DNA from: Antedon mediterranea
Lineage: Eukaryota; Echinodermata; Crinoidea; Comatulida; Antedonidae
Length of the DNA stretch: 64,000 nt
NCBI RefSeq assembly: GCF_964355755.1
Contig: NC_092670.1
Coordinates: 33,529,795-33,593,794, forward strand
Reading direction: 5' to 3'
Program-made: the position numbers and the translations under genes
Shown here: positions 1 to 64,000 of the stretch, one piece after another
Layout: every line of letters starts with the position of its first letter
How positions within the stretch are numbered: the stretch's first letter is position 1
The notes under the pieces: generated by a model
Seen by the model: the letters and a program-made list of their open reading frames with translations, nothing else
Databases searched by the model: none
What the model was told of the DNA's origin: nothing

Positions 1-2778
1 AGTTAAGTTTCTTAATGAAGATGATCATAACCCACTTCCGCTCCCAACCAAAAAAAAACAAAAATAAATAAACTCTTGTTTTATGTGGACAAACACAAGC
101 ACCAAAAATGTTTTGGTTAAAGTGAATAACGATTATGCGACATGTGGTAATCGTTAAAATAAATTATCTTTTAGGATTTCTTCTGTTTTCCTCCAAATAT
201 CCTACAAACACAAATTAAGAGTAAACAAATATGGAACGGCAATCCAATCCGCAATTTTTGTATTTCTATTAAAAAATGTAACTAAATATATGACATTCTA
301 GTTTTACAGGCAGAGGAGCACGGAGCTACACTGTCTGAAGTAGGGTTAATATTTGGGGTTTACTACGTGTTAATGTTTGTCTTTGCACTTATCACCGGAA
401 AACTTGTGAGTTTAAGGAATACATTATTTATCAAAACTGAAAACGATATGTTATCAAAATAAAATTCAGCATGTAGAAGCACAATACATGTATTAGGATA
501 GTAAAGATAAATTCGAAGTTAGACTAGCTATTGCAGCCAATACATTTTGAATTGTAGAAAACTCGGGGGAAATATGGCAAGGGTTTATTTCCATTGAATA
601 GCCAAAAAAGGAAATTAGAACATGTTTATTACAAGCATTAAAACAAAATGCTGGTGTTGAAATTACAGTAAAAATATAGTTTTTCAATTTAACAATGACA
701 ACAATTTGGCAAGATCTACTATTTTATAACCTCTGAGGTTTTATGAATAAATATCACAAATAGATCCCAGTGTTTGGTTTAAAGCCAACCTTAACAGTTG
801 GTTACGTCATTGCAACAATAGGATATTTCCTATTGTTTGGGTAGGTTTTTATCATTTTATTTTCATAATCTCAACATACAATTAGCTGTTAAGACAAGTT
901 AGTGCTAGATTAATCCTGATTTGATTGCTTTGTACTTATTTAATTAATACTGACCATTGCCGTCAATACTGTTAGTAGCTAATAGTATTGAAAAAGTTTG
1001 CTAATAATTAAATGTTATGTGGGGCCTAGATTCTCTTGAACTATCAATACACAAATCTCTCTCTCTCTCTTGATCCTTATATTTGCTTTGTAAATTACAT
1101 TTCATGCAATAAATGTTTTTTTTTATGAAAAAGGGTCCTAAGTAAATATTAGAGGAAACATTCATTGCATGATAGATTTCAAAAGTCAGGTTCATAACTT
1201 GATACATTATTTTTTTGTCAATGGAAAAAAATGTTGTGCTTATGTTATGGAACGAAATAAAGTTGATTGATTGTCAAAAATCACAAACTCATATTTTGGA
1301 AAGTGTTCTTAATCGAAAGAGCAGATTAGAATTTTTAAATATTTCTCAAACTACATTTGCCCACCATTTCCAGTAGTGTGGTTTGGTGAGAGTGTAAAGA
1401 AGTATATATAACTTCATAATCCGCAGTTGAACTACACAACTCGTAGAATGCGCGCGAACATCACCATGAACCTATCTGAATATTGTGTATAATTTTATTT
1501 ATTATTTGTGTATACTGCAACTCTGCTATGCTACAAAATAATAATTATTTGATTTTAGGTTTGTTGACATTTTCGAAGAGAAATCAACATTTTCGTTACG
1601 AGTTTTGACATCCATGGGTGGAGCAGCAGCTATAACGGCGAGCTTAACAATACTTGCAAATTGCTTTCAATGAACAATGTCCCAACCAATGGTAAGGGCA
1701 ATTATAACACTGTTTTCATTGATGTTGATACTATATAGTCTTGCGCTTAACGCCATTGTTTTGACAACAACACATTTTAATAAATCGGTCGATTTGTTTT
1801 TCATTTCGTGAGTAAATTTTCTGAAGCTCCCTCTGTTTTTTATCTTAAATTCTTGCTCAGTAGAGCCAGTAGATCTTGGACAAATGTGATTGATTTGCAT
1901 CGTTGGTAACATAAACCAATCCAACCCGCAATCCAATACTCATTAGTCTCACTAATTCATATAGGAGATTTTATTATTTTAACTGCTCATCCACGTCACA
2001 GCCAATCACTTTTTGTTTCTATGGGGTAGTCAGCCTAACTGCACATGCGCAGCGACGATTGAAGGCTACATCATTGGCATTAATACAAAGTCATCTAAAA
2101 ATATAGTTTCCATCTTTGAAATAAAGTTTAATGATTTTTATGTAACTTTTTTATATAGGGAAATATTGCTGCAAGTGCTGGACTCGGTATGGTATAGGTA
2201 TATTGTTGGTGGCTTACTTTATGAGGTCAGTGTTTCCTAAATCTATTGTACCTATTATGAATACATACTGGCCATAATTCAATAAATATTACAAATTGTT
2301 AGGACTAATGCATTTCTAAAACACACCGACTGTTACGTTTTGTACAGCATTACACCGCAACAGCTCTGGTAGAGTGATTGCCATTTGAAGTTATGAGGTC
2401 GATTTCTAGGCCATGTGTAGGAAGATGATCAACATTTCTCTGGGGTGTACGGTGGTGTCAGTGAAAATGAGAGTACGGTAGTAACCAGCCCTACAAAAAC
2501 TGGGGGATAATCTCCAGCAATAGGGCATTGCTCAGACGAGGATTTGACTTGACTACAAAGGTTTTTATGACTTGGAAACTTCCTCCACCTATACTGAAGC
2601 TTGGTTTTAAAACCCATAATCTGAATAGCAATATTTTATAACGACATACTCGGTATACTGTACAAATACTCAACTTAACTCGCTGATTTGAGTAAAGATA
2701 GAATCGAATTAGAATGCTGTAGAATCCGATCGATTCATAATGATTGTTTACCGTAAACCTTGGATTTGGCTACAGCTG

Positions 2779-2784
2779 TATGAA
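2779..2784. repeat. Left target-site duplication TATGAA of the Polinton
   Basis: TATGAA directly precedes the left terminal repeat, which begins AGTAGAGGTAGAGGG. The same hexamer follows the right terminal repeat at 18177-18182. A 6-bp duplication is what Polinton integrases produce. The paralogous intron in gene C has a single TATGAA at 40344-40349 in the matching context ('ctgtatgaagacagaatgt'). Confidence 0.95.
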
Positions 2785-3180
2785 AGTAGAGGTAGAGGGA
2801 ATACAGTCCAAAATGGAAGGTCATACCCCCAGGGCAGAAGTATTCCAGGCCCAAATGGAATGTCATATCCCCAGGGCATATTTCATATTTTCTATTGTTT
2901 AATTTCCTGCTATTGTATTAATAATTAGTGAAAGGTCACTCTTTGTACCAGACCGGAAAGGAATGTCATATCCCTAGGGTATTATATTTTCTATTGTTTA
3001 ATTTCCTGTTATTGTAATATTAATTAGCGAAAGGTCATTCTTTGTTAGAGAAGGGGGTTTGTTATTTTGGCGGGGTTTTCGTTTTGGCCTGGGTTAAAAT
3101 ATATTAGTGAAGGTAGTTCTTTGTTTGAGGATTGCTATTGTTATTTTTAGGCGGTTTGACCATTGCATAGGTCACCTTTG
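2785..3180 (+). repeat. Polinton left terminal inverted repeat
   Basis: Matches the reverse complement of 17749-18176 from the tip (AGTAGAGGTAGAGGGAATAC) to 'gcataggtcacctttg'. The right copy has about 30 bp extra near 'gggttaaaatatattagtg'. The repeat contains two tandem units of about 103 bp, starting near 2857 and 2960. Each runs from 'ggaatgtcatatccc' through 'ttctattgtttaatttcctg' to 'attagygaaaggtca', preceded by a short partial copy ('ggaaggtcataccccc'). Such repeats normally hold the replication origin and terminal-protein site; that role is inferred from the family. Confidence 0.9.
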
Positions 3181-3349
3181 TTTAGTATTTCCTAATTTCT
3201 TTTGTTCATTGTTCTTTTTGTTTGGTACAATAGTTTTGTTTTTTATATTTTAGAGCCGTTTCTTTTTAGACATTGTAAGAAGAGGGACTGCTTTTTGTGA
3301 CCTTTCCAGTTGTTTCGTCTATTTTATCGTAGAGTTACAGTATTTCGCT
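3181..3349 (+). promoter_or_regulatory. Leader of the leftmost Polinton ORF with a TATA-like element
   Basis: AT-rich DNA between the terminal repeat and the first ORF. A TATA-like run ('tttttatattttagagcc', about 3240-3257) lies about 95-110 nt before the ATG at 3350, a spacing similar to that at the PC4 gene. No splice signal or other gene is visible. Confidence 0.35.
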
Positions 3350-3901
3350 ATGTCTGGAAGTATAGATTTTTCGTTAGGTAGCTGTGTAGATACAGTTATA
3401 ATTATTAGCGATGATGAGGAGACTGTTGTTACAGGTAACGATATCGGTGATCGGTACATGCGGACCAATGAGGGTGTACCCGCCGGTGTTGATGAAGGAG
3501 ATGAGAGGGGTAGCCGGGCTACAAGTTGTATATTTACGTACGTAGATGAGGTGGAGAGAGAATTTTGATTGAAATTGGAATATTTAACCAGAGAAGTGTT
3601 TGTTTCTCAAATGTTAAACATGTGTTGGATGTTAAGTAAAGCGGCTTGTTATGGTTGCGAATTTGATAGGCCTGGTCAAAAAGATCATGACTTCTGTTTA
3701 ATGAAATCTCCAGAAGAACAGATTGATTATTTTTATCGGGAGGTTCTGGATAAAGAGTATGTTACAGACGATACCGTGTACAGCGAGCTGAATAAGTACG
3801 AGGAATATTCATTACCACGGTATAGACATTTTGTTTACTTTCTCGTAAATACCTTGACTAATTCAGAGAACCTGTATAAGTTATTGTGTGAGGATATCTA
3901 A
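3350..3901 (+). pseudogene. Polinton left-end ORF interrupted by one in-frame TGA
   Basis: Two adjacent reading frames, 3350-3568 (72 codons) and 3569-3901 (110 codons), lie in the same frame and are separated only by TGA at 3566-3568. The first part is acidic (runs such as ISDDEETVV). The second part starts without an ATG and contains CYGCEFDRPGQKDHDFC, a C-x2-C-x9-H-x2-C arrangement that could bind zinc. Similar Cys/His signatures occur in accessory ORFs of animal Polintons as far as I recall, but I do not recognise a function. The simplest reading is a single gene of about 183 codons with a recent nonsense mutation. Stop-codon readthrough, or separate expression of the 72-aa part, are alternatives. 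Confidence 0.6.
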
Positions 3902-4157
3902 AACGTGTTTCGCACGTGCCACGGAAAAACGATTGACCGGAAAACAAACAGTTAACAATGCTTTAAGCCGCACGTGTTGTAGGGAGACAATTGATAGGAA
4001 AAACAATTAACAACGCTTTAGGCTAATTACTTTTAAAAAGGTACTTCCGTACTCAACTGTATATATATCGGAGCTGATTCAAACGAAATCATTCAGAACT
4101 ATCAACCATCATTCGTTTTACTCTCTCTGTACATCACTCTACATACAATCGCTCAAC
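3902..4157 (+). promoter_or_regulatory. Promoter region of the PC4-like gene with a TATA box
   Basis: A clear TATA box (TATATATAT, 4060-4068, followed by CGG) lies about 90 nt before the ATG at 4158. Upstream there are two imperfect direct repeats, near 3932-3970 and 3990-4022, of the form 'gattgaccggaaaacaaacag...aatgcttta' and 'aattgataggaaaaacaa...aacgcttta'. CACGTG-type words occur at about 3913 and 3972. These look like regulatory repeats; no protein is assigned to them. Confidence 0.5.
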
Positions 4158-4973
4158 ATGAGTTTCAAAAACGTACCTGCTCCAAAATTAGCAATTGGTG
4201 AGAAGGCTCGTAGGACTATGAAAAGAGTTATGGGAAGCTCTAAATCTGACGAGTTAAGCAGTTTTAAAGTACCAACGATGACTTCTAACTCCTCGAAATT
4301 ATTGGATCCTAGAAAATTTTTCAACGGTCAATCTAACGATTTGAGTAAAGCAACGAAGCCGTCAACAAGTAAAAAAACATTTCACTCTGCCTCAGGAATG
4401 AGCGCCAAGGATTATGCCGAAATGACCGGTGCTGAACCAAAGATTACAATAACCTCAACAAACAGGATTTTTCTGTCTGAAAAACGCCATGTAGTGGCCC
4501 AGCGCTGGGGTGAAGTTGTTTATGTTTGCCTCAGAGAATTTTATCAAACGGAAGAAAATGGTGCCTTCAAACCTGGGCCTGTAGGTATTAATTTACCCGT
4601 TCTGTTGTGGCAAAAACTTTTTACCAATATTGATTTAATTCTTCAAGCCCTAGACGATTTGCAAAGAGACATTAACTTGGTGGAGGCAGTAAGAATCCCT
4701 CTTTCGGACACACCTATAATACATGTGATAGTTAGTAACTGGAAAGAAGAGCAGTTTGTATGTATTCGCCGTTGTTACCAGGCCGAAGAAGGAGGCGAGT
4801 TTAAGCCCGGCAAAAAAGGTATAAACCTTCCAAAGAAACAATGGTACAAGTTGATCGAACAACACGGCGAAATACAAAAGATGATTGAAGAGGTTGATAA
4901 TGCAGTTACCGTCGACGGTGGTGTTGACGAAAACGATAACGGAGGACGCAGGCCTAAATCAATGTTGAAATAA
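4158..4973 (+). CDS. Tandem PC4-like ssDNA-binding protein (Polinton accessory gene)
   Basis: 271 aa. Residues 1-100 are a Ser/Lys-rich, probably disordered, basic tail. Two copies of the PC4 (transcriptional coactivator p15) fold follow, at about residues 105-168 and 186-248. Each has the PC4 order: beta strands, an acidic turn, the signature F-K-P-G-x2-G-I-N-L (137-146 and 215-224), then W and a terminal helix. The second copy is closer to the cellular consensus (FKPGKKGINLPKKQW). PC4 proteins bind single-stranded DNA, normally as dimers of one domain each, so two domains in one chain could form an intramolecular pseudo-dimer. In an element replicated by a protein-primed polymerase, a role in coating displaced ssDNA or in late transcription is plausible but inferred. 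It has its own TATA promoter and polyadenylation signal. Confidence 0.75.
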   Translation: MSFKNVPAPKLAIGEKARRTMKRVMGSSKSDELSSFKVPTMTSNSSKLLDPRKFFNGQSNDLSKATKPSTSKKTFHSASGMSAKDYAEMTGAEPKITITSTNRIFLSEKRHVVAQRWGEVVYVCLREFYQTEENGAFKPGPVGINLPVLLWQKLFTNIDLILQALDDLQRDINLVEAVRIPLSDTPIIHVIVSNWKEEQFVCIRRCYQAEEGGEFKPGKKGINLPKKQWYKLIEQHGEIQKMIEEVDNAVTVDGGVDENDNGGRRPKSMLK

Positions 4974-5154
4974 CTTTCTTAACAATGAACTATAAATCAA
5001 ATTATTTGTTTACCGACTTCATTTACAATTTATTTGTATTCTTTTATTTTCACGATTATTCTAATTACTTGCAATTATTTTTAAAAGTATTAGTAAACCA
5101 AATGTATGTAAACTATATTTCCAATTGTACTATATTTGATTCGTGCGGTGTGTT

Positions 5155-5160
5155 AATAAA
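5155..5160 (+). terminator. Polyadenylation signal AATAAA after the PC4-like gene
   Basis: AATAAA about 180 nt after the stop at 4973, in an AT-rich 250-bp gap (4974-5223). The 62-codon open frame in that gap is low-complexity AT translation and I do not consider it a gene. Confidence 0.5.
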
Positions 5161-5223
5161 AAATATTGTTTGATAATTTACAAAAAAAAAATGTTGTTGT
5201 TCTTTTTTTAAAAGTAATGTTTT

Positions 5224-6321
5224 ATGTGTGAGTGTTTCATTTCAACGAGTGAGAGATTTATGGACAGACTATTAAGTTCTACGTACTACGACCCAAAAAA
5301 CCCTGGTAGTTTCGGGGGTGTCGATCGACTTTATACAAACGTGAAAAATGACTCTAATATTTCAAAGACTGACGTTCAAGGCTGGTTAGAAAAACAAGAT
5401 ACGTACACTCTTCATAAACCTATTCAAAGACGTTTTCAGAGAAACAGGGTGTTTGTTACAGCTATTGACGAGCAGTGGGAATTGGATCTCGTTGACTTGT
5501 CTTCTTTAAAAAAGTATAATAAACAAAACACGTTTCTTATTACGTGTATAGACGTACTTTATAGTAAATATGCATGGGTTTTACCTATAAAGAATAAATC
5601 TGCCGATTCTATGCTTACTGCTATGAAAAAACTATTATCTGGAAAAAGAAAGCCATTAAAAATTCACACTGATAAAGGTACAGAGTTTACTAATCGTAAA
5701 GTTCAAGCGCTCCTAAAATCGTTGAATATACATTTTTTCACTACCAATAACGAAACAAAAGCTAGCATCGTGGAAAGATTCAATAGATCGTTGAAAACTA
5801 GGATGTGGAGATACTTTACATCAAAAGCTACTCGAAAATATATAGACGTACTTCCAAAATTAGTATCGAGTTACAATAATTCTAAACACAGATCAATCGG
5901 TATGGCGCCCTCACAGGTTACAAAAGATAACGAACATGAAGTTTGGGAAAATCTGTATAAAATGAAGCAAAAGAAACAAGTTCGGCCCAAGTTCAAAGAG
6001 GGTAATAAAGTGCGAATAAGTAGATACAAAATGCCTTTCGAGAAAGGTTACCTGGCAAACTGGACGGAGGAGATATTTAGGATACGTAAGCGTACCGGTT
6101 CGACCGTTCCCACATATAAACTGGAGGATTGGGACGGCGAAATCATAGAAGGTACTTTTTACGAAAAGGAATTGCAAAAAGTATCCAAAAGTGACAAGGA
6201 TACGTATCGCGTGGAAGAAGTAATAAAGAAAAGAAAACGAGGAGGGAAAACGGAATATTTCGTTAAGTGGTTAGGTTATCCGGCCAAGTTCAACAGTTGG
6301 GTTCAGAATATTGCCCGGTAA
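5224..6321 (+). CDS. Polinton integrase (retroviral-type DDE) with C-terminal chromodomain
   Basis: 365 aa from the first ATG; an alternative start is residue 13 at 5260. Catalyses insertion of the element's ends and generates the 6-bp duplication. The rve core has the DDE residues D88 (WELDLVDL), D150 (HTDKGTEF) and E184 (ASIVERFNRSLK), with 33 residues between the last two. Family-typical blocks follow, such as KTRMWRYFT and YNNSKHRSIGMAPSQV. The last ~40 residues form a chromodomain (YRVEEVIKKR...TEYFVKWLGYP..FNSWV), which may target chromatin marks. The stop is 5 nt before the minor capsid ATG, so translation is probably coupled or from overlapping transcripts. All catalytic residues are present. 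Confidence 0.95.
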   Translation: MCECFISTSERFMDRLLSSTYYDPKNPGSFGGVDRLYTNVKNDSNISKTDVQGWLEKQDTYTLHKPIQRRFQRNRVFVTAIDEQWELDLVDLSSLKKYNKQNTFLITCIDVLYSKYAWVLPIKNKSADSMLTAMKKLLSGKRKPLKIHTDKGTEFTNRKVQALLKSLNIHFFTTNNETKASIVERFNRSLKTRMWRYFTSKATRKYIDVLPKLVSSYNNSKHRSIGMAPSQVTKDNEHEVWENLYKMKQKKQVRPKFKEGNKVRISRYKMPFEKGYLANWTEEIFRIRKRTGSTVPTYKLEDWDGEIIEGTFYEKELQKVSKSDKDTYRVEEVIKKRKRGGKTEYFVKWLGYPAKFNSWVQNIAR

Positions 6322-6326
6322 ACATC

Positions 6327-7103
6327 ATGACGGCTCAGTTTTACGTCCTCTTACCTAGCAACAGTTCCATGAACTGTTTTCCCGAAAATACTCTTACGAG
6401 ATACACGACCAAGCTGGCGGAGCCTATTCATTTGTACGGTGAATGGGAGGTTGGTTTAAGTGAAATTTATTATCCCCACACGTGGTATAACGTCGACGAT
6501 ACCAACAATAAATTGCTGGTGAATATAAGAGATAACGAATTAGAAGAAGAAGACTCGTCGATCGAAATAGCTATAGCCCCAGGGTTTTATTCAACCGGAG
6601 GTAAAGTGATTGATGCTCTTAACGAGGTTTTGGTTTCAAAGTCGTTACAGTCCAAAGTGAGATTTCGGTTCAGCTCAATTAAAGAAGTGATTAACGTGGA
6701 AACCGCCAAAGAAGCATCAGTTACGCTATTAAATGGATTACCCATATTACTCGGTATGGACGAATCATCGATTCCCCGAGGATCTATTACACACGGTTCT
6801 AGACCCGCGTACATTCATCACAGAGTGCCGACGTTGTTTTTGTACACCGATATAATCGAATCTCAACGAGTTGGAGACGCGAGCGTCCCTATTTTGAAAG
6901 CGCTACAAACCAGAGAATCAAACATGAAGAAAAATGTCGGACATACGTTTGCTAGTCCGCAATACAAAAGGGTGGTGAAAAAAGATATCGATACCATCCT
7001 TATAGATATAAGAAACGACACGGGAGAAAAGGTATCATTTCAACGAGGAAGGGTTCTCGCTAAACTACATTTCAGACAGGCCAGATCGTCGTACCTCGTT
7101 TAA
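6327..7103 (+). CDS. Polinton minor capsid protein (penton, single jelly roll)
   Basis: 258 aa from ATG 6327, 5 nt after the integrase stop; the open frame extends upstream only without an ATG. The N-terminus (FYVLLPSNSSMNCFPENTL) and the block LYGEWEVGLSEIYYPHTW are hallmarks of Polinton/adintovirus minor capsid proteins. The C-terminus has DTILIDIRNDTGEKVSF followed by a final strand ending LHFR. Such proteins form the capsid vertices. It sits directly upstream of the pVI-like protein and the major capsid protein, the usual morphogenesis block. Confidence 0.85.
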   Translation: MTAQFYVLLPSNSSMNCFPENTLTRYTTKLAEPIHLYGEWEVGLSEIYYPHTWYNVDDTNNKLLVNIRDNELEEEDSSIEIAIAPGFYSTGGKVIDALNEVLVSKSLQSKVRFRFSSIKEVINVETAKEASVTLLNGLPILLGMDESSIPRGSITHGSRPAYIHHRVPTLFLYTDIIESQRVGDASVPILKALQTRESNMKKNVGHTFASPQYKRVVKKDIDTILIDIRNDTGEKVSFQRGRVLAKLHFRQARSSYLV

Positions 7104-7127
7104 AAAAACAACAACAAATAAATAAAG

Positions 7128-7514
7128 ATGGGGGCAGATGCTTACGAAGATTACTACGTCAGACAGGCTGGAGGTATCGACATACCGGTGTTCCAAGGGT
7201 CGTACAATCAAAGAGGGTTCGGGTTGGGAGGTATCTTGTCCGGTCTCTTTAAACAGGCTGTACCGCTGCTAAAGAAAGGTGCAAAGGCTCTCGGAAAACA
7301 AGCATTGCGCATGGGTGGTGAATTAGTGGGAGATGTTCTGAGCGGTAAAAACGTTAAACAAGCTGCAAAACGTAGATTTACTCAGGCGGGTCAACGTATC
7401 GTTTCCCAAAATGGTAACGGTAGGGTGAATAAAAAGAGAAAACGTAAGCGTAAAGGCATCAGTCGATCGAACGCAAAGAGAGTAAGAAGATCCTCCGATA
7501 TATTCGATATCTAA
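7128..7514 (+). CDS. Small basic pVI-like virion protein
   Basis: 128 aa. A Gly-rich hydrophobic/amphipathic stretch (about residues 30-72: GFGLGGILSGLFKQAVPLL and onward) is followed by a strongly basic tail with KKRKRKRKG and RVRRSS. That layout resembles adenovirus pVI and core-protein precursors, which combine a membrane-active helix with DNA or capsid binding. Position between penton and major capsid genes supports a virion role. The TTG-GGA-GGT-ATC region could hold a maturation cleavage site for the adenain-like protease, but I cannot fix one. The gene ends 3 nt before the major capsid ATG. Identity rests on layout and context, not on a strong sequence match. Confidence 0.6.
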   Translation: MGADAYEDYYVRQAGGIDIPVFQGSYNQRGFGLGGILSGLFKQAVPLLKKGAKALGKQALRMGGELVGDVLSGKNVKQAAKRRFTQAGQRIVSQNGNGRVNKKRKRKRKGISRSNAKRVRRSSDIFDI

Positions 7515-7517
7515 AAA

Positions 7518-8840
7518 ATGGCTTTTGTACACAATCACTCGTGCGAGTGTTTAAAATCGGAATTGGACTTGTTTTCTGTACCGCCGACACAGACTAGTAT
7601 AACCAAAGGACAATGGGTGCAATATCACCCTTTCAACAGCATCACCGACGTGGGCCCCTTGCAATTCAACATACAAGGGTCTAGCGAGGAATACATGGAT
7701 TTGTCGCAGACGATGCTTAATGTTAAACTAAAAATTACTAAACAAGACGGAACCGATCTCCAGCCCGCCGATCCGGTAGGCCCTGCCAATTTACTTTTGC
7801 AATCATTGTTTAGCGAAGTTGACGTTTCTTTGAACGAGAGATTGATTACCCCTTCGACAAATACTTATTCGTATAGGGCATTAATTGAAACATTACTGAC
7901 TTATGGATCCGATGCCAAGAATACACACCTCACGGGTGGGTTTTTTCATAAAGACACGGCCGGTAAAATGGATGTAGCTGACCCTACGCTAGCCGAAAAT
8001 GCGGTGAATAAAGGTCTTAAAAAACGGGCTCAATACATTGGCGGTAGTCGTTTTGTCGACTTGATTGGACCTATTCATTGCGATATATTTTTCCAAGATC
8101 GGATGATGCTCAACGGTGTAGATGTCAAAATTAAACTGCATCGAAGTAAAAACGCATTTAGTCTCATGTCTTCAGATGCCGCGGCCGGTTTTAAGATCCG
8201 CCTGGAAGACGCGTCCTTGTTTGTTCGCAAGGTCCGCCTGAACCCGTCTATCGCGCTAGCCCACGCAAAAGCTCTGGAACGCGGTCCGGCCAAATACCCG
8301 CTGCGTCGCGTTGAGGTCAAGACATTAACTATACCGCGCGGTAATCTATCGTTTACGAGGGAATCGCTGTACAACGGTAATCTACCGAAACGCCTGGTTG
8401 TAGGACTGGTGACCACCGAAGCATTCAACGGTAGCTACGAGAAGAATCCCTACAATTTTCAACATTTCAACACCAATTTCCTGGCTCTATATATTGACGG
8501 TGAGCAAGTACCGTGGAAACCGTTAAAACCAACGTTCGAAGACGGAGGCAACTACATGCTGGCGTATCAGAGTCTATTTTCGGGTTCTAACACGTTGTTC
8601 CAGGATACCGGAAATCAGATTTCTAGAGACGATTATCCTAAAGGCTATTCGTTGTTTGCTTTTGACCTGACTCCCGATTTGGCAAATGCCGGACATTTTA
8701 ATCTAATTCGGCAGGGAAATATACGTTTAGAAATTCAGTTTTCTACGGCTTTGACCGAGACCATCAACATTTTAGTTTATTCAGAATTTGATTCAATCAT
8801 AGAAATTGACAAGTCTCGTAACGTAATTATAGATTTTTAA
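7518..8840 (+). CDS. Polinton major capsid protein (double jelly roll)
   Basis: 440 aa, the expected size for Polinton major capsid proteins. The N-terminal block, with SVPPTQTSITKGQWVQYHPF, LQFNIQGSSEEYMDLSQTML and LFSEVDVSLNERLITPS, is the conserved start of the first jelly roll. The central block IGPIHCDIFFQDRMMLNGVD and the C-terminal FNLIRQGNIRLEIQFS are also family-typical. Trimers of this protein form the hexons of the icosahedral shell. It is intact and overlaps nothing; the protease starts 2 nt after its stop. Codon composition is noticeably more G+C-rich than in the flanking host exons. Confidence 0.92.
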   Translation: MAFVHNHSCECLKSELDLFSVPPTQTSITKGQWVQYHPFNSITDVGPLQFNIQGSSEEYMDLSQTMLNVKLKITKQDGTDLQPADPVGPANLLLQSLFSEVDVSLNERLITPSTNTYSYRALIETLLTYGSDAKNTHLTGGFFHKDTAGKMDVADPTLAENAVNKGLKKRAQYIGGSRFVDLIGPIHCDIFFQDRMMLNGVDVKIKLHRSKNAFSLMSSDAAAGFKIRLEDASLFVRKVRLNPSIALAHAKALERGPAKYPLRRVEVKTLTIPRGNLSFTRESLYNGNLPKRLVVGLVTTEAFNGSYEKNPYNFQHFNTNFLALYIDGEQVPWKPLKPTFEDGGNYMLAYQSLFSGSNTLFQDTGNQISRDDYPKGYSLFAFDLTPDLANAGHFNLIRQGNIRLEIQFSTALTETINILVYSEFDSIIEIDKSRNVIIDF

Positions 8841-8842
8841 TT

Positions 8843-9367
8843 ATGAACACGATACAACTATTGAGGTTAATTAAATCAGATCCGTTGGCTAGTGGATACT
8901 TTCGAGGGGTGTACCCGTCTGACTTGTTACCTTTAGGGCATACGGGATATCCTAGAGCTTACATAGCAAACGTTGAGCCTAGCAATCAAAACGGTTCGCA
9001 TTGGGTAGCTTTCTTTTTTAACAACTTAAACAAAGGTGAATTTTTCGATTCTTTTGGGAACCCCCCAAATTACTATAGTAATCATTTTGTTAATTTTCTC
9101 GATAACTCTGTAGAAAGTTGGACATTTAACGATAAAGCGTTACAAGCGCCCTTGTCTACGGTATGCGGACAGTATTGTATTTTTTATATTCTTCATAAAT
9201 GTAGAAGAGTGGATACGTCCACGATAGTAAATATGTTTGGTAAAGATAAACCATCCAATGATTGGTTCGTCAATGATTTTGTAAAACGTCGATACGATGT
9301 TAACTTACCCGTATACGATAGTGAATATATTAAAGTACAATTTGTCAAAATGTTATTGAATGCGTAG
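8843..9367 (+). CDS. Adenain-like cysteine protease (capsid maturation)
   Basis: 174 aa, C5/Ulp1-type fold. The catalytic set is visible: H53 in GSHWVAFFF, D69 in EFFDSFG, and C108 in STVCGQYCIFY, with Q101 a candidate oxyanion residue. In adenoviruses and Polintons this enzyme cleaves capsid and core precursors during maturation; the pVI-like and minor capsid proteins encoded just upstream are the likely substrates. It is the last gene of the left-hand + strand block, and a polyadenylation signal follows its stop at once. Confidence 0.92.
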   Translation: MNTIQLLRLIKSDPLASGYFRGVYPSDLLPLGHTGYPRAYIANVEPSNQNGSHWVAFFFNNLNKGEFFDSFGNPPNYYSNHFVNFLDNSVESWTFNDKALQAPLSTVCGQYCIFYILHKCRRVDTSTIVNMFGKDKPSNDWFVNDFVKRRYDVNLPVYDSEYIKVQFVKMLLNA

Positions 9368-9515
9368 TAAATAAAAATTGTTTTTTTTTTAAAAATGGAT
9401 ATGTTTTGGACGTTTTATTTATCGAGCGACTACAACAACAAATTCGAGTTTATTTTATTTATTTCTTTTTTATTCAATTCCTTTCCTCATTATAGTACAT
9501 AAAGATTAATGTTTT
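9368..9515. terminator. Convergent terminator region between the + and - strand Polinton blocks
   Basis: AATAAA on the + strand at 9370-9375 ends the capsid/protease block. T-rich stretches read on the - strand give AATAAA-type signals around 9449-9475 for the three-gene - strand block. No ORF lies here. Confidence 0.6.
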
Positions 9516-10286
9516 TTAAAAATTTAACCATTTAGGTTTAGGTTGTCTAGCTGAACGCCTCTTGGCAGGCGCTCGAAAGGTAAGTTTTTCATCCTCATCA
9601 TCATCGTCATCGAGGTCATAATCCTCCTCATTCTTTCGTTTAGGTAGTGCGTGAGGAGGTGTACCACTCGATTTAATTCTTTGTAAGGTACGACGTCTCG
9701 TCGGATTTCCAATCAAACTTTCAGGGGTGTTCAATTTCGCCAATACCGTTATAAAATCCCTCCAGCCTATAGGTTCAAATCCTTTCTTTTCTTGTATTAT
9801 ATCTTTTGTCAAATCGAGTAAATTACTCCCCTTTACCATTTGTCCTTCGATTAGTAGTTCACCGTATCTTGACCAATCAATTACTCCCATCTTCCGGTAA
9901 CGGTCTAGCCGGTCCAGAAATGTTTTTGTTTTGGATTTCAACGATGAGGGCATACTTTGTAGTATTTCTTTAGATATAGAGTCCGTATAATCTTCTTTAG
10001 ATTCTGCGCCATTTTCGTTTATTTCAACGTTCCCCGTTTGTTGTACGTTCAAGCTCATAGGTGAAGGGTTATTTACGGGTTTCTCTTTATTTAAATATCG
10101 TTGAAGTACTTGATTGTACATGGTAATTTTATCGTAATCGTGTAAGTCATCCCTTTCGAGTATACCCTTCATAGAATTATCTAAACCAGAAGTGATTGTC
10201 TCGTGATTTTTCTCGTAACGTTTACTGTACAAAGTCGTATTTGCCAGTTCCTGAGGTATCAATACCATTTTCTTGGTATGCTGCAT
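9516..10286 (-). CDS. Conserved Polinton protein of unknown function (256 aa)
   Basis: The layout matches a family found next to the packaging ATPase in many animal Polintons. An N-terminal KMVLIPQEL segment and a helical region with YNQVLQRYL are followed by a compact domain (about residues 100-185) with MPSSLKSKTKTFLDRL and GSNLLDL. The C-terminal tail holds a long acidic run (EEDYDLDDDDDEDE) followed by a basic patch (PAKRRSARQPK). Function is unknown; the mixed acidic/basic tail suggests nucleic-acid or protein contacts in the virion. The ATG overlaps the stop of the upstream gene (TAATG). Met7, at 10268, is a possible alternative start. Confidence 0.7.
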   Translation of the reverse strand: MQHTKKMVLIPQELANTTLYSKRYEKNHETITSGLDNSMKGILERDDLHDYDKITMYNQVLQRYLNKEKPVNNPSPMSLNVQQTGNVEINENGAESKEDYTDSISKEILQSMPSSLKSKTKTFLDRLDRYRKMGVIDWSRYGELLIEGQMVKGSNLLDLTKDIIQEKKGFEPIGWRDFITVLAKLNTPESLIGNPTRRRTLQRIKSSGTPPHALPKRKNEEDYDLDDDDDEDEKLTFRAPAKRRSARQPKPKWLNF

Positions 10287-10612
10287 TATTTCAATAGTAA
10301 ACTACCCAATGTTTGTAGAATCGGTTGTAATATAAGACCGAGGAAGCCGCCCTTTTGAATAAGTAAACGTTTTCTCTTGAGAGGCGAAATGCTTTTATTG
10401 GTAATATCACGCATGTGTTTCTTGTACCGAGCCAACTTCTTCTTGTGAGCGTTGGATACTTGCACTCGACCTTTTAAAACATTCATTGAGCATTCGCACA
10501 AAGCCGTCACCAGTTGATCGTCCGCGTTTTCCAAGATAATTTTTCTTTGACGCGGTGAACAGTGGGCTAGGAAACGAATAGTTTCAGCGTTCTTTTTGAT
10601 ACGTTTCGACAT
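10286..10612 (-). CDS. Small conserved basic Polinton protein
   Basis: 108 aa from ATG 10612. The longer open frame to 10684 would put an unrelated hydrophobic leader on it and overlap the ATPase by 23 nt, so I prefer the inner start. The N-terminal half is helical with RFLAHCSPRQRKIILENA and a CECSMNVLKGRV block; the C-terminus has RYKKHMRDITNK and the hydrophobic end KGGFLGLILQPILQTLGSLL. The order 'basic helices, then GGFL-hydrophobic tail' recurs in Polinton and related insertions. Function is unknown. It lies between the ATPase and the 256-aa protein in a tight - strand cluster. Confidence 0.65.
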   Translation of the reverse strand: MSKRIKKNAETIRFLAHCSPRQRKIILENADDQLVTALCECSMNVLKGRVQVSNAHKKKLARYKKHMRDITNKSISPLKRKRLLIQKGGFLGLILQPILQTLGSLLLK

Positions 10613-10661
10613 GATGTTGGTAAACAGGTAAATGAATAAATAGAACGGTACAGGCTGCGTT

Positions 10662-11369
10662 TTATATTCTAGGCACGTAAACAAAGTGATTGGTTTTTGA
10701 AAATATGTTACTTCTAACCCTCATTTCCTCGGGGGTATTTGCTTTTAGATCGATTAAAAGAAAACCGTACGGTACGCGGGTAGCGTCTTCAAAAGCCTCC
10801 TGTAAAAAACGTCCTTTACCGGGGTACATTTGTTTAGATAGATTAGCTATTTGTGATTTATCCCGAGGGTTTTTAAATAGTATTATGTAGTGAGCGTTTA
10901 AAGTGATGGTGCGGATTTCTTTAGAACCGTAAAAAAAGTTTTGCATAATGAATATAACCGAAATGTTTCTATGATGCGATCCCTTTGTAAACATGTTTAC
11001 TACTCTTTTATCGCGGCTACACTCGGTCATTAAATCATCGATGATTACTAAATGGTTTTTTGACGGTTCCATCGTTTCTATCGAATCCATAGGTATCCCC
11101 TCTATAAATTGAATGTTGTTAATAGACCCGCTCAGTTCGGTGAAAAGGGGCTGATATTCCCCATAACACCACGTGATGTCATCGAACGGCTTGTCGAAAT
11201 AATTACTTTCCAATAACTGCTTCACGAAATATGATTTTCCCGATGAGGTCGGTCCGCTAATTACGGCGGTGAAGGGGGTTACCAGTACACACGTCATCTT
11301 CAGTTTCAATGAGTCATAGCTTTTGTATATCGGTATTTTATAACGAGGGGGGTTCCTTATCCACATCAC
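10662..11369 (-). CDS. Genome-packaging ATPase (FtsK/HerA superfamily)
   Basis: 235 aa. Walker A is GPTSSGKS (residues 39-46) and Walker B is HLVIIDDLM (about 106-114). A downstream sensor-like segment, HHRNISVIFIMQNFF, holds a conserved Gln-Asn. This is the A32-like motor that pumps DNA into the capsid in Polintons, virophages and related viruses. It is first in the - strand cluster and diverges from the Bcl-2-like gene across a 161-bp intergenic region. Length is typical and nothing is missing. Confidence 0.93.
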   Translation of the reverse strand: MMWIRNPPRYKIPIYKSYDSLKLKMTCVLVTPFTAVISGPTSSGKSYFVKQLLESNYFDKPFDDITWCYGEYQPLFTELSGSINNIQFIEGIPMDSIETMEPSKNHLVIIDDLMTECSRDKRVVNMFTKGSHHRNISVIFIMQNFFYGSKEIRTITLNAHYIILFKNPRDKSQIANLSKQMYPGKGRFLQEAFEDATRVPYGFLLIDLKANTPEEMRVRSNIFSKTNHFVYVPRI

Positions 11370-11530
11370 TCTATTTTAAAAACTGTCAACTAATGAAAGA
11401 GAGAGAGAGGGCCGATAATATAAACCAATAGGAGCTTAATAATGATAATTACGTTAACAAATGATTGTATATCAAAACCTAAAAAATCAATTCCAACGTC
11501 ATTAGCGTCTGTATACTAGTAGAGAGAGAA
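11370..11530. promoter_or_regulatory. Divergent promoter between the ATPase and the Bcl-2-like gene
   Basis: Reading toward the ATPase, TTTATATTATCGG (- strand of 11412-11424) lies about 45-55 nt before its ATG. It echoes TATATATATCGG at the PC4 gene. A CCAAT word is at 11424-11428. Toward the Bcl-2-like gene there are weaker TATA-like words ('tgtatatc', about 11466; 'tgtatac', about 11511). GA-rich runs flank both starts. Confidence 0.4.
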
Positions 11531-12042
11531 ATGGCAGATTTGGAAAAACTGACTCTATCGTACATTGAATATAAATTAACGGGGGTAGTTGTGTGGGACT
11601 CCCCAATCCTTTATAGTACTATTCGCCTTTGTAACGAGGTGGAGAAAAAGTATGGTTTGATTGCCTTGTGTAAAGACATTACTACGGAGACGTTGGATAG
11701 TGTGTTGAAAGAAATGATGATAGACCAAAATATACACGTCGGTAGACTCGTGACAGGAATTTCAGTGTGCGCACGTGTTGCGATGCAGTGTGATACTGAT
11801 TTAGAATTAGAAATCGTTAAACGCGTATCCTGCGAATTTGTGAAGGAAAAGTTTTCTTTATTGGAACTTTGTAACGACAGTGATTTGGTAAGTAAATTTC
11901 TTTTTCTTGTTATTCTCATTTTAGTAATTAAGTGTTTTTTATATTATCTTTTATTTATTATTATTATTATTATTTTTTATAGGAACTTGTTCTGTGTAGT
12001 AAGAAGCTAGGAATTAATAGAGCATGGTACTTGATCGACTGA
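11531..12042 (+). CDS. Bcl-2-like protein, two exons (Polinton accessory gene)
   Basis: Exons 11531-11887 and 11983-12042 join in phase 0 across a 95-bp intron with consensus ends (gtaagt...tttttatag), giving 138 aa. The layout follows the Bcl-2 fold. An N-terminal BH4-like helix (LTLSYIEYKLTG) is followed by a BH3-like helix (STIRLCNEVEKKY, with C-N where cellular proteins have G-D). Next come a linker helix (TLDSVLKEMMID) and a BH1-like segment (NIHVGRLVTGISVCARVAM) with the invariant Gly-Arg. A final helix follows (LELEIVKRVSCEFVKEKF). BH2 is not convincing and no C-terminal anchor is present in the spliced form. The unspliced frame runs on to a TAG at 12008-12010 and would add a hydrophobic tail. 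Bcl-2 homologues in animal DNA viruses block mitochondrial apoptosis; the same role here is inferred from motif order. Confidence 0.6.
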
Positions 12043-12333
12043 CTAGTAGGTATTTGTATAGCCTTGCTGGAACAAACTGTTTGGTGACATTGGATAAATA
12101 AAATATTTAAACAAGGAAGAGGAGAGATTACAATATTTATATTGGATAGGATAAAATAAAAATACAGTCAACACTACGCATGTCTTTTGTTGTTGTTGTT
12201 GTCGTCGTCATCGTCGTCGTCTACGTTAAGAAACAGACAAGTATATAATATTATAAACAAGTACGGTGTATACATTTATTTCTCGTAAAACAAAATTATG
12301 ATAAAGAAAATAATTATTTACAAAAATAAATTT
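12043..12333. other. Non-coding gap after the Bcl-2-like gene
   Basis: Contains AATAAA at 12097-12102, a polyadenylation signal for the Bcl-2-like gene. A trinucleotide-rich run (ttg/tcg repeats) follows at about 12187-12223. I see no gene. Confidence 0.5.
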
Positions 12334-12713
12334 GAAACGGTAACGATATAAGAATTCAAAAGGAAAAAATATTTAAATTAAAATTACAAAATATATTTGC
12401 TTTAAAAAAATAGAAACGGTATCGACTTTATAAACTTTATAAACAAAATTGAAAATGTATAAAAAATATTTACATTAAAACTTGAAATATAATTTGCTTA
12501 AACTACAAAAAAGGAAACGGTAACGACATAAGAATTCAAATGTAAAAAAATATTTAAATTAAAAATACAAAATATATTTACTTAATCTACTAACAGAGAA
12601 ACGGTACCGACTTTATAAACAAAATTAAAAGAAAATTTGATTAAAAACATGTATAAAAATATTTACATTAAAACTACAAATATATTTTGCTTAAGCTACA
12701 AAAAAGGAAACGA
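12334..12713. repeat. Degenerate tandem repeats with a GAAACGGTANCGA core
   Basis: Five copies of GAAACGGTAACGA-like sequence start at 12334, 12413, 12514, 12598 and 12707 (the last one decayed). They are followed by similar AT-rich spacers ('aaaaatattta..attaaaa..tacaaaatatatttgctta'). Spacing alternates about 80 and 105 bp, so the higher-order unit is about 184 bp. The block lies just downstream of the PolB stop. The core resembles CGGTACCG at 17383-17390 upstream of PolB. Confidence 0.7.
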
Positions 12714-12820
12714 ATTTATAAAGGAAATTGAGTGCATGAAATTACATAAAAAGTAACAATTTATTATTTATATATATAAAAAAAAAAGTAAGTTATATTT
12801 TAAAAGAAAAAGAGATGAAA

Positions 12821-12826
12821 TTTATT
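12821..12826 (-). terminator. Polyadenylation signal of PolB
   Basis: TTTATT on the + strand reads AATAAA on the - strand, 9 nt past the PolB stop codon. Confidence 0.5.
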
Positions 12827-12834
12827 GCAGTGAT

Positions 12835-15800
12835 TTACCAAACATAACCGTAAGGAACTGTACGATAATTTTCGATAATAATTCTTTTATCGTACACGAT
12901 TCGATAGTCTTTAGTCGATGTTTCGTTGACTATCTTACGTGTTTTTGGCTTGCGCGTTATACGATTCTTCTCAACTGTCTTAATTGTATTAGGACCAATA
13001 CCTCTTACCATATTGGAGACGGTGTCAAAGTTAATTTTCTGAGCGTTTGTAAAATTAAGGGTAAAACCTTTAACTTTACAAACGGTCTTCCCTGTATCCA
13101 ATTTATAGGCGTAGTTCTTAGGCCCCCCAGAAACAAAGGACTCGATGTACTTACCGTCTTTAGGGTCGACCTCGGTCGTTAACTGACCCAAGTAGTCGCC
13201 CAGGGGAGGGTCCCAAACCCCGGGTTTTGACACGAAGATTACGCTGTCGGTATCGTAATACAGGACACGTTCCTGTAATTTCTCCAACAGTTCGTATAAT
13301 TTTAAACGCGCTAGCGCTGTGGTAAATGCGGCAATGACAACGTTAACCTTTCGGTTAACTTCAACAAATTGTTCCTCGTCTTCGTATTTTATTTCAGCCA
13401 AATCATCATTAACAAAATTTAGATCATGAACGACTACCCGTGGGTTCGATAAAATATCGTAAACCTCGTTAGGATCTTGCGTATATTTAATTCTCGTGAG
13501 ATTTTCACGCTGACCAAATTTACCCCAAAAACTATTTAGCATTAATTTGGCCAGAGATCGAAGCCCAGGATTGTACGCAATGTCGTCATGATTCAAGTCG
13601 ATACCTTCTACGGTTCGATAGTCCGAAATATATTTTTGTTTATCTTCGGGCGTTTTACACCATTCAGGCCAACCCGAAGCTTCTTGTTTCAATTTTAAAA
13701 ATGTGTTAATGTAAGAGGCAAATAGACCGGACGAGGGAGAATCTGCAGAGTACGCGCTTTTATTTTTAAAGTGCCATACTACGTGAACTTTACGTATCTC
13801 GTACCCAACCTCCACGGCTTTAGCGACCTCGATCGTTGCCCAAGAACCTGTAAATTCTCTATCTGTACCAGAATGATTGCAAGCGGTTTGTTGTTGAGAA
13901 TCGACGCATGTTCTACAGAGAGCAAACATTAATTTACCGTTTGATCTATAAGGTAAGACTGGATGGAATAAATTTTTAGGCGCTTCGATAGTACACTTTA
14001 TCAAACCGAAATACTCGTTGATATCTGTGGACATGTCTTTGCGATCATCGATTTCAGGATGTCCTACGGGGTAGGTACCGTATTTATTTACATAAGGGTA
14101 CAAGGAAGTATAATCGATGTAATTAATTTCTTCACCCGGTTTTACCTTATAGAACAAACAACTGGCATTAGTCCTCCCACCGAAAAACGCGTCTCTTGGA
14201 TTCAAAGTTTGCCTAATGAAAGGAACTTTGGAGACGATAGATTTAATGTTAGGGGCCAGCGATTGTTTGATCCGTTTCCATTCGTGTTCCCAAATTTCGA
14301 CGTACTCAAAATCTGGAAATTGCTCCTTCAGAAACCGTGTTTTCTTGCTTGTTTTGACAAAGCATTCCAACATGGCTTCGTTAGTGAAGGGGTTAATGGA
14401 ATCGGATCTATAACATTCTTGGCACCCGTGGAACAAACAGCCCATAAATTCAAAAATAATTTTGTTTTCTAAACATGCGCCGTCGACAAAGTAAGGCCCA
14501 AACATTTTTTCCCCTCCATTTCTCGCATGATGGATAAAGACCCCCCTTTTATGCGACTCGTAGCACAGCCATTCCATGCTAGAGTGAGAATGGTTAACGG
14601 TTGTCATATACCCTGATGGTGGAAATAAAGCGATGGAGGATGGTTTTAAAAAATTTCTAGAAAAGACGTGATTACACGCCGAGGCAATTGTCATTAAATT
14701 ATTTGAAAAGGGGTCAACGCCTCCGAGTAGAGGGTTTTTCGGCGATGTAGTTACTTTCAAAAAAAGATGCCTAAAAGTAAGACAACACTTTCTGAGAATA
14801 TCCACATCGCTGATGCAATACTCGACGAGTTCTTTTTGGAGATTGAAAATTTGATTAGTTTCAATTTTCTGATTATACCATTTAAAGAATGATTCTCGGC
14901 CTGAAGTAGTCATTTTATCGGGGGAATAGGTGGAAGAATCGGGATAAGGACCTACGTAATTTTTATTTTCTAAAGTATTGAAATAATGAGGAAAGTAACC
15001 TTTTTTTAGCTCGGCGATGCCAAAAGTTTTGGGTAATTTGGATAGAGACATGGGTAGAAATGAAAGGGAATCAATGAATCGGATACTCGTTTCTTTAACC
15101 TTAATTGAAATAGGTTTACCACCGCGAGCAATAATATCTGGGACAATACAGTTTTTGTATAGGTACTCGAGCACGAAGTAACTATCGTAGCCCTGGAGGT
15201 TGTGAGCGATACACGTAATGTTATGATTATATTTGTATTCGTTAAAAACGTAATTGCAAAAATCTACGCATGCAGTCTCCCCGTGAAAAGTCATTGATTT
15301 CTCCCCACACACGTCGCACTCGTCAGAGTCATTAGCACCATCGATACAATTAAGACAAGTTTTTTGAAGAACGCATAAATTTGGTTTGTGTTCGCCAGTT
15401 TCTTGCGTGCATTCAAAATCAAAAAAGAAATATTTAGTGACAGCCCTTTTTTGGTCCTCCTGATTCTTAAACTTTTTTTCAGTATGTTTAGGGGCTACAA
15501 CCGGTTCCATGTAGCATTGATGATCGTATGAAACGAAAGTCCGACAAATTCTACAAAAACGGTTTTGACAATTGTGATCTTTTTGAATAATCCTATCACA
15601 AGTTGTACAATTTTTAATTTTGTCACATACTGAAACTTTTTTAGAATCAGGAGATTTTTTATGATTGGTGAAACATTGCTGGTGTTTAAAAAACCTATTG
15701 CACTCTTTACACTCTACAGTACTATTTACACGTGTGTTAATGGAAGGGTCACAATCGTTGTGCTTACAAAGCACACACGTATATTGGCAATTGTGAGAAT

Positions 15801-17359
15801 GTTTGTGCTTATAGCCCTTGAAACATTTGTCACAGTAATAATCTACTTTTAAAAAACCTGTTATTGTTGATATGAAATCGTAATGATTATCATGATGGTA
15901 AAGATAAATCTGCTTCTTACAATAATCGCCGCTAAAAATTACAGAATTTAAATTGTCTTTGGAAAGGACAATAATTTGATAATTTGGTAATTTGGATTGC
16001 ATCTTTTTTAATTCCTCGATGCCGCAAGCTTGCTCCCTAACCCCCGAATCTCTAAGTAAATGAAGGGCGGCTGTTTTTTGTTGGCCTCGACCTCTCCTAA
16101 CATTATTCCACCTAGTCACGTTGTTAATTTTGTCTTCGATCATGGAAATACCCGTAACAATAGCGCGTGCGCAGCAGATAGTTTCGTTACCATCATTCTT
16201 AATCTTAATTACACTTCTAGAATTAAACAGTTTGTCGATACCGTTTCTTCTATGGCCCCCACCCCTAGGCATTCTCATATGGAGAACGTTAAACTTAAAT
16301 TTTTTATTAATAAATATATCAGTTTTGGACTGAAGGACCTTCATGATGGCTGCAAAAATAACATCAGCTGTCAGATGGGCCCTCCGTCCAAAAGGAATAG
16401 AGATAGGTGTATCCAACCCCTCAGCCTGAATAACTATCCGAAGCATATCGTCGACATGCACGTTAATGCAAAGATTATCGACGACATGCTCGAAAATTCT
16501 ATAAAGAGTGGGCAGGAACACCTCTAAACTTAAATGGTCTACATTAAAAAAATTAACTACAAAATCGCTAATAGTAGCGTTAAAACGTTGATTAAACCTA
16601 TCGACTAATTTATTTATTGTACAAAAATGACTTAAATCTACCTCGTCAAGGTTCAATTCATCGCTGTCATTATCGTCAATTTCTTCTTCTTCGGCTATCC
16701 TTGATCTTTTCCTGTTGGCTCCTTTCCCGTATTGTACCGGTACAGGCTGAAATAAAAAAGTATAACGGTAAAGAAATAGAAATAAAGCGCTTTAATACAA
16801 CAACAATAGTAAAGAAAATAAAATGATAGTTACCTCATCAATAACAGAAGACTCCTGAGAATCACTATCCTCGACACTTTCCCTCATTTTCAAACATTTG
16901 GTGTGTGCACCAATACCATACTAAAGAAAAAATTTAAAAAAAAAATTAGAAAGGAAACGCGTTGGTACTGTAAACACAGAAACACGTTCGTTTACACAAG
17001 CTACTCTACGAGTTATATACGGTAATGAAAAAAAATGATTACGTTAAAAATATATTAAACAAAAAAACACTTACTTCTACGTGATCAATTATTAAACTTT
17101 CAGACAGATCTTGAACAATCTCTATGGCGTTATCACATATATCCGTAAGAGAAAGACTACCGGTTTCAGAAATACTTTGACTGACCGGTAAATCAAAGTC
17201 CTGGTCTCCAAACACAAAATCCTCTAGTAAACCCACATCTGGGATATTATCGTCAGATAAATTAGCGCGCGATAGATTAACTATAGCGTCAACAGCTCTT
17301 TGACACTCGATAAATAAACTATCGTTAGAATCAGTTGAGGAAGAAGCGAATTGAGACAT
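12835..17359 (-). CDS. Protein-primed type B DNA polymerase, three exons
   Basis: Predicted exons are 17075-17359, 16834-16920 and 12835-16746, all joined in phase 0, giving 1427 aa. The introns are 154 and 87 bp, with gtaagt...ctttag and gtaact...tttcag ends. The main exon alone has no ATG before a conserved region, which supports the spliced model. The exonuclease domain has Exo I FDFE (15412-15423), Exo II AHNLQGYDS (15181-15207) and Exo III YCISDVDIL (about 14794-14820). The polymerase domain has motif A DYTSLYP (14089-14115), motif B LMLNSFWGKFG (about 13510-13545) and motif C YYDTDSV (13234-13260). A Cys/His-rich zinc-binding region lies at about 15500-15840, and an FHGC-type insertion at about 14410-14450. 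Exon 1 is Ser/acidic-rich. All catalytic aspartates are present. It replicates the element by protein priming at the terminal repeats. Confidence 0.93.
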
Positions 17360-17748
17360 TGCAAAACTTTGAAGAAAAAAATCGGTACCGAAACTTTGAA
17401 GAATTAATAAATGAATGATGAACTAAACAAGTAACACACGGTTATTAAAACCTTCCCGCGACGATTACGATTGGTCAGACATTCTTTAGTAATTAGGAAG
17501 CCCCGCCCACAATAGTGACCAGTAGATTTAGTCTTCACCCGAAAACACTGAGGGAGGAAACGGATTAATTAATTAATACTACACAAAGGTGACCATTGTA
17601 GTGGATAAGTCGACAAAATAATAACAATAGTACTCCTCAAACAAAGAATTACCTTCACTAATTAAAATCAAATTACATTATTTTTTAACCTTCCAATGAG
17701 CTTTACACTATTATGATTGGTCAAACACTCTTTAATAATTAGGAAACT
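17360..17748. repeat. Sub-terminal region with degenerate tandem repeats, and PolB upstream region
   Basis: No gene. CGGTACCG at 17383-17390 lies just upstream of the PolB start. From about 17440 two diverged copies of a unit of roughly 180-230 bp run into the terminal repeat. The segment 'gattggtca.acattctttartaattagga' occurs near 17471 and 17714. 'caaaggtgacc...tcctcaaacaaagaa.taccttcactaat' occurs near 17585 and 17749. The terminal repeat has thus been partly duplicated inward. Confidence 0.6.
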
Positions 17749-18176
17749 CAAAGGTGACCTATGCAATGGTCAAACCGCCTAAAAATAACAATAGCAATCC
17801 TCAAACAAAGAACTACCTTCACTAATATATTTAAAATACAAATTCATCACCAACTACAATTATAACCCAGGCCAAAACGAAAACCCCGCCAAAATAACAA
17901 ACCCTTCTCTAACAAAGAATGACCTTTCGCTAATTAATATTACAATAACAGGAAATTAAACAATAGAAAATATAATATATACCCTGGGGATATGACATTC
18001 CTTTCCGGTCTGGTACAAAGAATGACCTTTCACTAATTATTATTACAATACCTGGAAATTAAACAATAGAAAATATGAAATATGCCCTGGGGATATGACA
18101 TTCCTTTCGGGTCTGGAATACTCCTGCCCTGGGGGTATGACCTTCCATTTTGGACTGTATTCCCTCTACCTCTACT
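17749..18176 (-). repeat. Polinton right terminal inverted repeat
   Basis: Inverted copy of 2785-3180, with the same internal tandem units and an extra AT-rich segment of about 30 bp at roughly 17829-17865. Divergence from the left repeat is low, consisting of scattered substitutions and one indel. Confidence 0.9.
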
Positions 18177-18182
18177 TATGAA
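18177..18182. repeat. Right target-site duplication TATGAA of the Polinton
   Basis: Perfect copy of 2779-2784, immediately after the right terminal repeat ending ...CCTCTACCTCTACT. Host intron sequence resumes after it ('ggtcgaatgtttatgaaagag') and matches gene C from about 40350. Confidence 0.95.
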
Positions 18183-18617
18183 GGTCGAATGTTTATGAAA
18201 GAGTATATCTTACGTGGAAGATGTTGACATCAACTTGGTGGGCTAGTGTGACATCTTGTGCGCACAGTCTTTCTATCGGTTTCTCAATATCTTTCTTATA
18301 CTTCTTTCAGAAGAAAACATTTTTTGGCCACAACTCATCAACAAGCAACCTGTTCATGCTATCTTTATATATCTATATATATATAATTAATTCCAGATTG
18401 GTGGCTTCATTTTACCATTTATCGGTGTTGCAATGTTTATCAATGTGATTGCCGTTTCATATATAATTCCAGAAAACACATGTAAGTCGAGTGATACCGT
18501 AAAAAAAATTCCACAACATACCGGCCGTAATTAAATAATTAAAAGAAAGCCATGTGTTTCTTCAGTTTGTTATGACTCTTGTGTGGACTTCATTTCGAGA
18601 GGTTTATTTTTAGAGGT

Positions 18618-19318
18618 TGTACGGTCTCGTTTTTTTTTTCTCTTTTGTGGCGCAAACACCACTTTTATTCACATTCATATTATCTCATATTACATAAAAT
18701 CGTATTATTTAATTTGTAAATGTCGTTACAGTTCATAAGTAACATTTTTACATATATGAATTCTGTATTACTCCTTTTTTCATTAATTTTCTTATATTTT
18801 GTTATACACTTGACAGGATCATCATTATCATCTATCTCGTTTTAAAATAGTTCACACATTTTCATTTGTTTGTTTTCATTTTACAACCCGGATTATACAA
18901 TATATTTATATACATGATAAAAAAAAAACAATAATAGCTCAGTACCACCAGTAACCCGTATCACTGTAATTCCTTTTCGGTTAATCGTATCAAATTAGAA
19001 ATTATATTATCATAATCTTATTTCTTAAAGCTACCCATTTTTCTATACTTGTTTCTTTATTGTTATATGTTTCACATTCAATGTTATATAACATATTGCT
19101 TTTAAATGAATTCCATAAAGATTTACCCACTGGCTTATTTAGTGCAGATAACATTTTTATTCTATAAATAGTAAATGCTGCAAAAGTGTAAATATAATCT
19201 ATTAGCTTATCTCCCGTTCCTAGTATTAATTGTTTAAATGATATATTATTGTGATTTAAACTTACAAAGATACTAAGCATTTTCCTCCAATATTTATGAA
19301 TAAATCTACAACTACGGT
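18618..19318 (-). mobile_element. L1/Tx1-like LINE 3' fragment, inverted
   Basis: This block is absent from the paralogous intron of gene C, where 'ttttagaggtctccttaatg' is continuous. On the - strand, 19280-19002 encodes 92 residues (with LILGTGDKLIDYIY, FTIYRIKMLSA and EKWVALRNK) that resemble the C-terminal end of L1/Tx1-type ORF2 proteins. A T-rich edge on the + strand near 18628 fits a 3' A-rich tail in the minus orientation. Confidence 0.6.
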
Positions 19319-19520
19319 CTCCTTAATGTAAATTTAGTATAACAGATAGTGGCCATCTCACGACGCCTTGCTTTTGTAAAATATATTCTCTCGTCACATA
19401 CTTATTATTTTGCCAAAGAAACTTCTTACTGACTGTACGCTACTTGGTTGTTAAAGAATAATTACCTCTTATAATACAGTATTCATTGTTCGCAGTACAT
19501 GCAGTTATATGCATTGTCGT

Positions 19521-20366
19521 GGAATATTATACAGATATTGACTGCTTAGAGGTTAAATATAAGATTTGACATCCCCGAGGGAGTGATATTAAGTTCGAGG
19601 GAATATATATTTCCCGAAGCGCCAGCTGAGCCGATATAAAAGGCAATATCTGTTATATTATATAGCCAAGAACAAGTCTGCTGGGTTGGGTTAAGCTAGG
19701 CTAGGCCTCCTATATTTGTATTGTATTTAAACAAGCCTGCCTAGACACCTTACCTTGCGAAGAATAATATACAGATAATTACTAATTAATGATTCCTTGG
19801 CAATAAAATATTCACTTAGGCCTAGGTCGTTTAAATTAACAGAAGAATTTCCATCAATAAGCCTATTAATAATAATATTATAATCAGGTAGGCCGAATAA
19901 AAATTCGTCTTCTTCTTCTCTTCGAGGAGAGCCGAATCACCGGATGTTCAGCGCGTACTAGTTACTAGGTTACTACACCGTGAGTAATGACCAATCACAA
20001 ACGGTGTTTCATCACATTTAGGGTGGACTAATAACAAATGAGGGCGCTATGTAAGCATAGCTTAAATAGTTTAGAAGATTAATTTCTTCAAGCAAGTTCA
20101 GTGGCGCAGCGGTTGAAGCGTTGTCTTGCGATGGAGTGACAATTCCACCCGAGTTCAAGATCGAGTTGATGACTTTTGTTTATTTATCGGCACACGAAAA
20201 TTACACAGTCAATATCATCGAACTCGAGAATCTGTTTAATGACAGGGGACACGATAATTACGCGAAAATTACACAGTCAATATCATCGTTCTCGATTTAC
20301 GATCCTCGCAGCGGTAGTCATGTGATGCAGTTTCAACCAATCACGTTCGCGTATTTACATAGGCTA
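19521..20366. mobile_element. Composite insertion in pseudogene A intron 6, including a foldback and a SINE-like part
   Basis: Gene C runs straight from 'gcattgtcatg' to 'caatataactt', whereas copy A has about 845 bp between the matching points. The left part (about 19524-19664) is an imperfect inverted repeat ('ttatacagatattg' against 'caatatctgttata'). The right part has a tRNA-like promoter, listed separately, and two copies of 'gaaaattacacagtcaatatcatcg' (about 20198 and 20264). Confidence 0.55.
20096..20165 (+). repeat. Possible tRNA-derived SINE head
   Basis: An A-box-like TGGCGCAGCGGTTGAAG (20102-20118) is followed at tRNA-like distance by a B-box-like GAGTTCAAGATCGA (20151-20164). 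The sequence does not fold as a full tRNA that I can recognise, so a SINE head is more likely than a gene. Confidence 0.45.
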
Positions 20367-20437
20367 TGTAATATAACTTGTTATAATATCATTATTATTT
20401 TTCCTATAGCCTCAAGGTCAAAAGTAACAGGGTCACA

Positions 20438-21045
20438 GGAAAAAGAATTAATTAATAACATAGAAGAGATGGAAAACAATCTGGCACAACAAGCATTAGA
20501 TAATTACAGCCACAGAACACAGAGTAAATGAAATTGACCAAAAAAAAGCACGCCTAGAATACATTCGAAACGAAAAGCTAAATGGGGCCTTTATTAGATC
20601 TCGTGCTAAGTGGATAGAAGAGGCTGAAAAGCCAACCAAATTTTTCTTAGGTCTCGAGAAAACTAACTTTACGAACAAATTAATAGACGAATTAATAGAT
20701 GAAAAAAAAACTATATTGGAGAATAAACTTATAATAAAGGAAGTTGATCATTTTTTTTACAGTTCTTTATATAAAAAAAAGATATAGAGCCTTAAACGTA
20801 TTAATAACAAATCAGAACTTCGAAAAAGTTTCAGAAGAAGAGTCTCAAAAGCTTGAGAGTGATTTGACCTTAGCTGAGCTTACAAATGTACTAAATAAAA
20901 TGAAAAACAACAAATCACCTGGAACAGACGGCTTTACGTCTGAATTTTTCAAGATTTTTTTGGGGAAACTGGGTGCTCTACTTCTTCGTTAGATTATTAA
21001 GTACATTGACGAAGATAACTGCTCCTTTTGTAACATTGAAATAGA
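20438..21045 (+). mobile_element. L1/Tx1-like LINE fragment breaking an exon of pseudogene A
   Basis: Starts inside the exon that begins at 20410. Broken frames encode ORF2 pieces: AKWIEEAEKPTKFFLGLEK, then the reverse-transcriptase start NKMKNNKSPGTDGFTSEFF, then directly a C-terminal CSFCNIEIE-like piece. Most of the RT core (including the YADD region) is therefore deleted. Frameshifts and stops make it non-functional. Confidence 0.75.
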
Positions 21046-21429
21046 GTAATATACCATCCAATAGGATTAATTTACTTTTGTCAATACTAACGTTTTATAT
21101 ATGTATGAGTAAGTTGTCGGGCCTCCTCTCACCCACCGGCCTCATAAGCTTTGTAAAATATTACTTTACAATTAAAAAGTTTAGATGTTTGATTAATAAT
21201 AGAGCCGGAGAATGGGAAGAGTGGAGTGCCTGGGTTAATCGTCTGTAACATAGATTTGTGTATCACTCTATATAATATTCTGACTTGACGTGCACAACTG
21301 TAGTTCCATAAGTTTATAAGAGGGTGTTTATATAGGAGAATTGATTATGTATAATTTTTGTATTTTTACTCTGTATGATGTTATGTCTGTTTTTCTGATC
21401 CTGTCCTGCCTTGACTATACTATGCTAAC

Positions 21430-21945
21430 TCGCTCTTGCTTGATGCCCGCGGAGTTGATCTTAAACGATTACAGCGATTGCCTGCAGAACAAGGCGGCGC
21501 GGCTGGTCTTTGCGTGTGGACGGGATCAGACCTCGGATGGTTTATTGAAAGATCTCCATTGGCTTCATATATAAAAAAAAGAATTGTGTACAAAGTTATT
21601 GTTTTTGTTTATAAATGTATTTACTCTGTTGTTTCTTTGTACATTTTTGATTTTATTAAGTTTAACCGTGAACAGCTTTCATTTAATGGTGTCGACTTCG
21701 CTCTTCTAATGATCCCACCCGACTTTTCGTTCCGCGATCTAATCGGAAAGCTGGTGACAATGTTTTTTCTGTCGCCGCTCCGCGTATCTGGAACGCGCTA
21801 CCTGTCGATTTGAGAGGAGCGAATTCTGCACCTCTATTTAAACGTGAACTTAACACTTTTCTTTTTAATTAATTACTAAGTATTGTTAGGCGCTCTGTTA
21901 TTTGTAGAACGCCATATAAAAACCTAAATAGAATAGAATAGAACC
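21430..21945 (+). mobile_element. CR1/L2-like LINE 3' end
   Basis: Two overlapping broken frames carry the usual C-terminus of a CR1/L2/Rex-type ORF2: LQNKAARLVFACGRD, LLKDLHWLHIKKRIVYKV, and FSVAAPRIWNALPVDLRG near 21755-21815. The 3' end is a short (AATAG)n tail at about 21930-21945. It is heavily 5'-truncated. Confidence 0.75.
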
Positions 21946-23916
21946 AATATGTAATATTTACTTCAGTGTCACCTTGATTTTTAATTTAAACATTACAAAA
22001 TATAATATATGTTAATTTATGATTCAGATATATTTTTATTATTAATTTAATTTAAACCCTTGATGGTAAAAAACAAAACATTCCATGACTTTGTACTTTC
22101 ATGCATTTAGTCTTCTATATTAGGAAGATTAATGATTTAAACACCAAATTAGTTCTTTATAATAATTACTTTTTGGTACTTTCCGTACTGGTATTATATT
22201 GAGACATTTAATTAATTTAACACTAAATTAGTTAACATAAATTATTTTCCACTGCTTTTAAATTTTAGCTTGTAATTTAGTTTTGTCATAATTTTATATA
22301 TTTCATCAATAAATTACATTTCGTTTATATGTAAAAAAAATGTACTGGTGTTACAGTATGTTGAGACATAATTTAATTATTCCAAATAATATAATAACAC
22401 TACTAATAATAATAATAATACTAATAACACTAATAATACCAATAATAATAATAATAATGATATTATATTTTTATGAAATATCAATGCTTATACATCTTAG
22501 TCACATTTGTCATATTTTTATATTTATAGCATCTATATATACATTTACGTAAGGGCAGCAAAATTCGGTAAATCGCGCGTTATTTCTAGAATGTTTACTC
22601 GATGGTATATAAAGTTGGTTCGTACTTTCGGTACTGATTTTAACCACTTCATGTAACCCTGTTTACTAATTAAATTGAGTTCGATAATTAGTTATTGACG
22701 ATTAAAACGAATTTAGGTTCAACGATTTGCCCCAAATAGGGGTGTTTTTCGATCGTGGTATACACTGTCTAATGGATGTCCGTCTTGAAAAATACCTGCA
22801 GACAATAATACGAGGATGCTTCGCATTTTCCTATCTCCTCCTACGATAATTGTTTTTAATGGCTGAAAACCGGTTGAACAGCTCGAGTACAGCATCATAA
22901 TGTTGAAGACAGGCCGATTTTCTTTAAAAAATACTATTTTGATAGATTTAATATACGTTTATACAAATGTATTGATTTGCAATGAATGGAACATTCCAAT
23001 CTCTGTTCCTCAAGTGTTTATTTCCTCATGCGTCGTAAAGGCAAGTACTGTATACTCATAACAGAAATTCGATCCATTTTTTTTTTCAATCTGTGCTGCA
23101 GTGGTTGGATATACATTTTTTAAACGGATAATGAGCTAGAGTTTTCACTCGCCGTATATTATGTACAAATCTTTATTATTGCAATTAAACCACCCACATC
23201 ATCACCCTTCTCTCACTGGCATGAGTAGCGTTGTAAGACCAGTAGAGGATAGGCCTACGGTACATCACATGCCATAAACGCAGAACAACTTTGGTGGGTA
23301 GGGTAGGAACCATGAGTATGAATTGGCTCTAAGAAACAATTGAAAACCATTAGGCCTACTTATTAAGTTGAGTTAGATAATTTAATATTTATTGACGATT
23401 ACATCGAATTTATGATTTTCCCCGAATAGAGGTGGTTTTCACAAATTGTTTTACATTATATAAACATATACACGTCGTAGTGATGTATCGTTACATGTAC
23501 TGTACTATTTCAATCGACTTGGACGGTGATAGTTTCAACAAAGTATTACATCGCAATGTTTTACTGTGTTTAGTGGTATATTATTTGTAAAACATGAAAA
23601 CAATTAATATTTCTAGTTACTAAATAGATAAAGAATATATTTAACAATTGTTCCTCTTTGCACCCATCCTCTTCACATACAAAACACAAATTAAGTTTGT
23701 TTAAATTTGACTTAAACAATTGGTCTCATTTTGTGACAAGTTTCTTTTTCGGAAGTAATTCCCAGGGTGCTAATTTTAGTTGAGTACATAAATCACATTG
23801 TCTATTTATTCATTCCTGTAAACGACATGTATTTGTCCTGCGGTACGTACATTTGAAATCGCCAGTTTTTTAACGCTGAAATTATTATGTATTCGAGAAC
23901 CATCTGTGGGCACGAC

Positions 23917-23962
23917 CTAGATGGTACGCTCGCTTCGCTCGCGTCGCTCGCGTACCATCTAG
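23917..23962. repeat. Palindromic element with a GCTCGCTTCGCTCGC core
   Basis: Perfect 13-bp arms CTAGATGGTACGC (23917-23929) and GCGTACCATCTAG (23950-23962) flank a 20-bp TCGCTTCGCTCGCGTCGCTC centre. It is related to 44506-44542; both are preceded by 'gagaaccatc' at about 15 to 25 bp. Confidence 0.75.
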
Positions 23963-25862
23963 TTAATATAATATACAGAATTGTGAAAATAATGATTAAT
24001 GATAATTTGGAAACAGAATAGTTTTAGAATTAGTCTAAAGAAGGAAAAATATTCCTAAGATAAGACTCCTAAACAAAAAAAGACCATCTATGTTTTAAGC
24101 TTTCTTTTTTGACTTGGAGAAAAAATTACTAAACAGTTTAATTAGGCCTAATAATGTATTAATATTTAAGTAAAATATGAGGTAAAAAATGTTATAATTC
24201 CGTACATTTATTTATTAATTGTTATAATGTTTTATGTATAAATATTTTAAGATAACTTTACAATTATATTTCCCCACTCTCTGTTTACACTATAAATAAA
24301 TTCTCATTTGAGCTAATGTTATGTTACTATTTATTGTTTAATTGATAAATATAATATCTTTGAGAAGATTACACCGTGTGAAAGCTGGCTTCACTTTGTT
24401 GACGCTGCTGCTTTACATACATGAGGACTACTCATTCAGAAGCTGTAAGCAAGCAGCAGCAGTTATCGTTCTAGGGGCCGAGGTTTTTGATAATTTGTAA
24501 ACTAGGACGGGTCATGCTCAAATTACAAACCCCAAAGCACGTTTGGGTGAAGAGAGTCTATGAAAACATTTGCCGTATTATATAGATACATGATGTAGAC
24601 TGTAATCTGTAAAATCTTGTTCAAAAATAATGACTTTGTTCTTGCTGTCAAACTTAGCCAGTATTATAATAATTCAATGTCAAATAATCAAAACATTATT
24701 TTGGCTGTCTGGGCTGGTATCTACAATGAGTCCCATTTGACTTTCAATCTAGACCGATATTAAAATACTAATAATTACTGAATTATCAAAACAGTTCATA
24801 TAATAGTAAAGATTTTGTTTGTAATAGGATAATATTTTTCAGATTTGAAGCATATAGACTTGATGAAGTGACTACCAGACTTGACCTTAGCAATACAATA
24901 AATTGAGACTGTTTAGTATAATAAAGTACTAATATTTAGACATTATTTTTATTAAAATTATCTAATGAGCACATCATCTTTTACAGATTCAGTATTTTGT
25001 ATTTTTCAATTTCAATTGCACAATTATTATATTATTATATCAAAGTATGAAAAGTTATTCACTTCTGCAACCAAACAAAATATTTATTCACGTATAAAAA
25101 GATAAAAAACGTTTAATTATACCCCAAAAACCATTGTCTGACAAGACAAATTAAGTATTTGTTTGGTTAACGACGTGAATAACTATTATGTAACAATAGA
25201 ATGACACATTCAAAAACTAATTTAAAATGAAAAATATTTTTCAGGGGGACACTATATCTTTAAAACTGGTGTGTCAACAAGCGAGCGGCGTTTTTTGTAT
25301 GAAATATTTCTTGTTTAATGTTATTCTGCAAGTAAGAAAATATTGTACAATACAATATTAAATTATGTTAATATTTTAGAGCATGCCCTCAACGTTGAAC
25401 TGTCTGTTTAGACAAAATTCAATGGTGCTGTCATTAGTAGTGGTATCATTCGGCTAGTGTGTCATCATTATCATCATGTACTTTATAGAACATGGTTGCT
25501 TTATACTAAATGATATAGGCCCTAAGGTGAGTTTGTTATCAATTGTTAGTTACTGTTTGTTTGCCTATTATTATTGCACATAAAATGTGTTAGGCTTACA
25601 TTAAAGACCTTCTACTGACCTACTACTGTATTAAAAAGGAAATTAATTTCTACTAGTCAGAGTGGAATACTATCTGCGAGGACTCTATTATGATTATAAA
25701 ATAAGACCATACCTATGATATCCCAGTTTAATATAGGCCTACGTATTTGTTTGTTGATGTGGGGTGTTAAATTAGCCTACTCAGGTATTCGATTTTACAT
25801 ACACAGGCCTACATAGTCACTTCACTGTGTTTTTATTTAAAATCAACAAACTATATGTTTTT

Positions 25863-25945
25863 AGTCGCGTGGACGCGACTCTATAGTTCACTATGTCGAT
25901 CGGTCTGTCGGTCTGTCTGTATGTCGGTCTGTCTGTCGGTCCGGT
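25863..25945. repeat. Hairpin plus GTCTGTCGGTCT repeat
   Basis: AGTCGCG/CGCGACT arms (25863-25869 and 25874-25880) around TGGA, then 'ctatagttcactatg' and a run of gtctgtcggt units to about 25945. It looks like a dispersed short repeat. Confidence 0.6.
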
Positions 25946-26356
25946 ATCACTATGCGTTTTAGTACGCGACTTATGGCTGTTGGCCTTGTATTTTCTTAAA
26001 ACACTATTGTGTAGAACTTGTTTTATTCAGGTATTCAATTTAGAAACTTAAGATGGTTACCTATATGCAAAAATTGACTTTACCGATTATTGAAAATTAC
26101 CAAACACCAATCGATCTATCAATAATAATACGATTTGTTAAGCGTTTAGAAAACTAATCCGTGAACTTAAAAGCTACCAAATCCAGAGAAAACCCACATA
26201 ACTGCATAGACCGACTAGTATATAACTCACATGGGTTCTTAGTTATGTGAGCATCTAACTAGACTAAAATGGAATGTTTCCTAGCTCTGGATTCTCTAGT
26301 AAAGTGGTCTGTCTCGCAAAATTCTAAAAGTAAACTGCTGTACCATGCTGCTGCCC

Positions 26357-26647
26357 GTATTCATAAAAGGGGACTATCCTTAGTTCTGGACTAACTAGTT
26401 GAGGACTAAGGGTAGTCTTGGACTATCTTTGATACGGTATTTATGAAACCTGGACTAACTATGATTTAAAGTTGTCACACTTGTAACCTACCTTACCTCA
26501 GGCCATCATTTTTCGAGCTATTCTTGAGATAGTCCAGGACTGACTTTATTAAATATACCTCTTGAGTGGACAATCTTTTGCCGATTTTAGTACATGTTTA
26601 GTCCAGGTTTAGTCCAGGACTAAAAATAGTCCCTTTTTATGAATACC
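26357..26647. mobile_element. MITE with GTATTCATAAAAGGGACTAT inverted ends
   Basis: The left end GTATTCATAAAAGGGGACTA (from 26357/8) is the inverse of the right end 'tagtccctttttatgaatac' (to about 26646). Inside are several copies of 'tagtccaggac' in both orientations. No coding capacity. I could not fix a target duplication. Confidence 0.7.
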
Positions 26648-27471
26648 GTTTTATGACATTTTTGGTCTGGCTGTAATTTGGTTGCCTCACGTTATGAGCA
26701 TGTACATTTTGTCCCGTTGTTTCTTAATATATGATGCTTTGTTTTCTGTTTTACATGATCTCTAACACTCTTCTTCTTGTATTTTATTCACCCTATAGAG
26801 TTTATAAGTGTAGTTTGTTACTGATTAACTTTTTACATACTGCATTTCCAGGACTTAATTAATATGAGTCATAATTAGTATTGTGTATATTTTGATATTC
26901 TAAACTAACTTGTAAATGTCACAATGATATGAAAAATAGTAGGGCCATGCTAATAAGCAAAACAAGAAGATCTTCATCAGTGTTATATTTGTCTTTTATC
27001 TTTACCTGTGTCTTTAATTGAATGAAAAAGTATACAATGATGCCAATCCGATGAACATTTGTGTGAAGCAAAACAAGTTTCTGCTTAATACACATAGGCT
27101 TGTCATTGAAAGATTAAAGAGGGGGATCTTCTGTGTCCCAATATCTGCGCCACTGGATGATAAACATAATATGTTTATCAATTATTATTATTAGTAAAAT
27201 TACTGGCTGATGTACAAATATTGAAATATTACAACCAGCAAAAACTAAAAAAGGAGTATAAACATTAATGTTTACAAGTCATTAAACTATAAATTGAACT
27301 ACTTGAATGAATTATTAAACACTATTATTTGTTTACTAGGGCTTATAATATCTACAATCAATGTATTTGTGTATTTTAAATTCTTAAATTCATAGGTCTT
27401 GAATTAGGCCATGCCTAACCAATAAGATAAAAACAAAATATTCTTTTCGCTTCAGAACAAACTAACTCAAA

Positions 27472-30400
27472 ATGCTGAACTTCGAAAACAATGAAGGCAC
27501 TGAAGAAGAACTATTGATTCTTAAAAACAGAAATTACAAATCGTGTTCCGAAGTGAATGACAATGTGATAAAAGAAAATGGCATTCTTATTAAAGAAGAA
27601 CAAACTAATTCTGTGTACAAACGAGAACAGAAAGTTTTAATAACATGCATTGCTCTTTCAAATTTGTTTCAGTACATCTCATGGTCTATCCTTGCACCGT
27701 TCTTTCCAACCGAGGTACTTGTTGTCTTCTTTCTCTACTCTGTAATTGTTTAAATATTATTGTGTCCATCAACAGGTTGATTCTTTAACAGTTTGCCTGA
27801 ACAGCACTACCTTCATTTGTTGGGGTTGGGACATTTTAACATTTTTGTTCGAATCAACTTTTTAAAATGTATCCTTGATTTTTTCAGAATTGTTCATTTT
27901 TATTTCATGTTTTAAAATTGTTATAATCATTTACAGCACAAATATATTTTTTTTAATTCATATTTTTTTTTTTATCGATACTATTATTATAATTTGAAAT
28001 TTGTATTTCATAATGTCATTTGAATTATACATATCCATATATTGTAAAAACATTAACATAATAATATATGATTTGACCGAAGGCCGAATAAATAGCTTTC
28101 GCTTGAATTGTTATTCTCTTATTTTAGTCACTTTTAATGTTCTCAAACACTGCAAAACAGAGAGTTGCAACATGTGTAGGCCTATGTATTTGATATTCAT
28201 ATTTTAAAATTCGTTTTCTGTCTAGGCAGTTAGGTTGGATGCCTCACCCACTCAAGTTGGATTGATTTTCGGCATTTATTCCTTTGTACAATGTTTGTCT
28301 TCACCTGTATTTGGAAAATTTGTAAGTAATCTAATTTAATTTTATTAATTAAAGACGTTTGCTATAAATAAATGTAATGACGTTAAACAAAAGACACACA
28401 TTTCGCAACCATCACATGGCCCTTCATTCACGTATTCCCTTTTAAATCGGATAGTACATTCATATAAACAAATACAAAAACAAAGAAAATTAATCAGACG
28501 CTGATTGTGAACGTACATTTCATATTAAACCATTCTAACTTTTATTAATTTTGTTTTTAAAACTATGAAAGAAGTTCCTTCAATATTTATAACAGGAGAG
28601 AATCTTATTCGTAATAGACATCATGATTTCGCTTGTACATAGGTAGCTTTATTTATGTAGCCCGTTATGTAATACACTAAATAATTATATTATTATTATT
28701 ATCATAGTATTTTAATAATCAACATATTTTTCTTGAAGTACGGTATGGTAATGCATAGTAATAAGGTGGTAATTATGATAATATAATAACCATCTGTCTA
28801 CCAGCTAGCTTGATAACAAATAATATAATGCTGTATAAAACGATAATACAATTATTATCAAAGTGTGTATGTTGTTTTATTTTTATCGTAATTTGTTACA
28901 AACACGCAGTTTGTATAACAATAATAAGGGTAATTATAAATTAATAATTAATATTAGCCATCTGTGTACCGGGCTTCACAGAAATGTTATGGTGTTTTAA
29001 AATTGATTTTTGAAATGTTATCAATCGTAGAAAGAATTATTTTTGCAAGATATAACAATTAAAATCTTATCATTTTTAACCCACACATATAATACTTACG
29101 CACTTAAAGTAAATAAAAATAACTGTATGAAAACATTTCCATTCATATTTGTTAAATTAAAGATATTTCTGTGATTTTTTAAGTATAGTACTTCCTGTGT
29201 TTGTTTGTTAGCACGATAGCCCTACAATCTCAATATATCATTCAGAATTTATATTCACATATATAAAGAACATTAACATTCAAGAAAATCGGTCCATGCG
29301 CCCTCTGTGGCAATATTTTCCAAGTACTTCACTTAGTTTCTGAGTGCTTTAATTAATTTGTTTTACAATCATTTTTTAGCTTCCAGTGATTGGTGCTCGG
29401 TTTATGTACATTGCTGGTTACTTCTTGACTGCAGGGTGCAACATAGTATTTGGGTAAATGTGTATTCATTATGCAACGATGTTTTTAAAATAACAAAATA
29501 CTAAATGTCTGACAGTTAACAGAAAGTTAACAAAAAGTAGTTCTCATTTACTAGTCAAAAAGGGGCAGTATTCCCCACGCACCAACCTGACTGAAATGGA
29601 CATGAAAACAAATCTGAGCTATATCATTTATAGTAGACCTTTCTAAAATTACTCATGACATAAGATGAGTGGTGGCAGCAAGATTTCACCTTAGTAGTGG
29701 AGGCTGGTTTGGGAGTCCCTAAACGCATTTCCCAAGCGTTTAATACATTATGCAGTCACTAGAACCAAGTTGCATGTTTTCATTTCCCGAAATTAAACAA
29801 ATTATGGCAACATAATGTACATCAATCTAACACACCACATCAACATATTCCTTTTTGGTAAATTTCTATCTATAACATGTATTAATTTAGATTTTTAGAT
29901 AAACTTGATCCGGGTCTTGAATTTGTAATATTCTGTGCAGTTACAAGGTCTTTGGAAGCGTTAGGTACAGCTGCCGTCGTGACGGCTGGATTGTCACTCA
30001 TTGCTAACAAGTTTCCAGATGCAATTGGTCAAGTAATGGTAAGCAAAATTTAAATTCTTGGATACAGAATTGTGAAGAGGTATATCAGGAAATTGATATT
30101 TCTATATGTATCTACTATTACTTGAATTTCTTTTTCTAGGGGACTGTTGAAGTTTTTGTTGGAGTTGGATTGATGATAGGTCCATTTATAGGTGGCGTCC
30201 TGTATGAAGTAAGTACTGCGTTTGATGTTCACCTTTAAGTTATTTATCTTACTGCATTATACAACTCTCCACAACTATAAGGTTATGCAATATGACTGTT
30301 CAGATGTTAATGTATAGTTAAGATTTTCTGATTTTCAGAGTTCTATATAACTTTAGACCTATTAAAAAATGTTTTTTCCTCAATAAATGACTTTCCAATT

Positions 30401-33400
30401 TTAGAATGGCTTTACTAGATGTAGATATAGTAGATGTCGATAGTGTTTCCAATCCCAACAAGATTAATAATAATAATAATAATGTCTTTTTGTTATAGAT
30501 AGGAGGATACACTTTACCGTTTGCTGTTTTAGGTGGAGTAATGCTTCTGCATTCTTTTCTACTACTATTTATTTTACCATTGGATGATGGTATGTTTATG
30601 TACTCTTAATTGTTTTTTCTAAGTTTGTTTTTAGTAATTTTATAGTTTCAGAAAATTGTTGTTGTATTATTATTATGATAATTCTAATCAATCAAAGCTG
30701 TAAAATTATGCTAATCTAAAGCTTTGTATAGACACTATCAAACTAGTTTGAAAAAAATTGTGATATATGGCGGTAGTGATATACTTAAATATGGAAATGA
30801 TATGACATCATCAAGTCCATTATACTGTATGGGCACATCACATTTTGTCATTACTGTAAAGTTTGAAGGTGTATGTAGAGTTTTGTTGCTTTATTATAGA
30901 TGCCATTCGTTATTGTTTGGAAGGTTTACTGTGAGGTTTATTTTTTTTATATCTTGTAAAAACAGACATTTCAGAATCTAGAACTAGGACTTGCGTATGA
31001 AGCATGCTTACAAATAGCAATTAGAATGCGTTTATTAACTCGCAAATGTTTTAAATATTATTTCTAACTTCAGAATATATACGCACACAAAGTGGCTCAT
31101 ATATTTGGCTTTTGAGTATACCTGGGACTTGGGTTGCTACCTCTGCATCATTTATTGGAGCAGCCTCGGCGACATTTCTAGATCCAACATTATCACCTGA
31201 GTTAGAAAAGGTAAGTACAGTATTTTTGAAAAATTATGAAAGTTAAAGACTGTAAAAAGACTTGAATGTCCTAGTTGTAAAATATTTAGTTTTAGCAGAT
31301 CCAGGACTTCCGAGTTCTTGTTTGTTTGTTTAGATTGTTTTGTGAGAGAAGGTATTAGAAGGGTTTATTAAAAATTAGTAATTTATTTTATAGTTAAATT
31401 GAGTGGTTGGATTGGTCAGTTAGCCGAGTAGACCTTGGATACGCCTATAAAGTTAGTCAAGATAACCTATTCTACCTTACTTATTTGAATTTCCTTTGCT
31501 AACTCTAGTATAATGTCCATAATGCAAATACGCCCACATACATTTTCATGACAAATGGTCATTTGGATGTAGAAAAAAAGTGTTTATCCATCCTCGAGTC
31601 TGTACTCTTTATTTTATCTCTCATCTTTTCATATTTTCCTTATAGTTTAATTTAACGCCTATTCAAGTTGGTCTTGTGTTCTTGTTGATGGGTGTATCAT
31701 TCGGTATTGCAGCTCCTATATTCGGATGGCTAGCTGACAAATATAACATTTCACGATTACTCATCATTTTTGGATGTTTTCTAGCCTCTTTCAGTTATCT
31801 CATACTTGGACCATGGCTTCCTTTACATATTCCTCAGTAAGATTTTATTCATATATGTATATTTTATAAATTATTATGGTAGTTTGTATATTGTAAAATA
31901 AAAGATAAAGTAGTTAATATAATCGTACGGCCAATTTCACCAATTGAGTGTGTACACAGTATTGCTTAGTATAGGCTTATGCATAACATGTAGGCTAGAC
32001 GTTGTATTTTAATGTTTCAGTCCAAGTTTTGAATAGGAATTATACCCAATGGTGGGCTTATATCAGAAAAATGATGTAGATACCCTATAATTTGTGTTTT
32101 TTCAACTCTTAACACTTTTACTAGTTATTAAGTTATAAGGCGTTACATTACTGTTGTGTGAGAAACGTAGAGCCTTTAAGATGGGCGATCGACTCTAATC
32201 GTATGAAAATATTGACTAGAGAAATTAAATCTGAAATAATGAAACAGAAGAACATTTATAGGAAAAAAGTTGAACATAACTTCAGGTCTAATAATATGAA
32301 ACAAGTTTGACAGGGTATGAAACTTATGAGTGGTTACAAGAACGGTGGTAATACACCCACCTCGATTCCGAAAGTTACTGTGCAATGTTAATGAGTTAAA
32401 TAGAAAGAAAGAGAGGCTCTATTTAGCTTGTGTCGGTTGACTGAAGATGATCCCAAATTTAGTATAAGCATTTCTGATGTACATAACGAATTCATGAAAC
32501 TCAATTCATTGAAGGCTGCTGGGCCGGATAGAATCCCACCACGAGTACTTAAGGTCTGCTCTCCTCACCTTGATGGTATAGTTATATTTTTTTCAATATG
32601 TTTCTTTCTTATCATGCGTTCCCGGATATTTGGAAACTTTCATGCATAATACCTGTACCTAAGAAACCTACGATTAACAGCATGAATGATTTGAGACCCA
32701 TCGCACTCACGTCTGTCGCGATGAAAATATTGGAACGTATTATTTTAAAAATTATGAAACCTTATGCTGAAAAAGTGTTAGACCCGTTGCAATTTGCTTA
32801 CCGATCACTCTCCGTAGTACCAGTGATGCGATATATTTTAAATTACATAAATTGTATTCACATCTAGATATATGTAAAGAAAGGCCACTCGGCACGTATT
32901 ATGTATTTTGATTTTCAGTCTGCGTTTAATACCATACAACCCCATATCCTAGCAGACAAAATGTTGAATATGGAGTTTCCCCGTCCGATTGTTCGTTTAG
33001 TTTTAAATTTCATTTGTGATAGAAAACAATTTGTTAATATTAATGGTGTTAAGTCAGAAATCGTAACCTGTGACACCGGTATTCCTCAGGGTACTGTCAA
33101 CGCACCTAATTATATTCCTTGTATACGGCCGATTACAGATCTTTAAATGATGAGCTTTGCCCCGTTGGTAAATTCGCTGATGACACTAGTACTATTGGTC
33201 TCATAGTTTTAAACAATGATAAAAATTATCGTAGCGAAATACAAATATTTGTTAAATTTTTTGACGATAATTATCTCCAAATAAGCGCATCAAAAACAAA
33301 GGAGATGATCATTGATTTTAGGACTAAACATAAATTTAATTTTCAACCAATCATTATCAAAGGTAAAGAAATTGAAATTGTTGACCAGTACAAGTATCTA

Positions 33401-35190
33401 GGAATTGTTTTCAATGATAAACTGAGTTGGGGAGACCATATAGACTTCATCAGCAAAAAATTAAATACCAGAATGTATTGTATGAGAACTTTATATAAAT
33501 TTAACTCCTGTGATTTGATGTTACTTTCGTTCTATAGATCCGTTATATGCAGTGTTTGGACGTACTGCCTCTCCTGTTGGGCTGGTAATGTTACCGGAGG
33601 AAATAAAGGACGCCTTGAAACTTTCATCCGTCGGGCTGGTAAAATGATTGGTCTGGAACTGCCTTCCATTACCGATGTGCACCTAGAACACCTACAGAAA
33701 GATTTCGAACGCATTGAGTCGGATGCCTCTCATCCTCTCCACAAAGTGATCATAGACCAACTTAATCCAAGTGGTAGATTGAGGCTCCTCGGTGTGAAAA
33801 CAAATCGATATGCCAAATCCTTTATTCCTTCCGGTATCATCCAGTACCACAGGAAGTCAAGAAGATAATTTTATCTTGTATTTTTTTAGATGTTTTTATA
33901 TGAATGGTTTTATGCTATATTTGTTTTTATTGTGTTTTCTTTTTTATTATGACGAGCAATGAATTTCCTTTTTGAGGATCAATAAAAGTTATCTTATCTT
34001 ATCTTATCTTACTACATGATGCACAGAGGTTCTTGACTGGTTTTATACAGCCTAATGATTTCCAGTAAACCTAAAATTGTGATGGCCCTGTATAATACAA
34101 ACCTTGTTCTGTATGTACAGCTCAGTAGCCACTATGTGCATTGGCATAATAGTACTAAACGTAGCCTTTGGGTCTGCTATAATACCAACATACCAGGATT
34201 ACCTAGGTACTGTGACATTTAATGGTATGCCAGACAACATGTCAACATATGGAGTAGTATCTGGAATCTTCATGTCCGCATATTCATTAGGGTAAGTGGA
34301 TTGACCTGTCCAAAGGTGATGGAAAATAAATGCAGGTATACTGTTTCTAAAATATGTGCCATTATCGAAGACAATCTTTAAAGTTCATCACAGATATCTG
34401 TATGCCCATATGAGTTACTGATTCTAGCTGTTTTATTTAGTTTTGTATCAACTGGAGGTTAATAGAAATACTATTTTGGATACGTCCTACCTCCACCGAG
34501 GTGCAGTGTCGCGAAAACAGTTTAACACGTCTCAGAGAGATAGCCAACAGTTTGATGCGTAAATCAAACTAACACGGTATTCATAACAATGTGGCCTACT
34601 GTATATTGATATTGTAAAATAATGTCAAATAGTGAACTGTGAATACACATCTTAAGGAGTTGTAGGCCTAACTAAATCTAATGAGTATCACAACTATAGT
34701 TTTACTGATCGATACAGTTTAACAGTGGTTCCTTAGTTGAATAAACTGTTGAAAGCAGAAAACGATGTCCATTTCTTTTGTTTCCGAAATTCCACTGGCT
34801 CAGTGCCCGGTTGGACTCAAAACAACCCTTACCAAAGCCTACACATAAGTTCAGAACTTAATTTTGATAGTATTTATTCTTTAGGTCATTTACTGGACCA
34901 TTGCTTGGAGGCTTGTTAGTTGAAAATCTTAATTTTGGAACGGCATCTTCTTTGTTGGGGTTTCTAAACTTCACTTTTGCTATTGTAATGTTGATCTTCT
35001 CTTTATTCGAATACAGATGTGGAAAAGGGTAAGTAAATATTATATTATTCAATATTGTGTCAATCCTGTTGCATTACAATTAGGATTTTGTGTTTACTTA
35101 ATTAATTTGTCTTTTGTTAGGAGAAGAGAATTGATATGTAGCTCAAGATTTAATCATAGGATAGATGAAGGTCAAAGTCTGGTTAAATGA
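27472..35190 (+). CDS. SLC18B1-like vesicular amine/polyamine transporter, gene B
   Basis: Exons: 27472-27714, 28226-28321, 29380-29453, 29891-30038, 30140-30208, 30499-30589, 31074-31210, 31646-31836, 34121-34291, 34885-35028 and 35121-35190. All introns are GT-AG and the frame stays open, giving 477 aa. It is a 12-TM major facilitator: motif-A-like GKF-LPVIGAR at the exon 2/3 junction, its second-half counterpart APIFGWLADKYN in exon 8, and PGTWVATS in exon 7. The family is H+-coupled and loads amines or polyamines into vesicles; the exact substrate is not evident. The N-terminus is acidic, with a possible dileucine sorting signal (EEELLI). Introns hold a MITE (intron 6) and a LINE (intron 8), neither touching splice sites. 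It is the first intact member of the array. Confidence 0.82.
30718..30940. mobile_element. MITE-like element, TATCAAAC family, in gene B intron 6
   Basis: The left end 'gctttgtatagacactatcaaactag' and the right end 'gtttgaaggtgtatgtagagttt' are imperfect inverses. The end resembles those at 46525 and 51343. Confidence 0.5.
32170..34011 (+). mobile_element. CR1/Rex1-like LINE in gene B intron 8
   Basis: Consecutive but frame-broken RT pieces in ORF2 order: LNSLKAAGPDRIPPRVLK, SCIIPVPKKPTINSMNDLRPIAL, FDFQSAFNTIQPH, GIPQGTVNAPN, FADDT, then KYLGIVFNDKLSWGDHI and the C-terminal thumb to 33868. The longest open piece is 33119-33868. It ends with (TTATC)n at 33989-34011. The FADD box is present but the PQG block is damaged, so it is dead. 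The 5' boundary is uncertain. Confidence 0.8.
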
Positions 35191-36974
35191 AGTAAGAGAG
35201 AGAAATACAATACAATTTGTGCTCAATGACTTAACACCAAATGTCGCAGACGAAACATAAATTGAACTAAGTGATTTAGTTCTGCAGCTACTAGTCTCTA
35301 GTTACTCGTTAACTCTCTACAATTTCGTCATAATGGTTACTCGTTGCTAACTTTTGAAATCTCCTCCTATGGTCCTTTCTACCGAATGACAAAACAGGAA
35401 TTTAACCAGTTATGACATTTCTAAGGTATTCTGAAATCTCGTCATTATAGCCCTTTGTCGAAATTTCATCACGAAAAAAATCCCTAAACTACAAAATGCA
35501 GGTGGAACAGATGAAAACCCCTAATTGAACCAGTTCCACAGATAGAGCTTCTTCAGTTATATCTATCTAAAAAAGCTTATCATCAGGCACTTTCTACGAG
35601 AATCAGACATGTAACAGGATCCAGATTTTCTGGATAATGATAATACGGTCTATTTTATGAATGATATATTATATAAGTTTTATTTATTAAATAAAATATT
35701 GGTGTATTGTATTCAAGAAGCAGATTTCGCAAAAAAATGTTTTACAGTTTTCTGTTATTTTTTTACGTTTTGCGCGCGTTGGTTTTTACGACGATGTGCG
35801 GCTCTAAAACGGTAATTTCATTTCATTATTTATTTGGTCTATTTAAGTATATGCATTACAAAAACAAACTGAAATTGGGGAGACCAAGGTCAACCTAAGT
35901 GAACTGAATCACTGTAGCTGAGCCGGTTTACCCAACCCCTAAGTTAGTGTACACATAAAAGACAACAAGACAAAATACAGTTACAGCGAATCAAAATGAA
36001 TATGAACTTTTCTAATGAAGGCTGATGGGATTTCTAGGTCGTGTGAATATAAAAGCGGAAATGATTAAGTAAAGATCGATATGCATTTTTATTATTTTAC
36101 GAAATGTCAACACATTAAACAGATACTGCAAGTCATCTTAACATTTTTGTTTTTTTTTTAAGCTATAAATCCTGGAATGAGCTTATAAGCAAATTGGCAA
36201 TTAGTAAAACTAAATGGAATTATAATTATAAAGAAATTGAACTATTGTTCCATGGCGTTTGCTATAATTATCATTGCTACTTATGTCGAATAAATACCTT
36301 GCTTGCTATTCGTTACTTAGAGAACTTTAATTGAACGCCTGCCAAACTAATGGCGTTTCTAGTTTAATCCAGAAGAATGGAGCTTCATGCTAGAACAAGA
36401 AGAAAGAAGATCTTTAATTTTGATGACTTGTCAAACCTTGTTAATGTTTATAAATAACAAACATTAGGATTGAAAATTACAATTTTGATCATTCACAAAA
36501 CAATTTTGAAGGGAATTGGTTCATTTTGATTAATGGTGAGTATATATTTGTTACATTTTGTTATTACTTCCATACAGTAATCTACTTATAATTTTATAAT
36601 TTGGAATTTTGGAATGTTCTTTTTAGAACTACTGTATTAATTCGATTCAGGTACATTACAAGTTAGTCAATAAAACACAAGTACAACTTGTTCATTTAAA
36701 AAGAACAGTTCTAGAAAATAGTCATTATATTGAAATTATATGTAACCAACTATTATATCTAAATGTCATGCATGTAGCTGAGCTTTTAGGAGGGGGGGGG
36801 GGGGGGGGTTGGGGGTTGAAATCCAAAACGCTTTTATTTACTTACCATTTTTCATCCAAAATGCATTTGTTGATGAAGAAACATTTTTATTTAAATTACT
36901 AATATAAAATAGAAAATATCCATTACTTATTTCAGAGAGCGTTCTGATCCTAAGCAATACCAACTTATTTGGCT
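35191..36974. other. Intergenic region between genes B and C
   Basis: AT-rich, no gene recognised. It contains a G run at about 36791-36810. A strong acceptor (ttatttcag, about 36926-36934) lies before the gene C ATG, which suggests that gene C has a 5' untranslated exon somewhere in this interval. Confidence 0.5.
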
Positions 36975-39900
36975 ATGCCACACGGATTTTCAATGGACCA
37001 ACTGTCTTCAGTTGAACTGTCGTTAGTTGACGTTGCTACTGATTCCATTGCTCCTGCTCGAATTACCGATGGACCACCATCATCAAAGTCTAATGTTTCA
37101 TGGACCCGTGTACAAAAAATCATCATGGTGTGCATTGCGTTATCACACGTCTTAAACAATATGGCATATTCTGTCCTTACTCCGTTTTTTCCTCTAACCG
37201 TGAGTATACTTTAAGTTCAGTTTCATAATGAAGATGTATTGTCACCTGCCACACCTCCACTCCCAACCAAACATTAAAAACCAAAATGAATAAAATAATT
37301 GTGTGGACTTATTTACTTCCGCAGAAAAAAAACTAAAAATAAACTGTCAAATTTAACCAAAAACTGGTTGTTGTTCGGTGTACTTGACTTGTTTTAATTT
37401 TCCTATTAACTAGGGAAATTGAAATAAGAAATGAATCGTTATTCACTTTGACCAAAAATGTGTTGTTCAAAGTGAATACCGATTATGCAATAGGCATATC
37501 ATTAGGACAAATGATCTTTTAGGCTTTCTTATGTTTTCAATCAAATATATAAACTATCATAACCTCTCGTAAACACAAATTAAGAATAAACAAATATGGA
37601 ACAGAAATCTAATCCGCAGTGTTTGTATTTCTATTCAAAATATGTAACTAGATATACGACACATTCTATTTTACAGGCAGAGGACCACGGGGCTACACCG
37701 TCTGAAGTAGGACTAATATTTGGGGTTTACTACGTGTCAATGTTTGTCTTTGCACTAATCACCGGAAAACTTGTGAGTCTAAGAAACAATTTTGTTATTT
37801 ATTAAAAATATTTAAAAAAATGTTATAAAAATGAGCATGTAGAAGGACAATGCATGTATTAGGATAGTCAAGATACAGTAGTGTAGAAATTAAAAAAAAA
37901 CTATTGCAGAGCCAATGCATTTTGAATTGAAGAAAACTCGGAAAAATATTACAATGATTTATTCCTATACAATGGCAAGAGAAAAAAGGGTAAAAATGAA
38001 AACATGTTTAGTACAAGCATTAAAACAAAATGCTGGTGGTGAAATTACAGTAAAAATAAAATTTTTCAACTTAACAATGACAACAATTTGGCAAGATTTA
38101 CTATTCTATAACCTCCGAGGTTTTATGAATAAATGTCAAAATTTTTTTTTTGTAGATCCCAGTGTTTGGGTTAAAGCCAACCTTTACAGTGGGTTACGTC
38201 ATTGCGGCAATAGGAAATATCCTGTTTGGGTAGGTTTTTATCACTTTATTATTTTATTCATAATATCAACATACAATTAGCTGCCAAGACAAGTTACTTC
38301 TAGATTAATCCTGATCTGATTTCTTTATACTTAATTAATTAATATTGACCATTGCTATCACAATTTGTTAGTAACTAATATTATTGACATTGTACCTTCT
38401 CTAGTATTGGAAAGGTTTGTCAATCGCCATGACATTCTGATTAAACGTTATGTATGGCCTAGATGATCTTGAACTATCAATACACACATCTATGTTGATC
38501 CTTATCTTTGCTTTATAATTGACATTTCATGCAATAAATGTTTTTTTATGAAAAAGGGTCCTAAATAAAGTAAGTAAAATCGTAGAGGAAACATTTATTA
38601 CATGATAGATTTCTTACGAACTAAAGTCAGGTTCATAATTGGATACATTATTTTTCTGTAAATGGAAAAAAAAGTTTGTGCTTATGTTATGGAACGAAAT
38701 AAAGTTGATTGATTGTCACAAAATCAAAACTCATATTTTGGAAAATGTTCTTAATCGACAAAGCAAATTAGACAGGGCAAATTATAACGTTTTAATATTT
38801 ATCAAACAACATTTTCCCACAATTTCCAGCAATGTGGTTTGGTGAGAGTGTAGAGAAGTACATATAAATCTATAATCTGCAGTTAAACACACAACTCGTA
38901 GAATGCGCGCGAACACCACCATAATGAATATTGTGTATTTATTTATTATTTGTGTATGCTGGCACTCTGCTATGCTACCAAATAATAATTATTTTATTTT
39001 AGATTTGTTGACATTTTCGAAGATAAATCAACATTTTTGGCCGTCTGTTTTTCGTTACGAGTTTTGACATCCATGGGAGGAGCAGCAGCAATAACGGCGA
39101 GCCTAACAATACTTGCAAATTGCTTTCAAGGAACAATGTCCCAACCAATGGTAAGTATAATTAATTATGAAACTGGTTTCATTGATGTTGATACAGTTTT
39201 ACTCTTAAACTTGATAAAAAAATTACAAAATAGACAACATGTTATTATGTATCCATCCGTAAGATCTAGAATTGTATTATATAATATATACAAATGTGTA
39301 GGTAGGTTAAGCTTTCACAACAACACAATTTAATAAATCTAACATATTATATTGTATATATATTTTTTTATTTCTTGATTACATTTTATATTAAACCATA
39401 TTAGACCATGGACACTTGAAAGAGAAGGATTTGCGTCATGGGTAACAGAAAAAAAAATCCAATCTGCAATCCAATAATCATTAATCTCACTAATTTACAT
39501 AGGAGATTTTAATATTTTAGTGCCTGGTGATGACAACTGCTCATCTACGTCACAGCCACAATCACTTGATCTCAAACCACGGTTTATGTGGGGTAGTCAA
39601 CTTAACTACACATGCGCAGCGAAGATTGAAGGCTACGTCATTATTGGCATTAACACAAAGTCATCTAAAATATATTATTTCCATCTTTGAAATAAAGTTT
39701 AATTATAATAATAATGTATAATAAACTTTTATATGTAGGGAAATATTGCTGCAAGTGCTGGACTCGGTATGATATTAGGTCCATTTGTTGGTGGCTTACT
39801 TTATGAGGTCAGTGTTTCTTAAATCTATTATATACGTATGATGAGTACCTCTTGGCCATAATTCAATAGATTTTACAAATCGTTAGGCCTAATGCATTTC

Positions 39901-42900
39901 TAAAACACACTGTTATGTTTTGTACAGCATTACACCGCAACAGCTCTGGTAGTGATTGACTATGAAGTTAGGATTTCTAGGCCATGTGTAGCAAGATGCC
40001 GCTCAACATTTCTCTGGGGTGTACAGTGTCAGTGAAAATAAGAGTACGGTAGTAACCGGACCTAGACAAACTAGGGATAATCTCCAGCAATAAGGCATGG
40101 CTTTGACAAGGATTTGATTTGACTACAAAGGTTTTTATGACTTGGAAAATTCAACAACCTATACTGTAGCTTGATATTTAAATCCATAATTTTAATACCA
40201 ATATTTATTACGAGATACCCGGTATACTGTATAGATACTCAACTTAACTCGCTACTTTGGGTAAAGATTTTAGACTTTAGAACTCGGTAGAATTCGATCC
40301 ATTCTAATGATTGTTTACCGCAAAACGTTGGCTACAGTAACTGTATGAAGACAGAATGTTCCTGAAAGAGTATATCCTACGTGGGAGCTTTTGACATCAA
40401 CTTGAACTCAGTGACATCTTGAACGCACAGCCTTTCTATTCTTTTTTTTTTAAATCTTTCTCATACTTCTTTCGAAAGAAACATTGTTTTGGTCATAACT
40501 CATCAAGAAGCAACTTGCTTACTTGGTGACAAACCTATTGCAAGTTGTTCATTATATCTTTATATATTTTACAATTTACTTCCAGATTGGCGGCTTCATT
40601 TTACCATTTGTTGCAGTGGGTGTTGCAATGTTTATCAATGTGATTGCGGTGTCATATATAATTCCAGAAAACGCACGTAAGTCGAGTGATACCGAAAAAA
40701 AAAACATACCGGCCGTAAATAAAAGAAACCCATGTGTTTCTTCAGTTTATTAGGACTCTTGTGTGGACTTTATTTTGAGAGGGGCGTCTTTTTTAGCCCA
40801 AAAGGTTTATTTTTAGAGGTCTCCTTAATGTAAAGTAAACAGACAATGGCCATCTTACGACGCCTTGCATTTGTAAATTATATTTTCTCGTCTCATATTT
40901 ATTAATACCCAAATTATATGAAATCATTTTGCCAAAGAAACGTCTTACTGACTGAACGCTACTTGGTTGCTAAAGAATAATTACTTCTTATAATACCCCA
41001 AGGCTCTCTTCTTGACCACCTCCTATTTATTCTATATATTAATGATATATATCTTTCTTCTTCAATTCTTAATTTTTTTCTATATGCTGACGACACCACT
41101 GTTTATTACTCTGACCCTGATATTCAAACCTTATTTAATACTGTTAATACCAATCTGACCCTCATGTCTCAATACTTTTAGCTAACAAACTTTCTCTTAA
41201 CAACAAAAAATGTAACTTCATCCTGTTTGGGACCCCTCAGAAAATTAAAAACATTGATACTGCAAACTATAACATTTCTATTAACAATCATGATATTCCC
41301 TCAGTTCAATCTGCTACATTTTTAGGAGTTCATCTTGACAGTCGACTTTCATGGAAAAATCACATCAATTTTGTTCAGAATAAAATTTCCAAAAGTCTTG
41401 GCATCATCACTAGACTTTCTTCTTTTTTACCCCCTAACATTCTTCGTATTCTTTACTGCTCCCTTATCCTGCCTTATCTTATCTGCGAAATACAAAGATT
41501 TGTTTAATTTTGTGACGATAATTATCTCCAAATAAATGCATCAAAAACAAAGGAGATGATCATTGATTTTAGGAGTAAACATAAATTTAATTTTCAACCA
41601 ATCACTATCAAAGGTAAAGAAATTGAAATTGTTGACCAGTACAAGTATCTAGGAATTGTTTTCAATGATAAACTGAGTTGAGGAAACCATATAGACTTCA
41701 TCAGCAAAAAATTAAGTCCCAGAATGTATTGTATGAGAACTTTATATAAATTTAACTCCTGTGATTTGATGTTACTTTCGTTCTATAGATCCGTTATATG
41801 TAGTGTTTGGACGTACTGCCTCTCCTGTTGGGCTGGTAATGTTACCGGATCGGAGGGAATAAAGGACGCCTTGAAACTTTCATCCGTCGGGCTGGTAAAA
41901 TGATTGGTCTGGAACTGCCTTCCTTTACCGATGTGCACCTAGAACACCTCCAGAAAGATTTCGAACGCATTGAGTCGGATGCCTCTCATCCTCTCCACAA
42001 AGTGATCATAGACCAACTTAATCCAAGTGGTAGATTGAGGCTCCTCAGTGTGAAAACAAATCGATTTGCTAAATCCTTTATTCCCTCCGGTATCATCCAG
42101 TACAACAGGAAGTCAAGAAGATAATTTTATATTGTAATTTTTTAGATGTTTTTATATGAATGGTTTTATGCTATTATTTGTTTTTATAGTGTTTTCTTTG
42201 TTATTATGACGAGCAATGAATTTCCTTTTTGAGGATCAATAAAAGTTATCTTATCTTATCTTATCTTATCTTAACTATTGCAATATGTTCTTGTGCAACA
42301 CTTATCCTTCCAGTATTAAAAAACTTCAAACTCTTCAAAAAAAGGCCATCAGAGTTATATATGGGTTACCCCTGTCTCATTCATCTCATCTGTTTTCAAA
42401 GCTCCATCTTCTCAAAGTCTCTGATATCAATCTAACCCAACAAGGCTCGTTCATCTTTTCTTCTATTAATTCTAACCTTCCCAAACATCTCTGCTCCATG
42501 TTCACTCCAAATTCTTCAATTCATTATCATCATACCCGTATTTGTTCAAAATTACATATTCCAACCCATAAAACCAACCACTTTCAACACAACATTAGGT
42601 ATTCCGGACCCACTTTTTGGAACGATGCCACTCCCCATCTTAAACTCTGTTTCTAGCAAATAATTTTTATCTAAACTTAAAAGTCACCTTATTTCCAAAT
42701 ATTAACTTTTCCTCGGTCGGGTTTTTTTTAAAATTTATTATTTATTTTTTTTTTAATTTTCATTGTCTGTGTCTGTAATAGGTACGTCCTCCACAAGATG
42801 TGTTTTCATCTTTCTGGGCGTGTACCTTCTTCTTTCGAAATTTTGTTTACATTATATATTGTTCATTGAAATCTATTTTGTATATGAAAGGAGAAAACAA

Positions 42901-45900
42901 ATGTTGCTTTGAATTGAATTGAAAATAAAATACAGTATTCATTGGTTGCAGTACATAGTTGGGTTATATGCATTGTCATGCAATATAACTTGTTTTTTGT
43001 TTGTTTTTCCAATAGCCTTAAACTCAAAAGTAACAGGGTCGCTTCTACACACAATGTGCGTCCCTGGAGTATGGGTTGGAGTCATTTCAACTGTATTAGG
43101 AGGAGTCTCAATGTCTTTCCTGGAACCAACACTTTCTCAAGAGTTACAGAAGGTATGTTTTTTTTATCTAATGTGTTGACGTACTTTACAGTACTATAAT
43201 CTATATATAAATTATGGTTAATTCTGACATAGGCGAGCACAATGCAGAAACTTCTCTACAAATCTCCGCCTTGGATACCTACCTTATCTATCCGAGATGT
43301 ACCGCGAAACGTAGATTTGATAACATTAGTGTGCACGCCGACGCTATTGTTCCATATTTATATCTTAGGAAGATGTTATAAAGAGTTTTTTAACAACATT
43401 TATGATTTCAACATTGGATTTTCCTCTGAATTTCAATTCTTCCCGGTCAAAGTAATTTCCGGGTTTAAGATAAGTTCAACTTAGTTTCAAATATTTTCTC
43501 TGTTTTATACACAAGGGAGCAGTTAAAATAATAGATTTGACCTTAAAGGTGACTGGAAACAGGCACTTTCCATCAATCAATACAGTGTCCCTTTGGAAGA
43601 CGAAAAAAAAAATTGGCCATTAATCATAGCCATTTCAGTTTTTTGTTTATTTTAAAACATACCACACGTGTGTGAAGGTACAGTAGTTAAATAATAGGAA
43701 TTATACTGCAAATTAATAAAGATCAAATTAAATATACGCCATAAAGAATCAGAATATATTGTGGGGAATAGTATTATAAAATTACATAGGGAGATTTGAT
43801 AAGACATTTTTCGAGTGAAACCCCGATAGCTGAGTTTTATTGAGTAAGCTTGCAGGAATAACTGTAGGCTATCTTCCTGTGTCCCGTTAGGACCGAGATG
43901 TCTGCCCATGTTGCAAGCCGTAATGTCTTCTTTCTTGGGCCCACTCTGTCACGGCAGTTAGTTTCAAAAGATGATTAAATTAAATAATGTATTAATAATT
44001 ATTAGGATGGTATTCATTTGAATAAACGCCTCTCCAATAAAACATCACTTTGAATAATAACCCCCCGCCCTCCCCACCCCCCCCCCCACAACCCAACTAT
44101 CTAATAAACGTCCATCCACATATTTATAATAACACAATTATACTATTTGTAGTAGAATTCACCGCACTGTTATCTGCAATTTACCAAGCATTTGTTATTC
44201 TTTTTTACCACTTTTCATATCTATGAGAGGATTTCATTTGATTATAAAATGTTACCATATTATTAGAACTAAAAAATTTAACATACGGTATATCCCTCGA
44301 ATGAGCACCTCCCTCAAATGACCTCCGCCTCCCCAAAGGGCCCTACCAAACAATAAAAACTATACTTTAAAATGTTATTAATCATCTAAAACACTGTGAA
44401 ACAAAGTAGTTTAGTTTTACGAATGTCAAGCATTTTCAATAATGGTAACCGACAGAAAATGTATAAGGAGAACATTATCATTCCGAGAACCATCGTCTAC
44501 ACTTCCTAGAGGGGGAGCGAGCGAAGCGAGCTCACCCTCTAGTTACTGTAATTAATGATAATAGTATAATTGAAACGTTAGGATTGACCTAGCTACAGCT
44601 AAGTAATCGTCGTCTTCTGAAAAAAAAAACGAAGTTCAACGGCCATATAATGAAATACAACGGTCATTATACCAACATTTAACGGTATATGACTTAAGTG
44701 TCCAATGGAGTAGTGATTGAATATGATGTGACCCACAGGACATACCAGGATACAAACATTTTTGTCGTGTTTGAGGCTAGGTAGGCTATTGTATGCTGTG
44801 AATGAAAATGAATAAAAACATTTAAAAAAATAAACAAATTATTCAATCAATTGAAAATAATCTTGTTAGGTGTTATATGATATAACATAATGTAAGTTGA
44901 TTTAGATTTGTATTCATTTGTAGTTTTTTTCTTTACAGTTTAATCTCGACGCATTTGAAACTGGATCTGTATTTCTGTTAATGGGAGTAGCATTTTCCAT
45001 CTCTTCACCTATATTCGGGTTCCTTGCTGACAAATATAACTGTCCCCGGAAAGTAGTCATCTTCGGATATTTTGGCAGTATCATAGGTTATATCATCACT
45101 GGACCATGGCCAATCGGAAATATTTCACAGTAAGAAAATATTGACAATTATTCCTTATACCAACACGAACGGTTAGATCACCAATTATACAAAATGAATT
45201 CGGCATTTAATTTCTGCGTGTAGAATGTAATAAGATGTATCACCAATGCCTCGTGAGTGAAACTTTACATTTTTATATGAATCATAGGGCAAAAGTTTAG
45301 TTCAGAAATTTCAATCGAAAAAAAAATAAAATACTACAAAATCTCAGTGGGTGCGCATAACGACAATATTGAGAGGTGGCGCTATATCGTGTTCAAAAGA
45401 GACAAATTCAGATATTATAGAAAATCGAATTTGTCAAAAATGTGGAAATTTTTCAAGAATAGTGACATTGGTACCGGTACTATACTGTAGTGTGTCTAAA
45501 ATAGAAAAAGTTTCCAATATAGAGAAATTCAAATTTGTCCAAAATGTAGACATTTTGTCAAGAATAGTGACAATGTTGTCTCCAAAATAGAAAACTGTCC
45601 CGATATATAATATTTCTGTGAATAATTGGAAACTCAGAAAATGTAAATGTCTTACATTTGGCGATTTCTGTTTTGGACACGATACAATGTAGAATAAAGA
45701 TGTCGTACCATAATTGATTATTTGAATATTTACAGTACACTCGTGACGATATGCGTTGGTATTTTCGTGCTGAACATCGGGCTAGCCAGTGGTCTTACTG
45801 CAGGTTTACAAGATATGATAATTGCAGCAGTCTTTAATGGTTTTACAGAAGACACAAAAACATACAGTGTTCTCTCAGGAATAAGAACATGCGCATACTC

Positions 45901-47221
45901 GTTTGGGTAAGTGCAGAAGAAACACTAATCTGGCTCCCAATTTATAATTACCTGGAATTTAAAAATACGTTTGGTTTTCCTAAAGATGTATTGTCCCCCT
46001 GAAAAGTAATTCTTAACAATGTTTCATTTCAATGTAACATAATAGGTATACACTTTTGACCAAAAATTAGATTGAGAAAACAATTGTATTTACCTGAAAA
46101 AACGTTCAAAGCTATGGGTTTTTGTTTTCACTTCACCATTTGATCGTTTTATAATTGAAAACCAAATTTTCTTTTTCTACGAAAGTGAAACTTTATAACA
46201 ATAATAAATAACATTTATAAAGCGCAAGAGACAACGGTTTCAAAGCGCTGTGTTTTCCAAGATCTATGCAAGTAGTAGCGTGTGATTATGCTTCTCTGAA
46301 GAGATGAGTTTTGAGTTTATAACAAAATATATAATACAAAATAACATATTTCATGTTTTTGGGGGACAATACATCTTTAAGCAATGTTTTACACTGACAT
46401 TGCACATTATTTACTTCCTAAATACTTTAATGAGAATGTATTATAAAATATTATTATTAATAGGAAGTTATTCTGATTTGAGATAGAAAATATTCATTAT
46501 CATCACTTTTACGCTTGTTATGCAGCTCTGTCTCTACACTATCAAACGTTATTTATATATAGACATATGGATACGATGATGTCATATCACTACAGTACCA
46601 TTTAAGCACATCATGTTTACAATGGTATAGACAGCTTAATAGTGATGCTATTTATTTTTAACACAGTGCATTTGTTGGACCCACTTTGGGTGGAATTTTG
46701 GTTGAACAGTTTGATTTTGCAACTGCTACATTGATCTACGGACTGTTTACTTTATTTGTTTGTTTCATGACAATATTGTTTTGTTTCTGGGAGTATAGAT
46801 GCGGAAAAGGGTAAGTAGGGAGTTTTTTTTGTAAGCACAGCATTGGACCTATGTAATAGAGCATGAAAACCCACTAAGCTGATGAAAAAAACATCATAAA
46901 TTAAGTTTTTACGACGTAAAAACGACAAATTAAGGAAGGATTTTGTTAATAATGGTTAATTATTGGTTTTGGACAAACTTTAGGCCTAGAAGAAAATCAA
47001 AATGACAATCAATTGCTAATATAACTATTTTCCATTTTTCCTTTGATTATTTGCTTAAAATGTATTTTATTTCTTTGTCTTTATTTAGAAGACGTCAATC
47101 AGTCTTGTTTTCGAGGTTTTTCTCTAACTCTACGGATATGTACAATGAGCGAACCAGTCTATTGGCAAACGCTAAGAATAACGTTGACACAGAAAGAAAT
47201 TATTCTCGCGGTTATCATTGA
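36975..47221 (+). CDS. SLC18B1-like vesicular amine/polyamine transporter, gene C
   Basis: Exons: 36975-37199, 37677-37772, 38156-38229, 39003-39150, 39739-39807, 40586-40676, 43016-43152, 44939-45129, 45736-45906, 46667-46810 and 47089-47221. All splice sites are GT-AG and the frame is open, giving 492 aa. The nine internal exons match genes B and D in length and phase. Visible MFS features are GLIFGVYYVSMFVFALITGK, PGVWVG in exon 7 and SPIFGFLADKYNCPRK in exon 8. The C-terminal tail carries ERTSLL, an acidic-dileucine motif of the kind that sorts vesicular transporters. Start chosen at ATG 36975; Met at 36993 is an alternative. Intron 6 contains a nested LINE pair, and intron 7 a foldback. 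Closest relative of pseudogene A. Confidence 0.82.
37230..40996 (+). repeat. Segmental duplication partner of 1-2784 plus 18177 to about 19500
   Basis: Intron and exon sequence here aligns nearly continuously with the window start (1-2784) and with the segment right of the Polinton (18177-18617 and 19319-19520). Shared intronic words include the block before exon 2, the 'tgcgcgcgaaca' stretch upstream of exon 4 and the region around the TATGAA target. Copies A and C therefore come from a genomic duplication that included non-coding DNA. The differences between them are discrete insertions, which makes each copy an unoccupied-site control for the other. Confidence 0.85.
40344..40349. other. 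Unoccupied paralogous target site of the Polinton
   Basis: A single TATGAA in intron 5 of gene C, in a context that aligns with both flanks of the Polinton in pseudogene A ('ggctacag..ctgtatgaa' on the left; 'gaatgtt..tgaaagagtatatc' on the right). Confidence 0.9.
40997..42930 (+). mobile_element. CR1/Jockey-type LINE fragment in gene C intron 6 (outer element)
   Basis: 5'-truncated RT region: PQGSLLDHLLFILYINDI, FYADDTT and FLGVHLDSRLSWKNHI up to SLILPYL near 41480. It resumes after the nested element with YCNMFLCNTYPSSIKKLQ to ATPHLKLCF at 42656, followed by a 3' UTR. The site is empty in pseudogene A (ATAATAC|AGTATTC at 19471-19484), so the insertion came after the A/C duplication. The flanking 'aatac' may be its target duplication. 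Confidence 0.8.
41484..42273 (+). mobile_element. CR1/Rex1-like LINE 3' fragment nested in the outer LINE
   Basis: Nearly identical to 33234-34011 in gene B intron 8, from 'gcgaaatacaaa' to the (TTATC)n tail (42246-42273). It has a nonsense change (TGA for TGG, 'gttgaggaaacc') and a small insertion. It splits the PYL-YCN motif of the outer element, whose target was itself 'cttatctta', matching the tail unit. Confidence 0.85.
44506..44542. repeat. Foldback with a GAGCGAAGCGAGC core in gene C intron 7
   Basis: Arms CTAGAGGG (44506-44513) and CCCTCTAG (44535-44542) surround GGAGCGAGCGAAGCGAGCTCA. It shares the upstream 'ttc(c)gagaaccatc' word with 23892-23903. Confidence 0.7.
46525..46643. mobile_element. 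MITE-like element, TATCAAAC family, in gene C intron 9
   Basis: The left end 'gctctgtctctacactatcaaac' is an imperfect inverse of the right end 'ggtatagacagctta'. It ends just before the acceptor of exon 46667-46810. Confidence 0.5.
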
Positions 47222-47302
47222 AAGATAACAAACGTTCCAATATAGTGACTGAATGATTTTGATTCCATGACTTGGAAGCGATAGATGCTACATAATGTAC
47301 TG

Positions 47303-47454
47303 CTAGTGGCGGATCCAGGATTTAAAATAGGGGCGGGGGAGGGGGGGGGGGGCAGGGGTTGCAGGGTCTGAAAATGGCAAATTGTAGGTGCCTAACTAAA
47401 ATTAGCAAAATGTAGTGCAGTGGGGTGGTAGGAGAGTGCTTGAATCCGCCTCTG
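47303..47454. mobile_element. MITE-like repeat with AGTGGCGGATCC ends
   Basis: 'agtggcggatccaggatt' on the left is mirrored by 'aatccgcctct' on the right, the type of ends seen in non-autonomous hAT-like elements. The right end is degraded and the target duplication is not certain. Confidence 0.4.
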
Positions 47455-48539
47455 TATGAGTACTATGTGTATTTTTAATATACTGATATATAAGAGAAAT
47501 GTCATTGCATCTATTAATGAAACAGAGCAGATTCACTTGAATCAACTTTAAAAAAAAGTGAATGTGAAAAAATGAATGACATTGTTTAATTTCTTTCTTC
47601 GTCTTCTACATTGACAGCAGCGCCCCGAATCAACTCTGGTAGTTGCCATCGCCCAAGTCCGTACGCTCAGGATGTATGCACATCCCTACTATTCAACATC
47701 TTAAACAAATACGGCACGGACAGCGTTAATAATGTATTCTAATTTCCATAATTTCAATTTCATCTTCCATTTTTCTACAACTTTCGGCCTTGCAGCAGAA
47801 GTAGTTTTCGCGCGTGCCTGCATGACGTTTGCGTGTCGTACAAAATAACTTATCTTGACTTAACAATAAGTGTTTCAAGTTCAGGTATTTTTTAGTTATA
47901 TAACTTGTGTAACTTGGTTGTGTATTTTTATACAAGGTGTACATAAATATATAATGAATATATAAAAAATGATAGTGTATTTTTTGTATAAATTACGATA
48001 ATAATTTCGTAATAAAGGGAAATGGTGAACTGTGATGGGGTCACTAAAAATATTGTAATCAAAGCTGATTTCCCTATGTCTTTATATATGCGGGTAGAGT
48101 TTTGAGGTTTTTTAAACAGTACGTCCTTACAAACGTATGGTAAACACCATATAAAGCAGTAGGCCTAAGCAAATGTAATGTTCATGGAGCTTCTTAGCAA
48201 TCGTATGTAGTATAAAGTCAGATTTATTAAAATAAATTAAACAAAGAGTGTCTTATTTACTTGTTCATTCGTTTCACTAAACATTTATTTCTTTACTTTT
48301 AGATGATTGAACAATAACTAAATAATCTTAATTTGAGATAATAAAAAGAAAGGCAGGCTTCCAGATAGATGCAGGTTCTCGAGTCGGGTCTGCCTGCCAA
48401 CAGCAGGAGCTATGTATATTATAGTTAGTTTTGGGCACATTATTAAAATATAATATCTTGCAAACACTTGGTCTTCTAGGCTCCTACATCAATTTCTCTT
48501 GATTTCATTAACTCTTAAACAAAATCTAAACGACAACTG

Positions 48540-49160
48540 TTTTAAAACAATATAGCAATTGGTATAATTAATAGACGATTTACATATTATTATTATTGAA
48601 TCAACACCATGTGTGACTCGTTTATTATGTAAAGCATGTTGAGCGTACTTTTTATAAAATCGCAGTTATCTACACTACATGTTTAATAGACACGTTACTA
48701 TACAATTATGTTATTTCCTTTCAAACACAGTAAAATATAATACGAGATATGTAGTTTATTTTATTATTTATTATGTATTAGCCCTTCATTAATCACATAA
48801 GCTATTGCGTCTAACAGTCATTCTGCGTAAAATTAAATATTTCTGACCGTGCGAAGAATGCCTTTCCAACTAAAACAGCTGCTGAGCAACATCGCGTTTA
48901 TTATAATAAATAGACGATTTCCATATATTATTATTGAATCAAAACCATGTGCGCGTTGTTCATTATGTAAAGGAAACTTGTTGTGGGTAGAATCTGACAT
49001 ACAAACCTACTTTTAAAAAATATAGCAATTGTTATAATTAGTAGACGATTTCCATATTATTATTGAATCAACACCATATGTGTCTGGTTAATTATGTAAA
49101 GCATGTTCATCGTACTTTTTCTAAAATCATAGTTAATATCTAGTAACACTACATGAGTGT
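48540..49160. repeat. Three diverged copies of a repeat of about 145 bp
   Basis: The core 'tagcaattggtataatta.tagacgattt.catattatta..gaatca.caccat' followed by 'attatgtaaagcatgtt' occurs at about 48551-48680 and 49020-49160, with a partial copy at 48902-48975. Confidence 0.65.
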
Positions 49161-50256
49161 TTAGTAGATCCGGTAGGCCTACGGTATTTCTTTTCAAGAT
49201 CTAAATTAGACACAAGATTTATAGTTTCTGTAATATACAAGCGTGTTGTTTCTTAGATTTGAAAACTGCAAGAGGGCGTACAAAACGCATACCAGGTGTA
49301 GGCCTATTCTTATGTAGAATAGATCAGTGAACAGTGGCCGCTCAAGACATGTCGATGTTGGCCTACAAGACGCTGTAAAGGTAACGTTTTTTTGTTTGTA
49401 GTCGTCATTTGACCACAGTAAGAATTAAATTATGGAATATTTCGTTTAGTGGAAAACAACCATGATAATTAACATAGCCACTGGAAAATAATTTTAAGCA
49501 CGCAGCATGATGAAATAAGCAAGTAATCTTCTGGTGTTGGGAAAACACTGAATATGGGCGGACATTGTAAATATTCATGACATAGGTGACTAAAGATGTA
49601 ACGATCAAATCATTTCCGTAACAATTAAAAAAATCTCTCTTAATATCACAGCGTGATAGGCCTATGTTTTGTTTTATTACACTTATGCCTATTATTAGAT
49701 TATATACCCGCCCCAGAGCGAGAACCCTATGTTGAAACTCTCCCCTTTCTACTCTCGGGCTATTTTCAAATCATAAACAATTCTCACTCGAGTCTAGCTT
49801 TTAAATGTAAGTACGCATTTAACTCTTTTCTAGCCGGCTGTATTTGCATTGAATTATCACGATTGCAATGTTTCACCGTGGAGGAAGTTCTCTCATGTTT
49901 ACTAAGAAATATAGTATTGAACTTCGCATTCGGCAGGTATTGATACGGCTTTTCAGGGCGGATATTTTCTTTCTCATATGGGCATCGCCTTTTTATTAGT
50001 ACATGGGGAATTAACATCTCACAATTACACCCTTATGTTCTGATATAAAAATTACACAAGTACATGTAACTATCAAAGATAACCTTTTATCATTTCAATA
50101 AAGTTTCATTGATTTATCCTTCGGAAAGATACGTACCTGCTATAAGTATGGTGCAATACTTCTGACATCTGTTTTAAATGCAGACTCATCGGAACCAGAT
50201 ATAATAAAAAAACTATCCTACAAACTCCACCAAACGTGATTTGCGACAAGAAGAGA

Positions 50257-53200
50257 ATGCCTAGCGTGTATACATCTTCATTTCAGAAGAGCTATGATAC
50301 GGTAAGATTATTTATCTACTAATATAACCAGCAACTCTATATCTACGATGGCCTAAAAGAGACACTGTTTTTTAGCTTATTTGTTGCTTAAAGTAATTTA
50401 CTGATATATTGTTACTAGTAGTGATGACAATAATAGAATAGGTCTATTTCTCCACAGATTGCCGAACAAGTACTAGGGGTTATTAGACAATTTTCATAAA
50501 GTTTACATTCATTATAACAAACAATAGAAATTGTAAACCTTTAATTTGATATTCTGAATCATTGCTTTTATTTAAAATAATAATAATCATCGTAATCGTA
50601 ATTTTCACGATTGTCTTCAAGATTTCGGATGGAAATACATCTAATGCTGTCAACAGTGACACAAATGGAAACGGTAGTACAAAAATACAAAATGGCGGAT
50701 CAGAAATCGAAATTAACAATGGAAGAGTGTGGACTGGTACCGGTAGTTCAGTGAATGGGAAACTGCTGATTGCTTTAATTGCTATATCTCAGCTTTTTCT
50801 ATTTATGTCATGGTCAATTATAGCTCCATTTCTTCCACCAGAGGTGAGATACAGGTTTTGTCTAATCGTACAATGCGGATCATTGAAATTGGTGTAGGCT
50901 CATACTGTCTGATCATGGAGAAATTATTTCTCCATGGTCTGATATAATGATATTATATATACACAGTGACAAATCTGGGATGTTGCCAAACTAGTGGGGA
51001 CCCTGTGTCTACAAATTGTGAAACTATGTCCTATTGTTGAGTGTACTTAATACATTTGTTTATACTAGTATGTAATAACAAGAAAAAATATTGTATTACA
51101 AAGATATTAATATTTAATTACATATTATAAAACTACTATTATGTAAATATATAAATGTATACAAATTGAACAAAAAAAGTACACATAATAAATACAAATA
51201 CTAAAACACCGACAAAACAATACATACTTATAGAAAATATAAAGCAGATGGATGATATGAATTATTTATTAATAAAGATATCTATGTTAAATATGTTAGA
51301 TCACCTCTACTTTGCCGTATCCATTAAGGTTTATCTGTAAAGTGTAAAGCTCTGTCGACACTATCAAACTAGTTTGTCCATATATGAGCACATTTTGTTG
51401 TCACATAACGTTTGATAGTGTAGACAAGGCTTAATGGGGAAGGGAATACTGTATATCTAAATATCAAAAAGTCTTTCACTTTTATAGTAAAAGCTATTGA
51501 GAATTAGTCTGACAATAAAGAGAATGGCAGGACGTTTATAACTATCAGTTCTACACATTGGTACTTGGTAACATCACATTGAAGTCCGAGGTTAAACTCA
51601 CGCTTTCTGTAAGGAGGGAGAACATTCCTGTGGGTGGTTGACTTCAAAAGGCCAAATAAAACCAAATAAAAGAACAATGCTATCGCTTCTTGTTTATAGA
51701 AAGAGAAGTTAAATGCATGAGTCATAGGATTTAAATTTATTACACAAAATATAACGTAAACAAATTTTGTTCATAACATGGCACTTATTTTAAGGTTTGG
51801 GCAACATATTATTGATGTGGCACAAGTCCATCAACAGAGTTAATTGAGCTAATTAGGTAGTGGGAGGTACAATAGAGTCCGCCTTACGGCTTTCAAATTG
51901 TTGACTATCGTATTTAAAAGATATGTTTTCTGGCCCAAATGTAGACGTGGGAATGCGCCGGTTAGTTTGTAATGTATTTCTGTTTTCATTTTTTGCAGGC
52001 AGAACAAAAAGGTGCCAGTCAGACGGAAATCGGATTTATATTCGGTATCTATTCCGCTGTTCAATTTATTGTTGCACCAATTTGGGGGAAATTTGTAAGT
52101 AAATAGTTACAGAAGTTCCATACAGCATGCCTATGTTGATTTTTATAAATGCTAAATTGCCATATTATCATTATGTATTTTAATTTCACTCTACACTGGC
52201 CACCCTGAAGAAGAGGTGATCAATTTATTTTTACCCGTGAATAAATTATACTAAACAGAATACTTAGGAATGCAAGCAGAATTACTGGTGTCGAGATTAA
52301 AGATATCACACAAATGTGTAATGATGTAATGATGAAATGATGCCTAATTAAAATAGCATTTTAGTTGGTGAATCTCATATCCTCAACAATAAGTTAGTAG
52401 TTACCAGATCTGGAATATTAACAACAATTCCAGTTAAAACAAATAGTCATAAATTGTCATTCTTACCAAGCGCTATTAGACAACAAAACAATGAGTTCCA
52501 AAGATACGTCATTAGGTCTTTCGTATTTATATGGCTTGATCCATGTTGATCATGAATGTAAATATTATGTGTGTATTGTTTCGTTTGTGTTTTTCTGCCA
52601 AGAAATCAATTATTATTGTAATATATGTATGTATGAATGACTTAATAAATTGAATCTGAATCTGAATCTGAATATACCATATTAGCCTATATTATAATAC
52701 TATGCAAAGGTGTTATTTAACACGTATGTAACCATTGTTTTAACATTACATTTTAGATTCCTGTTCTTGGAGCTAGATTCGTTTTCATTATAGGCTACAT
52801 AATAACCGGTGCCACAAATGTCTCATTTGGGTAAGACACATTGTTTTGTTTCTAAAGGTTGCAACAACAATATTAATGTTATCTTATGTTTTATACACAA
52901 TTGCATTAATTTATTATAAAGAATAATATTACAACTCTCTTTAATAATACAACCATAACGTTTCATTATTTACAAACCCGTTGACGTTAATTCTCTATAG
53001 AAACTCTTTTGTCCTGACACTAGCAATTTATCTGATAGTACATCATAAGTATATAAACAGTACATATATTGCTTTCTTCCTGTTAAATTTATGGCTGTCT
53101 GTCAAACTTTTGTGGTTACTGGCGTTTGTGCTGGTACCCTAGTTGCTGAAACCAGTTATACTGGTTATAACTAAGTTAATACCGTCCTAATTTCTGACCT

Positions 53201-56200
53201 TTCTTCTAATTCTTTTTTTTTAAATAGATTCTTTGATCGTATAGCATCAGGAACTCCATTTGTAGCCACGTGTTTGTTAGCGCGTGCATTTCAAGGAGTT
53301 GGAACATCAGGTGTCTTCACGGCAGCCATGACAATGGTTGCCTATACTTTCCCAAATAAAATCGGACGGCTAGTGGTAGGTTTGATTAGTGTTTTAAGTG
53401 CGGTCCTTGATTGTGCATTTTAAGAGTACCGGTACAAATGTTATAACCATAGATTAATATAAGGACAGTACTAGATTGGAGTACGTCCTCTAGTTAATCT
53501 ATATACAAACTACTTTGGTTTCCCTATCGATGAAGAATAAAATTGTTTGAACTGCGATAATATTGAGGCCACCCTCCTTTCACTCTATATATAAACTATT
53601 AATTAGGTAAAACACAAACCGGTAAAATGTATTGCATAATATAATATATACGTTATACAAATGTATATAATACTGCACCCACACACATACATCAACATTG
53701 CCGCAATTGTACTGGGAACACTTTTCTAAAAAAGCAAAGTCATTTTCCACACTTGTTTTATAAGATTCATCAACCTTTACCTTAATAGCCATTAGATTTT
53801 ACAATGGTAAACGTTTTCCGGGTGCATGGTCAACCAATGAAATTCAATAAAACTTTATTATCCAAAATTTCGAAATTGGTCACGGTAGACGAATATTCAT
53901 TAAAAACCGTTACAAATGCATACACAATTACATTAAGCAAAACGATTATTATAAAATCCTTTAAAAAAATGTTAAAATAAAGTACAGTACAATAAAAAGA
54001 AACAAATTGCACAACAATACCATTTATTAAGAAATCTAAATAATGGTATTTAAAAAATACATCTGTTGTTTTATCAATCTATCTCGCTAAATAATCAAAT
54101 CAAGTATTATTTCTTGAAACATGCATAATCTTATCTGGAATTAATGCAGTATTCCATCTTTATTGATAGAATTAATTTATACATAGTCTAACAAAATGTC
54201 CGTTGTTTTCCCCTTTCCAATAGGGCCATATCACGTCTTAATCCGTTCATATTATAGGCCTAGCCTATGATCGTTTTCGAGTTTATTTCTAATTGTTTGC
54301 GATAGTTGTGTTAATTTACATTTCAAAGGGCCTACTGGAAGTATTTACCGGTATTGGCTTAATGATTGGACCATTCATCGGTGGTGTTTTGTATGAGGTA
54401 GGTAAATGTATCCTTATCCAATCATTATAATATCTGTACGTTTTATTCAATTCTAGTTAAATTTGGCTTAACCGCCTAGGTTGAAATAGAGTTTTCAGAA
54501 ACAACAAACTAATTATTATAATACTCGAAATACAGTTTGACATTTTTTTTTCAAAATGTAATTTGGAACATTGTTAAATATTGAAATTGTGTAAGTATTT
54601 TTGTTTTTGGCGTTTTTTTGTAAAACATTTTTCTTGTTTATTTTCAGTATGGTGGGTTCATTCTGCCATTTGTATCCCTTGGTTGCTTAATGTTACTCTT
54701 CAGTGTTATTCTGATGTTTGTGTTGCCTAAAGATTCATGTAAGTATTGTGTGTTCAAGTTTTAGTGAAAATAGCTAGACTATTACATTGGGGCGGGGTGG
54801 AAGAGGAGTGGTCCCTTTTTAAACTAACCACCTTCTTCAGGAGAGTTTATGGTCGTATACAAACTATTCATGATCATCGGCGTGTCAAAGTGTGCCACTA
54901 TCGATTACATGTTTGTATTATCATAAATATCAAATACAAAACCCCAACCATGAAACTTCGGCTCTTTTTATTATTTTCCCATTGGTAATGTTTTAACTAG
55001 TATTCTTTGTTTTACAATAGATACTTCTACAAGTAAGGCTGGATCATTCTTGTCACTTCTAAACATTCCTGGAACGTGGGTCGGAATTCTTTCAGGTTTT
55101 TTGGCGGCTCTCACCTTTCTGGTGTTGGAACCTACGCTTTCTTTAGAATTGGAACAGGTATATTGTTTCATATTGAGTATGATTGTTTGCGTGTCAAGCA
55201 AAAACTTTAGAATTAAACACTTTCTCACATTGAATAGCTAATACTGAGAAAGAGTCGCTCTTCCTTGCTAATACTATACCCTTTTTGTTTCATTAAAACT
55301 TCATACATACGTTGTACATTGATAGTAATATTTCTGAAAACAACAATTGCGCTGTAAATGGTTACATGGGTCGACTCGCCAAAAAAGTCATGACGGCATA
55401 CGCGTCAAATGACATTATCTTCTCGATATCATTATGAATCCTCATAACTTTAACGTATAATCATCGTCATCATTAACATTCCCGTTTTATCATTTTTGTT
55501 ACCATTTAATATTGATTAACAACTGTATTGTTTTTTTTTTCATACGCAGTTCAATTTAAATAGCATTCAAGTTGGCTCCGTGTTTCTACTGCTCGGTCTG
55601 GTTTACGGTTTTACCTCACCGTTTTTTGGATGGTTAGCTGAAGGGCGTGTTTCATCCCGTAAACTAGTAATTGGCGGTATGTTCATAGCCTTTGTAGGTT
55701 ATATCATACTTGGTCCATGGCCGCCGCTAAATCTACCCAAGTAAGTCATTTTTAATGTTATTTAATAACATAATGATAGTCGTTTCTGTAATTATTTTGT
55801 GGTTATGGAGTTGGCCAATCGTCACTCTTCAACCATTGTTCTGGTGGTAGAACAGATCTTTTACGGAAATACTTACAACTAGAGATCCAGTGTACACATC
55901 TGGCTCGTGTTTACCAGAGTATGGAATTACCACGGGTCCATCTCATCACATGTTGTGTGGACAGACGAATTAGTAATGATTTAACGTCGTTTGTTTACTG
56001 TTCATTACTGTTTTTTTTTGGGTAATATTATTCCAAACAACATTCTGAATACTCATAACATTAACGCTAGTCTAATAAAGCTACGTTCTCACTGTGCCCG
56101 GATTATGTCTGGTAAACGGAGAGAGAGGAGGAGTCCGGAAACTGTGTGAACGTAACTTAAACAAGATTGTGTCTGACCTTTTGTAGTGTTGGAAGAAGAG

Positions 56201-57222
56201 TGAGCGTCTGATTAATAATAAGCCTACTATATTTTTTTATAGCTCTTTAGTACTGGTGTGCCTGGGCATTGTGTTGATCAGTCTTGCTTTTGGATTTTCA
56301 TTTGCGCCATGTTTCCAGGAGATTTTGATAAGTGCTAGGTTTAACGGGATGCCGTCAAATGTGTCGACGTACGGCGTGTTATCGGGAACATTCAATAGTG
56401 CCTTCTCACTTGGGTAAGAAGTAAAGATGAGGTCTGATTGCATTACACAGTTCTTAGGAGGATACTGTTTATATAGCCAACACATATAAAACATCACCCC
56501 TGGTTGGTCGGTCATAGTCTCTCCGCCATCTGAAGATCTGTTATTCTTACGATATTTATATCCCATTAATAATATTCAACCCATCTTCAGAAGACACCCC
56601 TATAATAAAAGTACATTTTTGTCGTAAAACGAGCGAGGAAATATACGGTTTAACATTATGGCCAACCTCAACACCTGCGCTATTAAAAGGGCCTGAAAGC
56701 ATCCTTTAATATGGTTCAATCAACGAAATAACACTGTTTTTCTTTCCTAGGTCGTTTGTTGGACCGGTTGTGGGAGGAGCATTGGTAGAGGCTAGAAGCT
56801 TTTCTTTTTTATGTTCAACGATAGCTCTAATAAATCTTCTTTTGATGGTTATATCCATCGCTTTTAGCTTATGGGAGTTCAATTTTGGTAGAGGGTAAGT
56901 CATTGAAAACATATGCTAAGATATTATATATAAATTTGTCTCCGGGTCGAAAAAACAGAGAATACGCCAATAGGCTAATAACAGTATACACACTTGAATA
57001 TATCGACAACTAATTAATTATTAATTCATTTTACCGGGGCAAAACATTTTTGTACACATACATTTACACGTGCAAAACTATTTTAAATGAAATTTATAAT
57101 CCATTTTTCTTTTCTTTATTTTCAGGCGGCGAAAATACATTATTTCACGACGGTTTGAATACACAGAGATTGATGATGCTGACAGCGAAGAAGTTCGTTT
57201 ACTTTCAAATGAAACCGCATAG
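50257..57222 (+). CDS. SLC18B1-like vesicular amine/polyamine transporter, gene D
   Basis: Predicted exons: 50257-50301, 50622-50843, 51999-52094, 52757-52830, 53228-53375, 54329-54397, 54648-54738, 55021-55157, 55550-55740, 56243-56413, 56751-56894 and 57126-57222, giving 494 aa. The short first exon is inferred: ATG 50257 opens 15 codons ending in ACG|gtaaga, and the next exon joins in phase 0. Without it the protein would begin with an unlikely poly-Ile leader at 50562. A hydrophilic Asn/Ser/Gly-rich N-terminus precedes TM1. MFS landmarks are GKF-IPVLGARF, PGTWVGILSGF and SPFFGWLAEGRVSSRK. The C-terminus carries EEVRLL, an acidic dileucine motif. Intron 2 contains a MITE and intron 3 a retroposon tail. 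Confidence 0.8.
51343..51433. mobile_element. MITE-like element, TATCAAAC family, in gene D intron 2
   Basis: The shortest and clearest member. The left end 'agctctgtcgacactatcaaac' and the right end 'gtttgatagtgtagacaaggctt' are inverse copies about 90 bp apart. Confidence 0.65.
52330..52678 (+). mobile_element. LINE 3' end with (GAATCT)n tail in gene D intron 3
   Basis: Encodes a short C-terminal RT-like remnant (IPVKTNSHKLSFLPSAIRQQ) and a 3' UTR, then a tail of 'gaatctgaatctgaatctgaat' at about 52651-52675. It is strongly 5'-truncated. Confidence 0.65.
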
Positions 57223-58283
57223 GAAGATCCTGGAATCACACAATTGTTCAGTCTTTAATTAATTGTTCACTATACAATGCCTACCTATCTACAAAAAGCA
57301 TGCACGTACACTGGAGCTAAATTCAAGAACAAACTAGTACTTGTGATTGTGAAAACCCTTACTCTGATGTACTTGGTAGCGTAGGTGGCTTTTATTAGAT
57401 TGTTGAGGGCAGTAGTCACTAATGGCTACATTAAATATAATGTAACATTGTGGGGAGGGAGTAGCTGCAAAGGCGATGCGATGGCGTGTGAATGTTACTG
57501 GCGAGAAGATTTTGAAAGGGAATCGTGGATTTTTTACTTTTTTTGCATTAAAGGCGATATGGGCAAGGTGGTATCTGTTTAAGCGTAGCGTAGATGAGAG
57601 TGTGTAGGATTTGAAGTTTTTTTTTATGCGCTGCGGATGTCGTGGTGGTTTGACGAGGCGTAAGAGATCGTCGATTGAGGGGGAGGAGGGTGATGGTTTT
57701 GAAATATGCCTCTAGTTACTGTGTATGTTAGCGCGCCAAATGTGAAACCGAACAGTTTTGTTATTGCTCAACTCAAGTGGCATAAAGAACATTTTATGCG
57801 ACATTAACAGTATCTGAAATGAGAGTGCTTCAGGGCAGGAATATTGAATACATGTTAGAAAGTCACAAATACCAGGAATATTCTAATAAAAAACACCAAA
57901 AAATGATGTTTTCTTGTGACGTATATTCTTGTATAGTCTTGCATTAAAGGCTTCCAAACGTGCCATTTGGTTTGTGTACTCCAAATTCGAAAACATTTGT
58001 TATGCCAACTTGGGGCGTAACTGGGGGCGCCTATCAATTTAAAGGGGTAACGACTCAGAAACTCCTGACTTTAGGTAGCCATTTTACATTATTGTTCTGT
58101 TTTGTGTTGCTGGAAAAGGGTATTTATTATTTACCTCCGCCAAAGAGGTAAATGTAATCGATCGCGTGTGTTTGTTTGTTTATTTGTTTGTTTGTTAGCA
58201 GGATTACTCAAAAAGTAATTACAATCTTTACCAAAATGAATATACACAGATATATATGTGGTCAAGGGCCATTTCATTAAATT

Positions 58284-58341
58284 TTGGGACCATTTTGGAC
58301 CATGGTCCCAATTTTGGACCATGGTCCCAATTTTGGACCAC
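58284..58341. repeat. Tandem repeat of about 20 bp with a palindromic unit
   Basis: About three copies of TTTTGGACCATGGTCCCAA; the centre GGACCATGGTCC is a perfect palindrome, so the array can fold. Confidence 0.7.
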
Positions 58342-59576
58342 TTTTTAGTATACTTTTCAGACCTGCTAGAGTTAAAAGATAAGACAGAATTTGTCAAAAG
58401 CCGGCGAGCAGTATTAAAGTACCAAGTTAACTGAAATTATTATTATTAAATTGCATTTTCTCGAGAAATACAAGAGTCAAGAGTTATAATTTGTGATTTT
58501 TGAAATTTTAAAACATAATTTGATTTAATATGCACCATTCAAGTTTACGTAATTTACAAGTAAATTAATTTGATTACATTTCGTCTGGAAAATCGTCACG
58601 AGCGAAAGTAAAGAAGGATTTCAAACCACGAGTATGCATTATGCACGATGCTAATTAGGATTGTTTACAACTCGTCGCGGTTGAGAAGGTGTTTTTACGT
58701 TTCACGTTTTTATTATTTTGATGACCGGAAAATTTGGGGTTAGTTACTATTTTCAGGTGCCTAATTTAAGATTAGTAATAGTAACCCACTACTCTAATAG
58801 CAACCCACTACTCTAATAGCAACCCCTTTCTAATAGTAACCCACCCTAAACAAGCATGAATGTGCAATACTCGGTGTACAGCAAAAAGCTGTACTGACGT
58901 CATAAGACGGGATGTGACGTCACATACCCATCAACCTCGCTACCAAATACGGCTATACGGTCCATTTCGAGACGTGATATGGCTGCATCCGGTTTGAAAT
59001 TTAAAAATCCGGTTCATAGCTTTGAGGACATGTCCCTGTAGTATATTCATGCCAAACCCCAGCTCCATACTACAACGAATAAGGTAGGAGTAGTACTTTA
59101 CAAATCCCACTTTTTACTCAATAGTGTCCAGATGGAGGAGGAGGAGAAAATGACTAAGTCCTAGACTCGGGTGGTACCCCGAGTAAAAACAATCAAAGAA
59201 TAATAACCCATGGTTTATACCATAGAGATATTCATAATATCTCTATGTTTATACAAATTAGAAGAGGTTACAACATTATTTTAATTCTTCATAAGACACC
59301 GCCGCCAACGGCAAAGATAAGTTTAGATTTTTGCTGCGCATGCTCAAAATTCATGCGTGAAAAAGATTTTCTCGAAGTAAACAAAACGTAAGCCAGGCCT
59401 AACTAGCTAGGTAGACTAGCTACTTAAATTTACCCAAATATTTCATTCATATACGTCCAGACTGCTGGCTATCTAATACGTAGATAGACCGGCCTAGCTA
59501 GTACTACAACTAGGCTAGGCCTCTAGGCTAGTAGTACTTGCTAGGCCTAACTAGCCTAGGCTAGGCTAGGCGTACT

Positions 59577-59640
59577 AGCTAGGCCAGTAGGAGGCTAGCC
59601 GCTAGCTAGGCCAGTAGGAGGCTAGCCGCTAGCTAGGCCT
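59577..59640. repeat. 27-bp tandem duplication in CTAGGC-rich DNA
   Basis: AGCTAGGCCAGTAGGAGGCT plus AGCCGCT occurs perfectly at 59577-59603 and 59604-59630, followed by a partial third copy. It lies about 240-300 bp upstream of the gene E ATG. Confidence 0.8.
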
Positions 59641-59882
59641 AACCCCGCCGTCACACTCGTCATCATACTGCATGCATTATGCAGTATAGCCTTTTAGGCC
59701 TAGTCAAAATTGAGTCTGGGCTAGGCCTAGTAAAATTTTACTTTTAGCCTAACTAAACCATGGTCTAGCATATTTTTCAACTTTTTACAGCCCTGCAAGT
59801 GGCGCACTTCTATCTACTTTAACTAGCCTCTAGGCCGCCTAGGCCTAATTTTTTTTTTTATAATTAATCCAGCACAGAACAG

Positions 59883-62800
59883 ATGGATAGTGCAGAAGAA
59901 GATTCAGATAAGACTACCATAAACGACTATCAAACTCGCCTTCTAAATGGAGATGGCTGTCAACAGGAGTCGGATAGTATGTTGAATCCTGGAGACAGTT
60001 CAGATGAAGTTAAAGTTAAGAAGTCTTCAATGACAAGAGAACAGAAGATCCTATTTATTATTTTTGGATTAACAAATTTAACCAATGAATTAACATTTTC
60101 CATTTTAGCCCCTTTCTTTCCTGCAGAGGTAATTCTCTAATTTCATTTTCAATTAATAAAATGCATTCTCAAATTAAATTTAACTTTGTTTTCATTTATT
60201 TAAACAACATCCATTTTTATTTCAAGTATTTCTTTTCAATTGAGAAATTATAGAACATATTATCAGGGCAAAGTAAGCAAAAGTTTTTAAATTTGTTATT
60301 TTCATTTACCCAATTAAAATTATTATTAAATAACATTCTTTTTTTTCCATTTATTTAAAAAACATTTTTATTTCTTCTTAATTAAGATATTAAAGAATAA
60401 TTCAATTCTCAGTTTTACAATTTTCTTAGCAAAGTGAGGCAAAAGCAACATTTTTATTTTGAACAAAAGAGAAATTTAAGAGTCCCATCTTTTTTAAATC
60501 TTTTTATACTTACGATTTTAACAATATATTTTGTAGGCTGCCAAGCAAGGTGCTACGAAAGTTCAAGTTGGTTTAATATTTAGTGTTTATTCATTAGTGC
60601 AGTTCATAGCAGCACCAATTATTGGAAAATTTGTAAGTTTTACATTGTATTTTGTTAAATATTACTTCCGGGAAATACCATAACTTATAATCTGCCATTG
60701 TGACAGCCAGTTCCAATACCCGTCTATAATACATCAATGTTACTGTATGTTAATAGCACTAACTAATCTGTACATTTTTCCTTTTTCTAATGGTTACCAT
60801 TCTACTATGCTCCTGTTGAGTCAAAAGGTCATGCTTCCCCTCTGCACTATAAATTTAATAAAAGAAAAGATATTGTCAGACTTGTATAACAGAAAATCAA
60901 AACAAATAGATATGGCAAATAATTCGTACCTACTTGCATATGGTTTGATAATGACATGCTCTAGATAATGTTATGGGTAGTGTTTAATCAGCATTTTATG
61001 TGTAGTGTTTTAATCAGCATTTTATTGGTAATATTTTAATCAGCATTTTATGGGTAGTATTTTTGTCAGTATTTTAAACCTTTTTGTTTTACTTTTAGCT
61101 TCCAACAATTGGTTGTAGGTTTGCATTTATTTGCGGATTTTTTGTCAATTCTGGTTGTAACATTTTATACGGGTAAGTATTAAAAGATGACTATAAAAAA
61201 AAAAACAGATGTCAGGCATTTTTTTAAGTGGGTACCAAGCTTAAAGTACAGTTGTCTGGCCCCAGAAACCATCATACCTGTATTGAGGTGAGGAAATAGG
61301 ACACATGTGTTGTCGGTCGTCCCAAATTGAAAGATCTCTACTAATTGTAACTTTTAAAATGAAGAGAAAAATGAAAATTATTCATAAATCTTCTTATATA
61401 TGTAATTAAAAGTGTTGGTTTCAGATTTTTAGACCGAGTGGCGCCAGGTACAGAGTTTCTTGTTTACTGTATTTTAATAAGAAGTATAGAAGCTATTGGT
61501 ACTACCGCATTCCTTACTGCATTAATGGCATTGGTTCCAAACAAATTTCCAGATTCAGTTGGGCAAACAATGGTGAGTTAAATAATGTAGAAATGGAAGA
61601 ATGAATTCACCATGGTTAAATCCAGGAGGGGAAAAAATCAATTACATAATGTACTGTTTTTATTTTTCTATAAAAATAAAAATTGAAAAAATGATCCTAT
61701 CATTTCTAGCCGTTTTCAACCCACTGGCATACCTCTCCAAGACTGTCTATTTTGTACTGTTCTCATCCATGCATCAATTGTTTGGGAAATTTCATTTTAG
61801 ATCTGCCTTCAGGTCCAACTCCAGGTCTCCCTTTAAGTCTCCCTTCAGCTATTTCTTTAGGTCTCCCTTTAAGTCTTCCTTTAAGTCTTACTTTAGGTCT
61901 CCCTTTAAGTCTCTATAAGTCTCCCTTCAGGTCACCCTCTAGGTCTTCCTTTAAGTCTCATTCCATGTCCATTCCATGGAGGTTGGCAAGCATGATATAA
62001 CTTTTCAAGGACCAAAAATTTGGAATTCTTTACCAGATGAAATTAAAATTATTAATTTTATATCTTCATTTAAGTTCAAACTACATGAATACCTTGTTTC
62101 TACTATTATTATTTAAGTTGATCATATATCTGTCTTAAGTCAAATAATAACTGCATTTGTTAAGTTAAATGTCTTTTTATGTTCATTATCATATATTATA
62201 TATATTTCTTACCTTACCTTACTTTTAATTATGTTGCCAGGACCCCACATTTTAAAGCTTAAGCTTCCTGTGGGGTACCCCTTTTTCTCATTTATTATCT
62301 ATTATTTTTAGAAAATGTTAACTGTTTTTTTGTGTTTTTATTTGAGAAATAAAAATTATTGATTGATTGATTGATTGATTGATGTCTCCCATTACGTCTC
62401 TCGTTAAGTCTTCCTTTAGGTCTCCCTTTGAGTCTCACTCCAAGTCTCCCTTTAGGTATCCCTTCAGGTCTCACTTCGGGTCTTTCTTTAGATCTTCCTT
62501 TTCAATAATCCTCAACTCATTCATGCATTTGGTTCATACTGTATATACTATGTTTTTATTCTAGGGCAATATTGAGATTTTTGCTGGTATTGGTCTCACA
62601 ATTGGACCTTTTCTAGGTGGTGTTTTATATCAGGTAATTTGTGATTCCCTCATCTGACACATTACATATAGTATGTAGTACATGATTTAGGCCTATGGCC
62701 AGAAACAACTACTCCACTATTATAATAATTAGTACATGTAATACAGTAATGGGTTCCTCTGCTGCTTCTTCTTTTTGGTTATCTTTATGAACATTTCATG

Positions 62801-63923
62801 AATCGTTTTAAAGCACTAAAGACAACCATTATTATATTCAGCATATAGCAACATTCAAAATACTGTTTTACCAAGAAATGTTCACAATGTGTTCGCCTAT
62901 ATTGTAAGCCTGTTTTCCTGTCGATTGTTAAGTTGCATTGAATGGCCAGATTCAACAATTTTACAGGAAAAGGGGGTAAAAAATCAACGTTACATGGCAT
63001 TAAAATCTGAAAAGTTGAAGTTCAACTTTAACGTTCTATTTATATATATTAGCGGTCTAACTCGATCATTGTCATTGCTATTTTAATTTTAACTTTAACG
63101 ATTTTAAACTTAATGCAACTTAACATCGACAGGAAAACAGGCTTAATAGCTGCTATATCTAAATTAAGCATTATTTATATATACACTAGATAAAGCAGAT
63201 TACCTACAGTAGTTTTTATATGATATATAAAACATTTTTTATTATGGATTCAGCTGCTTGGATCATGTGCTTCCCCCTTTCCTCAGTTGGATAAAAGTAC
63301 AGGAAAACTTAACTTAAAAAATTAAGCATAATTTATATATACACGAGATAAAGCAAATTACCTACAGTAGTAGTAGTGTTTATATGGATTTTTATTTTTT
63401 ATTATGGATTCACCTGCTTGGAGCATGTGCTTCCCCCTTTCCTCAGTTGGATAAAATTATTATTGAACAAACTATTATTATTACATGTTATGTTTCTGGA
63501 TTTGCCCCTTGAATAATTATTATGGTGTGTGTTTTTTGTTTTCGTTTTTATATTAGCTTGGTGGGTTTATGTTGCCTTTCGTAGCCATTGGAGGATTTTC
63601 CATGATTTTATCGTTATGCTTATTTTTCATCTTACCAGCTGATAATCGTAGGTATAGTATTATGTACAGTATGCAGATATTCTTAAGTTCTATACTGCAT
63701 TTTTTTTTTAGTTTGTTGAGATTATGTTTTATTTCTTGGAATTGTATATTTTGTTTTGGGCAAAACAAATAATTTTTGCATTCCAGATTTATCTGAGCAG
63801 AAAACAGGTTCTTTTATCCACCTAATGAGTATCCCTGGAACGTGGGTAGTCGTTTTTAGCCTTTTTATTGGGGCAGCAGCGCTAACATTTATGGAACCTA
63901 CTCTCTCAACTGAACTACAACAG
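59883..63923 (+). CDS. SLC18B1-like vesicular amine/polyamine transporter, gene E (3' end outside window)
   Basis: Exons in the window: 59883-60128, 60537-60632, 61099-61172, 61425-61572, 62565-62633, 63557-63647 and 63787-63923 (287 codons). Lengths and phases after exon 1 are the same as in genes B-D. The N-terminus is acidic and Ser-rich, before TM1 (ILFIIFGLTNLTNEL). MFS features are VGLIFSVYSLVQFIAAPIIGKF and PGTWVVVFSLFIGAAALTF. The donor after 63923 (gttgga) is weaker than those of the paralogues but sits at the conserved position. Exons 8-11 should follow to the right. Intron 4 holds a minisatellite and a retroposon end; intron 5 holds a foldback and a direct repeat. No disabling change is seen. 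Confidence 0.78.
61800..62500. repeat. 12-bp minisatellite (AGGTCTCCCTTT-like) split by a retroposon end
   Basis: Imperfect 12-bp units such as AAGTCTCCCTTT and AGGTCTTCCTTT run at about 61806-61975 and again at about 62384-62500. Translation gives Ser/Phe/Pro- or Leu/Pro-rich low complexity, which explains the open frames here. The two blocks are separated by the LINE 3' end at 61985-62383. Confidence 0.75.
61985..62383 (+). mobile_element. LINE 3' end with (ATTG)n tail in gene E intron 4
   Basis: Encodes a short ORF2 C-terminus (HDITFQGPKIWNSLPDEIK ... FKFKLHEYLVS), then a 3' UTR, and ends in a run of ATTG at about 62358-62382. It is 5'-truncated and lies inside the 12-bp minisatellite. 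Confidence 0.75.
62906..63144. mobile_element. Foldback/MITE with AAGCCTGTTTTCCTGTCGAT ends in gene E intron 5
   Basis: 'aagcctgttttcctgtcgat' plus '(t)gttaagttgcatt' at 62906-62939 is repeated inverted at about 63112-63144, with one 1-bp indel. The interior is AT-rich and non-coding. Confidence 0.75.
63173..63459. repeat. Direct duplication of about 127 bp in gene E intron 5
   Basis: The block from 'ttatatatacac.agataaagca' to 'gcttcccccttt' and 'cctcagttggataaaa' occurs at about 63173-63297 and 63334-63458, with small indels. Confidence 0.75.
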
Positions 63924-64000
63924 GTTGGAGTCATAAATTGTTTTTAATTGTTGACATATTAAATGAAATAAACATTATAATGTGTACAAAAAAGTAAATA

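Follow-up and report, generated by a model that had tools for sequence, protein, structure and literature searches.

A divergent Bcl-2-like gene with a predicted intron, carried by a Polinton in the feather star Antedon mediterranea

Viral homologues of Bcl-2 are well known. Viral proteins with the Bcl-2 fold mostly protect cells, and some poxvirus proteins of this fold dampen innate immune signalling. The BH2 motif is optional in viral members, and a C-terminal hydrophobic anchor is not required in all members of the family. Adenoviruses, which encode the E1B 19K protein, have a protease type and a capsid lineage in common with Polintons. The viral trick of delaying cell death is known; a Polinton as its carrier is unusual.

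Several mobile or virus-like elements come close to the system described here. Adintoviruses are Polinton-class viruses with homologues of anti-apoptotic genes; their setting is vertebrate, and these homologues are not named Bcl-2 in that text (the string 'bcl' is absent). A giant Gypsy-like retrotransposon of planarians carries a BCL-2 region as part of a polyprotein (PMC6431247), whereas the crinoid gene is a separate, predicted-spliced gene in a DNA element. Accessory regions are described for vertebrate Mavericks in PMC8097293, a text from which 'bcl' is absent; neither 'bcl' nor apoptosis is mentioned in PMC8363768 or PMC11071308. In the literature searched, no Polinton is described as carrying a Bcl-2 gene; the founding paper on adintoviruses lay outside that scope, and an earlier description is possible.

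Here we describe such a gene in the crinoid (feather star, echinoderm) Antedon mediterranea. An earlier note on this DNA had reported a two-exon, Bcl-2-like frame in a Polinton and had proposed that it encodes an apoptosis inhibitor. The observation is confirmed, and its Bcl-2 interpretation is largely supported. The best explanation, to which we assign a probability of roughly 0.65, is that the gene encodes a divergent Bcl-2 homologue, captured together with its intron by the Polinton from an animal Bcl-2 gene, and that the product would delay apoptosis in a replicative phase.

The window, meaning the whole stretch of 64,000 nucleotides that was analysed, holds the Polinton at positions 2785-18176. 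The element is 15,392 bp long, with inverted repeats of about 0.4 kb and the ends AGT...ACT. Its left terminal inverted repeat (2785..3180) begins AGTAGAGG and its right one (17749..18176) terminates CCTCTACT. A 6-bp target-site duplication, TATGAA, is perfect on both flanks (2779..2784 and 18177..18182). An rve integrase with a chromodomain (5218..6321, plus strand) and a family B DNA polymerase (12835..16791, minus strand; DNA_pol_B_2, E 9.9e-46) exceed their Pfam cut-offs, as do, narrowly, an adenovirus-type protease (8822..9367, plus strand; Peptidase_C5, 21.8 bits against a cut-off of 21.3) and a Pox_A32-type packaging ATPase (10662..11375, minus strand; 25.8 bits against 22.8). Terminal inverted repeats, AGT...ACT ends, 6-bp duplication, polymerase, integrase, ATPase, and protease are features by which Polintons are recognised, and with them the earlier identification of the element is borne out. 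The product of 7515..8840 (plus strand) is a candidate double jelly-roll major capsid protein (hexon): its UniRef relatives, in Porites lobata rows, are named Capsid protein or Major capsid protein, and it is 100% identical (rounded; one residue differs) to an annotated Antedon mediterranea protein. Another crinoid, Anneissia japonica, has a relative of this capsid protein at 81%. Searches of IMG/VR with the Bcl-2-like protein, hexon, ATPase, and polymerase returned no relatives. The Polinton also holds an open reading frame (ORF) at 4011-4973 with two Pfam matches to the PC4 (transcriptional coactivator p15) domain (E 3.1e-23), and two minus-strand ORFs adjoining the ATPase (9516-10301 and 10286-10720) that have no Pfam match at cut-off. 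The genes PM and PZ of vertebrate Mavericks stand in the same order as these two ORFs (PMC8097293).

The Bcl-2-like gene occupies the plus strand of the slot between ATPase and polymerase. It consists of exon 1 (11531..11887, 119 codons), a predicted phase-0 intron (11888..11982, GTAAGT...TAG, 95 nt), and exon 2 (11983..12042, 19 codons and TGA), and its spliced product would be 138 amino acids long. The frame first reported at 11531..12042 thus has correct coordinates, with exons and intron as given. Exon 1 encodes, at the places and in the order originally described, a BH4-like stretch (about residues 4-17), a BH3-like stretch (residues 28-41), and a BH1-like stretch (residues 67-80). A TATAAA upstream (11419..11424, plus strand) and an AATAAA downstream (12097..12102, plus strand) are matches to consensus only.

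The gene has many relatives in the same genome. A search of the host genome with the Bcl-2-like protein, exon by exon, gave 117 rows, and the first 59 exon 1 rows among them served to count types. Type A, that of the window (97-99% identical), comprises 10 rows; the matched exon 1 is free of stops in every one, and an ATPase match adjoins all 10. Type B (87-88%) comprises 5 rows, again without stops (0/5), one of which (L015) lacks a donor. Type C (54-64%) is the most abundant, with 42 rows, 32 of them near full length; 26 of these 32 are free of stops and 6 contain them. Exon 2 pieces and more divergent copies, for the most part broken, make up the rest.

Splicing of the gene is predicted from conserved sites and from the position of an intron in host genes. 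Of 30 loci, 28 could be parsed into exons: exon 1 is 357 nt long in 27 of them, each having an in-frame donor, and 348 nt long in one; the other 2 loci did not parse. The introns of 28 copies range from 89 to 128 nt and are 52-77% T, and the frame that would extend exon 1 into the intron is open in 16 and stopped in 12. An unspliced reading as the main product was rejected, given T-rich introns of varying length and the stop in 12/28. Translated without splicing, 11888-11982 of the window would extend the product by a hydrophobic tail, which the high T content of the intron probably explains. Base identity was likewise rejected as proof of splicing: intron identity matches or tops that of exon 1 between types A and B (94% with 11 gap columns, against 91% with none) and between A and C (80% with 39 gap columns, against 73% with none). 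Exon 1 is supported over the intron only because gaps are absent from exon 1.

Exon 2 differs among versions. In the window it provides no hydrophobic tail (best 19-residue Kyte-Doolittle mean 0.34) and terminates earlier than in type B. Among 14 type C copies, several of which are paired arms of one palindrome, 9 have a tail scoring 2.1-2.5, 3 score 0.71, and 2 are too short to score.

Profile searches place the product closest to Bcl-2. Pfam Bcl-2 (PF00452) is the best family for types A, B, and C, with E values of 1.9e-4, 1.5e-3, and 1.8e-4; the family search proposed earlier therefore gave the expected top family, but the score of the window version, 22.4 bits, like those of B and C (19.5 and 22.4), falls below the curated cut-off of 31.4. 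With five shuffles of the sequence and its reversal as queries, the best result was E 0.14, to an unrelated family. An NCBIfam match to UreG at E 0.0014 shows that weak matches can mislead, so the case rests on fold, profile comparison, and intron position. When the Bcl-2 HMM was run over the 354-Mb host genome, 46 of the 60 rows were copies of the Polinton gene, which are not independent of one another; the other 14 were 7 rows over the cut-off, which are host genes, 4 that belong to a different repeat-borne gene, and 3 more, of which one adjoins a host row.

Profile-profile comparison (hhalign) of 15 exon 1 proteins with six host Bcl-2 exons, a check that had been suggested for this gene, gave a family match at E 7.9e-5 and probability 61, over residues 7-110, in which the BH4-, BH3-, and BH1-like stretches match in order. 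BLASTP against the host exon L048 gave 23% identity at E 0.001. The BH4-like helix is present, with YIEYKL aligned to host FITYKV. The BH3 stretch (LxxxGD) aligns and keeps the conserved Glu; its Gly-Asp, whose absence the earlier note had already remarked on, is replaced by Cys-Asn, and host Bcl-2 genes vary here too (GDE, GQE, GTE). At BH1 (NWGR) Gly-Arg is kept and Trp has become Val; across the 15 sequences Arg72 is invariant and Gly71 nearly so. The doubt first expressed over BH2 (WxxxGGW) was justified, as no GGW stands at the end of exon 1. Against the PDB the single sequence had no match, and the profile had FPV039 as its best (E 0.32) with an unrelated UBR4 chain next (0.61). In a search of 5.8 billion proteins, the 18 candidates drawn by the single sequence included none within E 10, and the 823 drawn by the 15-sequence alignment yielded none either.

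The predicted fold of exon 1 is of the Bcl-2 type. AlphaFold models the window version as a six-helix bundle (pLDDT 80.6, pTM 0.77) and a type C version, 63% identical to it, with the same six helices (pLDDT 83.4, pTM 0.79); both jobs were built on the same 15 sequences and are not independent, and one of the five models in each was poor (44.9 and 46.4). Foldseek against the PDB listed 50 matches for each model, and all 50 of 50 belong to the Bcl-2 family at probability 0.99-1.00; among those listed, TM by query length is 0.59-0.72 for the window version and 0.46-0.78 for type C, and no E value is below 0.001 for either model. The structural check proposed at the outset thus came out in favour of the Bcl-2 bundle over exon 1, with six predicted helices. 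The poxvirus proteins FPV039 and CNP058 are both among the 50 matches listed for the window model, at about 16-22% identity in the fold alignments, and come from a different virus class. In a viral fold library the leading named matches are the adenovirus E1B small T antigen (E1B 19K), an F1L homologue, and LCDV3 Bcl-2, with unrelated proteins also present at lower ranks and low probability; the E1B protein is the top viral match at E 0.014, with a TM of only 0.52.

The intron offers a comparison of another kind. Six host Bcl-2 exons were read, out of seven rows over the cut-off, and in all six the BH2 tryptophan is the last codon before the intron (TGG|GT), in phase 0. The distance from the first BH1 residue to the intron is 54 codons in the host (6/6) and 52 in the Polinton gene, in phase 0 in both, and a cysteine 20 residues into BH1 is common to the window and 4 of the 6 host exons. 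From this correspondence we infer that the Polinton intron is the host BH2 intron. BH2 would then seem missing because the terminal part of exon 1 diverged and the intron kept its place. The host genes (L048-L053) resemble the Polinton version in their helical core, the order BH4, BH3, BH1, and a phase-0 intron at the equivalent position; they differ from it at about 14-23% identity (those aligned), and the Polinton version, housed in a mobile element, is without the BH2 GGW and the BH1 Trp. An equivalent intron points to capture of an intron-bearing animal gene, and suggests DNA or unspliced RNA as its source rather than spliced mRNA. It is a rare direct sign of how a gene was taken; in the literature searched, nothing on intron position in Bcl-2 genes was found. 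That an unrelated small helical protein resembles Bcl-2 by chance, a reading to which the sub-threshold Pfam score and the similarly weak UreG match lend themselves, is very improbable where fold, profile comparison, genome-wide HMM result, and intron position concur.

We propose the following course of events for a homologue of this kind. A Polinton would have acquired an animal Bcl-2 gene together with its intron. In a replicative, virus-like phase, the Bcl-2-like protein would act in the cytosol or on mitochondria, where the groove beside Gly71-Arg72 of BH1 may bind the BH3 helices of host death activators or Bax/Bak-type proteins, such that apoptosis is delayed until DNA or particles are made. 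The hydrophobic end of most type C relatives could anchor the protein in membranes; the window version lacks such an end.

By analogy, an anti-apoptotic action of the predicted protein is likely; it is favoured because viral proteins of the same fold mostly protect and because this one has a BH4-like helix and retains the BH1 Gly-Arg. These last two features, together with listed PDB matches that are apoptosis regulators of the Bcl-2 family, make it unlikely that the protein has taken up a function outside apoptosis, for example in dampening innate immune signalling, a role that would suit the degenerate BH3, the lost BH2, and an A52R-like family protein among the viral fold matches (rank 22, probability 0.91). 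A pro-death member akin to Bax, Bak, or Bok, which might release progeny or kill competitors, is quite improbable: structures of BAX, BAK, and BOK do occur among the 50 matches listed for the type C model, but they are few among mostly pro-survival ones, the fold cannot separate the two classes, and known viral Bcl-2 proteins are mostly protective.

Exon 1 was also compared among copies by the Nei-Gojobori method, with pairs that are not independent and with L010 (indel), L015 (no donor), L017 (no start found), and L030 (stop) left out. Between types, dN/dS is 0.25 for A-C (117 pairs, dS 0.92), 0.28 for B-C, and 0.27 for A-B; within types it is 0.14 for B-B, 0.37 for A-A, and 0.68 for C-C. These codon comparisons are a clear sign of purifying selection between lineages, and the value within type C is not clearly below 1. 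The latter, along with the stops in 6/32 near-full-length type C rows and the early end of the window version relative to type B, would fit a captured gene that was once functional and is now decaying passenger DNA; the ratios of 0.27 (A-B) and 0.14 (B-B) and an exon 1 free of stops in 10/10 A and 5/5 B rows, the donorless L015 included, make this improbable. Versions about 62% identical, with many copies in one genome and with or without a hydrophobic tail, make the function of the gene testable by comparison.

The Bcl-2-like gene is accessory, not core, in Polintons. In two further Polinton groups (four rows) the ATPases are 75% and 82% identical to that of the window, and near none of those four rows is there a Bcl-2-like match at E up to 1. 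In two of the four the slot between ATPase and polymerase was read, and it contained neither a tblastn match at E up to 1 nor an ORF of >100 codons; in one of the two, L046, the polymerase itself is damaged.

Type C elements are much reduced. They combine one fragment each of the integrase and the ATPase with the 3' end of the polymerase and a Bcl-2-like gene that is mostly open, and are often mirrored. Such palindromic non-autonomous Polinton derivatives (L031-L036 and L041-L045) lie on host contigs 1, 3, 4, 6, and 8; the arms of one, which covers about 12.6 kb of contig 3, are 99.6-99.9% alike. Short divergent ATPase rows contain stops in 20 of 26 cases, and the other 6 are about 40 residues or less. 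A 276-codon ORF at the left end of the derivatives, without an assigned family, is also open, and the proposal that the Bcl-2-like gene is the sole gene kept in them was dropped for that reason. The palindromes could have arisen by strand switching in protein-primed replication. One might tentatively extend the capture reading into a lineage history, which we hold to be doubtful: a Polinton lineage would have taken an intron-containing Bcl-2 gene from animal chromosomal DNA, its shrunken palindromic derivatives would have kept that gene and the left-end ORF with only scraps of integrase, polymerase, and ATPase, and the survival gene, as cargo on satellites, would protect the germ or infected cell.

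In a virus-like replicator a Bcl-2 homologue is easily accounted for; in a mere transposon it is not. Its presence in this element thus favours the view that Polintons of an invertebrate deuterostome pass through a viral phase.

Two further loci on the host contigs, L038 (C3:31222000-31231900) and L040 (C2:34225000-34234900), have inverted arms of about 4 kb, 98.6-98.8% alike, and hold broken, more distant copies of the Bcl-2-like gene; relatives of the 320-codon ORF of the window are present in L040 as well. Another Bcl-2-like ORF, distinct from the Polinton gene (Pfam Bcl-2, E 1.2e-4), occurs in four genome rows: at 3670-4056 of L055 (C3:17163000-17170000), and at C3:25212503, C4:16634277, and C9:14042663. 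This ORF possibly belongs to another virus-derived repeat. Its neighbours in L055 include a death-domain ORF (E 2.5e-10) and a 740-codon ORF that matches no Pfam family.
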